Of a stretch of DNA of 64,000 nt, positions 1 through 64,000 are shown piece by piece. The position numbers and the translations under genes were made by a program. This stretch comes from a bacterium HR15 (GTDB lineage: Bacteria > Armatimonadota > Fimbriimonadia > Fimbriimonadales > GBS-DC): assembly GCA_002898555.1 (NCBI GenBank), contig BEHR01000001.1, forward strand, positions 62,001-126,000, given 5' to 3'. The notes below the pieces were generated by a model, which had not been told where the DNA came from, ran no database searches, and was given only the letters and a program-made list of their open reading frames with translations. How positions within the stretch are numbered: position 1 is the first letter of the stretch; each line of letters opens with the position of its first letter.

Positions 1-453
1 GGGCATCTTGGTGGCAACTGGGCAGAAGCACTTGCTACGAACTGGGATGGTTCCATTGTGGTAGGCTGGTCTAAGGATGCTTCAGGGAACTTACGCGCCT
101 TTCGCTGGACAAGCGCGGGGATTGAAGACCTGAATGTGACCTATGCCTCCTTACTGAGCGGAGGCTCTTTCTTGCTTAAGGCGGAAGGAATCTCTCCAGG
201 AGGGCGCTATATTGTTGGGCAGGGGTACGATGCGCGTACCGGCAGCTATGAATCCGCCTTTTTGCTGGATACTTGCGTGGTACACAACGGCGATGTGGAT
301 GAGAACGGGTGCGTCGATGACGCCGACCTGCTATCGGTGTTATTCGCCTTCGGAATGGAGGGTGAATTGGGGCGGGTGGATGTCAACTGCGACGGGGTGG
401 TAGACGACGCCGACCTGCTGATTGTTCTGTTCAACTTCGGAACGGGCTGCTAA
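1..453 (+). CDS. HAF-repeat exported protein with dockerin-like tail (5' end missing)
   Basis: The window opens inside this gene: the frame is open from base 1, before the first internal Met at base 58. The visible part has the last HAF-type repeats (GSIVVGWSKD, then LRAFRWTSAGIEDLNVTY), then SPGGRYIVGQGYD and ESAFLLDT, a layout shared with the proteins at 24.6 and 25.9 kb. It ends with two dockerin-like calcium-loop repeats (DENGCVDDADLL and NCDGVVDDADLL, each followed by xVLFxFG) two residues before the stop. HAF proteins are exported and of unknown function. The tail probably serves anchoring or sorting, which is inference. The signal peptide and start lie outside the window. Confidence 0.8.
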   Translation, partial: GHLGGNWAEALATNWDGSIVVGWSKDASGNLRAFRWTSAGIEDLNVTYASLLSGGSFLLKAEGISPGGRYIVGQGYDARTGSYESAFLLDTCVVHNGDVDENGCVDDADLLSVLFAFGMEGELGRVDVNCDGVVDDADLLIVLFNFGTGC

Positions 454-526
454 AAACCGCTGGCGAACGGCTGGACATTGTCACCATGGGTAACACCAAA
501 GAGGCAGTAACTGTACTTTCAGTGAA

Positions 527-562
527 GAGCGCTGGGAATAGAACCCCAGCGCTCCTTTGATT
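527..562. terminator. Hairpin between convergent genes
   Basis: A perfect 10-bp stem (GAGCGCTGGG at 527-536, CCCAGCGCTC at 545-554) with an 8-base loop, followed by CTTTGATT on the + strand. It lies between the stop of the first gene and the stop of the convergent gene at 564, so it can serve as a terminator for the + strand gene and possibly both. Confidence 0.7.
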
Positions 563-563
563 G

Positions 564-1646
564 TCAGCGGCACGAAGTCCCAAAGGCAAACAGAACCGCC
601 AAAAGGTCGGCATCGTCTACGATACCGTCGCCATTAATATCCTCAGGACACCGACGCGCCGCACAGCTGAAGCGTGGACCTATCTCCAAAGCCAGTCCTA
701 CTTTGGGATATGAAAAGGATGTTAACTTTGTGGTATCAACGAGACGGATATTGGGGTAGTTCTGGGCGGAATAGGTCAGCAACAGCCCTGTGGTGTATTC
801 TGTGACATAGATATATTGCCGATCTGGAGAAACCGCCAATCCAAAGAAGGTGCCGGAATAGGGACCACTCGGCGCTTGGGTGGCAAGATACCCTAAAGAA
901 TTGCCGTTTTCATCCAACCGCCAAATAGCACCGTTACCTGTGTAGCAACAGTTGGTCGTGAGCGCTACCAGCACATCCCTACCATAGAAGTCAATTTCGT
1001 GGTAATATCCTCCGTAGTTGGGATCGGTTTTTGGTCCCCAGATCAGGGTTCCGCCCTGACTGAACTTGTACACGCCTGCCCGAGTGCCCAGCGCGCTCAC
1101 ATAGCATACGAAGTAACAGATTTGAGGGTCGTCACACTCCTGACGCCACCGCAGGGCATAACTATACGCCCCATCCGGCAGAGTAGCAAAAGTACTCCAT
1201 GTATTACTCCCCGGATCATACCGATGAATGGTTTGAGCACCCGCGACATAGACGGCGTAGGTGGAACTGGAACCACGAGGGGGCGGCCCGATAGCAATAC
1301 CATGGGGGCTAATCGGAGCAGGCACCGTGCCCAGGTGGGCTCCTGTGGTCGCGTCAAATTGTTCAAGAGAATTACCCAACACATTGCCTGCCCACAGGAT
1401 GCCATCCGGTGCGAAGGCGAGTCCGTAGCAGAAGTCGTAAGTGCCCCAATTAAAGTTAGGGTCCGAGAACTGGGTGATAACTGGCCAGGTAAATGGGTGA
1501 GAAGCTAGGTTCGTGATGCCTGGATACGCATAGACAATGCCGCGTTCCATATCACGGTCGCCGATATAAAGCCCGTAATCTTGGGCTTGCACACAATTTA
1601 TCCCGATGCTGGCTGCAATCGCCAGATAGACCATCGTTCTTCGCAT
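564..1646 (-). CDS. Exported beta-propeller-like protein with a single dockerin-like repeat
   Basis: 360 residues. An N-terminal signal peptide of about 21 residues ends at QAQ. The body has propeller-like repeats (FCYGLAFAPDGILWAGN, PHGIAIGPP, FFGLAVSPDRQYIYVTEY), which resembles NHL/SMP-30-type folds; I cannot name the exact family. The C-terminus carries one dockerin-like repeat (NGDGIVDDADLLAVLFAFG) four residues from the end, where other proteins here carry two. The start is supported by GAGAGGAGG about 8 bases upstream and a TATAAT box further upstream. It is convergent with the first gene and shares the hairpin at 527. Its substrate is unknown. Confidence 0.75.
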   Translation of the reverse strand: MRRTMVYLAIAASIGINCVQAQDYGLYIGDRDMERGIVYAYPGITNLASHPFTWPVITQFSDPNFNWGTYDFCYGLAFAPDGILWAGNVLGNSLEQFDATTGAHLGTVPAPISPHGIAIGPPPRGSSSTYAVYVAGAQTIHRYDPGSNTWSTFATLPDGAYSYALRWRQECDDPQICYFVCYVSALGTRAGVYKFSQGGTLIWGPKTDPNYGGYYHEIDFYGRDVLVALTTNCCYTGNGAIWRLDENGNSLGYLATQAPSGPYSGTFFGLAVSPDRQYIYVTEYTTGLLLTYSAQNYPNIRLVDTTKLTSFSYPKVGLALEIGPRFSCAARRCPEDINGDGIVDDADLLAVLFAFGTSCR

Positions 1647-1678
1647 GGCTGATACCTCCTCTCAAGGGTTAGTACTCC

Positions 1679-1684
1679 TATTAT
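1679..1684 (-). promoter_or_regulatory. -10 box of the propeller gene
   Basis: TATAAT on the minus strand, preceded by GGGG as in the promoter of the 51561 gene, about 33 bases upstream of the ATG at 1646. No well-spaced -35 box; TTGACA lies about 24 bases further out. Confidence 0.5.
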
Positions 1685-1977
1685 ACCCCATTTGGGGGTT
1701 TGGGGCATTTGTCAATGGGTGTAGAGGATCAAGCGAGTGGCGATTTCTCCCCATTGCTTGGAGCGTTTGGGGCATTTGTCAAGGGGGTGGGAGGGTGTTC
1801 GAAAAAGCCGCATTAGCACCTTCACCCAGACCCAACACACAAAATCATCCCCACCCAACACCCGAACCAAACCCACCATGTTCCATAACACAAACAGCCT
1901 CCACACCCACAACCGAGCACTCACCCACCAACGCGAACGCCATACGCTCCCATACGCACACTTCACTCCCCCAAACA

Positions 1978-2027
1978 CAAAATTTTCTTTTCCGGGGCAC
2001 CCTGCTGGGTCGGAAAAGAAAATTTTG
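1978..2027. repeat. Palindromic AT-arm repeat, type B1
   Basis: Perfect 17-bp inverted repeat, CAAAATTTTCTTTTCCG at 1978-1994 and its complement at 2011-2027, around a 16-base GC-rich loop containing CTGGGT. The same arms recur at 53098 and, with one changed base, at 45079 and 45184. Confidence 0.85.
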
Positions 2028-2180
2028 CACGCAGGGCTGCCCCTACACGACGGATTGAAACCATCGTGGTAGGGGCGACTCGACAGGTCGCCTCTACAAA
2101 GACACGCATGTCTGCCTCTACATGCCGGGAGGCTCGCCCTCCATTGGGAGGTTTTTGGCAGACACATCGGTCTGTCCTTA

Positions 2181-2219
2181 CTCCCCTCGCCCTCTGGGAG
2201 AGAGGCTGGGGGGTGAGGG
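2181..2219. repeat. 39-bp dispersed repeat, type D
   Basis: Identical to the reverse complement of 10404-10442. It contains the complementary blocks CTCCCCTCGCCCTC and GGGGGGTGAGGG around CTGGGAGAGAGG. Intergenic, function unknown. Confidence 0.8.
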
Positions 2220-2345
2220 TATGGGGCAGGCACGGAGGTCTGCCCCTACACGCCAGGAGGCTCGCTCTGCAGCTTTGTTCGATTCTCCTTGTGGCGGGGA
2301 AGCTCGGGGTGTTCGGGAAACTTCTCTCTTTTCGTTGCCCAGAAA

Positions 2346-2924
2346 TTAGCCACCCGCTGCCTCGGCGCGGAGCAACTCGGGCTTAATAATCCCAATGTAG
2401 GGCAGGCTGCGATATTGTTGCCGCCAGTCCAGCCCGTAGCCCACCAGGAACTCGTCAGGGGCGTCGAAGCCCTTGTAATCGATGGGGATGTCGATCAGGC
2501 GGCGGTAGGGACGGTCTAACAGCACGCACACGCGCAAGCTGGCGGGCTTGCGTCGCTCCAGATTTTTCAAAATATACGCCAGCGTGAGCCCAGTGTCCAG
2601 AATGTCTTCCACGACAATCACATGTCGCCCTGCGATGGGTTCGTCGAGGTCTTTGGTGAGGCGCACCTCGCCCGTGTGCGTGTGAGGACCATAGCTGGTG
2701 ATGGCGAGGAAGTCGAGCGTGTGGGGGATGCGCAGCGCACGCGCCAGATCGGTCAGAAAGAACAGCCCGCCCTTCATCACCGTGACCAGATGGGGCACCA
2801 GTCCCTCGTAGTCGCGCTCGATCTGGCGGGCAATCTGGCGCACCTTGCGCCGAATCTGCCGCTCATCCAGCCATACCCGCTCGATAATGGGAGGTAGTCC
2901 CTGAGCAGTCTGAGAGCGTTCCAT
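2346..2924 (-). CDS. hpt: Hypoxanthine (guanine) phosphoribosyltransferase
   Basis: 192 residues, normal for the family. Purine salvage in the cytoplasm: transfers ribose-5-phosphate from PRPP to hypoxanthine or guanine. The PRPP-binding loop VVEDILDTGLT is at residues 104-114, KGGLFF at 51-56 forms the pyrophosphate-binding loop, and DEFLVGYGLDW near the C-terminus is the base-binding region. The start at 2924 has GGAAGAAAG just upstream. It lies 34 bases downstream of metG on the same strand, so the two may be co-transcribed. Confidence 0.93.
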   Translation of the reverse strand: MERSQTAQGLPPIIERVWLDERQIRRKVRQIARQIERDYEGLVPHLVTVMKGGLFFLTDLARALRIPHTLDFLAITSYGPHTHTGEVRLTKDLDEPIAGRHVIVVEDILDTGLTLAYILKNLERRKPASLRVCVLLDRPYRRLIDIPIDYKGFDAPDEFLVGYGLDWRQQYRSLPYIGIIKPELLRAEAAGG

Positions 2925-2958
2925 CGCTTTCTTCCGTCTGCGGGCGAATTACCTGTCC

Positions 2959-4935
2959 CTAACGCACGATGCTGCCTGTTGGCACCTCGCGGTCCGGGAT
3001 GAGCAGGATGGCTTTGCCGTCTACCTCGGCTGCCAGCAGCATGCCCTCCGAAACGATACCGCGAATGGTCGCCGGTTGCAAGTTCGCCAGCACCACAATC
3101 TGCTTGCCGACGAGCTGCTCCGGTGTGTAGGTCTCGGCGATACCCGCGACGATGGTGCGTGTTTCATCGCCCAGCTCGATGGTGAGTTTGAGCAATTTAT
3201 CCGTTTTGGGCACAGGTTCCGCCTGAACCACTCGCGCGATGCGGATATCCAGCCGCTTGAACTCATCGATGGTGATGGTTTCGTTCATGGCTTTGTCTCC
3301 TTGTCGGGCGGTTTCTTTTTTCGGCTCGCCAGGAGGCTCGCCCTCCAATCTGTGGGGTTGTCCCAGCTTGGTTGCTTTCTCTGCCTGCAGGCGCGGGAAG
3401 ATAGGCGTGGGCTGACCCAGTATGTGTCCACCGGGCAATCGATTGAACTCGGTCAGTTCGCTCCAGGGCGGCACGGTGGGTAGGTTGAGCTGGGTGGCGA
3501 TGGCGTGGGCGACGGCAGGCATCGCAGGTTCAATCAGCCCGCACAAGATTCGCACCGCCTCCAGTCCCGTATAGAGAACCTGCCCCGCGCGTTGGGTATC
3601 GCCCGCTTTCATCTGTGCCCAGGGCGCCTGCTCGTCATAGTAACGATTGACCGCGCTGATAATCTCCCATACCTCGCGCAATCCGCGTGGGAAATCGACC
3701 TGTTCGAACGCCTCGGTTGCCCGCTCCACCTGCCGTTGAAAAACGGTGGCAAGTGGTTCCTCCACGCGCCACTCGCCGCTCGCCACGCGCCCCTCAAAGT
3801 AGCGATGCATCATCGAGAGCGTGCGATGCACCAAGTTGCCCAGATCGTTGGCGAGGTCGCCATTATAGCGCGTCTCCAGCCCTTCGAGGCTGAACTCGGC
3901 GTCCGAATCGGTGGGCATCTCGCGCAGCATATAGTAACGGAAGGCATCCGTTGCATAGGGTAGCTCGCACCCTGAGGCGGTCGTCAGCGCCTGCGCTACC
4001 TCCAGCGGCGCGTACACATTGCCCAACGATTTGGACATCTTTTTCTGGTTCACCAAGAACCAGCCATGCCCATACAGGCGCTCTGGTAGTGGCAGCTCCA
4101 GCGCCATCAGCATGGCGGGCCAGATAGTGGCGTGGAAGCGCGGCAGGATATCTTTGCCCATCAGCTGCAGGTCAGGGGGCCAGAGATCGAGGTACTCTTC
4201 ACCACGCTCCAGCCAGCCTGTGGCAGTGAGGTAGTTCAGCAGCGCGTCGAACCAGACATAGACCACGCCCCCGTCGGGGTCATCGGGCACGGGAACGCCC
4301 CAATCGGTGCCTGAACGGCTTACCGCGACATCTTGCAGCCCTTCCGCAAGAAAGCCCAAGGTCTCGTTGCGCCGCACTTCTGGCTGAATAAAGTGGGGGT
4401 TGCTCTGGATATACTCGCGCAGGCGCGATTCGTAGGCGGAGAGTCGGAAGTAGTAGCACGGTTCATCGCGCCACTCTAAAGGTTTGCCACAGTCGGGGCA
4501 GCTGCGTTCCGCGCCTATCTTGCTGGTCGCCCAAAAGGTCTCGCAGGAGAGGCAGTACCAGCCCTGATAGCTGCCCTTGTAGATGTCGCCTTTTTCGCGC
4601 AATCGGCGGAACACTTCCGTCACAGTGCGTTTGTGCCGCTCCTCGGTGGTGCGAATGAACACATCATACTCGATATGCAGCATGCGCCAAGTGCGTGCGA
4701 ACACCTCCGCCATCTCGTCCACGAACTGCTGGGTGGGCTTCCCCTGCTCTTGGGCGACACGATGCACTTTGGGCGCGTTTTCATCCGTGCCCGTAAGGAA
4801 GTAGACTGCACGCCCGCGCCGTTTGTAAAATCGTGCACAGGCGTCTGCCACAATCGTGGTCAACGCCGTGCCGATATGGGGCGTGCTGTTCACATAGTAG
4901 ATCGGCGTCGTGATATAGTAATAGCGTTTGCCCAT
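2959..4935 (-). CDS. metG: Methionyl-tRNA synthetase with C-terminal tRNA-binding domain
   Basis: 658 residues. Charges tRNA-Met. The class I signature appears as HIGT (residues 20-23, a variant of HIGH) and KMSKS (299-303); a zinc site is formed by C128, C131, C146 and C149. The C-terminal EMAP/Trbp111-type tRNA-binding domain starts at about residue 550 (MNETITIDEFKRLDIRIARV). The linker before it (about 505-549) is poorly conserved in look and includes a repeat-derived peptide EGEPPGEPKK at 531-540. Upstream on the minus strand is TACACT, then GAGGCAAG before the ATG. It precedes hpt. Confidence 0.95.
   Translation of the reverse strand: MGKRYYYITTPIYYVNSTPHIGTALTTIVADACARFYKRRGRAVYFLTGTDENAPKVHRVAQEQGKPTQQFVDEMAEVFARTWRMLHIEYDVFIRTTEERHKRTVTEVFRRLREKGDIYKGSYQGWYCLSCETFWATSKIGAERSCPDCGKPLEWRDEPCYYFRLSAYESRLREYIQSNPHFIQPEVRRNETLGFLAEGLQDVAVSRSGTDWGVPVPDDPDGGVVYVWFDALLNYLTATGWLERGEEYLDLWPPDLQLMGKDILPRFHATIWPAMLMALELPLPERLYGHGWFLVNQKKMSKSLGNVYAPLEVAQALTTASGCELPYATDAFRYYMLREMPTDSDAEFSLEGLETRYNGDLANDLGNLVHRTLSMMHRYFEGRVASGEWRVEEPLATVFQRQVERATEAFEQVDFPRGLREVWEIISAVNRYYDEQAPWAQMKAGDTQRAGQVLYTGLEAVRILCGLIEPAMPAVAHAIATQLNLPTVPPWSELTEFNRLPGGHILGQPTPIFPRLQAEKATKLGQPHRLEGEPPGEPKKETARQGDKAMNETITIDEFKRLDIRIARVVQAEPVPKTDKLLKLTIELGDETRTIVAGIAETYTPEQLVGKQIVVLANLQPATIRGIVSEGMLLAAEVDGKAILLIPDREVPTGSIVR
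3316..3346 (-). repeat. Dispersed repeat A inside metG
   Basis: About 30 bases on the minus strand identical to the intergenic repeat at 33023-33052 (starts GGAGGGCGAG, ends GAGCCGAAAAAA). Read in frame it gives EGEPPGEPKK in the MetG linker. Confidence 0.85.
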
Positions 4936-5041
4936 CTTGCCTCAACAGAGAGTGTACCCGAAAAAGGCTCGCAAGTGAGTACCGAGTGGTAGAGGCACGG
5001 CAACACCGTGCCCCTATTCGCCATTCGCTAAATTCCACTCG

Positions 5042-6325
5042 CTACTCGCCACTCACTTTAACCCCACCGATGAAAGTATAGCGTGCCTTGCCTCGCAGCG
5101 TCCAGCCCGTAAAGGGGCTATTTTTGCCCATCGAGCGGAATTGCGTGGGGTCTACCTGCCAGCGCACCTCGGGGTCAATCACTACCACATCAGCAGGCGC
5201 GCCCGTTCGCAAAGTGCCCGCGGGCAAGCCTAAAATCTGCGCGGGGCGTGTGCTAAGGCGGGCAATCAGCTCCAGCGGAGACAAGGGTTCGCCCCGATCC
5301 GCATTCCACTGCAACACACAGCCCAGCGCGGTTTCTAACCCCACGATACCGAACGGTGCGAGACCGAACGGCTGTTCCTTCTCGAAACGGGCATGGGGGG
5401 CATGGTCCGTCGCGATGCAGTCGATATCGCCAAGGATTAGCCCCTCGCTCAGCGCGTCGACATCCGCAGGCGTGCGTAGCGGCGGGTTCATTTTCGCGTT
5501 CGTGTCGAACCCCTCGCAGGCGTGATGGGTCAGCAGCAGATGGTGGGGTGTGACTTCGGTCGTGACGGACGCACCTTGCCGACGAAAGAAGCGAATAAGC
5601 TCCAGCCCCATCGCGGTGGAGAGGTGCTGGATATGCAGGTGGCAGCCCGTTTCAAGCGCGAGCAGCGCGTTTCGGGCAATCTGGATTGCTTCGGCGGAGG
5701 ATGGCATGCCGCGCAACCCAAGCCGCACACTCACCTCGCCCTCATGCATGCTTGCCCCTGCGGTCAGCACCGTCTCCTCACAATGGGTCAGCACAGGCAG
5801 CCCGACGGCAGCGCAGGCACGCATCGCACATCGCATCACCGCTACCGACTGAACGGGAAATGCGTCATCGCTGCAGGCGACCGCGCCCGCGCGCTTCAGT
5901 GCCTCATAATCACATAACTGCTCGCCACGCATGCCCTGCGTGAGTGCAGCGACCACATATACACGGCATGGCGATTCGCGCTCGGCACGCTGTAGCAGTT
6001 CGCGCACCAGTGCCGGGCTATCCAACGGCGGCTCGGTGTTTGGCATGCAGCAAATAGAAGTGAACCCACCGGTGATAGCCGCCTCGCCCCCTGTTTGCAG
6101 CGTCTCCTTGTGGGACTGCCCTGGCTCACGCAGATGCACATGGATGTCCACCAGCCCGGGGGCGATCCAGCAGCCGGCGCAGTCGATCACCGTTTCGCCT
6201 GCCTCTGGTGCGAGCTGGGGAGCAATCTCCGCGATGCGCCCAGCGCGTATCCGCAGATCTGCGTGAACATCCAGCCCCTGAGCCGGGTCCAGAACGCGCC
6301 CACCTCTAAGCAAGTAATCCGCCAT
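5042..6325 (-). CDS. pyrC: Dihydroorotase
   Basis: 427 residues. Third step of de novo pyrimidine synthesis: cyclises carbamoyl aspartate to dihydroorotate. It is a class I amidohydrolase; the metal-binding DIHVHLREPG follows the N-terminal beta domain (RGGRVLDPAQGLDVHADLRI), and TEVTPHHLLLTH and ATDHAPH supply further ligands. The frame extends upstream to 6439, but MADYLLRGG at 6325, preceded by AAGGGTGG, matches the usual start. Not clustered with other pyr genes here. Confidence 0.93.
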   Translation of the reverse strand: MADYLLRGGRVLDPAQGLDVHADLRIRAGRIAEIAPQLAPEAGETVIDCAGCWIAPGLVDIHVHLREPGQSHKETLQTGGEAAITGGFTSICCMPNTEPPLDSPALVRELLQRAERESPCRVYVVAALTQGMRGEQLCDYEALKRAGAVACSDDAFPVQSVAVMRCAMRACAAVGLPVLTHCEETVLTAGASMHEGEVSVRLGLRGMPSSAEAIQIARNALLALETGCHLHIQHLSTAMGLELIRFFRRQGASVTTEVTPHHLLLTHHACEGFDTNAKMNPPLRTPADVDALSEGLILGDIDCIATDHAPHARFEKEQPFGLAPFGIVGLETALGCVLQWNADRGEPLSPLELIARLSTRPAQILGLPAGTLRTGAPADVVVIDPEVRWQVDPTQFRSMGKNSPFTGWTLRGKARYTFIGGVKVSGE

Positions 6326-6405
6326 CCACCCTTCGCCATTCGCTATACCGCACCACCCTCCTGCTTGCACTTGTCGGGTACACTTCGAAACGCACGGAGG
6401 TCTCA

Positions 6406-7416
6406 ATGAGCGCGAAAACCCGAACGAAGAAGGCAGCAACTATCTCTAAGGAGGAGCGCGAGGAGCTGCTCGAAATGTATCGCCAGATGGTGCTGATTCG
6501 GCACTTCGAGCAGCACTGCGACAAAGCCTATCGGCAGGACAAAATCGGCGGCTATCTTCACCTCTATATCGGTGAAGAGGCGGTGGCGGTCGGCTTTATC
6601 TCGCAACTTCAGCCCCAGGATCGCGTGCTGGGGCACTATCGCGACCATGGCTATGTGCTGGCACTGGGCAGCGACCCGCGCAAGGTGATGGCGGAGCTAT
6701 ATGGCAAGGTGACGGGGCTATGTCGCGGTAAGAGCGGCTCCATGCACTTCTATGACAAGGCACACAACTTCTTGGGCGGGTACGCGATTGTAGGTGGCGT
6801 AATCGGCATCGCGACGGGCGTCGCCTTCGCCCAGAAATACGAGAACACAGGCGGTATCACCCTCTGCTTCTTTGGGGATGGCGCGATGAACGCAGGGCTG
6901 CTCCACGAATGCCTCAACATGGCAGGGCTGTGGAAGCTGCCTGTCGTCTACATCGTGGAGAACAACAAATATGCGATGGGCACACCAGTGGAGCTGCACT
7001 CGGCAGTGACGAATCTGGCGCATCGTGCCTCGGTCTATGGCTTCCCCTCCGTCCAGATTGATGGCATGGATGTGTTGAAGGTGCGCGAGGCAGCGCGGGA
7101 GATTATCGCCCATGTGCGCACCCATCAGGAACCCTACTTTGTGGAAGCCATCACCTACCGATATGTGGGGCATGGTGCAGCCGACATCACCGACCCCGGC
7201 TCCTACCGCACACGCGAGGAGATCGAAGAGTGGCGCAAGCGCGACCCCATCGCCACCTTGCATCGCTATCTCATCGAGAACGGCATCTGCACCAAAGAGG
7301 AGCTGGAAGCCATCGACCAGCAGGCACAGCGTGTCGTGGAAGAGGCGGCTCGCTTTGCTGATGAGAGTCCTGACCCACCACTTGAGGAGCTGTGGCAGCA
7401 TGTGTTCATGGACTAA
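6406..7416 (+). CDS. pdhA: Pyruvate/2-oxoacid dehydrogenase E1 component, alpha subunit
   Basis: 336 residues. Thiamine-diphosphate-dependent decarboxylation of pyruvate (or a related 2-oxoacid or acetoin). Key segments: IGEEAVAVG, GKSGSMHFYD, the ThDP/Mg motif GDGAMNAGLLHECLNMA ending near VENNKYAMGTP, and YRYVGHGAADITDP. The start has CGGAGG 6 bases upstream, with TACACT about 30 bases upstream as a possible -10. First gene of an operon with E1 beta and E2, but separated from E1 beta by a toxin-antitoxin pair. Substrate choice cannot be fixed from sequence. No E3 gene is present in the window. Confidence 0.92.
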   Translation: MSAKTRTKKAATISKEEREELLEMYRQMVLIRHFEQHCDKAYRQDKIGGYLHLYIGEEAVAVGFISQLQPQDRVLGHYRDHGYVLALGSDPRKVMAELYGKVTGLCRGKSGSMHFYDKAHNFLGGYAIVGGVIGIATGVAFAQKYENTGGITLCFFGDGAMNAGLLHECLNMAGLWKLPVVYIVENNKYAMGTPVELHSAVTNLAHRASVYGFPSVQIDGMDVLKVREAAREIIAHVRTHQEPYFVEAITYRYVGHGAADITDPGSYRTREEIEEWRKRDPIATLHRYLIENGICTKEELEAIDQQAQRVVEEAARFADESPDPPLEELWQHVFMD

Positions 7417-7427
7417 ACGGCATCGGG

Positions 7428-7433
7428 TATACT
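7428..7433 (+). promoter_or_regulatory. -10-like box before the antitoxin gene
   Basis: TATACT preceded by GGG, 9 bases before the ATG at 7443 and inside the gap after pdhA. There is no Shine-Dalgarno between it and the start, so a leaderless transcript for the embedded pair is possible. Confidence 0.4.
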
Positions 7434-7442
7434 TTTCCGACG

Positions 7443-7688
7443 ATGGAAACGGCGATTCGGCTTCGGACGACCGTGCTTAAGGGAAATCGTATCGAGATCA
7501 CGCATCCCCAACTGCCTGAAGGAGCGGATGTGGAGCTCATTGTGCTGGTGGAAGAACCTTCTCGCGCTCGGAAAACGCTTTACCAGCGGTTTCTTGAGAA
7601 CCCAGCCGAACAATCCCCACAAGCCGTAGCCACCTGGGAGGAATACGAGCAATTACTGCGTGAGGAGCGCCTTCAATGGGATGGCTGA
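7443..7688 (+). CDS. Putative antitoxin of a PIN-domain pair
   Basis: 81 residues. Begins METAIRLRTTVLKGNRIEITHPQLPEGADVELIV, the beta-rich, AbrB-like look of small antitoxins, followed by a charged helix rich in Glu (EEYEQLLREERLQWDG). The start at 7443 is chosen because it follows the -10-like box; an in-frame ATG at 7392 lies inside pdhA. It overlaps the downstream PIN gene by 13 bases, the usual toxin-antitoxin layout. The family is not certain; the call rests mostly on size and partner. Confidence 0.6.
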   Translation: METAIRLRTTVLKGNRIEITHPQLPEGADVELIVLVEEPSRARKTLYQRFLENPAEQSPQAVATWEEYEQLLREERLQWDG

Positions 7689-8134
7689 ATCTGCCAGCAG
7701 GAACTAAGGCCTACCTCGACGCCAACATCCTGATTTATATTGTGGAGAAACATCCACAGTTTGGTGATCACCTTCAGCCTCTGTTGGCAGCTGCCCATCA
7801 TCATCAGCTGACACTGATGACCAGCCATCTTAGCGTCTTAGAGTGTCTTGTAATTCCTACTCGCCTGCATAACAACCAACTTATCCGGGCGTATTACGAG
7901 CATCTGTTTGAATCAGACCTGGTACTGCTGCCAATCACGCTGGATGTAATTCAGGCAGCGGTCAATTTCAGAGCGCAATTCGCGTCTCTTAAAGTTCCTG
8001 ATGCCATTCACCTTGCCACTGCAACACTCTATGATGCGGAGGCTATACTGACCAATGATGTGGACTGGAGCAAGGTTCTACCACAAAAAGTAATTCTTTT
8101 AAACCAGCTTTCTGGAGGTTCGCATGGCGATTAA
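7676..8134 (+). CDS. PIN-domain ribonuclease, VapC-like toxin
   Basis: 152 residues. PIN-domain acidic residues are visible: Asp in AYLDANILIY, Glu in LSVLECLV, Asp in VPDAIHLATA and Asp in ILTNDVDW. Such proteins are Mg-dependent RNases that cleave tRNA or rRNA when free of antitoxin. The gene starts within the antitoxin gene and its stop overlaps the pdhB start (ATGGCGATTAA at 8124), so translation may be coupled on both sides. Confidence 0.85.
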   Translation: MGWLNLPAGTKAYLDANILIYIVEKHPQFGDHLQPLLAAAHHHQLTLMTSHLSVLECLVIPTRLHNNQLIRAYYEHLFESDLVLLPITLDVIQAAVNFRAQFASLKVPDAIHLATATLYDAEAILTNDVDWSKVLPQKVILLNQLSGGSHGD

Positions 8135-9098
8135 ACTCTTTCGTGAGGCTTTGCGTGAAGCATTGATTGAGGAGATGGATCGGGACGAGCGCGTGTTCCT
8201 GATGGGCGAGGACATCGGACGCTATCAGGGCAGCTTTCGCGTGACGGAAGGGCTGTTCCAGAAATATGGTCCCCAGCGCGTGTGGGATACGCCTATCTCG
8301 GAACCAGGCTTTATCGCGATCGCGATTGGCGCCGCCATCGAAGGGTTGCGCCCCGTCGTGGAGGTGATGACCTGGAGCTTCGCTTTTTTGGCGATGGACC
8401 AGATTGTCAACCACGCTGCGAAAATTTTGTATAAATCGGGCGGAGCGTGCCCTGTGCCGTTGGTCATCCGTGGTCCCGCCGGACCTGGCAGGCAGCTGGC
8501 AGCGCAGCACTCGCACAGTTTCGAGCTGTGGATGGCGCATGCGCCCGGCTTGAAGGTGGTGCTGCCCTCGACCCCGGCCGATGCCAAGGGGCTGCTCAAA
8601 ACCGCCATTCGGGATAACAACCCCGTGATGTTCATTGAACACCCGCAGCTCTATCTCACGCGCGGCGAAGTGCCCGAAGACGAATATACCATCCCGCTCG
8701 GCGTAGCCGACATCAAGCGACAAGGGCGCGATGTGTCCGTCATTACCTATTCGCGTGGCGTGCTGGTGGCACAACAGGCTGCCGAACGCCTGCAACAAGA
8801 GGGCATCGAGGTGGAGATTATTGACCTGCGCACGCTTGTGCCCTGCGACTGGGATACCGTGTTCAATTCCATCCGCAAGACGCATCGGGCAATCGCCCTG
8901 CATGACGACTGGCGCTATGCGGGCTTCGGGGCGGAAATCGCGGCACAAGTTCAGGAGCATGCCTTCGACTGGCTGGACGCGCCCGTGCTGCGCGTCGCCG
9001 GTGCCGATGTGCCCATGCCTTACAACAAGCACCTGGAGCGCGCGGCATATCCCCAAGTAGAAGATGTCATTACGGCGGTCAAGCAGGTGCTGGCATAG
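8124..9098 (+). CDS. pdhB: Pyruvate/2-oxoacid dehydrogenase E1 component, beta subunit
   Basis: 324 residues, full length. Partner of E1 alpha. Motifs: FLMGEDIGRYQGSFRVTEGL, DTPISEPGFIAIAIGAA, EVMTWSFAFLAMDQIVNHAAK, and the C-terminal transketolase-like domain (VSVITYSRGVLVAQQAAE, EIIDLRTLVPCDWDT). Ribosome-binding site TGGAGG lies 6 bases before the ATG, inside the end of the PIN gene. E2 follows after 12 bases. Confidence 0.93.
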   Translation: MAIKLFREALREALIEEMDRDERVFLMGEDIGRYQGSFRVTEGLFQKYGPQRVWDTPISEPGFIAIAIGAAIEGLRPVVEVMTWSFAFLAMDQIVNHAAKILYKSGGACPVPLVIRGPAGPGRQLAAQHSHSFELWMAHAPGLKVVLPSTPADAKGLLKTAIRDNNPVMFIEHPQLYLTRGEVPEDEYTIPLGVADIKRQGRDVSVITYSRGVLVAQQAAERLQQEGIEVEIIDLRTLVPCDWDTVFNSIRKTHRAIALHDDWRYAGFGAEIAAQVQEHAFDWLDAPVLRVAGADVPMPYNKHLERAAYPQVEDVITAVKQVLA

Positions 9099-9110
9099 GA
9101 GGGAGAAACG

Positions 9111-10379
9111 ATGCAGACGGTGATCATGCCCAAAATGGGCGATGCGATGGAGGAAGGCACGCTGGTACGCTGGCTCAAACAGGAGGGCGAAACGGTGCAA
9201 GAGGGCGAGCCAATCGCCGAAATTGCGACCGACAAAGCAACCATCGAACTCGAAGCGCCCGCATCGGGCATCCTGCGCGGCATTCGTGTGCCAGAGGGCG
9301 CAACCGTGCCCATCAACACACCACTTGCCTACATCCTTGCCGAGGGCGAGACACTCCCCGAAGAAGGCAAACACGACGGCAAAGCGATACGGGAGGGCGA
9401 GGCGCCCGCTGAGCCGAAACTTTCTTTGGCGGAGACGCCGACGCGGCGAATGGAGAGCGAGGCGCCCTCCGAGCCGAAACTACAGGTGGAGGAACGCATT
9501 AAAGCCTCGCCGCTGGCGCGTAAAATCGCGCAAGAACATGGCATCGACCTGCGCTTGATCCAGGGCACCGGACCACAAGGGCGCATCGTGGAGCGCGATG
9601 TGCTTGCCTATCTCGAAGCCGTCCGCGCACCCCAGCCCGCCGCACCTGTCGTCGCGCCGCCCGTGGCTGCCCCAGCGCCCGCACCCGCTGCCGCCGCCCG
9701 TACTGAACCGTTGAACCGTCTGCGCCAGATTACCGCCCAACGCATGACCGAAGTCAAACAGACCGTCCCCCACTTCTACCTCACGATGGAGATCGATATG
9801 GAGGAAGCACTTGCCCTCCGCGCCCGGCTCAACAGCCTTGATGAGAGCCTGCGACTCAGCGTGAACGATATGATTGTCAAGGCATGTGCGGTCGCGCTGG
9901 AGAAACATCCACTGGTGAACGCCTCCTATCGCGAGGGACAGATTGTCTATCCCGACGGCATCCATATCGGCATCGCGGTGGCGGTGGAAGAAGGTTTACT
10001 GGTGGCAGTCGTGCGCCACTGTGAGGGCAAATCGTTGGCGCGTATCGCACAAGAGGCGCAACAACTCATCCAAAAAGCGCGTGAAGGTAAGCTGCTGCCC
10101 GATGAGATGACGGGCAACACCTTCACCGTGTCCAACCTGGGCATGTTTGATATCGATGAGTTCGCGGCAATCATCAACCCGCCCGCCAGCGCGATTCTGG
10201 CGGTTGGCGCGGTGAAAAAGCAGCCAGTGGTCATGGAAGACGGTTCTATCCAGCCCCGTGCCCGCATGAAGGTCACTCTCTCCTGCGACCACCGCATTCT
10301 GGACGGCGCGACAGGCGCCCGCTTCCTGCAGGAGCTGAAACGAGTGCTGGAAAACCCCATCTTCTTGATGGTCTATTAA
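9111..10379 (+). CDS. pdhC: Dihydrolipoamide acyltransferase (E2)
   Basis: 422 residues. Core of the 2-oxoacid dehydrogenase complex, moving the acyl group from lipoate to CoA. Residues 1-80 form one lipoyl domain with the lipoylated Lys in EIATDKATIELEAP; the E1/E3-binding domain is about 125-165 (KASPLARKIAQEHGIDLR); an Ala/Pro-rich linker follows; the catalytic domain ends with DHRILDGATGARFLQEL (His and Asp of the active site). The linker after the lipoyl domain contains two repeat-derived peptides, EGEAPAEPKL and ESEAPSEPKL. RBS AGGAGGGAG lies before the ATG. Confidence 0.94.
   Translation: MQTVIMPKMGDAMEEGTLVRWLKQEGETVQEGEPIAEIATDKATIELEAPASGILRGIRVPEGATVPINTPLAYILAEGETLPEEGKHDGKAIREGEAPAEPKLSLAETPTRRMESEAPSEPKLQVEERIKASPLARKIAQEHGIDLRLIQGTGPQGRIVERDVLAYLEAVRAPQPAAPVVAPPVAAPAPAPAAAARTEPLNRLRQITAQRMTEVKQTVPHFYLTMEIDMEEALALRARLNSLDESLRLSVNDMIVKACAVALEKHPLVNASYREGQIVYPDGIHIGIAVAVEEGLLVAVVRHCEGKSLARIAQEAQQLIQKAREGKLLPDEMTGNTFTVSNLGMFDIDEFAAIINPPASAILAVGAVKKQPVVMEDGSIQPRARMKVTLSCDHRILDGATGARFLQELKRVLENPIFLMVY
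9393..9480 (+). repeat. Two in-frame copies of dispersed repeat A in the E2 gene
   Basis: Copies at 9393-9420 and 9453-9480, each running from GGAG-GCGAG to GAGCCGAAA, related to the repeats at 3316 and 32981. They encode EGEAPAEP and ESEAPSEP within the flexible linker behind the lipoyl domain. Confidence 0.75.
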
Positions 10380-10570
10380 GAGGGTGTTCGAAAAATCCGA
10401 AAGCCCTCACCCCCCAGCCTCTCTCCCAGAGGGCGAGGGGAGTTGAGGACGAGCTTCCCGGCGAGCCGAAAGCCCTCATCTCCAGCCCATCTCCCGCACG
10501 CGGGGAGGAAGATAGCCCCTCCAGAACCCTCCACGCACGCGGGGAGGGTACAGACGCTGCGTTCGGCGGC
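10380..10570. repeat. Intergenic repeats C, D and A fragment
   Basis: Directly after the pdhC stop: GAGGGTGTTCGAAAAA at 10380-10395 (type C), the 39-bp type D repeat at 10404-10442, a GGCGAGCCGAAAG fragment of type A at about 10463, then two CACGCGGGGAGG blocks near 10500 and 10535. No gene seen here. Confidence 0.75.
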
Positions 10571-10580
10571 ACCCCTCTGG

Positions 10581-10586
10581 TATAAT
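10581..10586 (+). promoter_or_regulatory. -10 box upstream of the DUF4139 gene
   Basis: TATAAT in the context CTGGTATAATTCTGG, 34 bases before the ATG at 10621. Confidence 0.6.
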
Positions 10587-10620
10587 TCTGGAACAAGCCT
10601 GCATGGGCGGGAGACACGAT

Positions 10621-12735
10621 ATGGAACATGGCGTTTTCACGGTAGCGATGCTTGCGCTGGCTCTGTGTGCAGTGGCACAGACGGAACAAACTTTGCCCGT
10701 CACGCGCGTCGTGCTGTTCCGCAGCGGCGTGGGCTATATCGAGCGCGTGGGCACGGTGGAGGGCAACACCGCATTGACCTTGATGCTGCGCGAACCCCAG
10801 ATGAACGACCTGCTCAAATCGCTGGTGCTGATCGATCTGGATGGCGGACGCATTCAGCCTGTGCAGTACACCCCGCGCGATCCGCTCAGCCGTACACTCG
10901 CCTCTTATGCCATCAACATCGCCGATAACCCCTCGCGCGCGGAGCTGCTGCAACGCTTGCGTGGGATCCCTGTTGAGCTACGGCTGAACCGAGCGATGGA
11001 AGGGGCGGAGGTAACGGTACAAAAAGAGACCTCCAGTCCTCCCTCAAATCCCCCAGCCGAATGGCAACTGCCACGATACATCTTCACGATACGGGGCACT
11101 ATTCTCAGTGTGGAGAGCCAGACGGTACGCATCGGCGAACCGCTTGACAAAAAGCCTGAACAGCGCGAGGAATATTTTCTCAATCTCTTGACCGAACAAG
11201 GGGTTCAGACGGTGCCGCTTTCCTTTGTGGCGAGCTTTCGCCTGCTGGATGAACGGCTTCAGCGTGAATTGACCAGCGCCCTGCAGACACTCGCCAGCGG
11301 GTTGGACAACACGCGCAAGGCGGTCGAACTGCGCTTCGAGGGCAAGGGGCGCAGGCGCGTGCTGGTCGGCTACCTTATGGAGATGCCCCTCTGGAAGATG
11401 ACCTATCGCCTCGTGCTGCCCGAAGAGGGCGAACCCCTTCTGCAAGGCTGGGCGATTGTCGAAAACACCACCGACGAGGACTGGCACAATGTGCAGGTCT
11501 CGCTTGTCTCCGGCAGACCCATCAGCTTTATTCAGAATCTGTACGAGCCGTTTTACCTCCGGCGTCCGGTCATTCGCCCCCCTGTGGAAGAGTGGCTGCT
11601 TCCTTTTGTCCCAGAAGCCGAGTACCCTGCAGAGGCGGGCAAGGGAGTGGGTGGTGCTGCAGCTGATTTTGCGCGTGCGCCTGCGCGGAAGGCGGCGCCT
11701 GGGGCACCACCTGTGCCAGAACTGGGCGAAAGCATGGAGGCGATGCAGCGCAGCGTGCAGGAAATGGCAGTCGGGCAGGAGCGAGGGGCACTGTTCGAAT
11801 ATCGCATCCAGATACCCGTCTCCATCGCGCGACAACAGTCGGCGATGCTCCCCGTCATCAACCAGAATGTTCAGGCGGAACCCGTCTCCCTCTATAACCC
11901 CAGCAGGCATGCTGTCCATCCCTTCTTTAGCGTGCGCCTGACCAACACCACCGACCTGACCCTGATGGAAGGTCCCGTGACGGTTTACTACGGCGATTCC
12001 TATGGCGGGGATGCCCTCATGGACACGGTAGAGCCGAAGGGCGAGCGCATCCTCACCTACGCACTCGATACCGGTGTGGAAGTTGCCCGTGAACTGCAGG
12101 ATATGCAGACTAAGATACTCACGCTCAAGATTGTCAAAGGAGTGTTGCATCAGCAGGTCAAGCAACAACGCATTAACCGCTATACGCTGAACAACCGCGA
12201 TCGGCGGGCGCGCCTTGTCCTGGTCGAACAACCTTATGAAGGCGAATGGAAACTGGTGGAACCCTCGCGGGCGGAACGCACGCGCAGTTTCTATCGCTTC
12301 CGCGTGCAGGTCGCGCCTCACAAAACCGCAACGCTGCAGACCTTGGAGGAGCGCATCATAGAGCAGCGCTATGCCCTGCTAAATACCGACGACGATACCA
12401 TCCAGGTGCTGCTCCGCAACGCCCAAGCCAGCGAGGCGGTGCGCCGCGCATTGGAGGAGATTATCCACCGTCGCAAGCAGATTGCCGAATTGCAGACGGC
12501 GATTCGCAACCAACAGGAGCAAATTCAGGCGATCGAGCGCGACCAGGAACGCATCCGCGCAAACATGCGCGAGCTGGATCGCGCGTCCGACCTCTACAAG
12601 CAGTATGTGCAGAAGCTGACCCAGCAGGAGCGCGAGTTGGAAGAGGCACGCCGCGCCATCGCGGGCTTGCAGAAGCAACTTCAAGACGCCCAGCGCGCCT
12701 TGACCGAGTACATTCAGAATTTGGCGATTGAGTGA
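10621..12735 (+). CDS. Exported DUF4139-type protein with coiled coil
   Basis: 704 residues. A signal peptide (FTVAMLALALCAVAQ) precedes LPVTRVVLFRSGVGYIER, typical of DUF4139-family proteins. The middle has WKMTYRLVLPEEGEPLLQGWAIVENTTDEDW, the core DUF4139 signature, and the last 130 residues form a Gln/Glu/Arg-rich coiled coil. The ATG at 10621 is preferred over 10603 because the signal peptide begins there and GGGAG lies just upstream. Function is unknown; members are secreted or periplasmic and beta-rich. Confidence 0.8.
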   Translation: MEHGVFTVAMLALALCAVAQTEQTLPVTRVVLFRSGVGYIERVGTVEGNTALTLMLREPQMNDLLKSLVLIDLDGGRIQPVQYTPRDPLSRTLASYAINIADNPSRAELLQRLRGIPVELRLNRAMEGAEVTVQKETSSPPSNPPAEWQLPRYIFTIRGTILSVESQTVRIGEPLDKKPEQREEYFLNLLTEQGVQTVPLSFVASFRLLDERLQRELTSALQTLASGLDNTRKAVELRFEGKGRRRVLVGYLMEMPLWKMTYRLVLPEEGEPLLQGWAIVENTTDEDWHNVQVSLVSGRPISFIQNLYEPFYLRRPVIRPPVEEWLLPFVPEAEYPAEAGKGVGGAAADFARAPARKAAPGAPPVPELGESMEAMQRSVQEMAVGQERGALFEYRIQIPVSIARQQSAMLPVINQNVQAEPVSLYNPSRHAVHPFFSVRLTNTTDLTLMEGPVTVYYGDSYGGDALMDTVEPKGERILTYALDTGVEVARELQDMQTKILTLKIVKGVLHQQVKQQRINRYTLNNRDRRARLVLVEQPYEGEWKLVEPSRAERTRSFYRFRVQVAPHKTATLQTLEERIIEQRYALLNTDDDTIQVLLRNAQASEAVRRALEEIIHRRKQIAELQTAIRNQQEQIQAIERDQERIRANMRELDRASDLYKQYVQKLTQQERELEEARRAIAGLQKQLQDAQRALTEYIQNLAIE

Positions 12736-12771
12736 TGCCGTCCCGCTTACCGTTTCGCAATTGCCTGCGGG

Positions 12772-12777
12772 TACAAT
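12772..12777 (+). promoter_or_regulatory. -10-like box, leaderless start
   Basis: TACAAT in CGGGTACAATTTAAGC, 6 bases before the ATG at 12784, with no Shine-Dalgarno between. Confidence 0.5.
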
Positions 12778-12783
12778 TTAAGC

Positions 12784-13509
12784 ATGGTGCAGCATCGGGT
12801 TGTGGGGATGGATCCGTATATTGAGGCGCAACGCTGGCGCGGCTTCCATGCCAACATGATTGTCGCGATTCAAGAGGCGTTGATGCCCCAGCTGCTGCCG
12901 AAGTATGCGGTAGATATCGAAGAGCGGGTCTACATCGAAGAAGAATCCAATGGGACGCAGTACCGCCAACTACTCTACCCCGATGTGGCAGTAGAAGCCG
13001 TTCAGGCAAACGCGCCATACCCTGGGGGCGGTGCCACGGTAACAACTGAACCCGCCATGCTGACTGTGCCGATTCTTGCAGAGCACCGAGAACGCTTTCT
13101 GCAAATTTACACCCTTTCCGAACGCCAACTGGTGACCGTTATCGAACTGCTCTCACCTACCAATAAACGCCCAAACTCGCTGGGAAGAGCGGAGTACCTC
13201 GACAGACGTCAACAGCTTTACCGTGCAGGCGTGAATCTTGTGGAAATCGATCTGTTGCTGCAAGGCGAACGACTGCCCACTCAGGAGCCTCTACCTGAAG
13301 GCGATTACTATGTGTTCGTTGCACGCAGCCATCGCCTGCCGAAGGTAGAGGTCTACTACTGGAAATTAGGGCAGCCACTGCCTCAAATTCCTGTGCCACT
13401 GCTACGCGACGATCCTGATGCATGGCTAAACTTGCAAGAGATCTATGAGCAGGTCTACGCCCGCGTCCGCTATGATTTGCAGCTCGATTTCTCGCAACCG
13501 CTGCGCTGA
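12784..13509 (+). CDS. DUF4058 family protein
   Basis: 241 residues. The N-terminus GMDPYIEAQRWRGFHANMI and the internal RHxxVTVIELLSPTNKR-like region (ERQLVTVIELLSPTNKRPN), followed by RAGVNLVEIDLLLQGER, are typical of DUF4058, a family common in cyanobacteria and other environmental bacteria. Its conserved acidic residues suggest a nuclease-like fold, but no function is established. Soluble, no signal peptide. Single gene with its own promoter-like box. Confidence 0.8.
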   Translation: MVQHRVVGMDPYIEAQRWRGFHANMIVAIQEALMPQLLPKYAVDIEERVYIEEESNGTQYRQLLYPDVAVEAVQANAPYPGGGATVTTEPAMLTVPILAEHRERFLQIYTLSERQLVTVIELLSPTNKRPNSLGRAEYLDRRQQLYRAGVNLVEIDLLLQGERLPTQEPLPEGDYYVFVARSHRLPKVEVYYWKLGQPLPQIPVPLLRDDPDAWLNLQEIYEQVYARVRYDLQLDFSQPLR

Positions 13510-13562
13510 GGCTATCCGAACAATTTGGGGAATGACATGCGACATGATAACCCTCAAATGCC

Positions 13563-14507
13563 TCACGCTCGTGGGTGAGACCTCTTATAGACCTCTTTCA
13601 GGCGTTCGAGGTTGACTTGGGTGTAAACCTGGGTGGTGGTGATGTCGCTGTGCCCTAAAAGCTCCTGCACCGCGCGCAGGTCTGCCCCACCACTGAGCAG
13701 ATGTACGGCGAATGAGTGGCGTAGCGTGTGCGGGGTCACATTTTTGGTGATGCCTGCGCTCGCGGCATAGAGCTTGATCTTGTTCCAGAAGGCGATTCGG
13801 CTCAGTGGACCGCCACGCTCGTTGAGGAACACGCAGTCGGACCTTTCCCGCTTGGGATACAACTTCGGGCGCGCTTCGCTCAGATACCGCTGCAACCAGT
13901 AGGTGGCGGTCTCGGTGAGCGGTACCAGCCGCTCGCGACCGCGCTTGCCCTGAACCCGTATCACCCGATCCGCAAGGTTCAGTTGCTCCATGCGCAGCCC
14001 CAGCAGCTCCGACACGCGCAGCCCTGTGGCATACATCACCTCCAGCATCGCGCGGTCGCGGATGCCGAGCGGGTTGTCCAAAGGAGGCTGCAACAGCAGG
14101 CGACGCACCTCGCTGGGCGTGAGCGTGTTCGGCAGGGCGCGATGGGGGCGCGCACGCTCCAACGCTTCGGGGGGCTCCTCCGAAAGCGTTCCGCGTCGAT
14201 GGAGATAGCGCAGAAAGGCGCGTGCCGCGCTCAGCTTGCGGGCGACGCTCGATTCGCTCATCGAACGGCGGCGCAGGTAATAGATAAAGCCCTCCCACAG
14301 GCTCGCATCCCACCGCGCCGGCTCCAAGCGGTCCGCACGCGCGAGATAGTCCACAAACTGGTTCAAATCCACGGCATAGGCGTTCAGCGTGTGTGGCGAT
14401 AACTGCCGCTCCCGCCTCAGATAGTCCAGAAAACTGTCAACCCATTCCTCCCACAAGGCGCGCACACAAGCGCGATTCGTACCCCTTGCACGATTTCCTG
14501 CATCCAT
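13563..14507 (-). CDS. xerD: Tyrosine recombinase XerC/XerD
   Basis: 314 residues. Resolves chromosome dimers at dif. The N-terminal SAM-like domain (WVDSFLDYLRRERQLSPHTLNAY) is followed by the catalytic domain with Arg in ATGLRVSELLGL, Lys in VQGKRGRERLVPL, His and Arg in HTLRHSFAVHLL, His in LLGHSDITTTQ, and Tyr in VYTQVNLE. All catalytic residues are present. XerC and XerD cannot be told apart here. The first 20 residues look non-conserved, so the start may be nearer WEEWVDSFLDYL. Stand-alone: no integron or phage genes nearby. Confidence 0.9.
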   Translation of the reverse strand: MDAGNRARGTNRACVRALWEEWVDSFLDYLRRERQLSPHTLNAYAVDLNQFVDYLARADRLEPARWDASLWEGFIYYLRRRSMSESSVARKLSAARAFLRYLHRRGTLSEEPPEALERARPHRALPNTLTPSEVRRLLLQPPLDNPLGIRDRAMLEVMYATGLRVSELLGLRMEQLNLADRVIRVQGKRGRERLVPLTETATYWLQRYLSEARPKLYPKRERSDCVFLNERGGPLSRIAFWNKIKLYAASAGITKNVTPHTLRHSFAVHLLSGGADLRAVQELLGHSDITTTQVYTQVNLERLKEVYKRSHPRA

Positions 14508-14525
14508 CCGCCCTCAAAACACCCA

Positions 14526-14581
14526 ACGGCTCGGCAGGCAGCCCCGCCCCCAAACGAGCCGCGTGAATTTTCGAACACCCT
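14526..14581. repeat. Composite A-C repeat
   Basis: ACGGCTCGGC at 14526, a second GAGCCGC block, then TTTTCGAACACCC to 14581. The same order, ending in TTCGAACACCC, occurs at 55837-55892, so types A and C can form one unit. Confidence 0.7.
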
Positions 14582-14626
14582 TCTATATGGTAGACTCTAA
14601 TGATGACAGGTACATAGGAGGATGAA

Positions 14627-15499
14627 GTGGAACCTATATCGACCTTCATTATCGGAACTGTGATTGGCGGCATCGTGAGCAACCGAGCCGACGCTATGTT
14701 CTGCCAGGTTTTGCAAGCGGTGCGTGAACGCCTCAAGCAGGGCGGTAAACCGGTGAACCATGACCTGCAGAAAGCAGTGCGCAAAGCATACCTGCAGGCA
14801 ACGCTCGCCCTCATCGATGCCCGCCTGCGCGAGCTGGACATCGCGCCCAGCCTGTTGCAGCGTGATCTCCGCCATCTGTTCCGCTTGGCTGAAGAGCCGC
14901 GCCAACTGCTCAAAGCACGAGGCGAAATTCTGCGCGAACTCAAGCGGCTGCCCAGCGCGCCCTACATCCCACCATCATCCGAAGCCGAACAGCAAATCGA
15001 ACTACTGCTCCAGCCACGAGACGAAGCCGCACAAGGGCGCATAGACGAATTCAAGAAACGGCTCAAAGACCACTTGCAGCAAGAACTTCGCAGCAAATGG
15101 GGAGTGGAACCCTCCGAACGCCTGATCGACATGCTCCAGAGCGGCTGGCAAGAGGGCGAGCGGAGCGAATCCGTGACGCTGGACTGGTTTGACCTGCTGT
15201 GCGCCTTCTTCGCGGAAGAACTCAAGCAAAACAAGCGCGTTGCCCACATCTTCCAGAGCCAGCTGCTTGCCAATCTCGCGGTGGAGGGTGTCTCTATCGA
15301 TTACGGCGCGTTTACTCAACAACTGGAGCGGTTCGCAGGTCAGGCGATGGCACGGCTCCAGCAGATTGAACAAACGCTGGAGCAGCTGCGTCAGGAGCAG
15401 GCGGAAGGCTTCCAGGTTCTTCAGCAACGGCTCGACGAGTATTTGCCCGTCCTTATAGCGCACACAGAAACAATTCAGACGGTGTTGCAGACGCTCTAA
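14627..15499 (+). CDS. N-terminal part of a split STAND-type protein
   Basis: 290 residues from a GTG start with ATAGGAGG just upstream and a TAGACT box further up. The N-terminus has a weakly hydrophobic segment (STFIIGTVIGGIVSNRAD), then helical, Gln/Glu/Arg-rich sequence, ending in a coiled coil (MARLQQIEQTLEQLRQEQA). I recognise no named effector domain. The frame stops at TAA 15497-15499, but the same frame continues with coding-like sequence (LERQRRPLYEKYTGRELTQRA) straight into the NTPase gene, so this is probably the N-terminal third of one protein cut by a nonsense codon. Confidence 0.7.
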   Translation: MEPISTFIIGTVIGGIVSNRADAMFCQVLQAVRERLKQGGKPVNHDLQKAVRKAYLQATLALIDARLRELDIAPSLLQRDLRHLFRLAEEPRQLLKARGEILRELKRLPSAPYIPPSSEAEQQIELLLQPRDEAAQGRIDEFKKRLKDHLQQELRSKWGVEPSERLIDMLQSGWQEGERSESVTLDWFDLLCAFFAEELKQNKRVAHIFQSQLLANLAVEGVSIDYGAFTQQLERFAGQAMARLQQIEQTLEQLRQEQAEGFQVLQQRLDEYLPVLIAHTETIQTVLQTL

Positions 15500-15568
15500 C
15501 TGGAGCGGCAGCGTCGCCCCCTGTACGAAAAATACACGGGGCGGGAGCTGACACAGCGCGCCGAGCAA

Positions 15569-17989
15569 GTGATACGCGCTCATACTGCGCTGTTCGTCGG
15601 GCGCGAGCGGGAACTGGAGCGGTTAGACGCGCTGTTTGAGCAACCCTCGGGCGTGCTAATAGTGACCGCGCCTGCAGGCTACGGCAAGACCGCCCTGCTC
15701 GCCAACTGGCTCGACCAACGCCATGGGAACGGCTGCTTTATCGCCCACCACTTCTTCCGCAGGGAATACGACGACGCGAACCGTTTGGATAGCGTCCCCA
15801 ACGCGCTTTTCAACCTGCTGCGCCAGCTTTACATTTACTATGGGGTCGAGCGGGAGCTGCCGCCACGCGACGAGGGGCAGCTGCGCGACGCATTGCTGGG
15901 GCTGCTGCAGGAACGCGGCGCACTTCCCGAAGAGCCGCTTGTGCTATTGCTGGACGGGCTGGACGAGGCGGAGAAGGAACTTCTGCCGCCCCTGCCCAGT
16001 CCCCTGCCCGAAGGCGTCTATGTGGTGGTCGCTATCCGTGCCGACGAAACCGAAACGCCCGCCATGTTGCGCCCGTGGATGCAAATGCAAGTGCAGCGCA
16101 TGCACCTGCAGTCGCTCCCGCACACGGCGGTCATCGACTACCTCGCGCGTGCTGGCGATGGGGAACTGGCAGCGTATGCTCAAGATGCCTCCTTTGTCGA
16201 ACTGGTTCTGCAAAAAACTGAGGGCTATCCGTTGCACCTGCGCTTTCTGGTGGACGATTTGCTGCAAGTAGCGACATCGGGCGGCGATGTGCGAGCCGCT
16301 CTGGAGCGCACCCCACAAGGCTTTGACAACTATGTGCGTGAGCAGCTGCGCCACCTTGCCCGGAGCCTCGCCAACGCGGAAAAAGTGCAGCGATTGTTTG
16401 CCCTGCTGGCGACCGCGCTCGGCGCGCTCAGCGAACGCGAGATCGAGGCGCTCACCGAGCTGAACGCTTTTGAACTCGAAGCGCTACCGAGGGAGGCGAC
16501 GCGCTGGTTCTCCATCACCGAGCGAGACGGCGCGCGCTTTTACGCCTTCACGCACCCGACGCTGGGCGACGCCTTCGAAGGCGCACTGGGCGCTCTGGCG
16601 CACGAGGCGCGCCAGCAACTGCTGGATTATTGCGCCCGCTGGCAGGAGCACCGCAGCCCCTACGCGCTGCGCCACTACCCCGCCCATCTGAGGGAAGCGA
16701 ACCGGACCGACACCCTTTACCAACTGGCACGCGACGAGGCGTTCCTGCAGGCGCAACGCGAAACCCTGCCTGCGGAACCCGACCTGCCCCTGCGCACGCT
16801 GCAAACCGCGCTGGACGCCGCCATCGCCCAAGAGCATGCCCCCATCATCGCCGAGATGATGCTGCGCCACGCCCATCGCGCCGCGCAAGCCGAAACACCG
16901 CTGGACGCCCTAAGGCAAGGCAACATGGAACGCGCCATCGGGCTGGCAAAGCAAGCCCTGGAGCGCGACTACACGAGCGGCACGCTCTGGCTGCTCCTGC
17001 TCGCATGGAACCGCCACCATGCGGGCGACGCCTCAGGCGCGGAACGCTGCTTGACGGAGATAACGCAGTGGTGGAAAGGGAGAACCCTGGAGAAACTAAG
17101 AGATGGGCAAGAAGAGGCAACGGCTTTCATGCTCACACCCCTCAGCCATCTGCCCAGCGCGTCCAAAGTCGCCGTGCAAACGCTCAGCGATGAAAGACTC
17201 GAATCGTTTGCCCTTCGCTGGGCGCAGATAGGTGAGTTTGTCCAAGCACTGGCAATCGCCCAGCAGATTGAGAGGGCAGGCTCTCGCTCTTGGGCGTTGG
17301 TGAAGATTGCGCAGGCGATGGCGCAGATAGGTGAGTTCGCCCAAGCACTGGCAATCGCCCAGCAGATTGAGTGGGCATACTTTCGCTCTCGGGCGTTGGT
17401 GGAGATTGGGCAGGCGATGGCGCAGATAGGTGAGTTCGCCCAAGCACTGGCAATCGCCCAGCAGATTGAGGGGGCATACTTTCGCTCTGAGGCGTTGGTG
17501 GGGCTTGGGCAGGCGATGGCGCAGATAGGGGCAACTGAAGAGGCGCAAGCGGTTCTCCAACAAGCGGTAGAGGCTGCCCAGCAGATTGAGTGGGCATCCC
17601 ACCGCGCTGAGGCGTTGGTGAAGATTGCGCAGGCACTGACGCAGGTGGGAGAGCATGAACACGCTCGGACGGTGCTGCGCGAGGCGTGGGAGGCGGCGCA
17701 CGCCACCGGACTATTCTCCACCCTCTGGAAAGTTGCCCAAACCGCAGCGGAATTGGGCTTCGATGACCTCGCGGTGGACTATGCGCGGCAGATAGCCGGG
17801 CACCGCGCCGATGACTTGCCCCAGGTGCTGAACGCGCTGACGGAGCGCGGGGCGAAAGGGGCGTTTCTGCAGTTGCTCCCGCTGTGCGCTTGGGAGAGGC
17901 TGACCGCGCTGCGAGCTTGCGCGTGCCTCATCGCTTTCTACCCCGCCCATGCTGCTGCCATTGCGGAGCAGGCGCGGGCGTGGATGTGA
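15569..17989 (+). CDS. STAND-family NTPase with TPR-like repeats (C-terminal part of split protein)
   Basis: 806 residues from an annotated GTG, but no Shine-Dalgarno precedes it and the same frame is open back to 15500. Walker A is APAGYGKT (residues 34-41) as in MalT/NACHT-like STAND ATPases; Walker B is LVLLLDGLDE (124-133), followed by a sensor-like VAIRADE. The C-terminal half is an alpha-solenoid with three near-perfect 33-residue repeats (AQIGEFAQALAIAQQIE) at about 17222-17518 and a degenerate fourth. Such proteins are signal-sensing oligomerising ATPases, often regulatory or antiphage; the role here is unknown. The split may make it a pseudogene. Confidence 0.75.
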   Translation: MIRAHTALFVGRERELERLDALFEQPSGVLIVTAPAGYGKTALLANWLDQRHGNGCFIAHHFFRREYDDANRLDSVPNALFNLLRQLYIYYGVERELPPRDEGQLRDALLGLLQERGALPEEPLVLLLDGLDEAEKELLPPLPSPLPEGVYVVVAIRADETETPAMLRPWMQMQVQRMHLQSLPHTAVIDYLARAGDGELAAYAQDASFVELVLQKTEGYPLHLRFLVDDLLQVATSGGDVRAALERTPQGFDNYVREQLRHLARSLANAEKVQRLFALLATALGALSEREIEALTELNAFELEALPREATRWFSITERDGARFYAFTHPTLGDAFEGALGALAHEARQQLLDYCARWQEHRSPYALRHYPAHLREANRTDTLYQLARDEAFLQAQRETLPAEPDLPLRTLQTALDAAIAQEHAPIIAEMMLRHAHRAAQAETPLDALRQGNMERAIGLAKQALERDYTSGTLWLLLLAWNRHHAGDASGAERCLTEITQWWKGRTLEKLRDGQEEATAFMLTPLSHLPSASKVAVQTLSDERLESFALRWAQIGEFVQALAIAQQIERAGSRSWALVKIAQAMAQIGEFAQALAIAQQIEWAYFRSRALVEIGQAMAQIGEFAQALAIAQQIEGAYFRSEALVGLGQAMAQIGATEEAQAVLQQAVEAAQQIEWASHRAEALVKIAQALTQVGEHEHARTVLREAWEAAHATGLFSTLWKVAQTAAELGFDDLAVDYARQIAGHRADDLPQVLNALTERGAKGAFLQLLPLCAWERLTALRACACLIAFYPAHAAAIAEQARAWM
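17222..17518 (+). repeat. 99-bp tandem coding repeats (3 copies plus partial)
   Basis: Units start with GCGCAGATA at 17222, 17321, 17420 and 17519, exactly 99 bases apart. The first three units are nearly identical in DNA; the fourth diverges after GCGCAGATAGGGGCA. They encode the 33-residue helical repeats of the STAND protein. Confidence 0.85.
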
Positions 17990-18097
17990 ACATGAGGACC
18001 GAAAAATCCGCGACGGGTGAGGGTGTGGGGCGCTGGACTAAGGTGCCAGCAGGACAATCTGCGAAGACCGCGTAAAGAGGGGCGCAGGAGGTCCGCT

Positions 18098-19225
18098 ATG
18101 CGCATTATCGGAATGCAGCTGCGGCTGCTGGAGTATCCGCTGTCGACACCGTTCTATCCGTCGTGGTTGCCGGGCTACCCGCAGACCGCGCACCGCGTGC
18201 AATTGTTAACGCTGGAGACCGACGAGGGCATTCGGGGCTATGCAGCGAATGTCGCCTTCAGCCAGGAGGGGGCGGGATTGCAACACCTCTTATTGCCCTT
18301 CCTGTTCGGGCGCGACCCGTTCCAGATCGAACAGGTGGTGCAAATTTGCCGTTCGGCAACCTTTCTGGGCTTGCGCCTCTGGTGGATCGAGATGGCGTTC
18401 TGGGATATTCTTGGCAAAGCGACCGGTCAGCCCATCTATCGCCTGCTGGGCGGCTATCAGGAGCGTATAAAAGCCTACGCCAGCACGGGCGAACTGAAAA
18501 GTGTCGAGGAGCGGCTCGACTATATCGCCCAGATTCGGGAGATGGGCTTTCGCGCGGTCAAACTGCGCTTCCACCACATGGATTGGCGTGAGGACATGGC
18601 GGTCGCTCGCCAGGTGCGCGCACAGTACCCCGAAATGGAGATTCTTGTGGACGCCAACATGGGCTGGCGAGTGGCAGGGATGGGCGACGCACCGAAATGG
18701 GACATCGCCACGGCGCTGCGCGTTGCCGAAGAGCTTGCCGAACTCGGCGTCGTCTGGCTGGAGGAGCCGCTGGAGAAACACGATTACGAGGGCTACCGCC
18801 GCCTGCGCGAGAAGTCGCCCGTCGCCCTTGCAGCAGGCGAGATGAACCAAGACCTGCACGAGTTCCGCGAGTTTCTGCTGCGCGACGCGCTCGATGTGCT
18901 GCAGCCCGATGTGTCGCTCTCGGGCGGGATCAGCACGGGCAAGAAAATTGCGGGCATGGCGGAAGCGTTCGGCAAGCAGATCGCACCCCACACCTGGACC
19001 AACGGACTGGGACTGGCAGCGAATCTGCAACTGATGGGGGCATGCCCTAATTGCACATGGGCCGAGTTCCCTTACGAACCGCCCGGCTGGGACCTCAAAG
19101 CGCGCGACTACTTCCTCACCGAGCCAATCACCATCGATCCCGACGGCTACATCACGATCCCTGCCAAGCCCGGGCTGGGAGTGGAAGTCGACGAGGACGC
19201 CGTGCAACATTATACGGCAACCTAA
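18098..19225 (+). CDS. Enolase-superfamily enzyme (mandelate racemase/muconate lactonizing type)
   Basis: 375 residues. N-terminal capping domain, then a beta/alpha barrel. The metal ligands appear as Asp in LVDANMGW, Glu in WLEEPLE and Glu in AAGEMNQ; AVKLRFHH supplies a lysine at the barrel's second strand and APHTW a late histidine, as in mandelate-racemase-subgroup dehydratases. Substrate cannot be assigned; sugar-acid dehydratase or racemase is most likely. The start at 18098 follows AGGAGGTCC; the frame extends upstream to 18017 without support. No sugar-acid pathway genes are adjacent. Confidence 0.85.
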   Translation: MRIIGMQLRLLEYPLSTPFYPSWLPGYPQTAHRVQLLTLETDEGIRGYAANVAFSQEGAGLQHLLLPFLFGRDPFQIEQVVQICRSATFLGLRLWWIEMAFWDILGKATGQPIYRLLGGYQERIKAYASTGELKSVEERLDYIAQIREMGFRAVKLRFHHMDWREDMAVARQVRAQYPEMEILVDANMGWRVAGMGDAPKWDIATALRVAEELAELGVVWLEEPLEKHDYEGYRRLREKSPVALAAGEMNQDLHEFREFLLRDALDVLQPDVSLSGGISTGKKIAGMAEAFGKQIAPHTWTNGLGLAANLQLMGACPNCTWAEFPYEPPGWDLKARDYFLTEPITIDPDGYITIPAKPGLGVEVDEDAVQHYTAT

Positions 19226-19262
19226 CACCCGCTCAACAGCCCTAATAGACAACCGATTGGGT

Positions 19263-19268
19263 TATAAT
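19263..19268 (+). promoter_or_regulatory. -10 box
   Basis: TATAAT in TTGGGTTATAATAG, about 31 bases before the ATG at 19300. The same TTGGGTTATAATAG string occurs at 53337-53350. Confidence 0.65.
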
Positions 19269-19299
19269 AGAATCGGCGATACCGAAGGAGGAACAGGCA

Positions 19300-20508
19300 A
19301 TGCGTACATCGATGGCAGGATTACTGGCTCTAATGGTGGCGATGCTCTCGGCGCAGAGTGGCTGGCAGACGCTGGGCGGTTGGGAGCTGATCGAGCGACT
19401 GGACGATGTGCAAGTAATCAAGGTTTTTCGCCCGGATAATCTTTTCCAACCTGCGGTGCCGCGCTGGCAGCCCTTCGACGGGGGCGATTTCTTCCCGACA
19501 GACCAGCTGCTCTATTACCGCTGGGCAACTTCAGGACAGTACTATGCCTATGACAGCGAGGGCAAGATCGCGCTGGACGATGTGCAAATCTATCCCTACT
19601 TGGATCCCAGCGGGCAGGGACGATTCCGAATCAGCCGTGTGGAGATCATGGTTTACTTCCCGCGTGTGGGCTACTACGACATTCAGGGCTTCTGGACAGG
19701 CGCGGATAGCGACTTCCCACCCTACCCCAGCTTCGCTCCACCTGCCACTTTCCTGCGGGGCAATCAAGGTCCTCACCGGCTCTATGTACCGCAGGCAGGC
19801 GTATGGCGGCTGGGAACCAACCCTGACCCCAATAATGAGGTGTTCACCGTTCAGGCGGGGCAGCTGGGGCAGGATTTCGGCAACATGTTCGTGTTCTATC
19901 TGGGCATTCGGGTCTCCAGCCCAGCGGCATGGGTGTGTGGCAATCTGCCTGGCGACCCCAATTTCGATTATTTTATCCAGTACGAACCCGACAATCAGGA
20001 GGATGTGTATCAATATTACGGGTTGGAAGGCGGCGTGCAGGCGACCTTTGGACTGCGCATTTGGGGAGATGCCGCGCCGGCTACGACCCTGCAGGGCGTG
20101 ATTAACATCGAAGGCTACACGGGCAGCTACGCCGGGCGTCAAGCAACCATCCGAATCCGTCAGGGCAGCACCATCAACACCTACACCGCCACGCTCAGCG
20201 ATTCGGGCATCTATCAGATTCAGGTGAGCGAGCAGGGCGCGGCAGAAGTGCTGGCGCAAATGCCGCCCGGTCTGGCGCGAAAGGTAAGCCTGACCTTGAG
20301 CGGAACAACCACCCAAAATTTCACTCTGATTAACGGCGATGTGGACGGCAGTAATACCGTCGACGATGCCGACTTGCTCGCCGTGTTGTTCGCCTTTGGG
20401 CAGACGGGCTCGAATCGTGCCGAGGATGTGAACGGCGACGGCGCGGTCGACGACGCAGACCTGCTGATTGTGTTATTCAACTTCGGTCAGACGGGCGATG
20501 GGTTCTGA
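19300..20508 (+). CDS. Exported protein with dockerin-like tail
   Basis: 402 residues. The signal peptide (MAGLLALMVAMLSAQ) is followed by a beta-rich body with no family I recognise. A carboxypeptidase-like or Cna-B-like segment near residues 265-335 (LQGVINIEGYTG...TLSDSGIYQIQVSEQGAAEVLAQ) precedes two dockerin-like repeats (DGSNTVDDADLL and NGDGAVDDADLL), and the protein ends GQTGDGF shortly after. RBS GAAGGAGG lies 8 bases upstream. Convergent with the next gene; the stops are one base apart. Confidence 0.75.
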   Translation: MRTSMAGLLALMVAMLSAQSGWQTLGGWELIERLDDVQVIKVFRPDNLFQPAVPRWQPFDGGDFFPTDQLLYYRWATSGQYYAYDSEGKIALDDVQIYPYLDPSGQGRFRISRVEIMVYFPRVGYYDIQGFWTGADSDFPPYPSFAPPATFLRGNQGPHRLYVPQAGVWRLGTNPDPNNEVFTVQAGQLGQDFGNMFVFYLGIRVSSPAAWVCGNLPGDPNFDYFIQYEPDNQEDVYQYYGLEGGVQATFGLRIWGDAAPATTLQGVINIEGYTGSYAGRQATIRIRQGSTINTYTATLSDSGIYQIQVSEQGAAEVLAQMPPGLARKVSLTLSGTTTQNFTLINGDVDGSNTVDDADLLAVLFAFGQTGSNRAEDVNGDGAVDDADLLIVLFNFGQTGDGF

Positions 20509-20509
20509 T

Positions 20510-21790
20510 TCAGACCGCACGGAGCGCCTGCTCCAGGTCTAAAATCAGGTCTTCGGGATGTTCCACGCCGACCGAGAGGCGGATGAGGCTGTCGGTGATG
20601 CCGAACGCCTGCCGATCCTCGGGGCACATATCGGCGTGGGTCATGCTGGCGGGATGTTCCGCCAGCGACTCGGTGCTGCCCAAACTCACCGCCAGTTTAA
20701 TAAGCTTCAGCGCGTTCAGGAAGCGGAACACCTCGCGCTCGCCGCCTACGATTTCGAACGAGATCATTCCGCCGGGCGCAAGGCACTGCTTGCGATAGAT
20801 GGCGTACTGCGGATCCTCCTCGCTGAGATGCCCCAGGTAGTACACACGCTGCACCTTCGGATGGTCCGCCAGAAAATCGGCGACATAGCGCGCGTTCTTC
20901 ATCTGGCAGGTCATGCGCAATTTCAGTGTCTCCAGGCTGCGCAGCAAGAGCCAGCCTGTCCATGGACCCGCCATCGTGCCAAGAAAGGTGCGCAGCATCT
21001 TGACGGGCGTCAGCATCTCTCTGGAGCCGAGGCACGCGCCTGCAATCACATCACTGTGCCCACCGATATACTTGGTGGCGGAGTAAAGAACCAGGTCTGC
21101 CCCATGCTTGAGCGGGTGCTGCCACAGCGGTCCGAGGAAGGTGTTATCCACCGCGACAGGCACCTTACGCCCTTCAGGTGCATATTTTTTCGCCAGATGC
21201 GCACAGAACTCGATGTCAACCAGCGCATTCGTCGGGTTGGCAGGCGTTTCCAGATAGATCATCGCGAGGTGGTCGCGCAAAGGGCTGCTCGCCAAGATCT
21301 GTTCGACCTGCTCATTCGGCATGCCTGCCCGAAACGCCAGTGTATGAATGCCGAACGCGCTCAACACATGGCGGAAGAGGTAATCGGTGCCGCCATAGAG
21401 GGGTTCGCTATGAAAGAGCAGATCGCCAGGGCGCAAATAGGCGAGCAGGGTCGTGGCAATAGCTGCCATGCCGCTTTCGAACACGGCCGCGGCTTCCGCC
21501 TCGTCCCAAAGGCAGAGGCGGTCCTCCAGGATTTCCAGGTCAGGATTGTTCAGCCGACTGTAGATGAGCCCGATTTGTTCGCCGGGACGCTGCTCGCGCA
21601 GCCCATACGCCAACTCAAAGAAGGCTTTGCCTTCTTCCGCGGTCTTGAACACAAAGGTCGAGGTTTGGAAAATGGGGCATTTGAGCGCGCCCTCCGACCA
21701 TTCGGGTCGGTAGCCATAGCTCATCATCAAGCTTTCGGGATGCAGTGGCTGCCCGTTCAGGTAGCCTTCCGGATGTTTGCGTTCGGTCAT
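20510..21790 (-). CDS. Cys/Met-metabolism PLP-dependent enzyme (cystathionine gamma-synthase/lyase family)
   Basis: 426 residues. Fold-type I PLP enzyme: the cofactor Lys is in SATKYIGGHSDVIAG, the PLP-phosphate region is FESGMAAIATTLLAYL, and YGGTDYLFRHVLSAFG and the C-terminal SLGSTESLAEHPASMTHA are typical of the family. Members include cystathionine gamma-synthase, cystathionine gamma-lyase and methionine gamma-lyase; the sequence alone does not decide. It has an unusually long N-terminus (about 35 residues before the conserved FQTSTFVF). Upstream hisI is 18 bases away on the same strand. Confidence 0.88.
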   Translation of the reverse strand: MTERKHPEGYLNGQPLHPESLMMSYGYRPEWSEGALKCPIFQTSTFVFKTAEEGKAFFELAYGLREQRPGEQIGLIYSRLNNPDLEILEDRLCLWDEAEAAAVFESGMAAIATTLLAYLRPGDLLFHSEPLYGGTDYLFRHVLSAFGIHTLAFRAGMPNEQVEQILASSPLRDHLAMIYLETPANPTNALVDIEFCAHLAKKYAPEGRKVPVAVDNTFLGPLWQHPLKHGADLVLYSATKYIGGHSDVIAGACLGSREMLTPVKMLRTFLGTMAGPWTGWLLLRSLETLKLRMTCQMKNARYVADFLADHPKVQRVYYLGHLSEEDPQYAIYRKQCLAPGGMISFEIVGGEREVFRFLNALKLIKLAVSLGSTESLAEHPASMTHADMCPEDRQAFGITDSLIRLSVGVEHPEDLILDLEQALRAV

Positions 21791-21808
21791 CGTTGACCCT
21801 CCTGATGT

Positions 21809-22201
21809 TTATGGTTGGCTTTTGTCCTCGCGCCAAGCAGAGAAGTGGCTGGCGTCTGGCTCTATCTCGCGCAGTTCGTCACCTTCGACGGCGCGATAGA
21901 AGCAGCTCCGATGCCCGGTGTGGCAGGCAACACCCTGTTGCTCCACCAGGATCAGCAGGCAGTCGGCATCGCAGTCGACGCGGATCTGTTTCACTCGCTG
22001 GAAGTGCCCGCTGGTTTCGCCCTTGACCCAGAACTGCTGACGCGAGCGGCTCCAGTAGGTGCAAAGCCCCGTGTGTACGGTGCGTTGCACCGCTTCTCGG
22101 TTCATATAAGCGACCATCAGCACCGTCCCGCTCTCCGCGTCCTGAATGACCGCCGGAATCAGCCCGTTCGCGTCGAAGCGCAGCTGCTCGATCCAGCGCA
22201 T
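21809..22201 (-). CDS. hisI: Phosphoribosyl-AMP cyclohydrolase
   Basis: 130 residues. Third step of histidine synthesis. Conserved segments: [30 protein letters not shown], and the metal site in [27 protein letters not shown]. It is the HisI-only form; the HisE domain is not fused. The start lies 2 bases from the stop of the upstream gene, so the two are likely co-transcribed. Other his genes are not in the window. Confidence 0.95.
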
Positions 22202-22203
22202 CG

Positions 22204-23202
22204 TCAGTTCACCTGGACCTCTATCTGGGCGGTGGCGGGCTTGCGTGCGCCGTAGGGATCGGCGATGGTCAGTATCACGGTGAAAGTGCCCTTTTTCGGG
22301 AAGCGTCGTCGGATGGCATTCCCCTCGGCATCGATAAGGTTCGGATCACCGCCGAAGCTCCAGCGAAAAACCACAGGCACCGTGCCCGACTCGCTGATTC
22401 CATAGAAGGTGAGTTCATCATTGGCGGCAATCACGATTTTGCTTTCGTTGCGCGAGTTGAAGCTGAACCCGTAGCTATTGACCACATAGATATAGCCCTG
22501 TAGTGGTGTCTGCTCCGAGAGGGTGCGGATCTCGCCAAGGTAGAAAGTGGCTGTTGCATCGCTGAAGACGCCGACGCGCGCGATTTGCCCGTTCGTCTGC
22601 TTCAAGGAGGGGATGGCACTCAGCGGCATGCTCACCGATTGCCAGCCCGATTCATCTGGACGAACGCCTTGCAGGGGCAGGATAAAATCGGTGCGCTTGC
22701 CATCGCTGGTTTCCAGCACGATGCGCAACTCCTGCGCGGTGGGTTGAGTGGTGGTCGTGGTTGTTGTACCCCCACCGGGAGGTGCGCCGGGCGCACCGAA
22801 CTCGCCAAAGCCTCCGCCACGCGGACCTCTGGGGGGCGCACCCAAACCACCGCCCCGTGGACCCGTGGAGGCACCTCCTGCTGCCACAGTCGCCGTGCCC
22901 GGAAAGCGCAGGGTAAAGCGCAGCACCTTGTCAGGCGTGTTCAGGTCGCTGCGGAGGTCGACAGGCGACTGGAACTCCAACCAGCCCCCCGCAAAGTAGC
23001 CGCGCGTGGTCAGCTTGAGGGAGCGACTACCCACAAAGACCGTCTCTGTCGATTCTTCAATCGTGCCTGAACCCCAAGGGCGCAGGGTGATTCCTGCCTC
23101 GTTGAGGGGCAGACCGCGATAGAGATAGGTATCCGCATACACGCCTGCCACCCATGTTGCGCTCAGCATCAGCCCCATCGTTAGCCATTTATGCCAGCCC
23201 AT
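22204..23202 (-). CDS. Exported PKD-like protein
   Basis: 332 residues from the ATG at 23202, chosen because GGAGGCAAC precedes it and the signal peptide ([18 protein letters not shown]) starts there. The frame extends to 23235. There is a carbohydrate-binding-like beta domain, interrupted by a Gly/Pro/Thr-rich low-complexity stretch (roughly residues 110-145), and a C-terminal PKD-like domain ([32 protein letters not shown]). Likely cell-surface. Directly upstream of hisI by 2 bases; the functional link is unclear. Confidence 0.75.
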
Positions 23203-23328
23203 CGTTTCGTTGCCTCCACCCTTTAGTTTACCCAACTAACCCTTGCCACCCGCTGCAAAGTTACCCGCAAAAAGTGCGATCAAGACAGTCATGGGGGCTT
23301 GTCCCGACAAGGCGCAGAAGGTTGGAGA

Positions 23329-23352
23329 GGGGCGCATTGGTGTGTGCGCCCC
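23329..23352. terminator. GGGGCGCA/TGCGCCCC hairpin
   Basis: 8-bp perfect stem with an 8-base loop, downstream of the PEP-CTERM gene stop at 23386. No strong T-run. Similar hairpins at 53228 and 56549 suggest a repeated element. Confidence 0.45.
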
Positions 23353-23385
23353 TGTATTCCAGGCATCACAATGGTTCGAACCGCT

Positions 23386-24435
23386 TCAGGTGAGTGGGAA
23401 GATATTCGGGGTTCCGCTGTGGCGGGCGCGTCGACGGTGGAAGCCAAGCAGGCTTACCACGCCCACACTGAGCGCGACCACGCTGGCGGGCTCGGGCACC
23501 ACTTCGAAGCGGAACCACTTAATCTCGTAAGACTCCATCCCTGTGAAGGAGAAGCTCTGGGTGCCTGCGGAGTCGGTGACGGTAAAGGTAAAGGTTGCGG
23601 GGGTGGTGGTGCTGGCGGAGCTAAGTACCGCGCCCGCGTTTTCAGGGAACAGCATCCCGCCCGTGCGCCAGCGGTCATCAGAGGGGCTTCCTTGCTCGTT
23701 CACCAGATCCCAGCGTGTGAGCGCAAGGTAGTAGACACCGGGAGCGTAATCGCGCCTCAGCAGCGATTGATTGGTTGTGCCTGTACCTCCACCGTCCGTG
23801 CTCTCGTTGTCGTTGCCGTAACCCGGAATCGCATTGAAGTTCCCATCATAAACCCAGAGGTCGGTGTTGAGCACCGTGCCCCCAATGGTGGAAATGGTGA
23901 TGGTTCCGGGTTGAAAAGTGCCCAGATTGGTGGGGGTGATTTCCAGTCGTTCCAGCGTCGCTCGGTAAGGCTCCGTAGTGCTGCTGGTGCCTGTAACGCG
24001 GTAGTAGATTTGTTCCTGTCTGCCGAACCCGTACCATTGCACGAAGCGCGGTGGGTTGGTCGCGCTCGAAGAACGCTGAACCCAGCCCTCGTTGCCATTT
24101 CCTGTCCCTACAGGACCCGGCCAGGGACCGGGCGGCGCAGGGTTCTGTCCCTGCCCGCGTATCTCGCCCGTGTGCCCCACGATGTCGCTTGTCAGCACAA
24201 GGCGATAGCGATAGATGGCAGGGGCAGCTGCCGCCGTTCGGACCAGGAAGTAGTCCTGCTCGGAGCCTGTAGACCCCATGCTGACGCCTTGAATCCACTC
24301 GCCGGGGTTCAGCGTAAAAGCGTTCGCCTGTGCCCGCGAGTCGTTCGGCTCGCTCTCCATGTACTGGGCAAACACGCTCGATACCAGCGACGCGATCACG
24401 ATACTGCTCACTAACCACTGTCTTAGCTCTCTCAT
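23386..24435 (-). CDS. PEP-CTERM exported protein
   Basis: 349 residues. N-terminal signal peptide (WLVSSIVIASLVSSVFAQ), then ESEPNDSRAQANAF, a motif typical of pre-peptidase C-terminal (DVUxxxx/PPC-like) domains repeated in surface proteins. The C-terminus has the exosortase sorting signal: VPEPASVVALSVGVVSLLG followed by HRRRAR. Unusually, 11 more residues follow the basic cluster. The leader contains GGAGGCTGA before the ATG and two hairpins at 24462-24514. An exosortase gene is implied elsewhere. Confidence 0.8.
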   Translation of the reverse strand: MRELRQWLVSSIVIASLVSSVFAQYMESEPNDSRAQANAFTLNPGEWIQGVSMGSTGSEQDYFLVRTAAAAPAIYRYRLVLTSDIVGHTGEIRGQGQNPAPPGPWPGPVGTGNGNEGWVQRSSSATNPPRFVQWYGFGRQEQIYYRVTGTSSTTEPYRATLERLEITPTNLGTFQPGTITISTIGGTVLNTDLWVYDGNFNAIPGYGNDNESTDGGGTGTTNQSLLRRDYAPGVYYLALTRWDLVNEQGSPSDDRWRTGGMLFPENAGAVLSSASTTTPATFTFTVTDSAGTQSFSFTGMESYEIKWFRFEVVPEPASVVALSVGVVSLLGFHRRRARHSGTPNIFPLT

Positions 24436-24491
24436 AGGAATCAGCCTCCATTGGGTTTTCTTTTGTCCCCCGGACTTACCGGGCGACTATT

Positions 24492-24514
24492 GCTCTGGTC
24501 TTGTTGACCAGAGC
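24492..24514. other. Perfect leader hairpin
   Basis: 9-bp stem GCTCTGGTC/GACCAGAGC with loop TTGTT, in the region upstream of the PEP-CTERM gene and downstream of the HAF gene ending at 24573. Either a terminator for the latter (no T-run) or a leader structure of the former. Confidence 0.5.
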
Positions 24515-24572
24515 CTGTAGAGTACAGGGCGATTCCTCCTTCTCTTTCAGAAGTGCAGTCCAACATCTCTCG

Positions 24573-24767
24573 TCAACACCCCTGCCCGAAGTTGAATAGC
24601 ACGATGAGCAGGTCGGCGTCGTCCACGATGCCATCTTTGTTGATGTCTTCGTGGCGGGTCAATCCCGTGCCGGGCGTGCCGAAAGCGAACAGCACGGCAA
24701 GCAGGTCGCTATCGTCGATGCAGCCGTCGCCGTTCGTGTCGCCCGTGCGCCAGGTATCCAGCAGGAA
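24573..24767. repeat. 195-bp perfect duplicate of 25888-26082
   Basis: Both copies begin exactly at the stop codon and run identically for 195 bases, ending at the Phe/Leu-rich sequence before the tail (within ESFLLDT-like sequence). Beyond them the genes diverge clearly. Confidence 0.95.
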
Positions 24768-25817
24768 CGCTTCGGTGCGGCTGGTTTCCCCGTTATAGCC
24801 GCTGCCCACAATATAGCGACCATCGGGCGAGATGTCCTCCGCATAAGCTAGCGAAGAGCCGTTGTTTAGCAGGCTGGCATAGACCTCGTTTAAGTTCTGG
24901 ATCCCTGTGGCTTGTGTCCAACGGAAGGCGCGAGGGCGATAACCGTTATCCGAGGCATATCCAACGACGATCGTGCCATCTGCCGAGACGCTGTAGGCGA
25001 AACTCCCGATATCATCCTCGCTCAACGCGCCGAGGTTCTGCATTCCCATGTCCGCTGTCCAACGGAACGCACGATAGGGCACAAAGTTGACAATGCGGAA
25101 GCGCGACCACCCAACGACCACAGAGCCGTCCGCGGAGACACCGAGCGACTTGCTGCCGAAAGTCTCTTCTTGCAGGGTGCCCAGGTTCTGCATGCCAAAA
25201 TCAGCGGTCCACCGGAAAGCGAAGTCGTAGCCGCTGGCATCGCGCGCCACGCCTACGACAGTGGAGCCATCTGCTGATACCGCGTACGCCTCACTGAGGT
25301 TGCCGCCCAGCGTACCCAGGTCGAGCATGCCTTCGCTCACTGTCCAGCGGAAGGCGCGTCGTCGCCCATCCGTATTAAGCGCCACCCCAACAATTACCGA
25401 ACCGTCCGACGAGACAGCAACTGCCCAACTTTGGGAACCGCCTAGTGTGCCGAGAGATTCGATGCCGTTATTGGTCCAGCGCGTGGCGAGGTCGCCACTG
25501 CTGCCGCGCGAGTATCCCACGACAGTGGAACCATCCGCGGAGATGTCATAGGCCCAACTCTCGGTGAAGCCGGGCAGGGCACCGATGTCCTGGAGTCCGG
25601 TTGCTGGGGTCCAGCGGAAGGCGCGATACCGGTTGCGGGCGTTGTTTGCCTGTCCGACGACGGTTCCATCTGCTGAGACCGCCTTCGCCGCACTCCAGCT
25701 CCCGCCGGGCAACACACCCAGCCAGGTGAGCGTTTGCGCCTGCAATCCACTCAATAATCCTAATCCGACCCCGAGCGCCGTTAACAGTTGGCTCCAGTTC
25801 ACTTGGTGCTTCTTCAT
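24573..25817 (-). CDS. HAF-repeat exported protein with dockerin-like tail
   Basis: 414 residues from the ATG at 25817, chosen because GAGGAGGAAACTG precedes it and the signal-like segment (LLTALGVGLGLLSGLQAQ) follows. Seven or so HAF repeats of about 40 residues each (SADGSVVVGW, HAFRWT or RAFRWT, LGTLGG) make up the body, likely a beta-propeller. The tail has two dockerin-like repeats and ends NFGQGC. The last 195 bases including the stop are identical to those of the next HAF gene. Confidence 0.8.
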   Translation of the reverse strand: MKKHQVNWSQLLTALGVGLGLLSGLQAQTLTWLGVLPGGSWSAAKAVSADGTVVGQANNARNRYRAFRWTPATGLQDIGALPGFTESWAYDISADGSTVVGYSRGSSGDLATRWTNNGIESLGTLGGSQSWAVAVSSDGSVIVGVALNTDGRRRAFRWTVSEGMLDLGTLGGNLSEAYAVSADGSTVVGVARDASGYDFAFRWTADFGMQNLGTLQEETFGSKSLGVSADGSVVVGWSRFRIVNFVPYRAFRWTADMGMQNLGALSEDDIGSFAYSVSADGTIVVGYASDNGYRPRAFRWTQATGIQNLNEVYASLLNNGSSLAYAEDISPDGRYIVGSGYNGETSRTEAFLLDTWRTGDTNGDGCIDDSDLLAVLFAFGTPGTGLTRHEDINKDGIVDDADLLIVLFNFGQGC

Positions 25818-25887
25818 CAGTTTCCTCCTCATGCAGTTTCTGGTTCCCTCCCCCATAGGTTTGGGGGAGGGGGACAAGAGGGATAGT

Positions 25888-26082
25888 TCAACACCCCTGC
25901 CCGAAGTTGAATAGCACGATGAGCAGGTCGGCGTCGTCCACGATGCCATCTTTGTTGATGTCTTCGTGGCGGGTCAATCCCGTGCCGGGCGTGCCGAAAG
26001 CGAACAGCACGGCAAGCAGGTCGCTATCGTCGATGCAGCCGTCGCCGTTCGTGTCGCCCGTGCGCCAGGTATCCAGCAGGAA
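25888..26082. repeat. 195-bp perfect duplicate of 24573-24767
   Basis: See the paired entry. First difference beyond the block is C versus T at 24768/26083. Confidence 0.95.
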
Positions 26083-27129
26083 TGCTTCGGTGTCGCCTGT
26101 TGCGCCGTTGGTTCCGTTGCCCACGATGTAGCGACCATCGGGCGAAATGGCAGCCGCCCAGCTCAGGATGTCCCCTGAGCCAAGCAGCGAAGCGTAGGTC
26201 ACATTCAAATCTTCCATGCCACCCGAAACGGTCCAGCGGAAGGCATGCCAGTTGCCGGGTGATACCTCAGACCAGCCGACCACGATGCTGCCATCATAGT
26301 TCGCGTCCCAGGCTTCGCCCCAATCCCCGCCCAGCGTGCCAAGATTGACCATGCCTTCCTCCGCGGTCCAGCGGAAGGGCTTGGCAGGTGTCAGCAGATC
26401 GGGGCCCCATGCACCCACGACCACATTGCCATCGCCAGAGACACCAATCGCCTCGCTCTCGTACAGCGCGGGGTTGTGAATATTGGTCATCACGCCGTTT
26501 GCCCAGCGGAAAGCGCGGTGCCCGAAATCGCCGGAAGACCAGCCAACCACCACGCTGCCGTCGGCGGAGACGGCGCGCGCTACGCTTCGGATATCGCCTG
26601 GCAAAGTGCCCAAATTGACCATGCCTTCACTGGCGGTCCATCGGAAAGCGCGATTGAAGCCTGTATTCAGCGCAGCGAACCCCACAATCACAGAGCCATC
26701 CGCAGAGGCGTCCCACGCCCAGCTATTGCTTCCACCAAAAGTACCAAACTGAGTGAACACCCCATTTTCCCAACGGAAGCCGCGATAGGCGCCGCCACCA
26801 ATTAGCCCATAACCGACGATGACGCGCCCATCGTCCGAAATGCCCCATGCCTCCGTATCACGCCCTGACACCAGCTGCCCAATGTCCTGCATACCCGTGC
26901 TGGATGTCCAGCGAAAGGCAACATGGGGGCTGTAGACGCCACCCCAGCCGACCACCACGGTTCCATCGGCGGAGACGCCTTGCGCTTCAGCATAGTACAA
27001 AGAGCCGCTGCCCCATGTGCCAAGCCAGGTGAGCGACTGTCCGAAGGCGCTCGTCATCGCGCCAAATCCAACGCTCAGTGCGAGCGTGCCTGCCAAGATT
27101 TGTCCCGTAATTCGGTTCGTGTATCGCAT
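25888..27129 (-). CDS. HAF-repeat exported protein with dockerin-like tail
   Basis: 413 residues. Signal peptide ending SAFGQ, then HAF repeats (VSADGTVVVGWG, HVAFRWTSSTGMQDIGQL, SVVVGWSSGDFGHRAFRW and so on) and a two-repeat dockerin-like tail ending NFGQGC. RBS AAGGAGG lies before the ATG, with CATAAT further upstream. Paralogue of the neighbouring gene and of the partial gene at the window start. Exported; function unknown. Confidence 0.82.
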   Translation of the reverse strand: MRYTNRITGQILAGTLALSVGFGAMTSAFGQSLTWLGTWGSGSLYYAEAQGVSADGTVVVGWGGVYSPHVAFRWTSSTGMQDIGQLVSGRDTEAWGISDDGRVIVGYGLIGGGAYRGFRWENGVFTQFGTFGGSNSWAWDASADGSVIVGFAALNTGFNRAFRWTASEGMVNLGTLPGDIRSVARAVSADGSVVVGWSSGDFGHRAFRWANGVMTNIHNPALYESEAIGVSGDGNVVVGAWGPDLLTPAKPFRWTAEEGMVNLGTLGGDWGEAWDANYDGSIVVGWSEVSPGNWHAFRWTVSGGMEDLNVTYASLLGSGDILSWAAAISPDGRYIVGNGTNGATGDTEAFLLDTWRTGDTNGDGCIDDSDLLAVLFAFGTPGTGLTRHEDINKDGIVDDADLLIVLFNFGQGC

Positions 27130-27351
27130 CGTTTCGACCTCCTTAGCAAGTCTCTACCCTATTATGACTCATCTCGCACCCCACCATCATTATCGAATCA
27201 TTAATCAAAGGGTTCCATCTCAGAGGCGGTTTAGCCACTCACCCACGGCTTTGTGCCCAGAACGCTGTGCTGGAGGGCGGGGCTGCCTGCCGAGCCGAAA
27301 GAAAATTTTGTACACAGGTCTGCCCCCACCCATTCCGCTTGCCGGGCAAGG
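27130..27351. other. Intergenic region with promoter and repeats
   Basis: Divergent region between the HAF gene and uvrD. It carries the minus-strand CATAAT box near 27163, a type A repeat at about 27270-27300 (GGAGGGCGGGGC, then TGCCGAGCCGAAAG) that runs straight into GAAAATTTTG of type B. No gene seen. Confidence 0.6.
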
Positions 27352-27357
27352 TACACT
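27352..27357 (+). promoter_or_regulatory. -10-like box, leaderless start of uvrD
   Basis: TACACT in AAGGTACACTATTTTTG, 7 bases before the ATG at 27365; no Shine-Dalgarno. Confidence 0.5.
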
Positions 27358-27364
27358 ATTTTTG

Positions 27365-29500
27365 ATGGATCTGGGCGCGTTGAACCCGGAACAGCTGGAG
27401 GCAGTGCTGCACAAGGACGGACCGCTGCTGGTGTTTGCGGGCGCGGGCAGCGGCAAAACGCGCGTCATTACCTATCGTGTCGCAAACCTTATCTATACGC
27501 ACGATGTGCCACCCAGCCAGATCCTTGCCGTGACCTTCACCAACAAAGCCGCCGACGAGATGAAAGAGCGACTGCGCCAACTGCTCGGAATGGACATTCG
27601 GGGGCTGTGGATAGGCACTTTTCACGCGATTTGTGCCCGCATCCTGCGCGAGAGTGGGCGCGCCATCGATATCCCACCGAACTTTCTGGTCTATGACGAA
27701 AGCGACCAGCTCGATGTCATTCGGCAGGTGCTACGCGAGTTAGATTTAGACGAGAAGCAGTTCAATCCACGCGCTATCCGCAACGCCATCAGTCGCGCAA
27801 AAGAGCGACTGCTCACCCCGGAGCAGTATCGGGCACGCGCGGTGGACTATTTTGAGCGCGTCGTGGCAAGTGTCTACCCGCGCTATCAGGACACCTTGCA
27901 AGCTGCGAACGCGCTCGATTTTGACGACCTGCTCCTCGCCACCATTCGCCTCTTCACCGAGCAGCCGCGCGTGTTGCAACGCTATCAGGAGCAATTCCGC
28001 TATATTCTGGTCGACGAATATCAAGATGTGAACTATGCCCAATATGTGCTGGTGCGCCTGCTGGCAAGTGCGCACGGCAATCTGTGTGTGGTCGGTGACG
28101 ATGACCAATCGATCTATCGCTTTCGGGGCGCGGAGCCGGAGCTCATCTTGCGCTTTGAGCAGGACTTCCCCAACGCGAAGGTGGTTTTCTTAGAACGCAA
28201 CTACCGCTCCACGCAGCCGATTCTGGATGCCGCTTTTCGCGTCATTTGCCAGAACAAGGTGCGTGCGCCCAAACGCCTCTGGACGGAGCGCACCGAAGGC
28301 ATGCCCGTCACGCTCACGCCCGTCAGCGACGAAGAGGAAGAGGCGCGCCTGATTGCCGAATATATCCAGCGGCAGGTCTATCTCGGCAAGCGCTCGTTTG
28401 GCGATTTCGCGATTCTTTACCGTACCAACGCCCAGTCGCGCGCCTTCGAGGAGCGGTTCCTGCGCGAACGGGTGCCGCACCGCATCGTGGGTGCGCTGCG
28501 ATTCTATGACCGCAAGGAGATTAAAGACCTTATCGCCTATCTGCGTCTGGTGGTGAACCCTGACGATGCGGTGAGTCTGCGTCGCATCATCAACACGCCC
28601 CCACGCAAAATCGGGCAGCAGACCCTGTTAGCCATTCAGCTGCACGCCGCTGAGCGATTGATCAGCCCCTATCGCGCGATGCAGGATCCCGACTTGCTGA
28701 AATTGATGCCTGCGCAGGCGGTCAAGGCGATTCAGGGTTTCGTTGCGCTGATAGAAGACCTGCGCGCCTTCGCGGAACGCGAGCGATTAACCCCTCTGAT
28801 GAAACGGCTTATCGAGCGTACAGGCTACCTTGCCTGGCTGGAGGATCACAAGGACGCCGAATCGGTGGATCGCGCTGCGAATGTGCGCGAGTTGCTCAAT
28901 GTGGTGCAGCGGTTTGAAGAGACCGCTGCCGAGACGCACGGCGACGCCTCTCCGATGGCGTTTCTGCAGCATGTCGCCCTCGTGACGGACGCGGACACCT
29001 TAGGCGAGCGAGGCGACCAGGTGCTGTTGATGACGCTGCATATTGCAAAAGGGTTGGAGTTCCCAGTGGTCTTTCTGGTAGGTCTGGAGAACGGGCTGTT
29101 GCCCCATGCACTTTCGGAAACACCTGCCGATATCGAGGAGGAGCGTCGCCTCTGCTATGTGGGCATGACCCGTGCGATCGACGAGTTGCACCTGCTCTTT
29201 GCGCAGTCGCGTCGCTACTATGGCAGCCGACGCTGGAGCGAGCCATCGCCCTTTCTACGCGCCCTGAAAGACCTCGAAACACCCACCCTTTACCAATTGA
29301 TGTTCAGCAGCGCAACCCAGCAAGCCCAAGTTGGTTCCATCCCCCCGGTCACGCTGTTGCCTGGTCAGCGCGTGCGTCATCCTCAGCACGGGTTCGGCAT
29401 CGTGGTGCGCACCACCGACCACATGGTCACGGTCATGTTTCCGGGCGGTGTGGGCATGCTCACTTTTCCGCTGAAGGATGCCCCGCTGGAGGCGATTTAG
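27365..29500 (+). CDS. pcrA: UvrD/PcrA-type DNA helicase
   Basis: 711 residues. 3'-5' superfamily 1 helicase of DNA repair and replication restart. Motif I is FAGAGSGKTRVI, motif Ia AVTFTNKAADEMKER, motif II ILVDEYQDVNYAQY, motif III VVGDDDQSIYRFRGAE, motif IV LERNYRSTQPIL, motif V LMTLHIAKGLEFPVVFLVG, motif VI EERRLCYVGMTRAID. A C-terminal Tudor-like KOW segment (GQRVRHPQHGFGIVV) is typical of PcrA. The start MDLGALNPEQLEAV is chosen over an upstream extension to 27017 that runs through repeats. Confidence 0.95.
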   Translation: MDLGALNPEQLEAVLHKDGPLLVFAGAGSGKTRVITYRVANLIYTHDVPPSQILAVTFTNKAADEMKERLRQLLGMDIRGLWIGTFHAICARILRESGRAIDIPPNFLVYDESDQLDVIRQVLRELDLDEKQFNPRAIRNAISRAKERLLTPEQYRARAVDYFERVVASVYPRYQDTLQAANALDFDDLLLATIRLFTEQPRVLQRYQEQFRYILVDEYQDVNYAQYVLVRLLASAHGNLCVVGDDDQSIYRFRGAEPELILRFEQDFPNAKVVFLERNYRSTQPILDAAFRVICQNKVRAPKRLWTERTEGMPVTLTPVSDEEEEARLIAEYIQRQVYLGKRSFGDFAILYRTNAQSRAFEERFLRERVPHRIVGALRFYDRKEIKDLIAYLRLVVNPDDAVSLRRIINTPPRKIGQQTLLAIQLHAAERLISPYRAMQDPDLLKLMPAQAVKAIQGFVALIEDLRAFAERERLTPLMKRLIERTGYLAWLEDHKDAESVDRAANVRELLNVVQRFEETAAETHGDASPMAFLQHVALVTDADTLGERGDQVLLMTLHIAKGLEFPVVFLVGLENGLLPHALSETPADIEEERRLCYVGMTRAIDELHLLFAQSRRYYGSRRWSEPSPFLRALKDLETPTLYQLMFSSATQQAQVGSIPPVTLLPGQRVRHPQHGFGIVVRTTDHMVTVMFPGGVGMLTFPLKDAPLEAI

Positions 29501-29542
29501 TCTCCCGCCAATTGCCGAACAACGGGGCGAGTTTGTCCCCGA

Positions 29543-29558
29543 TTTTTCGAACACCCTC
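29543..29558. repeat. Type C repeat
   Basis: TTTTTCGAACACCCTC, reverse complement of the copies at 1791 and 10380. It lies 11 bases before the -35 box of the small RNA. Confidence 0.8.
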
Positions 29559-29568
29559 GGCGGGGGTC

Positions 29569-29598
29569 TTGACTTTTGTGTCATGCGTTGGGTAATAT
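29569..29598 (+). promoter_or_regulatory. Promoter of the candidate small RNA
   Basis: -35 TTGACT (29569-29574), 18-base spacer, -10 TAATAT (29593-29598). Similar in sequence to the promoter at 55901: TTGACTTTT then GTCAT then GGGTA. Confidence 0.65.
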
Positions 29599-29604
29599 AA
29601 AGGG

Positions 29605-29690
29605 CGTCGCAAGGGAGTGCGACCTTCAGCAGGAGGGCACCATTGGCAACCTCCCTGAAGCATCGGGACACGGAGGTCCCTTTCTTTTGT
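29605..29690 (+). ncRNA. Structured small RNA with GGA hexaloops
   Basis: About 85 nt, no open frame, between convergent uvrD and upp. Hairpin 1: GTCGCA/TGCGAC with hexaloop AGGGAG (29606-29623). Hairpin 2: CTTCAG/CTGAAG plus GGAGG/CCTCC with a 2-base bulge (29624-29660). Hairpin 3: GGGAC/GTCCC with hexaloop ACGGAG (29665-29680) followed by TTTCTTTT, a terminator. Both small loops fit ANGGAG, the CsrA/RsmA-binding form, so a protein-sponge RNA is possible; this is inference. It resembles no 6S, SRP, tmRNA or RNase P RNA that I recognise. Confidence 0.55.
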
Positions 29691-29708
29691 ATTGATCATG
29701 GGCGGTAG

Positions 29709-29738
29709 GGGCAGCGAGCTGGGGCTGCCCATTTTTAT
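29709..29738 (+). terminator. Terminator hairpin downstream of the small RNA
   Basis: 7-bp stem GGGCAGC (29709-29715)/GCTGCCC (29724-29730) followed by ATTTTTAT. It overlaps the upp stop codon and may end transcripts from the + strand. Confidence 0.65.
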
Positions 29739-30361
29739 CGCGCCACTGTGCCGTAGAGCCGATCCCCGAAATCGCCCAGTCCTGGCAGGATGAACTTCTG
29801 GGCGTTCAGGTCGCGGTCCAGGGCAGCGGCATAGATAGGCACTTGGGGGAAGCGTCGCGCGAGCCGTTCCACCCCTTGCGGCGCTGCCACCACGCAGATA
29901 TGTGCGACATCCTCGGCACCGGCGTTAAAAAGCACCTCCAGCGCTTGCTCGGCGGAGCCACCCGTCGCCAGCATCGGGTCCAGCAGCAGCACACGGCTGC
30001 TTTCCAGTGGGGGGAGTTTGCAATAGTACGCGCGGGCGATAGCGGTCTGCTCGTCGCGTTCCAGCCCGATATAGCCCACGCGCACATCAGGGAACAGCTC
30101 AGTGATGGCTTCCATCATGCCCAACCCTGCCCGAAGGATCGGCACGGCGACGATGGCTTTCGCAAGGGAGTGCCCCTCGGTGGTCTCCAAAGGTGTCCGC
30201 ACCGTGTGGGTGCGTAGCGGCAGGTCGCGTGTGGCTTCAATTGCAAGCAGGAAGGTGAGTTGCCGAGCCAGCGCACGAAAGCGCGCTGGCTCGGTCTCCA
30301 CATCGCGCAGGCGGGTCAGGATATGCTTCACCAACGGATGCTCCACTACATGCAGCGCCAT
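29735..30361 (-). CDS. upp: Uracil phosphoribosyltransferase
   Basis: 208 residues, normal. Pyrimidine salvage: uracil plus PRPP to UMP. The PRPP loop is LLLDPMLATGGSAEQAL, with VPILRAGLGM and YIGLERDE earlier and the uracil-binding FILPGLGDFGDRLYGT at the C-terminus. Lies 14 bases after the thiolase stop on the same strand, so it is likely co-transcribed. The start is preceded by GGAGGCTACGG. Confidence 0.96.
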   Translation of the reverse strand: MALHVVEHPLVKHILTRLRDVETEPARFRALARQLTFLLAIEATRDLPLRTHTVRTPLETTEGHSLAKAIVAVPILRAGLGMMEAITELFPDVRVGYIGLERDEQTAIARAYYCKLPPLESSRVLLLDPMLATGGSAEQALEVLFNAGAEDVAHICVVAAPQGVERLARRFPQVPIYAAALDRDLNAQKFILPGLGDFGDRLYGTVAR

Positions 30362-30375
30362 CCGTAGCCTCCCGT

Positions 30376-31554
30376 TTAGGTCAGTTCATAGAGTCCGGCG
30401 GCGCCCATCCCGCCACCCACACACATACTAACGATGCCCCACTTGCCGTTGCGCTTGCGCAGCGCGTTCAGCAGGGTGGCGGTCATGCGGGCACCCGTGG
30501 CACCCAGCGGATGCCCCAGTGCGACCGCGCCACCATTCACATTCAGCCGCTCGGTGGGCAGGTCGGGCAACTGGCGCAGTACTGCCAATACCTGCGCGGC
30601 GAACGCCTCGTTAATCTCGAACAGGTCGATATCCTCCATGCGCTTGCCTGTTCGTTGAAGCAGTTTCGGGATGGCGTAGGCGGGGCCGATGCCCATCGTT
30701 TCGGGGGGTACACCCGCGAGCGCGTAGCCCACGAATCGGGCAATCGGCTGAATGCCTAACTCTTTCACCTTGCGCTCGCTCATCAGGATGACCGCTGCTG
30801 CGCCGTCGCTGCGTTGGGAGCTGTTGCCTGCTGTGACGGTGCCATCCGCCTTGAACACAGGTTTGAGTTTCGCCAATGCCTCCATGCTGGTATCGGCACG
30901 AGGACCTTCGTCACGATCGAAGAGAAAGCGATTTTCGTGGATGGTGCCGTCTTTGACCACCTTCTCACACACTTCAACGGGTACGATTTCGCCTTCGAAC
31001 GCGCCTGTGGCTTGGGCTTGCAAAGCTTTCTGATGGCTTTGCAGGGCGAAGGCGTCCGCCTCCTCGCGCGTGATGCCAAATTGTTGAACTAAGTTCTCCG
31101 TGGTCAAGCCCATGCCGAGGTAGGCGTCGGGATATTGACGCGCCAGGGTGGGGTTCGGACGGAACACATGCCCTTCCATCGGCACCATCGACATGCTCTC
31201 CGTGCCTCCTGCGATGCCCACCTCGATCTGCCCTGTCTGGATGCGTTGGGCGATGATAGCAATCGCTTCCAATCCGGATGCGCACATGCGGTTAACGGTT
31301 GCCGCTGGTACTTCCACGGGCAGCCCCGCACGCAACACCGCGATGCGGGCGACATTCATGCCCTGCTCGGCTTCCGGCACAGCGCAGCCCAGCACGACAT
31401 CCTCAACCTCATTCGGGCTTAGCCCTGGCACGCGCTCCAGTGCGGCGCGGATGACTGTCGCTGCCAGGTCGTCGGGGCGCGTGTTGCGCAGCGAACCACG
31501 CGGCGCCTTCCCAATAGCTGTTCGAACTGCCGCGACCACATAAGCCTCTTGCAT
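30376..31554 (-). CDS. Acetyl-CoA acetyltransferase (thiolase)
   Basis: 392 residues. Condenses or cleaves acyl-CoA. The nucleophile Cys is in [30 protein letters not shown] contains the His, and [12 protein letters not shown] contains the second Cys. The start at 31554 follows GAGGTGAAC; the frame extends to 31686 without support. Biosynthetic or beta-oxidation type cannot be decided. Followed by upp. Confidence 0.93.
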
Positions 31555-31742
31555 AGTGTTCACCTCACCCCAAAGCATACCCGACGAACCAGTCCGCAGT
31601 GTCGGAACGGGGTCAGGATCCACCTCGCCTGTCGCAGAATCTGCAGGGGCAGACCTGTGTGTCTGCCTTATGAAATTCGAACCCATAATGTTGACCTGTT
31701 GTTATACTGCTGTCCCCCTTGACAGGAAGGAGGCTCGTGACG

Positions 31743-31946
31743 ATGAAACGCTCCCTGATCCGCTGGTTATGGCGACTGATTCTGCCTGCTCTGAGTGAAT
31801 GGTTAGAGCAGCGTGCTCTGCGCTTGCCCCAAGCGCAGCGTGAGCGACTTGCACGCCAGCTGCGCGTCGATAGCCGCACCATCGAAGCCATCGAAAACGC
31901 CCTGCGCGAGTTCCTGCTGCGCGAACTGCACGAGTGGCAACCCTGA
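31743..31946 (+). CDS. Small helical protein, first gene of a phage-like cluster
   Basis: 67 residues. A short hydrophobic-aromatic stretch (IRWLWRLILPALSEWLEQ) then charged helix with many Arg and Glu. RBS GGAAGGAGG and a TATACT-like box upstream. Not recognised. It leads four closely spaced + strand genes of about 60-130 residues; whether all are real is uncertain, but the RBS is good. Confidence 0.55.
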   Translation: MKRSLIRWLWRLILPALSEWLEQRALRLPQAQRERLARQLRVDSRTIEAIENALREFLLRELHEWQP

Positions 31947-31961
31947 AGGAGGAGAAACCGC

Positions 31962-32294
31962 ATGGATTGGAGCCAGTTCCTTGCCATTGTCAGCACCCTG
32001 ATTGGCTGGAGCTTCATTCTCACCCGCCAGGTGTTGCAGCGGATGGACCGCCTTGTCGATTCGTCGCAGCGTCAGCAAGTGGCGATTACCGACGAATTTA
32101 TTGCCCATCTGCGTGCGATGCTTGACCGCACCGACCACTGGCACGAACGGCTGGAACTCACGCTGATGGAGCTGCAGGAATCGCTCTGGAGTCTGCGCCA
32201 AATGTTGCACGAGTGGGCGATTGCCCATCCGGAGGTGGAGGATGCTGACCGTTACGCGCGACGATGTGAGGCGCAAGACACGGCTTGGAAGTGA
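31962..32294 (+). CDS. Small protein with N-terminal membrane segment and coiled coil
   Basis: 110 residues. The N-terminus (FLAIVSTLIGWSFILTRQV) is a likely membrane helix, followed by a Gln/Arg/Glu-rich coiled coil. RBS GAAGGAGG upstream. Its 3' end overlaps the next gene by 53 bases, more than usual. Family not recognised; small membrane proteins of this shape occur in phage tail or lysis regions. Confidence 0.55.
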   Translation: MDWSQFLAIVSTLIGWSFILTRQVLQRMDRLVDSSQRQQVAITDEFIAHLRAMLDRTDHWHERLELTLMELQESLWSLRQMLHEWAIAHPEVEDADRYARRCEAQDTAWK

Positions 32295-32637
32295 GTATGA
32301 CGCGGAGATCGATGCGTTGATCGCGGAGATGCTTCCTGCCATCGAGTATGCGATTGATCCGCTCTATCTGGACAATCCTGAGGTGGGGTTATTGGCGACG
32401 CTCAATCTGGGCGCGTTGGAAATTATCGCGGGCGAGATGCTGGCGACGCTTTGGCGTGAGGTCAGTGCGCTGGTCGGTTTCCGATTCGGCTGGCTGCAGG
32501 TGTTTCCCCCCGAAGGGTTGGACCTTGCTGATCCCAGTGGGCTGAAGGCGCAGGGCTTCCGACGCCTCGCGCCCTATCTGAAGCGCAACGCTCGCCTACA
32601 GTTCATCGTGCGCTCCCCAGGTAACGAGGAGGCATAA
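32242..32637 (+). CDS. Possible head-tail connector-like protein
   Basis: 131 residues. Starts MLTVTRDDVRRKTRL and has an all-helical middle with repeated hydrophobic and acidic spacing (EIDALIAEMLPAIEYAIDP, GALEIIAGEMLATLWRE), the shape of phage gp6-like head-tail connectors. RBS GGAGGTGGA. The match is by overall look only; no domain confirmed. Confidence 0.4.
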   Translation: MLTVTRDDVRRKTRLGSEYDAEIDALIAEMLPAIEYAIDPLYLDNPEVGLLATLNLGALEIIAGEMLATLWREVSALVGFRFGWLQVFPPEGLDLADPSGLKAQGFRRLAPYLKRNARLQFIVRSPGNEEA

Positions 32638-32640
32638 ACG

Positions 32641-32952
32641 GTGATTATCCATCAATGCTTGCGTGGCTGGCTGAACCGCTATGGTGAGCCGTTCACCCTC
32701 CGTTCGGAGGTGAGGCGTGGGCTGTTTGTGCAGCCACCTGCTGGGCTGCTCCGCTGGCTTTATCACAGCACCGAGCTGGAGATGTTGCCATACCCCCTCT
32801 GGCTGGTACTGTTTCTCCCCGATATTTACCCTCTGCCTGACGAGACGCTGGATTGGCGTGGTGAATCGTATCGCGTGTTGCGCGTGCTGGATTTTCGCTA
32901 TCCCGACCCTAACCCGCTCTATCGCCTCATGTTGATCGCACCTATAAATTAG
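32641..32952 (+). CDS. Possible head-closure or stopper-like protein
   Basis: 103 residues from GTG with GAGGAGG upstream. The body (LPDETLDWRGESYRVLRVLDFRYPDPNPLYRLMLIAP) resembles small phage head-closure/stopper proteins that read WxGxxYRVxxV. Next to the connector-like gene as in siphophages, but no capsid or tail gene lies nearby. Confidence 0.35.
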   Translation: MIIHQCLRGWLNRYGEPFTLRSEVRRGLFVQPPAGLLRWLYHSTELEMLPYPLWLVLFLPDIYPLPDETLDWRGESYRVLRVLDFRYPDPNPLYRLMLIAPIN

Positions 32953-32980
32953 CCCAGCTGGCTATCTACCCCTTTATGCT

Positions 32981-33090
32981 GGGAGGGCGAGCCTCCTGGC
33001 GAGCCGAAAAACTACCTTCAAATGGAGGGCGAGCCTCCTGGCGAGCCGAAAAAACGACCAACGGCTCGGCAGGTAGCCCCGCCCCCCAGT
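32981..33090. repeat. Cluster of three type A repeats
   Basis: Copies at 32981-33010 and 33023-33052 (same direction) and a third, inverted and diverged, at about 33060-33090 (ACGGCTCGGC onward). The first two share about 29 bases including GGCGAGCC. The second is identical over 30 bases to the copy inside metG. Confidence 0.85.
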
Positions 33091-33108
33091 GCAGGGTCTG
33101 CCTTGTGG

Positions 33109-34263
33109 CTACAGCCGATTGGCTGAGGAGCCTGCCTCGATTAGGTACCAGCGATCGCCCACGCGCTCGAAAGTGTAGGAGATATACACCACGCGCAGCG
33201 TGCCCGTTGCTTCGTCGATATAGCGATGTTCGCCTCTAATCACGAACTGGGTCTCGCCCCGCTTGGAAGTGCGGTAGAAGGTGAGCTGCTCGGTTTTTAC
33301 CGCCCGAATCGCGTCGCGCGTGATGGTGATGAAGTCCTCGGCAGGCAGCGAGTAGGCATACTTGCCTTCCAGATAGATGGCGATGTAGCTATTCGGACGG
33401 ATGTATCTTTCCAGTAGGCTTGGGTCGCGCAGAATCCAAGCGTGGCGCACATCGCTCAGCAGCTGCTGGCGGTCATCCACCACGGGCTGGCTCGGGCGCT
33501 CCAGGTAGTAGGGCGTCGCGATGTAAACAGGCACCTCCACATAGATCACACGCGGGGGTGGTAAGTAGATGATCCGATACACCGGGATAAAGGGCGGGCA
33601 GGGGTCATAGTACCAGTACGGTGCGTAGCAGACGCGATAAGGCTCCGGCGTGTAGCAGTAATAGCGGTAGCCAAAGTTGAAGTTGCCACCCCGATATTCG
33701 TAGTAAAACTCATAGCCCGAAGAGCGCGAGGGTGGGATAACAAAACGCTGCCAGCGACGCGGGTCCAGCCCTTCTGTGCGGTTGACCAGTGCGGGGAGGT
33801 TGCCCTCACTCAATGGCACGGGACGATTCAGCACGGGCTGCGGGTTATTCAGCACAGGGCGTGACTCGATGGGCAACGGCTGTGGGTTGTTCAGCACCAT
33901 GCCTGAATTGCCGGGAGTCTGGCGCGAATCGGACGGTTGGGCGTACGCACCGCCGTTATAATCGCGGGGCTGCTGCTCGCGGGGCTTTTTGCGGAACGGG
34001 TCATTCTCGGCTGGCGGTGCAGGGTTGTTCGAGGGTTGTGGAGCGTTGCCGCCATTCCGATTATCGATTGGGCGTGGCTTGTTGTCGCCGCCACCCTTAT
34101 AAAACGGCGAGGAGGGCTTGTTATCGTCCGCACTGCGCGATGGCGCAGGCTTATTGTCTCCCCGTTTGCCTTCCGTTTTATCAGCCAGTTTTTTCAGGTC
34201 GTCGGCTGCCGCAAGGCTCAGGGAGAGAGCCACAATGCTCAACAGGCTTAGCATCCGCATCAT
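33109..34263 (-). CDS. Exported Pro/Asn-rich protein with NTF2-like C-terminal domain
   Basis: 384 residues. The signal peptide (LLSIVALSLSLAAA) is followed by a low-complexity stretch of Asn, Pro, Lys and Ser to about residue 150, then a Tyr-rich segment (FYYEYRGGNFNFGYRYYCY), and a C-terminal domain of about 115 residues (LLSDVRHAWILRDPSLLERYI ... YTFERVGDRWYLIEAG) of NTF2-like look. The ATG is preceded by TATACT. Function unknown; exported, probably binds something at the surface. Confidence 0.65.
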   Translation of the reverse strand: MMRMLSLLSIVALSLSLAAADDLKKLADKTEGKRGDNKPAPSRSADDNKPSSPFYKGGGDNKPRPIDNRNGGNAPQPSNNPAPPAENDPFRKKPREQQPRDYNGGAYAQPSDSRQTPGNSGMVLNNPQPLPIESRPVLNNPQPVLNRPVPLSEGNLPALVNRTEGLDPRRWQRFVIPPSRSSGYEFYYEYRGGNFNFGYRYYCYTPEPYRVCYAPYWYYDPCPPFIPVYRIIYLPPPRVIYVEVPVYIATPYYLERPSQPVVDDRQQLLSDVRHAWILRDPSLLERYIRPNSYIAIYLEGKYAYSLPAEDFITITRDAIRAVKTEQLTFYRTSKRGETQFVIRGEHRYIDEATGTLRVVYISYTFERVGDRWYLIEAGSSANRL

Positions 34264-34377
34264 CTTTGGTCACCCCATTTGTAGTATACCATGCAACTGG
34301 CTGGTGGCAACATCCAGGCCGTGTTGCCACCGTGCCCAGTGTACTACTCTGTAGACGCGCAGGGGCGCTTGGAAGTT

Positions 34378-35238
34378 TCAGCCAATCGCCTGGCGCAACG
34401 CACTCACTACACGCGGATGACCTGCTAAGTCCGCTTGCACCTGAATCTCCCGATAGCCATGCTGAACAAGCATGGTATGCACCGCTTCAACAAGGGTGGG
34501 GCTGGTTTCTAAGGCGAGCAACCCACCGGGCTTAAGCACTACCGATGCCTGCCGAATGAGTTGGCGGTAGGGGCGCAGCGGGTCGGCACGCGGTAGGAGC
34601 AGGGCGCGCTTCGGCTCATAGTGCGTGATTTCTGGCTCCAGATGCGCCCATTCCTGCGGCAATATATAGGGCGGATTGGCGAGCACCGCATCGGTGCTGA
34701 GGGGGCACAACGCGGTGAGCCAGTCTCCTTGAAGCAGCAGCCAGCGGTCACTCAGCCCCAATCGGGCACGATTGCGCATGGCGATTCGCAAGGCGCGACG
34801 GCTGCGGTCGATGCCGATGCCCTGCCAACACGGTGCATTGAGCAGGCATGCCGCTGCGACGCAACCGCTGCCTGTGCCTGCATCCACCAGCACGCCCCCG
34901 TTCGCATAACCACGCGCCCAGCATAAGAAGACCTCTACCAATAACTCCGTCTCCGGACGCGGGATAAGCACGCCACGCGCCACATAGAACTCAATCCCGT
35001 AGAACCAGCGTCGATGAGTGATATAGGCGAGCGGCTCGCGCCGCACACGGCGCGCCAACCAGTGCATCAGTCGCCGCTGGTTGCGCCCCGACAAGGGTTT
35101 CTCTCGGTGTGCCAGCACCCACGCCCGTTCCCGACGCAGGCATGCCGCCAGCAGCAGTTCCGCCTCACGCAGAGCATCGGGCACACCGGCTGCCTCAAGC
35201 TGCTGTCTTGCCTGATGGAGCGCGTCACCAATACGCAT
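34378..35238 (-). CDS. prmC: Release-factor glutamine methyltransferase
   Basis: 286 residues. Methylates the GGQ glutamine of peptide release factors using SAM. SAM-binding loop VDAGTGSGCVAAACLL; catalytic NPPYILPQEW; the N-terminal helical domain (LREAELLLAACLRRERAW) is typical, and IPRPETELLVE precedes the fold. The start at 35238 lies 11 bases from a minus-strand TATTAT box; the frame continues upstream to 35523 without support. Shares a promoter region with the next gene on the opposite strand. Confidence 0.93.
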   Translation of the reverse strand: MRIGDALHQARQQLEAAGVPDALREAELLLAACLRRERAWVLAHREKPLSGRNQRRLMHWLARRVRREPLAYITHRRWFYGIEFYVARGVLIPRPETELLVEVFLCWARGYANGGVLVDAGTGSGCVAAACLLNAPCWQGIGIDRSRRALRIAMRNRARLGLSDRWLLLQGDWLTALCPLSTDAVLANPPYILPQEWAHLEPEITHYEPKRALLLPRADPLRPYRQLIRQASVVLKPGGLLALETSPTLVEAVHTMLVQHGYREIQVQADLAGHPRVVSALRQAIG

Positions 35239-35247
35239 TGCCCGCTC

Positions 35248-35258
35248 GGTATAATACC
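35248..35258. promoter_or_regulatory. Two-way -10 element
   Basis: GGTATAATACC: nearly palindromic, giving TATAAT on the + strand (for the gene at 35273) and TATTAT on the minus strand (for prmC). Confidence 0.5.
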
Positions 35259-35272
35259 ACCGATCTCTCACA

Positions 35273-35686
35273 ATGGCAAGTCGTAAGCGGCAGGGGGCGG
35301 AACTTGAGACGCTGGAAACAACTATCGCCCAGTGGAAGCAAGCCGGCAAGCAAGTGGTGCTGACCGCAGCACGCTTCGAGACTCTGGACGAGACCTCGAT
35401 CGCTCTGTTGGAGCAGGCGCGTGCGTTGGGCGATGCGCTGATTGTCGTTCTCCATACGGAGCTACCCGATGGGCAGGTGAAAGCCGAGCAGATGCTCGCG
35501 CTGAAGTGTGCGGACGCTTTCACAGTGCTGCCAGAAGACGCGCTTGTGCCCCTGCTCCAACGCCTACAACCCCCTTACTATGTCCTACTCGGTGATTACA
35601 CTGAGCGCGACCTCCCTGCTGTGGAGGCGGTCATTGCCTACGGTGGTTTTGCGGTGGTGCTGCCGCGAGCACGCCCCGAATCCTAA
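35273..35686 (+). CDS. HldE/RfaE-C-like protein without the nucleotide-binding motif
   Basis: 137 residues. The look is that of the HldE/RfaE2 cytidylyltransferase domain: VVLTAARFETLDETSIALLEQARALGDALIVVLHT, and late LLGDYTERDLPAVEAVIAYGGFAVVLP. But where functional enzymes have HxGH after the first strand, this one has LDETS, and the ATP/CTP-binding residues are missing. Probably a pseudoenzyme or diverged relative; function unknown. Divergent to prmC; its end overlaps the convergent barrel gene by 4 bases. Confidence 0.6.
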   Translation: MASRKRQGAELETLETTIAQWKQAGKQVVLTAARFETLDETSIALLEQARALGDALIVVLHTELPDGQVKAEQMLALKCADAFTVLPEDALVPLLQRLQPPYYVLLGDYTERDLPAVEAVIAYGGFAVVLPRARPES

Positions 35687-37281
35687 TGCGTGCTCCCTAA
35701 CGGTGTGCTCCAACTGACCGCAAAGAGGCTCAGCCGATAGTCGAAACGCGAGTCGACACGGTCCAAATAGTGCCAGGGGGCGACTGTAATCGACCATGCG
35801 GAGCCATTCGGCAACAGATAGTGCAGCGAGAGTGTTAGGAACCGTCCTTCCGTGTTGCCATCGGGCAGCAGCAGCGGATTGTCCGTATCGCTGACAAAGT
35901 GCGTAAAGAGCAGACTCACCGAAAGGCGTGGTGCCGACGACCACTGCAATCCCACCATTGATGCACGCGTATCGGGCAGGAAGCGCGGCAACCCAATCAA
36001 CGCATCGGCGCTCTTGTTCGCTTGCCAGCGCTCGACACGATGCTCTGCGAGTACAGTTAGCCCTGAACGGAGTTGATAGACCCCACCGATAAGCAGCTGG
36101 TCGCTGTGCAACCGTGTGGCACGTGGGTCGTTCTGCCAACGCTGACGCGAGAGGGTCAGATAGAAAAAGCCGTTGGGGAATTGGCTGTCGAGGTTCAGGC
36201 GTGCTGTCTCGCGGCGACTCCAGAACAAGGTGGTGCTTGGTTCATTGGACACTTGTCGGCTCCAGCGCTGGCTTATCCCGTAGAGGGTAAGCCGTGTCTG
36301 ACGGCTCACTCGCCCTGAGAGGCGTGCCTCGATGCCCTCGCGCTGGATGGGTTCGCGCTGACGCTGCTCGGGGTCCCAACGGTCAATCGCTTGGCGTCGG
36401 ACGCCGATTTGCAGTTGCCACGCCCCAAATTGCTGCACGAGGCTGAGCGTGCCTGTGCGCCGCTCGCGTGTCCATGCGTTGCGCACGATGGGCAGGTTCA
36501 ACCGTTCGCGTGTCCAGCTCAGCCCGATGTCCGTCTTTGCGCCGGGTGTCCAATCAGTGAACAGAGTGAGGTTTTGAACGCGACTAACAGGGCGTTGCGG
36601 CTGCTCGAATCGGGCTTCGGACCAGACGGCTTCCAGGCTGAGCGCAGGCATCGGCTCCCACAGATAGCCCGTCTGCCAGCGCTGGAGCGTCAGGTCGGGG
36701 CGCGTGCCGGTTCGGTCCCGATAGCGCCAACGGGTATATTGCAGGCTAAGTCGTCCTGCCCCGATTGTCCCCTCGGCGGTGAGATCCCACGCTTGCGTGG
36801 TTTGATGATAAGGGGCGTGCATGCTTGCGAACTGGCGTCGCAGAGTGTCGCTGCGGAAACGCGCCGTCAGCGCGAAATCGGGCTTCACCAGATAGCGCAA
36901 GGTCACCTCCTCATTGCGCCGCGCACTAACTGGCGCGGAGGTGACGCCAGGGTCAGCAAATTGGGAACGGGATTGCTCTGCCTCTATAATGAGCTGCCCA
37001 GGCAGCCCGTGTAGGAGGGCGTCGCCGCGCGTGTCCTGGTCGCCACCCCCTTGCCATAGCAGGCGCATGGCGGGCAGCTCATAACGCAGCGCACGCAAAA
37101 AGAAGCCGCGCGGCGGTGTGGCGTATTGGCGGAACTTAGCCGCGTTGCCCCGCAAGCCCCAGTCTGACCATTCCAGACCAAGATGCGTCCGCGCCTGTAT
37201 CGGAGGAAGGGGCCGCTGAGCCTGAACCATCAGCAACCCCCACCCAAGCCATCCCAGAAGCCAGCGTGCGTTCTTCATCAT
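35683..37281 (-). CDS. Outer-membrane beta-barrel protein of a porin-cytochrome operon
   Basis: 532 residues. Signal peptide (LLGWLGWGLLMVQAQ), then many alternating 8-12-residue strands rich in Arg, Trp, Tyr and Leu (LSLQYTRWRYRDRTG, LEAVWSEARFEQ, NLTLFTDWTPG, LTLYGISQRWSR, FYLTLSRQRWQ) with Asp/Pro turns, typical of a transmembrane barrel. No Cys and no CxxC. The start at 37281 is followed by a second ATG at 37278; the frame runs on to 37506. It follows the decahaem cytochrome gene by 44 bases, as MtrB-like porins follow MtrA. Family identity is inference. Confidence 0.55.
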   Translation of the reverse strand: MMKNARWLLGWLGWGLLMVQAQRPLPPIQARTHLGLEWSDWGLRGNAAKFRQYATPPRGFFLRALRYELPAMRLLWQGGGDQDTRGDALLHGLPGQLIIEAEQSRSQFADPGVTSAPVSARRNEEVTLRYLVKPDFALTARFRSDTLRRQFASMHAPYHQTTQAWDLTAEGTIGAGRLSLQYTRWRYRDRTGTRPDLTLQRWQTGYLWEPMPALSLEAVWSEARFEQPQRPVSRVQNLTLFTDWTPGAKTDIGLSWTRERLNLPIVRNAWTRERRTGTLSLVQQFGAWQLQIGVRRQAIDRWDPEQRQREPIQREGIEARLSGRVSRQTRLTLYGISQRWSRQVSNEPSTTLFWSRRETARLNLDSQFPNGFFYLTLSRQRWQNDPRATRLHSDQLLIGGVYQLRSGLTVLAEHRVERWQANKSADALIGLPRFLPDTRASMVGLQWSSAPRLSVSLLFTHFVSDTDNPLLLPDGNTEGRFLTLSLHYLLPNGSAWSITVAPWHYLDRVDSRFDYRLSLFAVSWSTPLGSTH

Positions 37282-37325
37282 ATTTGCCCGTCGCTCTCGT
37301 CGAACCTGTCGCACATGGTAGCCCC

Positions 37326-38312
37326 TTAATGACTTAGAAACAGTGGGTCGCTGTTGGAGCCGTGGTGTGCCACATGGCAGCCGCTCTCCCAACAGTTGCG
37401 TGCGGGGTAGTGCTGCACGCCTTTCTCTGTGTGGCACTGTGCGCACAGCCCACGCGAGAAGAGCTTCAGCATGCGTGGGTTCGGCGAGCCGTGCGGACGA
37501 TGGCACTCCAAGCAGCTATCACCCATCCAGCCCGCAGCGGGGTCATGTTCAAAAACGAAAGGGCCCGTTTTGTCCGCATGGCAGTGGGTACACATCTCGC
37601 GGATAAGGCGCACCCGTTTGACACTCTCACGCGTGGGATGCACATCGTGGCAATCGGTGCAGAGGAGTCGTCCCTCGGGGAGCGGATGATGGAAATTCAG
37701 GCGGAACTCGCTTGCCTCACGCGCATGGCAGCGACTGCACATGGCGATCTCCTCATCTTTTAGCAGAGGATGCGACGGTGCCGTTGGGGACCAGGGCGCT
37801 TCCGCTGTTGATGAGAGGGGCGACGCCAAGCCGGTGGTCGCCCCTCTTGCCTTCTTTGCATTTTGATGAATCTGATGGCAACTAATGCAGCTTAGTCCCG
37901 CTTTGGCGTGTGCGGTGCGATGCCACTGGCTCGGTCGCATGGTTGCCCCATGGCAACGCATGCAGGCGCGCGACACCTCCTCGGGCTGAATCTTGCTGTA
38001 GCGGATGACCCCTTTCGGTTCCAGCACCTCGCGCAGGTGGATTGCACCCGGTCCATGGCATGCTTCGCACCCTTGGCGGTCAGGTGGGAGGTGGACATCG
38101 GTCATATAAGGTGCATGGGCGGAGTTGCGGAACGAAATGACTGAGGAGCGATGGCACGGTACACATGCCTGCTCGCCCAAAAAGTCGCTGGGCTTCGCTT
38201 CCGCAAACAGATTCAGCGGGAAGGCGTGTTCGCGGGCATGTTGCCGCGCTGCCGTCAGCATCAGCAGCCCCAGCCCCGCCATCGTTATCAGAAAAAGGCT
38301 CTTATCTCTCAT
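37326..38312 (-). CDS. Decahaem c-type cytochrome (MtrA/DmsE-like)
   Basis: 328 residues. After an N-terminal signal or anchor (LFLITMAGLGLLMLTAA), nine CXXCH motifs at residues 50, 82, 117, 142, 192, 218, 241, 267 and 290, plus a tenth as CWESGCH (CX4CH) at 307. CEACHGPGAIH and SCISCHQIH are typical of MtrA/DmsE-type cytochromes. Such proteins carry electrons through or to an outer-membrane barrel. Located between a haem lipoprotein gene (9 bases upstream) and a barrel gene (44 downstream), one apparent operon. Confidence 0.85.
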   Translation of the reverse strand: MRDKSLFLITMAGLGLLMLTAARQHAREHAFPLNLFAEAKPSDFLGEQACVPCHRSSVISFRNSAHAPYMTDVHLPPDRQGCEACHGPGAIHLREVLEPKGVIRYSKIQPEEVSRACMRCHGATMRPSQWHRTAHAKAGLSCISCHQIHQNAKKARGATTGLASPLSSTAEAPWSPTAPSHPLLKDEEIAMCSRCHAREASEFRLNFHHPLPEGRLLCTDCHDVHPTRESVKRVRLIREMCTHCHADKTGPFVFEHDPAAGWMGDSCLECHRPHGSPNPRMLKLFSRGLCAQCHTEKGVQHYPARNCWESGCHVAHHGSNSDPLFLSH

Positions 38313-38321
38313 TCACTTTCA

Positions 38322-40250
38322 CTAATTATTCCGTGCTCCTTGCTCGATCCAGAGCCGAATGAGTAGAATCTGTTCATCGGTGAGCCGTCCACCCAACGGC
38401 ATGCGTGAGCCAACGGGCGGATTATCCTCCGAGACCTTGCGATAGAGCAGGCTGCGCATGGGGTCGCCAGGCACCACACGAATCCAGTTAGGGTCCTGCA
38501 CACTGGGCACATTCACAATATTGGCATAGGCGTTGCCCGCGCTCAGGTCCAGGTCGGCAGTACGCGCCCGTGAATCGTGGCAACCCAGCACGGCACAGCG
38601 CTGGGTGAAGATTGGCTGGATAGTATGCTGGAAGCTGATAAGCACCTGCAAGTCGAGATTCACAGAGTGGCTCAAGCTGCCTGCCGTACCCTGAACGATG
38701 AGTGTGTAGCTGCCATGAGGAACCTGCGTGCCCACTTGCAAGGTGAGCAGACTCTCTTCTCCTGGTCGGATAGTGGATGGGTTGAAGCTCGCGCTCACCC
38801 CTGGCGGGAGGTTCATCGCGCTGAGGCTCACGGCGTCATTAAACCCGCCTACCGCGCTGATGGCAACCCGCACCGTGGTTGTTCCACCCTGCGCTACGCT
38901 GACGGATGATGGATTGAGCGCAATCAGAAAATCGGGCGGCACGCGCACCTCCAGCGTCAGACGCGCAGTGCGGGTAAAGCTCGCCGTACCTACCATAGTC
39001 AACTGATAAGTGCCTGGCACAGCTTGTGCTGTTGCTTGCAAGGTGAGCGTTGCACTGTTCTGTCCGGGCGCAAGGCTGCTGGGTGTGAACGATGCCGAGA
39101 CACCATTAGGCGCACCCTGTAGGCTCAGCGCCACGGTCTCGTTGAAGCCGCCGACGCGCGTAATGCGCACCGTCGCCCCAACGGAGCCACCCTGCTGCAC
39201 CACCAGGTTCGATGGCTCCACACTCAGCGAGAAGTCGGGCGTCTCGGTAATGCGCAAAGTGAGGTTCGCATTGCGGGTCAGCCCACCTCCTGTGCCATGA
39301 ATGGTCAGTGTGCTGACGCCGGGCGATGCACTTGCCCCCACCTGCAGCGTCAAAGCGGCGCTACTCTGATTGCCGGGGATAGTAGATGGGTTAAATGACG
39401 CGGAAACGCCCGTCGGCAGTCCCTCGATACCGAGCGTGACGGGTTGGGCAAAGTTGCCAATGCGCGTCAGTGTAATGGTGAGAGTGGTCTGACCGCCGGG
39501 GGTGAGCGTGATGTCGCTGCTGCTCAGAGTAAGCGTGAAATCGGGCGCGACCGTCACCGTTAGATTCAGCTGGGCGGTGCGCCGAATCGAGCCGCCTATG
39601 GCTACGACGGTCAGGGTGAAACTGCCCGTCGCGGCGCTTGCACTGGCATGCAGATTCAGCATGCTGGTGCTTTGCTGACCGCTGAGTGTGGTAGGAATGA
39701 ACTCCGCGGTGACGCCCGCCGGCGCACCCTCTAAACTGAGGTTGACCGCATCTTGAAAGTTGCCGATGCGTGTCAGTGACACTTGCAGGCTTGCGCTGCC
39801 GCCACGCACGACGCCGATACTGCCGAGACTCAGTTGGATGTTAAAATCGGGTGCCGCGATGCCGATGGTCAGTTGAATCTGGGCTTCTCGGGTGATCGAG
39901 CCGCCCTGCGCCCGCACAAGTAAAAAGTGGCTGCCTGTAGGTGTTTGCAACGAGGCGTGCAGCGTCAGCACAACACCCGTCTGGTCAGACGGCACGGGGT
40001 TCGGGCTGAAACTTGCCTCCACGCCCTCCGGTAATCCCTCGATGGACAGCTGCACGGGCGCGGTGAAATTGCCCACCCGCTCGATGCTCATGGTCAGCGT
40101 TGCCTGCCCGCCCTGGGCAACCGTAATGGCAGGATTGCGTACCGAGAGGAAAAAGTGCGCCCCTGTCGCTGGCGCACGCCCCCCACCACATCGTGCCAGC
40201 AACAGCAAGGTGAGCATGGGCAAAATCAGCGCACCGTACGCTCGCCCCAT
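38322..40250 (-). CDS. Lipoprotein with five Ig-like repeats and a terminal cytochrome c domain
   Basis: 642 residues from the ATG at 40250 (AGGGCGATA upstream). Candidate lipobox LLARC near residue 20 (Arg at -1 is unusual). Then five repeats of about 95 residues, each with xGGxxTLxxxxxRxGNF and LxGxPxGVxASFxP, giving a stalk. The C-terminal ~105 residues resemble a mono-haem cytochrome domain: IQPIFTQRCAVLGCH (CX4CH), LDLSAGNAYANIVNVPS, RVVPGDPMRSLLYRKV, WIEQGARN. Likely faces outward. First gene of an operon with the decahaem cytochrome and barrel. Confidence 0.75.
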   Translation of the reverse strand: MGRAYGALILPMLTLLLLARCGGGRAPATGAHFFLSVRNPAITVAQGGQATLTMSIERVGNFTAPVQLSIEGLPEGVEASFSPNPVPSDQTGVVLTLHASLQTPTGSHFLLVRAQGGSITREAQIQLTIGIAAPDFNIQLSLGSIGVVRGGSASLQVSLTRIGNFQDAVNLSLEGAPAGVTAEFIPTTLSGQQSTSMLNLHASASAATGSFTLTVVAIGGSIRRTAQLNLTVTVAPDFTLTLSSSDITLTPGGQTTLTITLTRIGNFAQPVTLGIEGLPTGVSASFNPSTIPGNQSSAALTLQVGASASPGVSTLTIHGTGGGLTRNANLTLRITETPDFSLSVEPSNLVVQQGGSVGATVRITRVGGFNETVALSLQGAPNGVSASFTPSSLAPGQNSATLTLQATAQAVPGTYQLTMVGTASFTRTARLTLEVRVPPDFLIALNPSSVSVAQGGTTTVRVAISAVGGFNDAVSLSAMNLPPGVSASFNPSTIRPGEESLLTLQVGTQVPHGSYTLIVQGTAGSLSHSVNLDLQVLISFQHTIQPIFTQRCAVLGCHDSRARTADLDLSAGNAYANIVNVPSVQDPNWIRVVPGDPMRSLLYRKVSEDNPPVGSRMPLGGRLTDEQILLIRLWIEQGARNN

Positions 40251-40346
40251 CCGCCTATCGCCCTGAGCCGCTATGCATTTAGAGCGCCAAATCATTCCCT
40301 ACCCCTTTGCTTGAACGAAGCAGTTCGATGCAGGTTCCCTTGCAGG

Positions 40347-40352
40347 TACACT
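40347..40352 (+). promoter_or_regulatory. -10-like box, leaderless start
   Basis: TACACT in CAGGTACACTTTAAACC, 7 bases before the ATG at 40360, with no Shine-Dalgarno. Confidence 0.45.
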
Positions 40353-40359
40353 TTAAACC

Positions 40360-41235
40360 ATGAGCTGGCAAGGGGTTCCGACGGAGGTGCTCACGCGCCT
40401 GGAACGGTATCGGTTGCAACCTCGTCAGATGCACGCGGCGGCGATTCGGGGTGAACGCCTTTCTCCGCGCAAGGGGCTATCGATCGAGTTTGCCGATTAT
40501 CGCCACTACGCGCCGGGCGACGATTTGCGCCATCTGGACTGGAACATCCTCGCCCGACTGGACCGTGCCTACTTGCGCACTTACCAGGACGAACAGGAAC
40601 TGCCTGTCTATCTGCTGTTGGACTGCTCCGCGTCGATGGCGTTTGGCGAACCGTCCAAATATGACCTTGCCCGCTCACTCGCCGCTTGCCTGGGCTATAT
40701 TGGGTTAATCGCGGGCGATGCTGTCTATCCTGTTGCCCTCGATGGGCGTGTAAACGAGGCGCGTGCTATGCGCGGGCGTATCAGCTATCGCCGGCTCATC
40801 GAATGGCTGCGCGCGCGTGAACCCGATGGACGCGACCTGAGCCACAGCCTGCAGCGGTTCGCCCATGCGAACTTGCCCACAGGAATGGCGTTTTTGCTAA
40901 CCGATGGACTGGATGAACACCTCTGTGATGCTTTGCGCACGCTTGCCAGCCGCCGCCACGAACTGGTGGTGATCCAGATCCTCTCGGAGGCAGAGTTAGA
41001 CCCCGATCTGGAAGGCGACCTGAAGCTCATCGATGCCGAGACGGGCGATGCGCTGGAGATTACGGCGACCGGAGGGGTGCTGACCGAGTACCACAAGCGA
41101 CTTCACGCGCACTGCGAAGCGATAAGAAACACCTGTCGGCGTATCAGCGCGCTCTACTTGCAGACACGCAATAGTCAACCGCTTGAAGAGATACTGCAGC
41201 GCGGCTTGCGCCCGATGGGCGTCTTGCGCGATTGA
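40360..41235 (+). CDS. DUF58-family protein with vWA-like domain
   Basis: 291 residues. HAAAIRGERLSPRKGLSIEFADYRHYAPGDDLRHLDWNI is the DUF58 core; YLLLDCSASMAFG carries the vWA metal site (DxSxS). Usually encoded beside a MoxR ATPase, which is not seen here. Divergent to the lipoprotein gene. Exact role unknown. Confidence 0.88.
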   Translation: MSWQGVPTEVLTRLERYRLQPRQMHAAAIRGERLSPRKGLSIEFADYRHYAPGDDLRHLDWNILARLDRAYLRTYQDEQELPVYLLLDCSASMAFGEPSKYDLARSLAACLGYIGLIAGDAVYPVALDGRVNEARAMRGRISYRRLIEWLRAREPDGRDLSHSLQRFAHANLPTGMAFLLTDGLDEHLCDALRTLASRRHELVVIQILSEAELDPDLEGDLKLIDAETGDALEITATGGVLTEYHKRLHAHCEAIRNTCRRISALYLQTRNSQPLEEILQRGLRPMGVLRD

Positions 41236-41293
41236 ATCACTTCTCTTTTTGAACACCGCTATTCTGCTCGCCATTCGCCATAATTAAAGCGCG

Positions 41294-42718
41294 ATGAGAG
41301 CAGATTTGGCACGCGTGGGCGCACTCTTGCTGATTGGGATCTCGCTGCTTATCGGCGGGTTGCGCTTCCTGCAGGCACGCTTCTCCGAGCGAGGGCATTA
41401 TCGGCTCTATGTGCAGTTCAGCGATGCGCGCAATGTATCCGTGGGGGCATCGGTGCTGATGGCAGGTGTGCCTGTCGGGTTCGTGAGGGAGGTAGCACTG
41501 GTGGGAACACCCCCCATTGCCGAGCTGACGCTCGCTATTCGCGAGGAGGTCAAGATCCCGCGCGGCTCCACCTTCCGATTGGTAGGCGGTACGCTATTGC
41601 CCACTGAGACGCGCGTGGAGATTGTCCCCCCATCCCAAGTGGCTGGCTATCTCCAGCCGAATGAGCGCATCAGGGGCGAGAACCCTCTTGATTTCAACGC
41701 CGCGCTCAACCGCCTCACGCCCGAAGCCGAAAAGACCCTGCAGGAACTCCAGCGTACCTTGGCTGCCGCGCGCACCCTGCTGGAGGATAAGCAACTGCGC
41801 CAGAGCATCCAGCAAACGCTGCAGGCGGTTGAGCAGGCATCCGAGCAGACCACACGCTTGCTTGTGCAAGCCGAGCAGATGGTAAGCGAGAACCGTGCCA
41901 CCGTGCACCAGTTATTGACGCAAGCCGACCAGGCGATCCGTGAGCTGAGGTTGGCACTGCAGAGCGCGAACCGCCTGCTGCAAGACCCACGCCTGCGCGA
42001 AGACCTGCAGGCGACGCTCGCCCATGCGCGTGCCGCTACCGAACGCGCCGAAGCTGCCCTCCAACAGATTAATGCGCTCGTCGGGGACCCACAGCTGCAG
42101 GAAGACATTCGACAGACTGCCCACAATGTGCGTACACTCAGCGAACGCGCGAATACCCTTGCGGAAAAAACCGAAACGGTGCTGAACAACGCGACCGAAC
42201 TGACGCGCAACTTAAACGAGACGGTGACCGAATCGAAAGGGGTTATCCAGCAGGCGAAAAGCACCTTCCAGCGCGTGGAAAATGCCTTGCAAAACGCGGT
42301 CAGCTTGCGCACATTCGGCTTCACCGATGCCACCTATCGCATCGAGATGGGGTTCAACACGCAGACGGAGCGTTACCGCACCGACACCCTCGTGACACTG
42401 TTTACACCTGATCAGCGCACCCTAACGCTGGGAATCTACGACTTCACCGAGGGCAATAAGCTAATTGCCCAATACGGCACGCCCCTCTCACCACAGTTGC
42501 ACCTGCGCTATGGGTTGTATGCAGCTAAGCCCGGCGTTGGGGTAGACTATAGATTTAGCAAACGGGGCTTGCTGACCCTGGACATGTTTGATCCGAACGA
42601 TTGGCAAGGTAGCTTGCGCTTGAACTGGTATGTGTCGGAAAATATTCTGTTGTGGGGTGGCATCGAAAGCCCCTTCCGACGCTATCAGCCAGCGTTCGGC
42701 ATCCGTATCGAACGGTAA
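41294..42718 (+). CDS. MCE/MlaD-family protein
   Basis: 474 residues. One N-terminal membrane helix (LLLIGISLLIGGLRFLQ), the MCE domain (YRLYVQFSDARNVSVGASVLMAGVPVGFV, LRGGTLLPTETRVEI region), a long Gln/Glu/Ala-rich coiled coil of about 170 residues, and a C-terminal barrel-like part (LRTFGFTDATYRIEMGF ... GVDYRFSKRGLLTLDMF). It carries lipids between inner and outer membranes in diderms. The start has CATAAT 10 bases upstream and no Shine-Dalgarno. No MlaE/MlaF permease or ATPase is adjacent. Confidence 0.85.
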   Translation: MRADLARVGALLLIGISLLIGGLRFLQARFSERGHYRLYVQFSDARNVSVGASVLMAGVPVGFVREVALVGTPPIAELTLAIREEVKIPRGSTFRLVGGTLLPTETRVEIVPPSQVAGYLQPNERIRGENPLDFNAALNRLTPEAEKTLQELQRTLAAARTLLEDKQLRQSIQQTLQAVEQASEQTTRLLVQAEQMVSENRATVHQLLTQADQAIRELRLALQSANRLLQDPRLREDLQATLAHARAATERAEAALQQINALVGDPQLQEDIRQTAHNVRTLSERANTLAEKTETVLNNATELTRNLNETVTESKGVIQQAKSTFQRVENALQNAVSLRTFGFTDATYRIEMGFNTQTERYRTDTLVTLFTPDQRTLTLGIYDFTEGNKLIAQYGTPLSPQLHLRYGLYAAKPGVGVDYRFSKRGLLTLDMFDPNDWQGSLRLNWYVSENILLWGGIESPFRRYQPAFGIRIER

Positions 42719-42736
42719 ATCAGGAGGTCAAAAACC

Positions 42737-43189
42737 ATGCGAGTGATTCTGACACGGGATGTGCCCAACCTGGGCAAGGAAGGCGAACTGAAAAATGTGG
42801 CAGGGGGCTATGCCCGCAACTACCTGATCCCCCGCGGGCTGGCGATACCTGCCACAAAAGGCAACTTGCGCACCTGGCAGGAGCACCAAAAGCTGATGCA
42901 AGCACGTGCCGATCGCCTGCGTCAACAAGCGAAAGAGGCAGCTGAGCGATTGAATGGACAAACCGTTACCCTGCGCGGCAAAACCGCGCCCAACTCCACC
43001 CGTCTGTTCGGTGCCATTACCGCTGCCGATGTGGCCCAGGCGATCCAGCAACAGTTCGGCATCAAGGTGGACAAACGCCGAATCGAACTGATCGATCCCA
43101 TCCGCACCACCGGCACGTACCATGTGGACATCCGCTGGGAGCCAGGAGTGGAGGCAACCATCACCGTCGAAGTGCTGAGCGAGGAGTAG
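42737..43189 (+). CDS. rplI: Ribosomal protein L9
   Basis: 150 residues. [35 protein letters not shown] is the canonical N-terminal domain; the C-terminal domain ([29 protein letters not shown]) is full length. RBS AGGAGGTC. Between the MCE gene and glmS with short gaps (18 and 5 bases), so possibly one transcript. Confidence 0.97.
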
Positions 43190-43194
43190 ATCCC

Positions 43195-45027
43195 ATGTGT
43201 GGCATCACAGGTTATATTGGAACGCGACCGCCGCTGGAGGTCGCCTTAGATACGCTGAAGCGTCTCGAATATCGGGGCTACGATTCGGCAGGTGTCGCCT
43301 TCTGGGGCGGCAATCGCCTGCAAGTGATGAAACGCGCGGGCAAGATTCAGCAACTAAGCGAGTTGCTTAACGGCGTCGAGGCGCACGGACTGGCAGTTTC
43401 GCACACCCGCTGGGCAACACATGGCATCCCGAACGATCCAAACGCGCACCCTCACACGGACGAGCAGGGAAAGGTCGCCGTCGTGCATAACGGCATCATC
43501 GAAAACTACCTTGAACTCAAGCAAGAGTTGCTGGCGCGTGGACATCACTTCAGTTCCGACACGGACACGGAGGTGCTGGCGCATCTGATTGAGGAGCAGC
43601 TACCCCTGTGCGAGACCCCTGAAGAGGCGGTACGGCGTGCCCTCCAGCCGGTGCGCGGCTCCTATGCCATCGCTATCCTGTTTGCCGACTATCCTGACCG
43701 TGTGGTCGTCGCTCGGCACGATTCGCCTCTGGTAATTGGGTTGGGCGAGGGCGAGAACTTTATCGCCTCCGATATCCCCGCATTGCTTCCCTACACCCGG
43801 CGCGTGATTTTACTGGAGAATGGGGATATGGGCGTGGTCACACGCGACTCGGTGCGCCTCTTCCGCCTGGATGGTTCCCCAGTGGAACGCCCGCCTATCC
43901 ACATCGATTGGTCTGCCGAAGCGGCTGAGAAAGGCGGGCACGAACACTTCATGATCAAAGAGATCCTGGAGCAGCCCGAAGCGGTACGCGATACCCTGCG
44001 CGGACGGCTCAAACCGAACGGCGGCATCCAGTTCCCCGAACTCAAACTGGAGGTGGAAGACTGGCAGAAGTTCCGTCGTATCCTGATTGTTGCGTGCGGC
44101 ACCGCGTATCACGCCGGGCTGATCGGCAAGCATGTGCTGGAGCGCTGGTTGCGCCGTCCCGTCGAAGTCTATTACTCTTCCGAGTTTCGCTATGGCGACC
44201 CTATCCTGCAGCCCAACACGCTGGCGATATTTATCAGTCAATCGGGCGAAACCGCGGACACGCTCGCCGCGCTGCGCCTGTGTCGCGAGGCGGGCTACAC
44301 CACGCTCGGTATTGTGAATGTGGTTGGCAGCAGCATTGCCCGCGAGTGCGACCATGTGCTATACACCCAAGCGGGTCCTGAAATCTCCGTCGCCTCCACC
44401 AAAGCCTATAGCACCCAAGTTGCCCTGCTCTATCTGCTGGGGTTGTATCTTTCCGCCATCAACGGGACGCTGCCGATGCAGACCTACACGGAGGGGGTTA
44501 AGGGGCTGATGCAGATGCCCTCGCTGATTGCGCGTAGCCTCGAAACCGAGCCTCAAATCCGCCAGATTGCCGAACAGCTCTGCCAAATGCCGCTGGCGTT
44601 CTACCTGGGACGCGGCATCGATGCGTTCGTCGCGATGGAAGGCGCGCTCAAAATCAAGGAGATTGCCTATGTGCCCACGCAGGAGTGCCCCGCGGGCGAG
44701 ATGAAGCACGGACCGCTTGCGCTGGTGGAGCCGGGCGTGGTCGCTGTGTTCATCGCGACGCAGGAACGCACTCGTGAAAAGATTCTGGGCAACATGAAAG
44801 AGATTAAAGCGCGTCAAGGGACGGTGCTGCTGATTACTTGCGAGGGCGAGATGGTGCTGCCCCATGAGGCGGACTACACCCTCTTTGTGCCGCGCCCGCA
44901 ACTGGAGGAACTCTCCCCGTTAGTCACTATCCCTGTGCTGCAGCTTTTCGCTTACCATGTCGCCCGCCTGCGCGGCTGCGAGATTGATCAACCGAGAAAC
45001 TTAGCCAAGAGCGTGACGGTGGAGTAG
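43195..45027 (+). CDS. glmS: Glucosamine-6-phosphate synthase (glutamine-hydrolysing)
   Basis: 610 residues. First committed step of UDP-GlcNAc synthesis, which feeds peptidoglycan and other glycans. N-terminal nucleophile Cys2 in MCGITGYIG; glutaminase segments HTRWATHG and HNGIIENY; two SIS domains with FISQSGETADTLAAL and EISVASTKAY; C-terminal LAKSVTVE. RBS GAGGAG at the end of rplI. No glmS ribozyme seen. Confidence 0.97.
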   Translation: MCGITGYIGTRPPLEVALDTLKRLEYRGYDSAGVAFWGGNRLQVMKRAGKIQQLSELLNGVEAHGLAVSHTRWATHGIPNDPNAHPHTDEQGKVAVVHNGIIENYLELKQELLARGHHFSSDTDTEVLAHLIEEQLPLCETPEEAVRRALQPVRGSYAIAILFADYPDRVVVARHDSPLVIGLGEGENFIASDIPALLPYTRRVILLENGDMGVVTRDSVRLFRLDGSPVERPPIHIDWSAEAAEKGGHEHFMIKEILEQPEAVRDTLRGRLKPNGGIQFPELKLEVEDWQKFRRILIVACGTAYHAGLIGKHVLERWLRRPVEVYYSSEFRYGDPILQPNTLAIFISQSGETADTLAALRLCREAGYTTLGIVNVVGSSIARECDHVLYTQAGPEISVASTKAYSTQVALLYLLGLYLSAINGTLPMQTYTEGVKGLMQMPSLIARSLETEPQIRQIAEQLCQMPLAFYLGRGIDAFVAMEGALKIKEIAYVPTQECPAGEMKHGPLALVEPGVVAVFIATQERTREKILGNMKEIKARQGTVLLITCEGEMVLPHEADYTLFVPRPQLEELSPLVTIPVLQLFAYHVARLRGCEIDQPRNLAKSVTVE

Positions 45028-45049
45028 GCACGGATTTGGGGCGAGATCT

Positions 45050-45256
45050 TGAAATTTTTTCTCTGACCCAGCTGCGCTCAAAATTTTCTTCTCCGGGGTA
45101 CCCGTCTGGGTCGGAGAAGAAAATTTTGGAGTACCCCAGAGAAAAAATTTTTCCTGAAATTTTTTCTCTGACCCAGCTGCGCTCAAAATTTTCTTCTCCG
45201 GGGTACCCGTCTGGGTCGGAGAAGAAAATTTTGGAGTACCCCAGAGAAAAAATTTC
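45050..45256. repeat. Two tandem nested palindromes, 105-bp period
   Basis: Units start TGAAATTTTTTCTCTG at 45050 and 45155. In each, type B2 arms (AAATTTTTTCTCTG and its complement) flank a complete type B1 palindrome (CAAAATTTTCTTCTCCG at 45079 to its complement at 45112-45128). The second copy is practically identical to the first. Confidence 0.9.
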
Positions 45257-45297
45257 AGTCGCCCGTCGGGAGTGGGGTATCCTTTTGGCAGGAGGCG

Positions 45298-45522
45298 ATG
45301 AGGATGGAGCTGAGCGCGGAAGCACGAGAAGTGGCGGAGCGGTTTATGCAGCTGGAGCCTGCCCTCCAACAGGCAATCTTGACCCTGATTCGTGCCCTCC
45401 CGGCCCACGGTAAACCCCTCTCCGGCGCAGAGCTGGTGGAACTGATCAAGAGCTTTCCCAAAGAAGTGGCTGAGGAGATTGAACAAGCACTGCGCGAAAC
45501 GGTTGAGGTCGCGCCTCGATGA
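45298..45522 (+). CDS. Putative antitoxin of a PIN-domain pair
   Basis: 74 residues, acidic and helical (ELSAEAREVAERFMQLEPALQQAILTLIRAL; KSFPKEVAEEIEQALRETVEV). The start could be ATG 45298 or 45304; GGAGG at 45291 fits 45304 better. Overlaps the toxin by ATGA (45519-45522), the usual coupling. Family not recognised beyond context. Confidence 0.6.
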   Translation: MRMELSAEAREVAERFMQLEPALQQAILTLIRALPAHGKPLSGAELVELIKSFPKEVAEEIEQALRETVEVAPR

Positions 45523-45905
45523 GAGTGCTGTTGGATACAAGCGTGATTGTGCCTGCTCTGCGTGGGCAGCAGACACTTTGGGAACGACTGCAGGATGTTG
45601 AAAGCGCTTACCTCTGCGTGCCTGTGTTGGCGGAGCTTCTCACGGGTGCGCTTCGTGCGTCCAACCCTCCTGAAGCCATAGCCGCTGTCAGACAGTTTGC
45701 CAGCCGCTTTCCTCCCGTTCTGCCTTGCGACGAGCAGACCGCCGCTCTCTATGCCGAGATTGAGAGCCATCTGCGTCAGCAGGGGACACCTATTCCGGTG
45801 AACGATCTCTGGATTGCTGCCGTTGCGCGTCAGCACCATCTGTTGCTGGCGACGCGCGATGCTCACTACGAACGCATTCCCCAACTTCAGGTCGAAGTCT
45901 GGTGA
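45519..45905 (+). CDS. PIN-domain ribonuclease, VapC-like toxin
   Basis: 128 residues. Acidic residues in VLLDTSVIVPAL (Asp), LAELLTGAL (Glu), VNDLWIAAVA (Asp) and LATRDAHYERI (Asp). Complete. Its 3' end overlaps the GH116 gene on the other strand by 19 bases. Second PIN pair in the window, not obviously a copy of that at 7443. Confidence 0.88.
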   Translation: MRVLLDTSVIVPALRGQQTLWERLQDVESAYLCVPVLAELLTGALRASNPPEAIAAVRQFASRFPPVLPCDEQTAALYAEIESHLRQQGTPIPVNDLWIAAVARQHHLLLATRDAHYERIPQLQVEVW

Positions 45906-48142
45906 ACCAGCGACCATGCGGACATACAGCGGGCATAGTAGCTGCCACACTCCGGCTCATTAAAAGGGTTGCGCTTCGCCCCGTCATGGCGATGGCGTAC
46001 TGCCTGCACCACGCGCAACGCCTCTTGTTCCAGCCCGTAGTCCAGCAGTAGGCGGGCGAACATGTATTCCAGCCCTGTCCAGCATTCCGCCCAGTAGGGA
46101 AACGGTGTTTCGGGTCGCTCCCCTCGCGGATAGGAGCAGATCAGCACGCCTGCCTCGTCGCCCAGCGCGTAGGTGCGCATATTGTTGTAATGCTGGTGGA
46201 ACCCGCGCCGAAAGTTATGGCGCATGAGGGAGCGCAGCGCCTTCACGATATGCTCGCGTTTCAGCAGGTCGCCCAGCCCCGCGCGGTTCGCCTTGTATTG
46301 CCCTGTGAGCTGATCAATCAAGCAGCCCGTGCCTACCTGATATCGCTGGTAAGCGGGGTCGCCGGGGTCAATCGCTGTGGTCATCGGGTGAGGTTGCCCC
46401 TGCAACGGCTGAACACGCTGCACATAATACTCGCCATCGAACAGATTCTCGTCGATCCAGCGACTGCCGCGTTCAAAGAGCTGACGACACTCCTGCGCGA
46501 AGTCCGTTTCACCTACCCGCTTCGCCATCTCCTCCATCGCAAGTAATGCCGCGAGATACCACACTCCACACATCGGGTTCGGTCCGAAAAACTCGATATC
46601 ATAGGTATTATGCTGCGCACCCTCCATCACTCCATCCCGATCGGCGTCCCAGCTGCCAGGAAGCCATGCAAAGGAGAGCAGTTGCTTCAGTTTGGGATAG
46701 ACTTGTCGCAGCCATTCTAAGTTATTATCGCGCCGATATTGTTGATAGGCGCGTACAATCAGCCCCATCTGCCCATCAGCAGCGGCACGCCCCCAGCTGC
46801 TTGTGCCCAGCGGCAGATCGAGCCGAAACCGTTGTGCGCCATCGGGCGTGATACCGTACTTCAGGTGGCTTTCCAACATCGAGCGGTGCAGGTCAGGGAA
46901 CAGCGCAAGGGTGGCTTCCTCGTAGTTCCAGACATGAGTGCATGAGCCGTGGCAGCAACCTGTGGTCGCACTGCAGCCCTCAAAACCACAAAAAGTGCCA
47001 TCCTCCAGCCGAAAGACGGTCGGGCTACGCAGCACGGCAAGGCAGTTCAGCGCGGCTTCCCGAAACGGTTGTGGGAGCGCACGGTGGACCACTGAGCGCA
47101 CAAACTCCCGCGTGCGCTTCTCCAGCTCCCCCAAGCGCGGGATGACATGCTGCGCCACCTCCAGGGCGTCCCGGAAACGCAGGGCATAATGATTGCGCAC
47201 GATCGAATCCTCGCCCTCCTTCCCCTGCCACCAGCCCAATTCGCGCAAATCACGATAGGGAAAGTGCCAGCAGAGCAGGAAGCGCACAGTATGCTGACTT
47301 CGTGCAGGCAGATGGAAGCGCACCGAGAGGGAGCTATCCCAGCCGTTCTCGTTGCTGGATGGGCACGGTGTGTTCGGGTTCTCATCGGGGATAGCCCCTT
47401 CGGCAAGCAGGGTATCGATTAGCCCCAGCACCTCGCCATTCCATGGACGGTCGCGAAACACCCAGCGACGGGCGGCGAGAACCGCACCCCCTTCTGCCAA
47501 GAGCGTCAGCGTACCCCAGCGTGGTGAGCGCTGCTTCGGCTCCTTGCGAAACAGCAGCCCGCGCCAGCCGTGCGCCTCCGCAAACTCGCTGATGTTGCCG
47601 CGCAGATCGCGACGCACACCATCCTCACCCAGAAAGTTGGTCAGCAGGAAAGTGAGGGATGCCTCCAGCGGGTGCGCGCCCCGATTGGACACGACGATGG
47701 TAAGTAAACCCATCGGCAAGCTCGAATCGTCCGTTGCTTCGGGAATCAGCGGGTTGAACGCGGTGAGCGACACCTCAATCGGCAGCACTGGGTCGCGCAG
47801 AAGGGCACTTCCAAAAGGATACGCCGCTTCAAACCCGGCAGCACGCATGCGCGGAATACCTGCCAGCGGCTGGGGCGCGCCATGGTCCGCATCCAGTTGC
47901 AAGCGCAACATCCCTTCCAGCACGCGCAGATAGGTTTTGTCGTTGGGCGTGCGCACCCAAAGCAGCAGGTGCGCGTAGGGCGGACGCCAGCCGCGATGCG
48001 GCCGGCTCATCAGTTGCCAGTCCAGCAGCGCGCCGTCACCCCCCAGCGCGAAACAACCAGTTCCGATTCCGCCCACAGGCATCGCGATGGCACGGATTCG
48101 TTCAGGCGGATAGTGCGAAACTATAATCACAGACTCTTTCAC
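45887..48142 (-). CDS. GH116-like glycoside hydrolase (beta-glucosidase/GBA2-like)
   Basis: 751 residues from a GTG with AAGGAGGG just upstream. N-terminal beta-sandwich (MPVGGIGTGCFALGGDGALLDWQLMSRP) then an (alpha/alpha)6 domain (HVWNYEEATLALFPDLHRSMLESHLKY, RDGVMEGAQHNTYDIEFFGPNPMC, CYWAECWTG). That is typical of GH116/DUF608 enzymes, which cleave beta-glucosides, xylosides or glucosylceramides. No signal peptide, so cytoplasmic. Starts inside the restriction-enzyme stop codon; substrate not decidable. Confidence 0.85.
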   Translation of the reverse strand: MKESVIIVSHYPPERIRAIAMPVGGIGTGCFALGGDGALLDWQLMSRPHRGWRPPYAHLLLWVRTPNDKTYLRVLEGMLRLQLDADHGAPQPLAGIPRMRAAGFEAAYPFGSALLRDPVLPIEVSLTAFNPLIPEATDDSSLPMGLLTIVVSNRGAHPLEASLTFLLTNFLGEDGVRRDLRGNISEFAEAHGWRGLLFRKEPKQRSPRWGTLTLLAEGGAVLAARRWVFRDRPWNGEVLGLIDTLLAEGAIPDENPNTPCPSSNENGWDSSLSVRFHLPARSQHTVRFLLCWHFPYRDLRELGWWQGKEGEDSIVRNHYALRFRDALEVAQHVIPRLGELEKRTREFVRSVVHRALPQPFREAALNCLAVLRSPTVFRLEDGTFCGFEGCSATTGCCHGSCTHVWNYEEATLALFPDLHRSMLESHLKYGITPDGAQRFRLDLPLGTSSWGRAAADGQMGLIVRAYQQYRRDNNLEWLRQVYPKLKQLLSFAWLPGSWDADRDGVMEGAQHNTYDIEFFGPNPMCGVWYLAALLAMEEMAKRVGETDFAQECRQLFERGSRWIDENLFDGEYYVQRVQPLQGQPHPMTTAIDPGDPAYQRYQVGTGCLIDQLTGQYKANRAGLGDLLKREHIVKALRSLMRHNFRRGFHQHYNNMRTYALGDEAGVLICSYPRGERPETPFPYWAECWTGLEYMFARLLLDYGLEQEALRVVQAVRHRHDGAKRNPFNEPECGSYYARCMSAWSLVHQTST

Positions 48143-48822
48143 ATGTTGCCCTCCTTGTCGGATTGCTGACGAATTCGTTCTATTTCGTCCTTGATTTCCT
48201 CGATAACTTCTGGATTAGCGATTACTTTCGTTTCTCCATGTTTCACCGAAAACACTATGAATACTTTGCCTCCCTGCTCTTTCTCAAAACGATCATGGCT
48301 TTCCTGCATCCACTGGCGCCATTTGTGCGGTTCGGGAGTCTGCTCGTAGGTAGTGGGCTTAATCTGGATACCAACACATGAATTACCAATAGATATGTAA
48401 AAATCTACATTATAAGCGCGATCCCATTCGTCTGGGGCAGGTTCTAGCTTGACTCCCAGCGTATGCTCCAACTGTTTGTAAACCGTCTCCTTCTCTGTTT
48501 GATAACCTTCGTAGGTTCTGCGAAGCACTACATCTCGCACATATCGAATACAGTCTTCTTCGGTAATAGATTCAATCTCTGCGCGAAGTTGCTCAGAAAT
48601 TTTGGCATATAAACGCTTACCTATCTCTTTAAGGTGCTCTTCCATCGTATTTCCAAACAACTCGCCGTCAGGCCTCACCTGAGAGAAGTAGTATTCCTCC
48701 CACTCCTGCAGTGTTTTTGGAGCGCACTGGCGAATAGCCTCTAATAATCTCCCGACATAGCGTGGGCGATTCAATTGCCAACGGTTAAAGGCTATATTCA
48801 ATATCCATTCTTTATTTGCCAT
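48139..48822 (-). CDS. Type II restriction endonuclease (MjaI-like)
   Basis: About 227 residues from ATG 48822 (a GTG at 48828 is also possible). NKEWILNIAFNRWQLNRPRYVG at the start and YNVDFYISIGNSCVGIQIKP match the MjaI-type family; the latter segment has the PD-(D/E)XK-like Asp and QxK. Follows the methyltransferase with a 11-base overlap, the normal linkage. Recognition site not readable from sequence; MjaI relatives cut CTAG. Confidence 0.65.
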   Translation of the reverse strand: MANKEWILNIAFNRWQLNRPRYVGRLLEAIRQCAPKTLQEWEEYYFSQVRPDGELFGNTMEEHLKEIGKRLYAKISEQLRAEIESITEEDCIRYVRDVVLRRTYEGYQTEKETVYKQLEHTLGVKLEPAPDEWDRAYNVDFYISIGNSCVGIQIKPTTYEQTPEPHKWRQWMQESHDRFEKEQGGKVFIVFSVKHGETKVIANPEVIEEIKDEIERIRQQSDKEGNM

Positions 48823-50077
48823 TAGCACACTCCTTTTCGGCGTCTATAAAACGCTGTTTGTACCTGTGTCGTTGGCTTCTTGAGGCTTTTGCCAGCCCCA
48901 TCTCGATCATTTTGCGATTAACGAAGAGGCGGTTTGTCAGATAGACATAGGCAGGCAAGGGCGCGCCTTCGGCTGCGGGCGGGGCATCGAAACGCAGAAT
49001 CACGCGCTTTCCTACCACATAGCGTTGGAGGTAGGCTGCTGCCGACTCGCGCCGTTCAGGAGGAATCTCCAGCCCGAGCAGGCTAATACGCAAACCGTTG
49101 TGGGTCAGTAGGATAGGTGTAGCCTGATCTGCTCCCTGCCACAACTGCACGATGCGGTATGTCGCATCCGGCTCGAACTGCAGCCGCTTCGGCTCAACGA
49201 GAGGGCGTGCATCCTTGATACTGGGCGTGTAGCCTTCAGGAGGTTCAACGGGCGTGTAGGATGTCTGGCGCGTCATTATCTGCAATGCCACTTGCGATAG
49301 AAGATTCATACCCACCTTCTGACGGATGATAGGCTCAAAATTGGGCTGTACCTCATAGCCTATCGCGTTGCGTTCTAATTCCAAGGCGACCTTAATGGTC
49401 GTGCCACTGCCTAAGAAAGGGTCTAATACGGTTTCTCCCACGCAGGAGAACATGCGAATGAGCCTTCGGGGCAGCTCTTCTGGGAACATCGCTTCGTGGA
49501 GCGTTTGACGCTCGCCCGCGAACTGCCAATGCCCGCTGAAGTAGGTCTTCCACTCCTCGCGAGTAAGGGCGGACGCCTTGCGCGCCGCTTCTGGAATGGG
49601 CGCGGGCGTGCCCGGCTTGCGGAATAGCAGAATGTATTCGTAATCCAGCTCCAACACACCGTTGGGGGGATACGGGAATGACCCCATCACAACAGCCCCA
49701 CCCGAAGGACGCATCGTGGTTTTCTTCTGCCAGATAATCGCACCCATATAGTCAAAGCCGATACACTCGCACTGGGCGATAATCTCGGCGTGCAGGGGGA
49801 TCACTTTGTATTGCCCATAAATCACGGCACGAGCAAACTGGTCACCGATATTGATGCACAGGCGTCTGCCCGGCATCAGCACGCGCCAGCACTCGCGCCA
49901 TACACGTGCCAAATCATACAGATACTCATGCAACGATTGCCCGTAGCCAATCTGGTGCGGTGCACCGTAGTCTTTGATGTGCCAGTAAGGCGGTGAAGTA
50001 ATAATGAGCGCGACGCTTCCATCGGGCGTCTCGTGCATCGAACGGCTATCAGCGAGGTAAACGATTGCCTCTGCCAT
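48812..50077 (-). CDS. Type II DNA methyltransferase with C-terminal nuclease-like domain
   Basis: 421 residues. Motif IV TSPPYW near residue 27, SAM motif I DPFLGSGTTIKVALE near 215: the order IV then I is the beta class, and SPPY suggests cytosine-N4 methylation. The last ~150 residues (ISLLGLEIPPERRESAAAYLQRYVVGKRVILRF, YVYLTNRLFVNRKMIEMGLAK) resemble a staphylococcal-nuclease-type (TNase) domain, but the usual active-site Arg and Glu positions appear to be Ser and Pro. The partner restriction gene overlaps its end. Confidence 0.8.
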   Translation of the reverse strand: MAEAIVYLADSRSMHETPDGSVALIITSPPYWHIKDYGAPHQIGYGQSLHEYLYDLARVWRECWRVLMPGRRLCINIGDQFARAVIYGQYKVIPLHAEIIAQCECIGFDYMGAIIWQKKTTMRPSGGAVVMGSFPYPPNGVLELDYEYILLFRKPGTPAPIPEAARKASALTREEWKTYFSGHWQFAGERQTLHEAMFPEELPRRLIRMFSCVGETVLDPFLGSGTTIKVALELERNAIGYEVQPNFEPIIRQKVGMNLLSQVALQIMTRQTSYTPVEPPEGYTPSIKDARPLVEPKRLQFEPDATYRIVQLWQGADQATPILLTHNGLRISLLGLEIPPERRESAAAYLQRYVVGKRVILRFDAPPAAEGAPLPAYVYLTNRLFVNRKMIEMGLAKASRSQRHRYKQRFIDAEKECANGK

Positions 50078-50240
50078 CAGCGATTCATTTCGCCCTTTGC
50101 TGGATTCTTCCTCTCGCTAAGACAGCCTCTGACTGCCTCACCACTACCGGCAACATAACGATCGGCAAGCGCGAACGAGACAGGTCTATCGATACCGACC
50201 TCGATAGACCTGAGCCACTTGACGAGGAATCACTTGCGCT

Positions 50241-50474
50241 TTATTTGCGCCCTGGCAGCGGAATCGAGACGGAGGGGGCAGGCTGATTGCTTGGCGGTTG
50301 TACTCCATAAGCCTCCACCCCCGGCTGGTTTTGTTGAGGTTGGGGGTAGGCATGGGCAGGAACATTCCCGCTACCTCCCCCATTACCTGCTGATAAATAG
50401 TACCAGCCTATCCCGATAGCCAGCACGACCACGATGGCAATCACAGCAATTGCTATCGGTTTAGGAATTTCCAT
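50241..50474 (-). CDS. Small single-span membrane protein
   Basis: 77 residues. One membrane helix (IAIAVIAIVVVLAIGIGWYYL) then a Gly/Pro/Gln-rich tail. 15 bases after the prepilin-like gene on the same strand, with GAGGAGGCTT before the ATG. Possibly a partner of that gene; not recognised. Confidence 0.6.
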   Translation of the reverse strand: MEIPKPIAIAVIAIVVVLAIGIGWYYLSAGNGGGSGNVPAHAYPQPQQNQPGVEAYGVQPPSNQPAPSVSIPLPGRK

Positions 50475-50489
50475 GATAAGCCTCCTCGG

Positions 50490-51455
50490 TTAATTTCCGT
50501 AATCATCGAGATCCCAGAGATACTGGTCGGGGTTCAGGATAAAGCCGCCACACTGTGGTCGCGCGTCACAACCGACCGTGAGCTGGGAAGGGGTGAATGG
50601 CTTGGTGTGTCCATCGACGAAAGTAACCATCATCCGCTCGCGGCGATGCCATGGCCAGCAACCGCCGAACTCCATCCAAGTATACCACCCCGTGGCGGTT
50701 TGCAGCCGCCAGCAGGCAGGGCGAGCGCCCATCCCACAGCTGCCACCTGCATAGTCATACCACCAGTCTGCTCGACCACTGTCGCACTCCTGCCGCACGA
50801 TGGTAAAACTGTCTACGACCTGTCCGGCGGCGTTGCGGTAATAGCGACATGGTGGCATGACAATCCAGTTGCCGCCACAAAGCGGTTGTCGACTGACAGG
50901 GTCGCGCCACCAAAGGCTATCGACGAAGAGCACCGTCGCCGCTGGCTTGCCAATCTGGGCATCCGTGGCAGGCTTGTTGCCATGGGGCGGCTGTCCACTG
51001 CTCCAGCGGAAAATGGGGGAGAGATATACATAGTTGTAGCCCAGATCGGTCTTCAGCGCCCAACGGTATTCACGAATACACTGCTGGGTAGGTGGCGCTT
51101 CGTTATCGGCAGCACAGGCATCCAAGCCGGCATCAGTCGCGTGGGGATCGGAAGGGCAACGGAAGACAATCCAGTTCTTAGCATAGGGCATGAGCAGTTG
51201 GGCGAGAATGCGGTCGTTGCAGTTATCTCCGCCAGCGAACGAGGCGAACCATTGGGTCAATGGCTGGGTGGTCTCATAGTCACCCGTATACATGATTACA
51301 GCGCGAGCCACTTGGTGGAACCGACTGGCACAGGTAATCTGGCGCGCCATCTCTCGCGCCTGCGCGAACACAGGGAACAGGATCGCCGCTAAAATCGCGA
51401 TGATCGCTATGACAACCAGCAACTCGATTAAGGTGAATCCGTGCCTTCTCATCAT
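50490..51455 (-). CDS. Type IV prepilin-like protein, H-x9-DG type
   Basis: 321 residues from ATG 51455, with GGAGGTGC just upstream. Short leader MMRRHG then [20 protein letters not shown], the prepilin peptidase site and helix. The C-terminal [19 protein letters not shown] belongs to the DUF1559 (SBP_bac_10) group common in Planctomycetes and Armatimonadota. Exported pseudopilin or surface protein; processed by the peptidase whose gene starts at 63870. Confidence 0.88.
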
Positions 51456-51506
51456 TAGCACCTCCGCATGGTTTAAGGATACCTCCTTCTGGCGACGATT
51501 CCTGCA

Positions 51507-51543
51507 AAAAATGGGGGCAAAAACTTTAACGGTTTTTGCCCCC
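51507..51543 (-). terminator. Rho-independent terminator of the 51561 gene
   Basis: Perfect 12-bp stem (GGGGGCAAAAAC at 51513-51524, GTTTTTGCCCCC at 51532-51543), loop of 7, followed on the minus strand by ATTTTTTGC. 18 bases after the stop at 51561. Confidence 0.9.
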
Positions 51544-51560
51544 GTGATTAAAGCGACGGA

Positions 51561-52997
51561 TTACCCGCCGCATGTCTCGTCGCCGTCTTCACAGATACCG
51601 AAGTTAAACAGGGTGTCAAGCAGATCAGCGTCATCCACGGTCCCGTCGTCGTTCACATCGGCGGCGGCATCATCGCTTCCAAAACCGAACAGAACATTCA
51701 GCAAGTCGGCATCATCGATGCAGCCGTCGCCGTTCGTATCGCCATTCGGCAGGGTAAAGCTGCCCAGGTCAACCGTACCGCCGGCGGGGATCGTCACACT
51801 GCTGAAACGCTTTCCAACCCAGTGCGTGTTGGGATTAAAGGTAACCCCAGTTACGCACAGGCTAGTCGGACAGTTGATGGAGATGGTGGTGGGTGAATAG
51901 ACTGGGCGCACCACGATGTCGTAAGTGCCTGCAGCGACGCTGGTCGGTCCAACAACACTTTGCGTGAGGTCGATGGTGAACGGCCCTGGTGCTGTGGCGG
52001 TAGGCATGCTGAAGCGGGCGATGCGCTGCTTCGTACCTGGCTTGTAGAAGATGACTTCCACATTCGTAAGAGGCGACTGCGCTGACCCAGCAGTCACGGT
52101 ACCCGTGACATTACCGCCGCCAGTTCCTGAATACCGGAACCCCAGTACGCCATGATAGAGCTGTGGCGAGTGATAACGGTTCCAGTCAGGGACACTGTTC
52201 CAGGGGGCGCAACTTGCAAACGGGTCGCCACTGCGCCAAGGAAGATCGGTGTTAAGCATGCGCTCGCAGGTAAATGGTGCAACAGAGGTATTGTACCGGA
52301 ATAGTTGCCACGAAGCCGGTGCCGAGCAGTTCGAGCCGGCTCCACGCGGCGTGTAGTATAGTTTCGGCCCGCCGGGCGCACCCATTGCCAGTGCGATGTA
52401 GCTGTCGAGGGGACCGCAGTTCTGGAAATCCTCGTCGCCCACAATAATCGCGAAGTAGAGACCAGGCGGCAGGGTAATAGTTTGCCCCAACGAGGTGGTG
52501 CGCAGATAGAGAAAGGTGGTGGTATCTCCGTAATAGGTCAGCATCGCCTCGTCTTTTTGACCAGAGACGGGAGGATCTCCCGGGTAAAATCCCAAATTAG
52601 TCCCCGAGTCGTAGAGAACATTGTTCAAGTTAGGGATGGGGCGTGCTCCTCCGGGGCAATTAGGGGTGGTCGTCGTCGCGCCTGTGATAAGGACCCTAAG
52701 GATCGGAGCCCCGGTACCAAAGGCGGGTGCATAAGCAATCGAGTCGAAGGTCGTGGTTTGGCACAACTCGAAGGGGATTGCTGTCCAGCGGGCAGGGAGT
52801 CCAGCACTACTAACATCACCAGAGATGAAATAGAGATAGTTCGCGGTTAATGTGGGCGAATCACAAGTACCGCCCACGACATACCAGGAGTTTGCAGGAT
52901 TACCTGCAAAGTACACGAACGGGTCGTTGGCAAGCAAACGGCTTGCCATCAGCGCTACCATCAACGCCACCAATCCGAAAGTCATTCTACCTCTCAT
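51561..52997 (-). CDS. Exported protein with dockerin-like tail
   Basis: 478 residues from ATG 52997, with AAGGAGGTT 9 bases upstream. Signal peptide (FGLVALMVALMASRLLA). The middle is beta-rich with Cys and Trp (WYVVGGTCDSPTLTANY; FELCQTTTFDSIAYAPAFGTG) and a Cna-B-like segment near 330-410. Two dockerin-like repeats (NGDGCIDDADLL and NDDGTVDDADLL) close the protein, ending CGG. Own promoter and terminator. Function unknown. Confidence 0.78.
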   Translation of the reverse strand: MRGRMTFGLVALMVALMASRLLANDPFVYFAGNPANSWYVVGGTCDSPTLTANYLYFISGDVSSAGLPARWTAIPFELCQTTTFDSIAYAPAFGTGAPILRVLITGATTTTPNCPGGARPIPNLNNVLYDSGTNLGFYPGDPPVSGQKDEAMLTYYGDTTTFLYLRTTSLGQTITLPPGLYFAIIVGDEDFQNCGPLDSYIALAMGAPGGPKLYYTPRGAGSNCSAPASWQLFRYNTSVAPFTCERMLNTDLPWRSGDPFASCAPWNSVPDWNRYHSPQLYHGVLGFRYSGTGGGNVTGTVTAGSAQSPLTNVEVIFYKPGTKQRIARFSMPTATAPGPFTIDLTQSVVGPTSVAAGTYDIVVRPVYSPTTISINCPTSLCVTGVTFNPNTHWVGKRFSSVTIPAGGTVDLGSFTLPNGDTNGDGCIDDADLLNVLFGFGSDDAAADVNDDGTVDDADLLDTLFNFGICEDGDETCGG

Positions 52998-53030
52998 CGC
53001 ATTGAACCTCCTTTGCAAGGACTGTAACCT

Positions 53031-53057
53031 ATTATACCCCATTTTGCAGCTTGTCAA
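53031..53057 (-). promoter_or_regulatory. Promoter of the 51561 gene
   Basis: -10 TATAAT (53036-53031) preceded by GGGG and, 15 bases upstream, TTGACA (53057-53052). Confidence 0.65.
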
Positions 53058-53097
53058 GGGGAAAGGGTGTTTGGGAATCCCCTTTTCAAAGGGCAGA

Positions 53098-53197
53098 CAA
53101 AATTTTCTTTTCCGACCCAGCAGGCAAAATTTTTTCTCTGACCCAGGCGGGTACCCCAGAGAAAAAATTTTGGGGTACCCCGGAAAAGAAAATTTTG
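53098..53197. repeat. Nested palindromes, B1 outside and B2 inside
   Basis: Outer arms CAAAATTTTCTTTTCCG (53098-53114) and complement (53181-53197); inner arms CAAAATTTTTTCTCTG (53125-53140) and complement (53157-53172); joined by ACCCAG-type spacers. At 45050 the order is the reverse. Confidence 0.9.
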
Positions 53198-53227
53198 CAC
53201 GCATGTCTGTTGAGGACGGGGTGTAAA

Positions 53228-53247
53228 GGCGCATCCGTGTGTGCGCC
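53228..53247. repeat. GGCGCA/TGCGCC hairpin
   Basis: 6-bp perfect stem with an 8-base loop TCCGTGTG, like those at 23329 and 56549. Possibly a shared short element. Confidence 0.5.
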
Positions 53248-53342
53248 CCCAATGTGTATCTCTTTCAAAGGAGCGTTCTGAATTCTCTATCTCTATGGCG
53301 GTCTCTGTGCTCTCTGGGTTTCAAATGGGTAGCCAGTTGGGT

Positions 53343-53348
53343 TATAAT
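53343..53348 (+). promoter_or_regulatory. -10 box, leaderless start
   Basis: TATAAT in TTGGGTTATAATAG, 8 bases before the ATG at 53357; no Shine-Dalgarno, so transcription would begin at or next to the start codon. Confidence 0.65.
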
Positions 53349-53356
53349 AGAGTGGG

Positions 53357-55069
53357 ATGCGAAGAACGGGGCTTTTGCTGATGCTGACCATGCTCCTGCA
53401 GGGCATTCAGGCGCAGAGTGTTCTCTGGAGCCGATTGTATTTGCAAACGGGTTCGCGAGGGTGCTTCCCACAGGTTGCCGCGACGGATAGCGAGGGCAAC
53501 TTGTTGATTGCGGCGCGCTACATCATGGACGCCGGGCATTTTGCTGTTGTGCTCCTGAAATATTCGCCTCAAGGCGACCTGCTGTGGGCACGCACCATTA
53601 GTCAATCGGGGCAGTCGCACTATGCTGAGGCGATAGCGGTTGCTCCTGACAATTCTTTCTATGTTGCCCTCACTCGTGCCAACACCGATTCGCTGGCTTA
53701 TGTCCAACGCTGGTCAGCGGACGGCACCATGCTCTGGTCTGCGGAGGTCAACCTCAGCACCTATGATGTGATTCGTCAGCTTTGGGCGCGGGCGAGCGGG
53801 GTCGAGGTACTCCATGCTTACGGTAATGGTGGTATCGGTTATGCCCGTCTAATCTATGACGCCAACGGCAATCTGCTCGCTCAGCATCTTTTCCCGTTCC
53901 CACAAACACTGACCCAGAACCGCTCTCCTGTTGGCATGCTACGGCTTAATGCGACCACCACGCTGCTCATTGCGCGCGTGCCCGATCCCGATGGCATCCT
54001 GCAACCATGGGAGAACACCCTGCTTCAGTGGCTGAGCGACACAGGCGTGGTCCAGCAGGAGTTGTTGCTGCCGTTTCGTGTGGAGCGCTACGCCCAAGCC
54101 AGCGATGGTTCGCTCTACCTGTTGGGTAGTCGGTGGGAAGCGGGACCCCAGCAAGCGCGTTTGCAGTTCGCTCGTCTTGCCCCGGAGGGCACGCTTCTCT
54201 GGGAGCGCACGCTGGACAGCACGGAGGGCGACGCAATCCCCGATGTGTTGGCGACACTAAGCACCAGCTGGCTCATAAGTGGCAATGTCGAATCAGTAGG
54301 GGGACGCCTGACCGCGATTGAGCTGGGCGAAGCGAACGGAACACGGACGGGTGGGCAGACGCTGAACGGGATCTATCGTGCCGTCAGCGGCGTTGCCTTA
54401 CCCATCAATGCCTTCGCCCTGCTAATCGGTCAGCTCACTGCGGATAGCGAGCGATGGAAGCCATTTTTGCAGTGGTGGCGTCCTGATGGCGTGCTGCTCG
54501 GTACAACCCCGCTCGGTGGATTGAGCCAATCGGATGAGCAGCCCGAATGGTTGCTCAATGCGCCTGGTGGCGGCGTCTATGCCATCAGCACGGTCAATCA
54601 AAGTAGCGACAACACAGCAGGGATTGGCATCGTGCGCGTTCAGCCGCCTCCCCATCTCAGCGGACGCATCACCCTCAGGGATTACCTCCCCGATCCAACG
54701 GGCAAAATGGCGCAGATCGCTTTCCAGAGCGATTCCCAGACGGATGTGGCAACGACCCCATTGCAGCCAGGGGGGCAATACGCGGTGGCGACCATGCTGA
54801 GTGGGACGGTGCAAGTGCGCGTCTATGTGCCTGGCTGGCTCTCCAAGCGAAGGACAATTGCCCTTGCCCCAGGAGCAACAGCCGACTGGATACTGACTAA
54901 CGGCGATGCCAATCGCGACAACCGTGTGGACGATGCCGATTTGCTGATGGTGCTGTTTGCTTTTGGGCAGGGCGGAGGGAATCGCCCTGAAGACTTGAAC
55001 GGCGACGGCTCTATCGATGACGCCGACCTGCTGATTGTACTGTTCAATTTCGGCACTGAGGGCGAATAA
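53357..55069 (+). CDS. Exported protein with dockerin-like tail
   Basis: 570 residues. Signal peptide (LLLMLTMLLQGIQAQ). The body has WD/PQQ-like blade signals (LLKYSPQGDLLWARTIS, YVQRWSADGTMLWSAEV, EGTLLWERTLD), suggesting a propeller of the sort seen in quinoprotein-like or SBBP-like domains. Two dockerin-like repeats (NRDNRVDDADLL and NGDGSIDDADLL) end three residues before the stop. Leaderless start. Upstream of dedA. Confidence 0.75.
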   Translation: MRRTGLLLMLTMLLQGIQAQSVLWSRLYLQTGSRGCFPQVAATDSEGNLLIAARYIMDAGHFAVVLLKYSPQGDLLWARTISQSGQSHYAEAIAVAPDNSFYVALTRANTDSLAYVQRWSADGTMLWSAEVNLSTYDVIRQLWARASGVEVLHAYGNGGIGYARLIYDANGNLLAQHLFPFPQTLTQNRSPVGMLRLNATTTLLIARVPDPDGILQPWENTLLQWLSDTGVVQQELLLPFRVERYAQASDGSLYLLGSRWEAGPQQARLQFARLAPEGTLLWERTLDSTEGDAIPDVLATLSTSWLISGNVESVGGRLTAIELGEANGTRTGGQTLNGIYRAVSGVALPINAFALLIGQLTADSERWKPFLQWWRPDGVLLGTTPLGGLSQSDEQPEWLLNAPGGGVYAISTVNQSSDNTAGIGIVRVQPPPHLSGRITLRDYLPDPTGKMAQIAFQSDSQTDVATTPLQPGGQYAVATMLSGTVQVRVYVPGWLSKRRTIALAPGATADWILTNGDANRDNRVDDADLLMVLFAFGQGGGNRPEDLNGDGSIDDADLLIVLFNFGTEGE

Positions 55070-55073
55070 TAGG

Positions 55074-55079
55074 TACAAT
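55074..55079 (+). promoter_or_regulatory. -10-like box before the DedA gene
   Basis: TACAAT in ATAGGTACAATCCTCCCG, 7 bases before the ATG at 55087; no Shine-Dalgarno. Confidence 0.55.
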
Positions 55080-55086
55080 CCTCCCG

Positions 55087-55734
55087 ATGGACACGCTGAC
55101 ACAGGTATTCGAGTTTTTTCTGCACATCGACCGCCACTTGGAGCAAGTGGTGACGCAGTATCACACGGCGACCTACGGTCTTCTGTTTCTCATTGTGTTC
55201 ATGGAAACAGGGCTGGTGGTGACCCCGTTTTTGCCAGGCGATTCGCTGCTGTTTGCCGCGGGCACCCTGGCAGGCAAGGGCATGCTGGATATTCGCACGC
55301 TCTATCTTACGCTGCTCGTCGCGCCCCTCATGGGGGATAATGTGAACTACTGGATTGGGCGTTTGACTGGCTATCGTATCGTCCACAGCAAGCGCGTTCG
55401 CCTCATCCGCAAGGAGCATATAGATAAGACTCACGCTTTCTTTGAGCGGTATGGAGGCAAAACGCTGGTGATGGCTCGTTTTGTGCCGATTGTGCGCACG
55501 ATGGCGCCCTTTGTGGCGGGTCTGGGCGCGATGACCTACCCACGCTTCCTGATGTTCAGCGTGCTGGGCGCGTTCCTGTGGGTCACTGTTTGCACCCTGG
55601 CGGGCTATTACTTCGGCAGCATCCCCCTGATTAAGGAGAACTTCTCCATCGCCATCATCACCATTATCGCTCTCTCTTTGATGCCTGCACTGATTGAATA
55701 TGTACGGCACAAACGCCGGGTTCGCGTGGGGTGA
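55087..55734 (+). CDS. DedA-family membrane protein
   Basis: 215 residues, several membrane helices. VTPFLPGDSLLFAAGTLAG, GDNVNYWIGRLTGYRI and FFERYGGKTLVMARFVPIVRTMAPFVAGLGAM are the DedA signatures, including the conserved Arg. Inner-membrane lipid-carrier (undecaprenyl phosphate or phosphatidylethanolamine) scramblase-type protein. Confidence 0.93.
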   Translation: MDTLTQVFEFFLHIDRHLEQVVTQYHTATYGLLFLIVFMETGLVVTPFLPGDSLLFAAGTLAGKGMLDIRTLYLTLLVAPLMGDNVNYWIGRLTGYRIVHSKRVRLIRKEHIDKTHAFFERYGGKTLVMARFVPIVRTMAPFVAGLGAMTYPRFLMFSVLGAFLWVTVCTLAGYYFGSIPLIKENFSIAIITIIALSLMPALIEYVRHKRRVRVG

Positions 55735-55836
55735 ATCGAACGGTCAGCGCGAACTCGCCAGTGGGAGTGGGCTTTGCATTTGGGTCAGAGGAAAAAATTT
55801 TGTCTGCTCCAAAAAAACCTTTGCCAATATTCTTTA

Positions 55837-55892
55837 ACGGCTCGGCGGGAGCCTCACCTTCCAGCGAGCCGCATGAATGTTCGAACACCCTC
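55837..55892. repeat. Composite A-C repeat
   Basis: ACGGCTCGGC at 55837, a GAGCCGC block, then TGTTCGAACACCCTC to 55892, matching the composite at 14526. It sits about 10 bases before the promoter at 55901. Confidence 0.75.
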
Positions 55893-55900
55893 CATCCCCC

Positions 55901-55929
55901 TTGACTTTTTGTCATCGGTCGGGTATAAG
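55901..55929 (+). promoter_or_regulatory. Promoter
   Basis: -35 TTGACT (55901-55906), 17-base spacer, -10 TATAAG (55924-55929). RBS GAGGAGG follows near 55940. Similar in sequence to the small-RNA promoter at 29569. Confidence 0.75.
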
Positions 55930-55956
55930 TAAGATGCTATGAGGAGGTAGGAGAGG

Positions 55957-56517
55957 ATGAGGCGATTCGGAGTGCTGATGAGCTTGGCGATGCTGCTCAC
56001 AACTTTTGCTTCAGCACAAGTTCTTCCGTTACTTCCCCTCCCCATCTGTGTGGAAGGGGTGATCGGACGCGGACTGTTAGGCAGTCGAGATCCCGGGCTT
56101 CCTCGTCGCATCGAGTTTGCGATGGAGGTCTATCACTACGAGCTTTCTTGTCCCGAAGGAGTCTGTGACTCGATCCGCGGCTACTTTCGGCTCCGTGCTT
56201 GGGATGAGAGTGGGGCGACCGTTTCGCTTTATACCGAGCGTATCGAAGAGTTCTCCTTGGAGCAGACACCTGATGGCTGGCTTGCCACCTTCAGCGGTCC
56301 GGGGGTGGCGACCGTCTCACGCGGTGGTGTTGTGCGCAGTTTCAGGGGGCGTATCGATGTGCAGGCGTTGGATGGCCGTCCCTCACCCTGTTTGGAATGT
56401 CCCACTGATCGGCTGCGTGTGACCTTTACTTCGCCCCAGCTGCCCGAACCGATTACCTTTGAGGGCTATGTGATACCGCGCACAGGCGACATTCAGGCAT
56501 TCCGTCGTTGTCGATAA
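55957..56517 (+). CDS. Exported hypothetical protein
   Basis: 186 residues. Signal peptide (LMSLAMLLTTFASAQ). Beta-rich with a Cys pair region (YELSCPEGVCDSIRG; PCLECPTDRL). No family recognised. RBS GAGAGGATGAG region and promoter at 55901 support it. Convergent with murJ, separated by a perfect hairpin. Confidence 0.65.
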   Translation: MRRFGVLMSLAMLLTTFASAQVLPLLPLPICVEGVIGRGLLGSRDPGLPRRIEFAMEVYHYELSCPEGVCDSIRGYFRLRAWDESGATVSLYTERIEEFSLEQTPDGWLATFSGPGVATVSRGGVVRSFRGRIDVQALDGRPSPCLECPTDRLRVTFTSPQLPEPITFEGYVIPRTGDIQAFRRCR

Positions 56518-56548
56518 GAGGTGGTTGAGCAGAGTTAGACCATACAGT

Positions 56549-56573
56549 AGGGGGCGCATTCGCTGCGCCCCCT
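56549..56573. terminator. Hairpin between convergent genes
   Basis: 10-bp perfect stem AGGGGGCGCA/TGCGCCCCCT with loop TTCGC, followed by GAAAATTTTC. Can stop transcripts from both sides. Confidence 0.7.
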
Positions 56574-56626
56574 GAAAATTTTCTCGGTTCGGTAGGAAGC
56601 TCCACCCCTCCACCCTGCTCCCTATG

Positions 56627-58327
56627 CTATCTGCCTCGGCGTCGCCAAAGCTCCCACATAGAGGTGGCTTCGGGTAGGCGCAGCCAGCGGGTCAGCCCGA
56701 GATAGAGCAGTCCGCTTGTACCGCCCACCATCACGATCCTGAACAACGAGGCGAGGTTCGGTTGCCACTCCGCACTGAGCGCGTTCAGAAGCGGATGCAG
56801 CAGAAATGCCCACGCGCCCATTCCCAGCGAGGCCCCTCCAGTAAGCAATACAGGGCGTACAAACGGCTCGCTGTCGGGCGACCTGGCAGGTGGAATACGC
56901 TGGCGCAGCACCAGAAGCATCCAGACCATCTGTAGCATCGCGGCGACCGAAGTGGCTAACGCCAGCCCCACATAATCCAGCCAGCGCATCAATACAAAGC
57001 AGAGCGGGATGAAAATCCCCGTAATCGCTGTGCCAATCAACACGGGGGTCAGCGAATCGCGCAGTGCGAAGAACGCGCGTGAAATCAACGCCTGACCCGA
57101 CCATGCGAATAAGCCGATGGCGAACCCGCGCAGTGCCGCCGCCACCATTTGCGTGTCCTCTGGACGGAACTTGCCGTATTGCAACAGCACGCGCCCGATA
57201 TCTTCTGCAAGCAATAGCAGCAGGATCGTGGCAGGCGCGGTCAGGAACCAGACCAGGCGCAGCCCGCGCTTCAGCACCACGCGCAGTTCGTGCCATTTAC
57301 CCGTCGCGGCGAGCGCGGTCAGCGCAGGGAAAATCGCCAGCGCGATACCCTGCCCCACAATCCCCAACGGAGCCTGCATCTGACGATTGGCGTTATCCAG
57401 GGCGGAAATCGCCCCCGGCGGCAACCAGGAGGCGAACACACGCAAGATTAACATATAGATTCCGGGCAGCGACAAGCCAAACATCACGGGCAACATCAGC
57501 CGAAACACTTGACGCACGCCCGGATGACGCCAATCGAGCAGCGGTCTGTACACGCTGCCCAGGCGCACCATCGCCCATGCGGGCATCAGCACGCTGCCCA
57601 AGAACGCACCCAGCAACGCGCCGTACGCCAGCCCCGCGATTCCAAACGGTATCGCCAGCACCAGCCCACCGAAGATAATGCCCAGATTGTAGATATTTGG
57701 GCCCAACGCAGGCACGAGAAAGTGGCGGCGGGCGTACAGCGTCGCCATCATCAGCCCGCCCATCAGAAAAAAGATTTGCGAGGGCAACACGATGCGCGTC
57801 AGTGCCGTCGTCTGCTCCCAGCGGAAGCGGTCAAAGCCCGGAAAAAGCATCGCGACCGCCCACGGTGCAATCACCTCCAGCAGCAGCACCAGCGTGGCTG
57901 TCAGGCTCACCATCAAGGTAAACACGGCGGAAAAGACGCGCCACGCCTCCTCCTTCTGGTCATTCTCCCAGTAGCCGGAGAAGATGGGCATCAGCGCGGA
58001 GGAGAGCGCACCCCCTGCCACCATAAAAAAAAGCAAATCGGGCAACTGAAACGCAGCGCGGTAGGCGTCAGTCCACTCGTTCTGCCCGAAGCGATAGGCG
58101 ATGACCGTATCGCGCAACATGCCCAGCAGGCGACTGGCAGTGATTGCACTCATCATTAGCAGTGAAGCGCGTGCCCAGCTGTAGCCTGCTCCGCGATGGG
58201 TACCTGGCTCGGTTGGCGGGGATGCCGACAGGGCGGTGTTCGGCTCGGCAGGAAGCTCGCCCTGCCGTTGAGTGTTCGGCGCAGCAGAGCCTTGCCCGCC
58301 AGCCGACCGGTCGAACTCATCTCCCAT
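56627..58327 (-). CDS. murJ: Lipid II flippase MurJ (MviN)
   Basis: 566 residues with about 14 membrane helices. Peptidoglycan precursor export. [53 protein letters not shown] and [21 protein letters not shown] are family marks. The start at 58327 overlaps the SMR gene stop by 11 bases. The first ~60 residues are unusual, with the repeat-like RQGELPAEP; the conserved protein starts near [14 protein letters not shown]. Confidence 0.93.
58236..58263 (-). repeat. Type A repeat at the murJ N-terminus
   Basis: Diverged copy, complementary to GGCTCGGCAGGAAGCTC onward, reading RQGELPAEP in the N-terminal extension of MurJ. Confidence 0.6.
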
Positions 58328-58649
58328 TGCTTTCAGGGGACGCCAATCGCAGCCCGATCACACCCGCCACGATCAGCCCGATACAGAGCAATCGCCAGAA
58401 ATCGCGCGATTCATGGAACCAGAGCATACCCACGAGGGCGACGCCCGCCGCGCCGATGCCGGTCCAGACCGCATAGGCGGTGCCTATCGGAATGTGGCGT
58501 GCCGCCAACGCCAGAAAGAACAGGCTCAACAATCCCGCCACAATCACTATAGTAACGGGGAGCGGGCGCGTAAAGCCGTTCGACAGTTTCAACGCCACTG
58601 CCCAGACAATCTCCATCGCGCCCGCAATCAACAGATAGACCCATGCCAT
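58317..58649 (-). CDS. Small multidrug resistance (SMR) transporter
   Basis: 110 residues from ATG 58649, four helices ([77 protein letters not shown]). The conserved Glu14 equivalent is in AMEIVWA. EmrE/SugE/Gdx-type; with [11 protein letters not shown] it may be a guanidinium exporter. Starts one base after the upstream gene's stop; overlaps murJ. Confidence 0.92.
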
Positions 58650-58650
58650 C

Positions 58651-59460
58651 TTACGGCATGCCATCCCCGCCACCGAAGTATTGTTCGAACCACTTGCGCC
58701 CCATCTCCATCATTTGCTGCTGCTGGTCAGGAGTGAGCGACTGCCAATATTCGAACGACATGCGCAGCCCTTCGAACATCATCTGGTAGCGCAGTTCCGG
58801 ATCGGCGTTCAGCCACATCTGGAAGCCCGCGCGCAACGCCTGCGCCCGCTCCTCGGGGGACATCCGCGCCAACAGCTCCAGCAACTGCTGTTGCATCTTC
58901 GCGAACTGCTCCAATCGCGTGCCTTTCAAGTCGGCAAGCACGCGCGGGCGCGGCTCTAAAATCACATAAACGGGTTGCGCGCTGAATGGAGGCTGCATCC
59001 GCTCCAGTCCCTGCTCGAAGTTGGGCGTCAGCGGATAGTTCGCCACAAAGGAGTGGAGTGTATTTGCCCGTGGATCCACCACCAGCACCCCGCCCAGCTC
59101 GATGTTTAGCAGGGCGCGCACCGCGCTGATGATCTTCTCGGGTGATGGCTCCTCACCCAGCACCTTGTTCGTATAGACCTTGCGCCAAACCGTGCCAGTG
59201 ACCTGCCCCACCAACTCGTCCAGGGCGCGCTCTAAGGTGTCTGCTTGCGACGGACGCACACGCGCGGTTAGCCCAGGATCCACCAACACTTTCACCGAGA
59301 ACTTCTTTTCCAGCTCCTGCGCGGCTTGCGTGATGGGAACGCGTCCATCATCCTTTGAGGAACCTTCTTTAGCGCTGCCGCGCGATGCTTGTCCGCTCTG
59401 CGCGAAAGCCAGCAGCAGCGCTGCGCACAAACCAAGCCCGATAGTCCAAGCGATTCGCAT
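58651..59460 (-). CDS. Exported protein with STN-like N-terminal region
   Basis: 269 residues. Signal peptide ([18 protein letters not shown]), then [41 protein letters not shown], like the secretin/TonB short N-terminal (STN) fold. The C-terminal half is Gln/Met/Leu-rich helix ([19 protein letters not shown]). Divergent from pilB across a shared 134-base region with -10 boxes on both strands. A link to the pilus machine is possible but unproven. Confidence 0.55.
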
Positions 59461-59517
59461 GTTCCGAACACCTCCAGAGATTTTCGGCAGGAATCGTCGC
59501 CTGCCTCACGAATAGAG

Positions 59518-59554
59518 ATTATACCGCACTATCACCGTCGAAAAAGGGTATAAT
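59518..59554. promoter_or_regulatory. Divergent -10 boxes
   Basis: TATAAT on the minus strand (59523-59518) for the 59460 gene and TATAAT on the + strand (59549-59554) for pilB, each preceded by a GG. Confidence 0.65.
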
Positions 59555-59594
59555 CTATAGCGGTGTGGACAAAACGCATAGGGAGTGACGAACG

Positions 59595-61364
59595 ATGGCA
59601 ATGACACGCAAGAGCCTGGGTGAGTACCTCATAGAGAAGGGACTTATCACCCATGAGCAATTGGAAGATGCGATGCGTGTGCAGCAGGCGACGGGCAAAG
59701 ACCTAGCGCAGATTTTGGTGGACCAGGCAGTGGTCAGCGAGCGGGATGCCTACGAGGCGAAAGCCTATGAGCTGGGTATGCCCTTCGTTGACCTCGATCG
59801 CACCACGCCCGACCCCTCTGCCGTGAATGTGGTGAAGGAACATATCGCAAAGAGATATAATGTGATGCCCGTCAAAAAAGAGGGCAACATCCTCTATTTG
59901 GCGATGGCGGACCCAAACAATGTGATGGCGATTGACGATGTGCGGGTCAACTCGCGCTGTGTGGTGCGTCCTGTGCTGGCGGCGCCCGGCGCGATTGAGG
60001 ATGCGATTCGGCGTGCTTATGGCGGGTCGGCTATCGCGGGCGACGGCAGTGCCACCGCGGCGGGGGAAGGTGGCGGAACACCTGCTCGCCCAGCAGATCT
60101 GAAAGCCTCGGTAATGTCGGAAGTCGCCGCCTACAGCGCACGGGGCGACCTCGAAGAGGACGAGAAAGCCGTACTGCGCGAGGCAGAAGAGGGTCCTATC
60201 GTGCGCGCCGCCAACATCATCATTCAGCGCGCCATCGACGAACGCGCCAGCGATATCCATGTGGAACCCCAAATCCGCAATGTGCGCATCCGCTACCGAA
60301 TCGACGGCGTGCTACACGAGGTGCTCACCCTGCCCAAGTATATCCAAGCCCCCCTCATCTCCCGCTACAAGATTATGGCGGAGATGAACATCGCTGAGAA
60401 GCGACTACCGCAAGACGGACGTATCCCCATCCGCTACCAGAACAAAGATTACGACCTGCGTGTCTCCTCGATCCCCACACCCCTGGGCGAGAAAATTGTA
60501 ATGCGCATTCTGGACAAGACCAGCGTGCTGATTGGACTGAACAAACTCGGCTTCACCCCTGAAACGCAGGCGCGACTGGAAGAGCTGGTCATCCAGCCGC
60601 AGGGCATGGTGCTTTCCACGGGTCCCACCGGCTCTGGCAAGACCACCACGCAATACTCGATCCTGCACAAGCTGAACTCGGTGGAGAAGAACATCCTCAC
60701 TATTGAGGACCCCATTGAGTATCAGCTGCCGGGCATCAGTCAGGTGCAGGTGAACCGCAAGGCGGGTCTGACCTTCGCGAACGCGCTGCGCGCCTTCCTG
60801 CGTCAGGACCCTGACATTATCATGGTGGGCGAGATGCGCGACCTGGAGACCGCCGAAATCGCAATTGAAGCCGCCTTGACAGGACACCTGGTGCTGTCCA
60901 CCCTGCACACGAACGATGCGCCCTCCGCGGTGATCCGAATGATCGATATGGGCGTGGAACCTTATCTGATCTCGGCGACCGTCACGGGCGTGCTGGCACA
61001 ACGATTGGCGCGGCGCGTCTGTCAGAAGTGCAAGCAACCGCGCGAGATCCGGGCTGCCGATTTGCGTGCCTTCGGATTCCAGGTGGAAGACCCCGACCAA
61101 GTCGTCACCATCTGGGAAGGCACCGGCTGTGAGGAGTGCCGCTATCGCGGCTACAAGGGGCGTATCGGTATCTTCGAATTGATGGTGGTGAACGCCGAGA
61201 TCGCGGAGCTGATTGTGCGTCGCGCCCCACTTGCCGACATCAAGGAAGCCGCCAAAGCGAACGGCATGAAGGAGTTGCGCGAGGACGGACTGATCAAGGT
61301 GCTGGAAGGCGTCACCACACCTGACGAAGTACGCCGCGTGGTGTTCACTGCCGGCTACTACTAA
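59595..61364 (+). CDS. pilB: Type IV pilus assembly ATPase PilB (GspE family)
   Basis: 589 residues. N-terminal MshEN domain (RKSLGEYLIEKGLITHEQLEDAM), Walker A STGPTGSGKTTTQYSI, Asp box GEMRDLETAEIAIEAALTGHLVLSTLHTND, and a zinc site with Cys in CQKCKQPRE and CEECRYRG. Powers pilus assembly. RBS GGGAG upstream. First of pilB-pilT-pilC-pilD. Confidence 0.96.
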   Translation: MAMTRKSLGEYLIEKGLITHEQLEDAMRVQQATGKDLAQILVDQAVVSERDAYEAKAYELGMPFVDLDRTTPDPSAVNVVKEHIAKRYNVMPVKKEGNILYLAMADPNNVMAIDDVRVNSRCVVRPVLAAPGAIEDAIRRAYGGSAIAGDGSATAAGEGGGTPARPADLKASVMSEVAAYSARGDLEEDEKAVLREAEEGPIVRAANIIIQRAIDERASDIHVEPQIRNVRIRYRIDGVLHEVLTLPKYIQAPLISRYKIMAEMNIAEKRLPQDGRIPIRYQNKDYDLRVSSIPTPLGEKIVMRILDKTSVLIGLNKLGFTPETQARLEELVIQPQGMVLSTGPTGSGKTTTQYSILHKLNSVEKNILTIEDPIEYQLPGISQVQVNRKAGLTFANALRAFLRQDPDIIMVGEMRDLETAEIAIEAALTGHLVLSTLHTNDAPSAVIRMIDMGVEPYLISATVTGVLAQRLARRVCQKCKQPREIRAADLRAFGFQVEDPDQVVTIWEGTGCEECRYRGYKGRIGIFELMVVNAEIAELIVRRAPLADIKEAAKANGMKELREDGLIKVLEGVTTPDEVRRVVFTAGYY

Positions 61365-61403
61365 ACCTGAAACAAAACCCAACGCAAGGAGGTCTCAAAA
61401 AGC

Positions 61404-62612
61404 ATGTATATGCCGAACTCGACAACGAATGATCCGCCTGCCGCAGGCACGGGTACCGTGCCCGCGGCACAGCCAGCGCCCGCTATGGGTCAAGCGCGCT
61501 CGCTGGAGGATATTCATATCGATGAGCTGCTCTATATCGTGGTGGAGAAGGGCGCATCCGACCTGCATCTGTGCCCCTTCGTGGAGCCAGTTATCCGTGT
61601 GGACGGGCAGCTGATGCGTCTTAACTTCGAAAAAGCCAGCCCCAGCGAGACCCAGCGGCTTATCTACGATATTCTGACCGATGAGCAAATACAGCGGTTC
61701 GAAACAACCTATGAGCTGGACTTTTCCTACAGCCTGCATAAGGTGGCGCGTTTCCGCGTGAATGTCTACAAAGACAAGGGCGCGGTCGCAGCTGCGTTCC
61801 GCTTGATCCCCGCGCGCGTGCCCACCGTTCGCGAACTGAACCTACCTCCTGTGCTGGAGGAACTCACACGCCGTCCGCGCGGGCTAATCCTGGTGACGGG
61901 CCCCACTGGCTCCGGCAAGTCCACGACGCTGGCAGCGATGGTGAACCAAATCAACAGTGAGCGCAGCTGCCATATCATCACCATCGAAGACCCTATCGAG
62001 TATCTGCATACCCACAAGTTCAGCATCATTAATCAGCGCGAGTTGGGGCAGGACACTAAATCGTTCGCGGCGGCGCTTCGCTCGGCTCTGCGCGAGGACC
62101 CCGATGTGATTCTGGTGGGCGAGATGCGCGACCTGGAGACTATCCAGCTCGCTATCACCGCTGCCGAAACAGGACACCTTGTGTTCGCTACCCTCCACAC
62201 CAACAACGCTGCCGAATCGGTGGACCGTATCGTCGATGTATTTCCCCCCGGGCAGCAGGAGCAGATTCGCATTCAATTGGCGAATAACCTGCAGGCGATT
62301 ATCAGCCAGCAGCTGTTGCCGCGTGCTGGTCAGCCTGGGCGCGTGCCCGCCGTGGAAGTGATGATTGCCACACCCGCTATCCGCAACCTCATCCGCGAGA
62401 ACAAGACCCACCAGATCCACACGATGATCCAGACCAGCGGTCAGCTGGGCATGCAGACGATGGATCAGTCGCTGCGCGACCTCTACCTCAAGGGCTGGAT
62501 TACTTATGAGGAGGCGATGGCGCGGGCGATTAACCCAGACGAGTTACGCAAGATGATTGCGCCCACCGGAGGGGTGCCGGGCGCACCGGCAGCACCCAGC
62601 CGAGGGCGATAG
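61404..62612 (+). CDS. pilT: Type IV pilus retraction ATPase PilT
   Basis: 402 residues. Walker A VTGPTGSGKSTTLAAM, Asp box EDPIEYLHTHKFSIINQRELGQDT, GEMRDLETIQLAITAAETGHLVFATLHTNN, and AIRNLIRENKTHQI (the AIRNLIRE retraction motif). An N-terminal Pro/Ala-rich stretch is longer than usual. RBS AAGGAGGTC. Follows pilB by 39 bases. Confidence 0.96.
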   Translation: MYMPNSTTNDPPAAGTGTVPAAQPAPAMGQARSLEDIHIDELLYIVVEKGASDLHLCPFVEPVIRVDGQLMRLNFEKASPSETQRLIYDILTDEQIQRFETTYELDFSYSLHKVARFRVNVYKDKGAVAAAFRLIPARVPTVRELNLPPVLEELTRRPRGLILVTGPTGSGKSTTLAAMVNQINSERSCHIITIEDPIEYLHTHKFSIINQRELGQDTKSFAAALRSALREDPDVILVGEMRDLETIQLAITAAETGHLVFATLHTNNAAESVDRIVDVFPPGQQEQIRIQLANNLQAIISQQLLPRAGQPGRVPAVEVMIATPAIRNLIRENKTHQIHTMIQTSGQLGMQTMDQSLRDLYLKGWITYEEAMARAINPDELRKMIAPTGGVPGAPAAPSRGR

Positions 62613-62641
62613 CTCGCTGTCCCAGATAGGAGGCGAAAAGC

Positions 62642-63865
62642 ATGCCGTTCTTTAACTACACTATTCGGGATCAGTCGGGAGCCACCCGTTCAGGGAAGGC
62701 GGAAGCTGAGAACGCGGAGGTGCTGCGCAAACGCCTACAGGAGGAAGGCTTTCAGGTCATCGAGATTTCGATGGATCGCGCGGCGCCCCGCGTGCCCGCA
62801 GGCGGCTACGGGCGTGTAAGGCTGAGCGACCTCGCCATCTTTGCCCGCCAGTTCTCCACGATGCTGGATGCGGGCGTCTCGCTTGTGCGCTGTCTCGATG
62901 TGCTGCAGCAGCAGACGAGCAACGCACGCCTGCGCCGCATCCTGATGGACCTATCCACGCGCGTCGAATCGGGCGAGAGCCTCTCCCGAGCGATGTCGCG
63001 CCATCCCAAAGCGTTTAGCCAGCTCATTATCGGTCTGATTCGCGCGGGGGAGGTCGGCGGCGTATTGGAGGAATCGCTCCAACGCATCGCCCTCTTCCTG
63101 GAAAAGGATGTGGAGTTGCGACGCAAGATTCGCTCCGCGCTGACCTATCCCGTTATCGTCCTGCTGGCAGCAACGGGCATCGTCATCTTCCTGGTGTCGT
63201 GGCTGGTGCCCCAGTTCGCCAGCCTGTTCCGTGACCTGGGCATCAAGGAGCTGCCCGCCCCCACTCAGTTCCTTGTGGACCTCAGCGGGTTCATTACCCA
63301 GAAGTGGTACATCATTATTATCTCGGTGGTGGCGATCCTCATCGCCTATAAGCTCTTTGTCAGCACGCGGGTGGGGCGGCGCGTCGCTGATCGCGTAAAG
63401 CTGCGAGTGCCCGTCTTCGGCAAGCTGCACCATAAGATCGTGATGGCGCGCTTCAGTCGCACGATGGGAACCCTCCTCGCCTCAGGCGTGCCCATCCTGC
63501 AGGCGATGGAGACGGTGGCGGGTGTCGTGGGCAACGCTATCGTGGCGGATGCCGTGCTGGAATCGCGTGCCCGCATCCGCGAAGGCGAAAAAATCGCCGA
63601 CCCGCTCCAGAAAAGCAAGATGTTTCCGCCAATGGTGGTGCATATGGTTAGCGTCGGGGAGGAATCGGGCTCGCTCGACCATATGCTCAACAAAATCGCT
63701 GACTTCTACGAAAACGAGGTGGAGACCGCCATCGCCAGCCTGACCGCCGCGATTGAGCCAGTCATGATCGTGATTCTGGGCTTCATCGTCGGCTTCATCG
63801 TGATTTCGATGTTCCTGCCGATGATCGAGGTCATCTCGAACCTCAGCCAGAGCGGCGGCGAGTAG
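62642..63865 (+). CDS. pilC: Type IV pilus inner-membrane platform PilC (GspF family)
   Basis: 407 residues. FNYTIRDQSGATRSGKAEAEN start; two GspF domains with three membrane helices (YPVIVLLAATGIVIFLVSWLVP; IIIISVVAILIAYK; VMIVILGFIVGFIVISMFLP). RBS AGGAGGCG. Complete. Confidence 0.96.
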   Translation: MPFFNYTIRDQSGATRSGKAEAENAEVLRKRLQEEGFQVIEISMDRAAPRVPAGGYGRVRLSDLAIFARQFSTMLDAGVSLVRCLDVLQQQTSNARLRRILMDLSTRVESGESLSRAMSRHPKAFSQLIIGLIRAGEVGGVLEESLQRIALFLEKDVELRRKIRSALTYPVIVLLAATGIVIFLVSWLVPQFASLFRDLGIKELPAPTQFLVDLSGFITQKWYIIIISVVAILIAYKLFVSTRVGRRVADRVKLRVPVFGKLHHKIVMARFSRTMGTLLASGVPILQAMETVAGVVGNAIVADAVLESRARIREGEKIADPLQKSKMFPPMVVHMVSVGEESGSLDHMLNKIADFYENEVETAIASLTAAIEPVMIVILGFIVGFIVISMFLPMIEVISNLSQSGGE

Positions 63866-63869
63866 GCGC

Positions 63870-64000
63870 ATGTTCCCCTCGTGGAGCCTCGTGTTCGGCG
63901 TGGCATTCGGGGCAGCGATAGGCAGCTTCCTGAATGTGCTGATCTATCGGCTGCCCCGAGGTCTTTCCATCCTCTTTCCCCCGTCACACTGCCCCGCCTG
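63870..64000 (+). CDS. pilD: Prepilin peptidase PilD, 5' end only
   Basis: 43 codons visible. GAAIGSFLNVLIYRLPRG then FPPSHCPA, the start of the N-terminal cysteine-pair domain of A24 prepilin peptidases. Starts 4 bases after pilC. Cut by the window end. Cleaves and methylates prepilins such as the one at 51455. Confidence 0.88.
   Translation, partial: MFPSWSLVFGVAFGAAIGSFLNVLIYRLPRGLSILFPPSHCPA

Follow-up and report, generated by a model that had tools for sequence, protein, structure and literature searches.

The locus examined here raises the question of whether an uncultured member of the Armatimonadota carries an electron-conducting wire through its outer membrane and, if so, which protein serves the outer end of that wire. 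It lies in a stretch of 64,000 nucleotides of the bacterium HR15 genome (contig BEHR01000001.1), referred to below as the window. An earlier note on this DNA had proposed a candidate outer-membrane electron conduit made up of a haem lipoprotein, a decahaem cytochrome and a beta-barrel. The most likely reading is that the genes encode a conduit of the MtrAB/PioAB type in which another protein has replaced the outer cytochrome.

Layout of the locus and the two conduit proteins

The three tightly packed genes claimed in the earlier note were recovered at the place and on the strand given there, in the order stalked protein, decahaem cytochrome, barrel on the minus strand (Table 1). Gaps of 9 nt (stalked gene to decahaem gene) and 44 nt (decahaem gene to barrel gene) separate them. 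As the downstream neighbour (35273-35686) lies on the opposite strand and the upstream neighbour at 40360 is divergent, the three genes form a unit of their own. A scan for promoters and terminators gave nothing useful. Chance or a frame artefact as the source of the locus was ruled out by its conservation in 60 loci; a match to MtrA at 1.4e-30, together with the decahaem-barrel order in 59 of the 60 close Armatimonadota barrel loci, lies far beyond chance.

Table 1 Features of the conduit locus, in positions of the window
Feature	Position	Strand	Details	Basis
Stalked monohaem protein	38322..40295	minus	657 aa; alternative start at second ATG, 40250; signal sequence, five Ig-like repeats, C-terminal monohaem domain	ORF and translation
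Five Ig-like repeats	38652..40157	minus	residues 47-548	
PSCyt1-like monohaem head	38325..38651	minus	residues 549-657	aligned with PSCyt1-type domains of relatives
Haem site of head, CX4CH (CAVLGCH)	38577..38597	minus		sequence
Candidate axial Met of head	38400..38402	minus	M632 of conserved Met-Pro	conservation; putative role, from class I cytochromes c
Decahaem c-type cytochrome, MtrA/DmsE-like	37326..38312	minus	328 aa	
Outer-membrane beta-barrel, MtrB-like	35683..37281	minus	532 aa, no Cys, 26 strands	

The decahaem protein was matched by phmmer to MtrA of the 6R2Q structure (chain 6r2q_A) in two long blocks, giving homology over most of its length. This chain is labelled cystathionine beta-synthase in the PDB copy searched, and the label is evidently wrong. 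Family models scored below their cut-offs: 181.1 bits for the DmsE-family model TIGR03508 (cut-off 192.2; one Armatimonadota relative reached 191.0) and 188.4 for NF041028 (cut-off 325). The claimed decahaem MtrA-like cytochrome was confirmed with one refinement, as nine of its haem sites are CXXCH and the tenth is CX4CH. Across 12 homologues from Armatimonadota none of the ten sites varies and 11 other histidines are likewise invariant, and these additional histidines would suffice for bis-His ligation of ten haems. An atypical haem motif was unknown in Mtr or periplasmic Pcc cytochromes at the time of Shi et al. 2014 (PMC4245776), so CX4CH at haem 10 marks the Armatimonadota decahaem clade.

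The barrel was likewise free of cysteine, as the note had described it, and has 26 predicted strands. An AF2 model built from 38 aligned sequences had a mean pLDDT of 89.1 and a pTM of 0.81. When this model was compared with the PDB by Foldseek, the best TM-score among the matches listed was that of MtrB (6r2q_B; TMq 0.70, TMt 0.59), the others reaching at most 0.54; ranked by E-value, MtrB came second among the matches listed and siderophore receptors lay close. An hhalign comparison with an alignment of 12 decahaem-associated barrels (A5), which includes a Shewanella MtrB (PF11854, 7e-189), gave a probability of 99.0 and E 5.8e-18 over 511 columns, although beta-barrels generally can give such matches. 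Single-sequence Pfam and phmmer searches with the barrel found no match, PF11854 (MtrB_PioB) matched neither the barrel nor any of the 38 aligned homologues, and a search of PDB sequences with the barrel profile returned general porins only. PioB and MtoB have also been modelled with 26 strands (PMC10654088). Fold and profile together support a barrel of the MtrB type over an unrelated substrate porin or secretin. Its branch in the barrel tree has a length of 1.34, where the median is 0.40; so long a branch could reflect relaxed constraint and was counted against the conduit explanation.

Conservation of the pair and variation of its partner

Further evidence for the conduit comes from its relatives. 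The barrel was found in 73 of 291 Armatimonadota genomes; the window's family has 17 other genomes, and it was found in none of them. A decahaem gene lies directly upstream of it in 59 of the 60 close barrel loci, and an octahaem cytochrome gene follows downstream in 53 (52 counted by script, and L019 by hand). Of the seven loci without an octahaem gene, two are truncated where their contigs stop, one is that of the window, and the other four belong to a single different family, f13: L174, L176 (first copy), L179 and L209. In L209 the decahaem gene is missing as well. Contigs of these relatives match Armatimonadota MAGs, including Fimbriimonadaceae and Chthonomonadales. The decahaem-barrel pair is a conserved Armatimonadota unit, and with the MtrB-like fold and profile this order makes the conduit itself, as the earlier note had proposed it, well supported.

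The partner varies. Often the next genes in the relatives' clusters are those for CcmF and a small monohaem cytochrome; NapC/NirT and cytochrome b561 proteins are encoded there at times. Divergent Armatimonadota conduits carry, in the same place, hexahaem cytochromes (L226, L233) or EB_dh lipoproteins (L222, L232), so that the distal module of these conduits seems to be exchangeable. In Mtr clusters, too, MtrAB is conserved and MtrC variable (Baker et al. 2022, PMC8805035). Searches of the relatives gave no ortholog of the stalked protein and no PSCyt1-like head beside another decahaem, nor was a stalked monohaem protein found next to any second conduit. Gene order is therefore kept for the pair and not for all three genes, an octahaem gene accompanying the pair elsewhere.

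The 98.3%-complete genome of the window contains no octahaem cytochrome, and one hidden elsewhere in it was rejected within the limits of that assembly. No other protein with doubled CXXCH was found in this genome, nor any NapC/NirT protein (NapC/CymA-type quinol dehydrogenase) above cut-off. It does encode System I cytochrome c maturation (CcmF, CcmE and a CcmC-like protein), alternative complex III (ACIII) and a caa3-type oxidase, 4-haem and 5-haem proteins on C6 and C14, and, on C19, a pentahaem cytochrome with 55% identity to the pentahaem encoded next to the conduit in each of the three f17 genomes. The expectation that the putative surface partner in the cluster would not be a multihaem protein of the OmcA/MtrC type held, the cluster having a monohaem protein only.

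The stalked monohaem protein and its place

The stalk consists of five aligned repeats of about 100 residues each. In the AF2 model of the protein (mean pLDDT 81.9), five beta domains are followed by a C-terminal helical domain of low confidence, as is expected when haem is lacking from the model. Foldseek matched the stalk to Ig chains of titin, contactin and cadherin, and with the whole protein only Ig chains were among the best matches. Alignment of 22 domains showed that the head shares a C..CH, Met-Pro and C-terminal WI..GA pattern with PSCyt1-like domains, its conserved residues being C567, C572, H573, M632, P633 and W649. Homologous domains have CXXCH where the head has CX4CH, and PF07635 matched the head at E 0.16, under its cut-off. 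A weak match to FoxE (6.8e-4) is a lead and not evidence of iron oxidation. The signal sequence ends in LLARC-GGG, and the resulting lipobox LARC, with Arg at -1, departs from the canonical [LVI][ASTVI][GAS]C; an Ig-repeat relative in G038 has ALGC at this place. With this non-canonical lipobox, lipidation is plausible and the lipoprotein a putative one. Of the lipoprotein with a five-repeat stalk and terminal haem domain that had been described, the five repeats and the single haem site stand, while the lipobox is irregular and the haem site is CX4CH.

The best explanation of the whole, given a probability of about 0.58, is a decahaem-in-barrel wire that has lost its octahaem cytochrome and has the stalked monohaem protein as exchange partner, most likely at the outer end. 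Homology, fold and conserved gene pairing suggest that the decahaem protein sits inside the 26-strand barrel and forms a wire through the outer membrane. The octahaem outer cytochrome, present after the barrel in nearly all Armatimonadota relatives, is absent from the window's lineage, and the monohaem domain on its five-Ig stalk would take the place of the exchange partner, probably from the same transcript as the conduit given the 9-nt gap. The stalked protein would most likely be anchored at the outer membrane, and its head, as the putative surface partner, would shuttle electrons one by one between the wire's outer end and a redox partner, soluble or particulate, as far as about 20 nm away. 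On the inner side, the wire may connect to the chain of alternative complex III and caa3-type oxidase, perhaps through the C19 pentahaem. Counted against this explanation, besides the long barrel branch, are these points: the link of the stalked protein to the conduit is seen in one genome, the lipobox has its Arg at -1, and the genome has no NapC/CymA-type quinol dehydrogenase above cut-off. We know of no case in which a head on a flexible stalk docks on MtrAB. More tentatively, the outer terminal of the conduit might be this single haem, swinging on its flexible Ig stalk of about 20 nm as a tethered arm that carries one electron at a time between wire and extracellular redox partners, within an Armatimonadota conduit family with exchangeable distal modules. 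MtrCAB works mostly reductively and PioAB oxidatively. The direction of electron flow cannot be inferred for most organisms in which Mtr clusters have been found (Baker et al., PMC8805035).

The main rival reading places the head in the periplasm, because PioAB functions without an extracellular cytochrome (PMC6831781) and MtrAB conducts without MtrC (PMC4245776). The decahaem-barrel pair would then be alone at the surface, as in PioAB, with the stalk spanning the periplasm and the monohaem head linking the wire's inner end to the respiratory chain as an electron carrier. The lack of a NapC/CymA-type donor above cut-off agrees with this, as do the small monohaem cytochromes that adjoin the conduit in relatives, although those proteins are short and their layout is unlike that of the stalked protein. 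An Ig domain measures about 4 nm, and five of them would come to about the width of the periplasm; stalked lipoproteins are, on the other hand, often surface-exposed. We regard a periplasmic head as less likely than one at the outer end.

Somewhat less probable again is that the stalked protein is a bystander that takes no part in the wire, perhaps an adhesin or a redox-domain sensor; the conduit would then be PioAB-like or served by the unlinked C19 pentahaem. The lack of orthologs in relatives and of a PSCyt1-like head beside any other decahaem would fit such a neighbour, and so would the linkage of the pentahaem's ortholog to the conduit in f17 genomes; a shared strand and a 9-nt gap argue against it, and a haem domain would hardly be expected in a gene that lay next to a haem operon by chance. 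That the barrel is a substrate porin or other transporter, and the decahaem protein a free periplasmic cytochrome, is very improbable. The missing Pfam MtrB_PioB match and the closeness of siderophore receptors by Foldseek E-value point that way, but MtrB has by far the best TM-score among the matches listed, the strands number 26, the profile matches an alignment containing MtrB, and the decahaem pairing recurs in 59 of 60 loci.

Known systems, earlier reports and origin

The window shares with the iron-breathing MtrCAB system of Shewanella (6R2Q) adjacent genes for a decahaem MtrA-like cytochrome and a 26-strand MtrB-like barrel. It differs in having the Ig-stalked monohaem protein upstream instead of a decahaem MtrC/OmcA, in the CX4CH of the tenth haem site, and in a shorter barrel (532 aa) unmatched by PF11854. 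PioAB of Rhodopseudomonas and MtoAB of Sideroxydans likewise have a decahaem cytochrome and a barrel but no extracellular cytochrome of the multihaem kind (PMC6831781, PMC10654088), whereas the window lacks PioC, has an extra haem protein in the operon, and encodes a decahaem protein without the long N-terminal extension. In the Armatimonadota decahaem-barrel-octahaem cluster, the decahaem and barrel genes are orthologs of those in the window and follow one another as they do there, and haem 10 has the same CX4CH; the window differs in lacking the octahaem lipoprotein, in having the stalked monohaem protein, and in that CcmF and the small monohaem gene do not adjoin. The Pcc complexes of Geobacter (OmbB-OmaB-OmcB) are alike in working, with a barrel, an inner multihaem cytochrome and a strongly varying outer partner, but their inner cytochrome is of the 8-haem OmaB type and that of the window of the decahaem MtrA/DmsE type. 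The head resembles PSCyt1-type domains in its C-x(2/4)-CH, Met-Pro and WI..GA pattern, and differs from them in its CX4CH, its fusion to an Ig stalk and its PF07635 score below cut-off.

The earlier note knew of no described system of this composition in this kind of organism. This stands for the conserved conduit and the stalked monohaem partner, no report of either having been found in the open-access literature searched, and fails for the cytochrome: a study of the Katase hot spring reported a homologue of MtoA/MtrA from one Armatimonadota MAG, with no barrel or partner described in the text examined (PMC9671151). For a different Armatimonadota MAG, a hot-spring mat study lists multihaem cytochromes together with a candidate nitrite reductase of the octahaem type (PMC11788075), possibly the same cluster. 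Text searches of the Mtr survey PMC8805035, of PMC4245776 and of PMC10654088 found no mention of Armatimonadota. MtrAB-type conduits would accordingly extend across a phylum in which hardly any had been described, with the barrel in about a quarter of the genomes searched. With its outer module swapped among octahaem, hexahaem, EB_dh lipoprotein and stalked monohaem, the shared core of decahaem and barrel offers a natural experiment that makes testable the minimum number of haems for a surface outlet; electron exchange of hot-spring and lake Armatimonadota with minerals or partners becomes testable too.

The window does not group with its own order in either gene tree. At support 95 in each case, its decahaem protein falls with two f12 genomes and its barrel with f17 and f19, and the two trees disagree on the sister group. 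The pattern would fit genes acquired from a different lineage of Armatimonadota, or else retained from long ago, that changed fast after loss of the octahaem cytochrome.

Variant conduit loci

At one locus (L176, genome G101) two decahaem-barrel pairs lie in tandem, separated by a small monohaem gene, and the octahaem gene is present with the second pair only. Genome G100 has a close homologue of the barrel without any adjoining decahaem gene. At two loci the place of a multihaem cytochrome after the decahaem-barrel pair is taken by a lipoprotein of the EB_dh type (PF09459), which has few haem motifs. A few genes downstream of one decahaem-barrel-octahaem cluster, a single protein contains 28 CXXCH motifs. 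The Armatimonadota cluster was also found on L041 (JADZEW010000016.1), titled Methanoregulaceae archaeon, which strongly resembles L042, a Fimbriimonadaceae contig; the record so titled is probably mislabelled or a mixed bin.

Other features of the window's genome

The pentahaem cytochrome on contig C19, not linked to the conduit, is the ortholog of one that is conduit-linked in the three genomes of family f17. GC-rich short repeats, in which one frame reads GGRASWRAEK-like, recur within intergenic DNA. Genes resembling, as read, type IV pilus/type II secretion PilB, PilT and PilC proteins are present in the window.

Coordinates of the features described
Locus	Positions	Feature
L061	16532-18445	28-CXXCH protein
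L176	1581-8276	tandem pairs
L209	3544-5208	G100 barrel
L222	3273-4517	EB_dh lipoprotein
L232	3956-5212	EB_dh lipoprotein
L236	5208-6191	C19 pentahaem
Window	32976-33239	repeats
L029	1080-1320	repeats
Window	59595-63865	Pil-like genes
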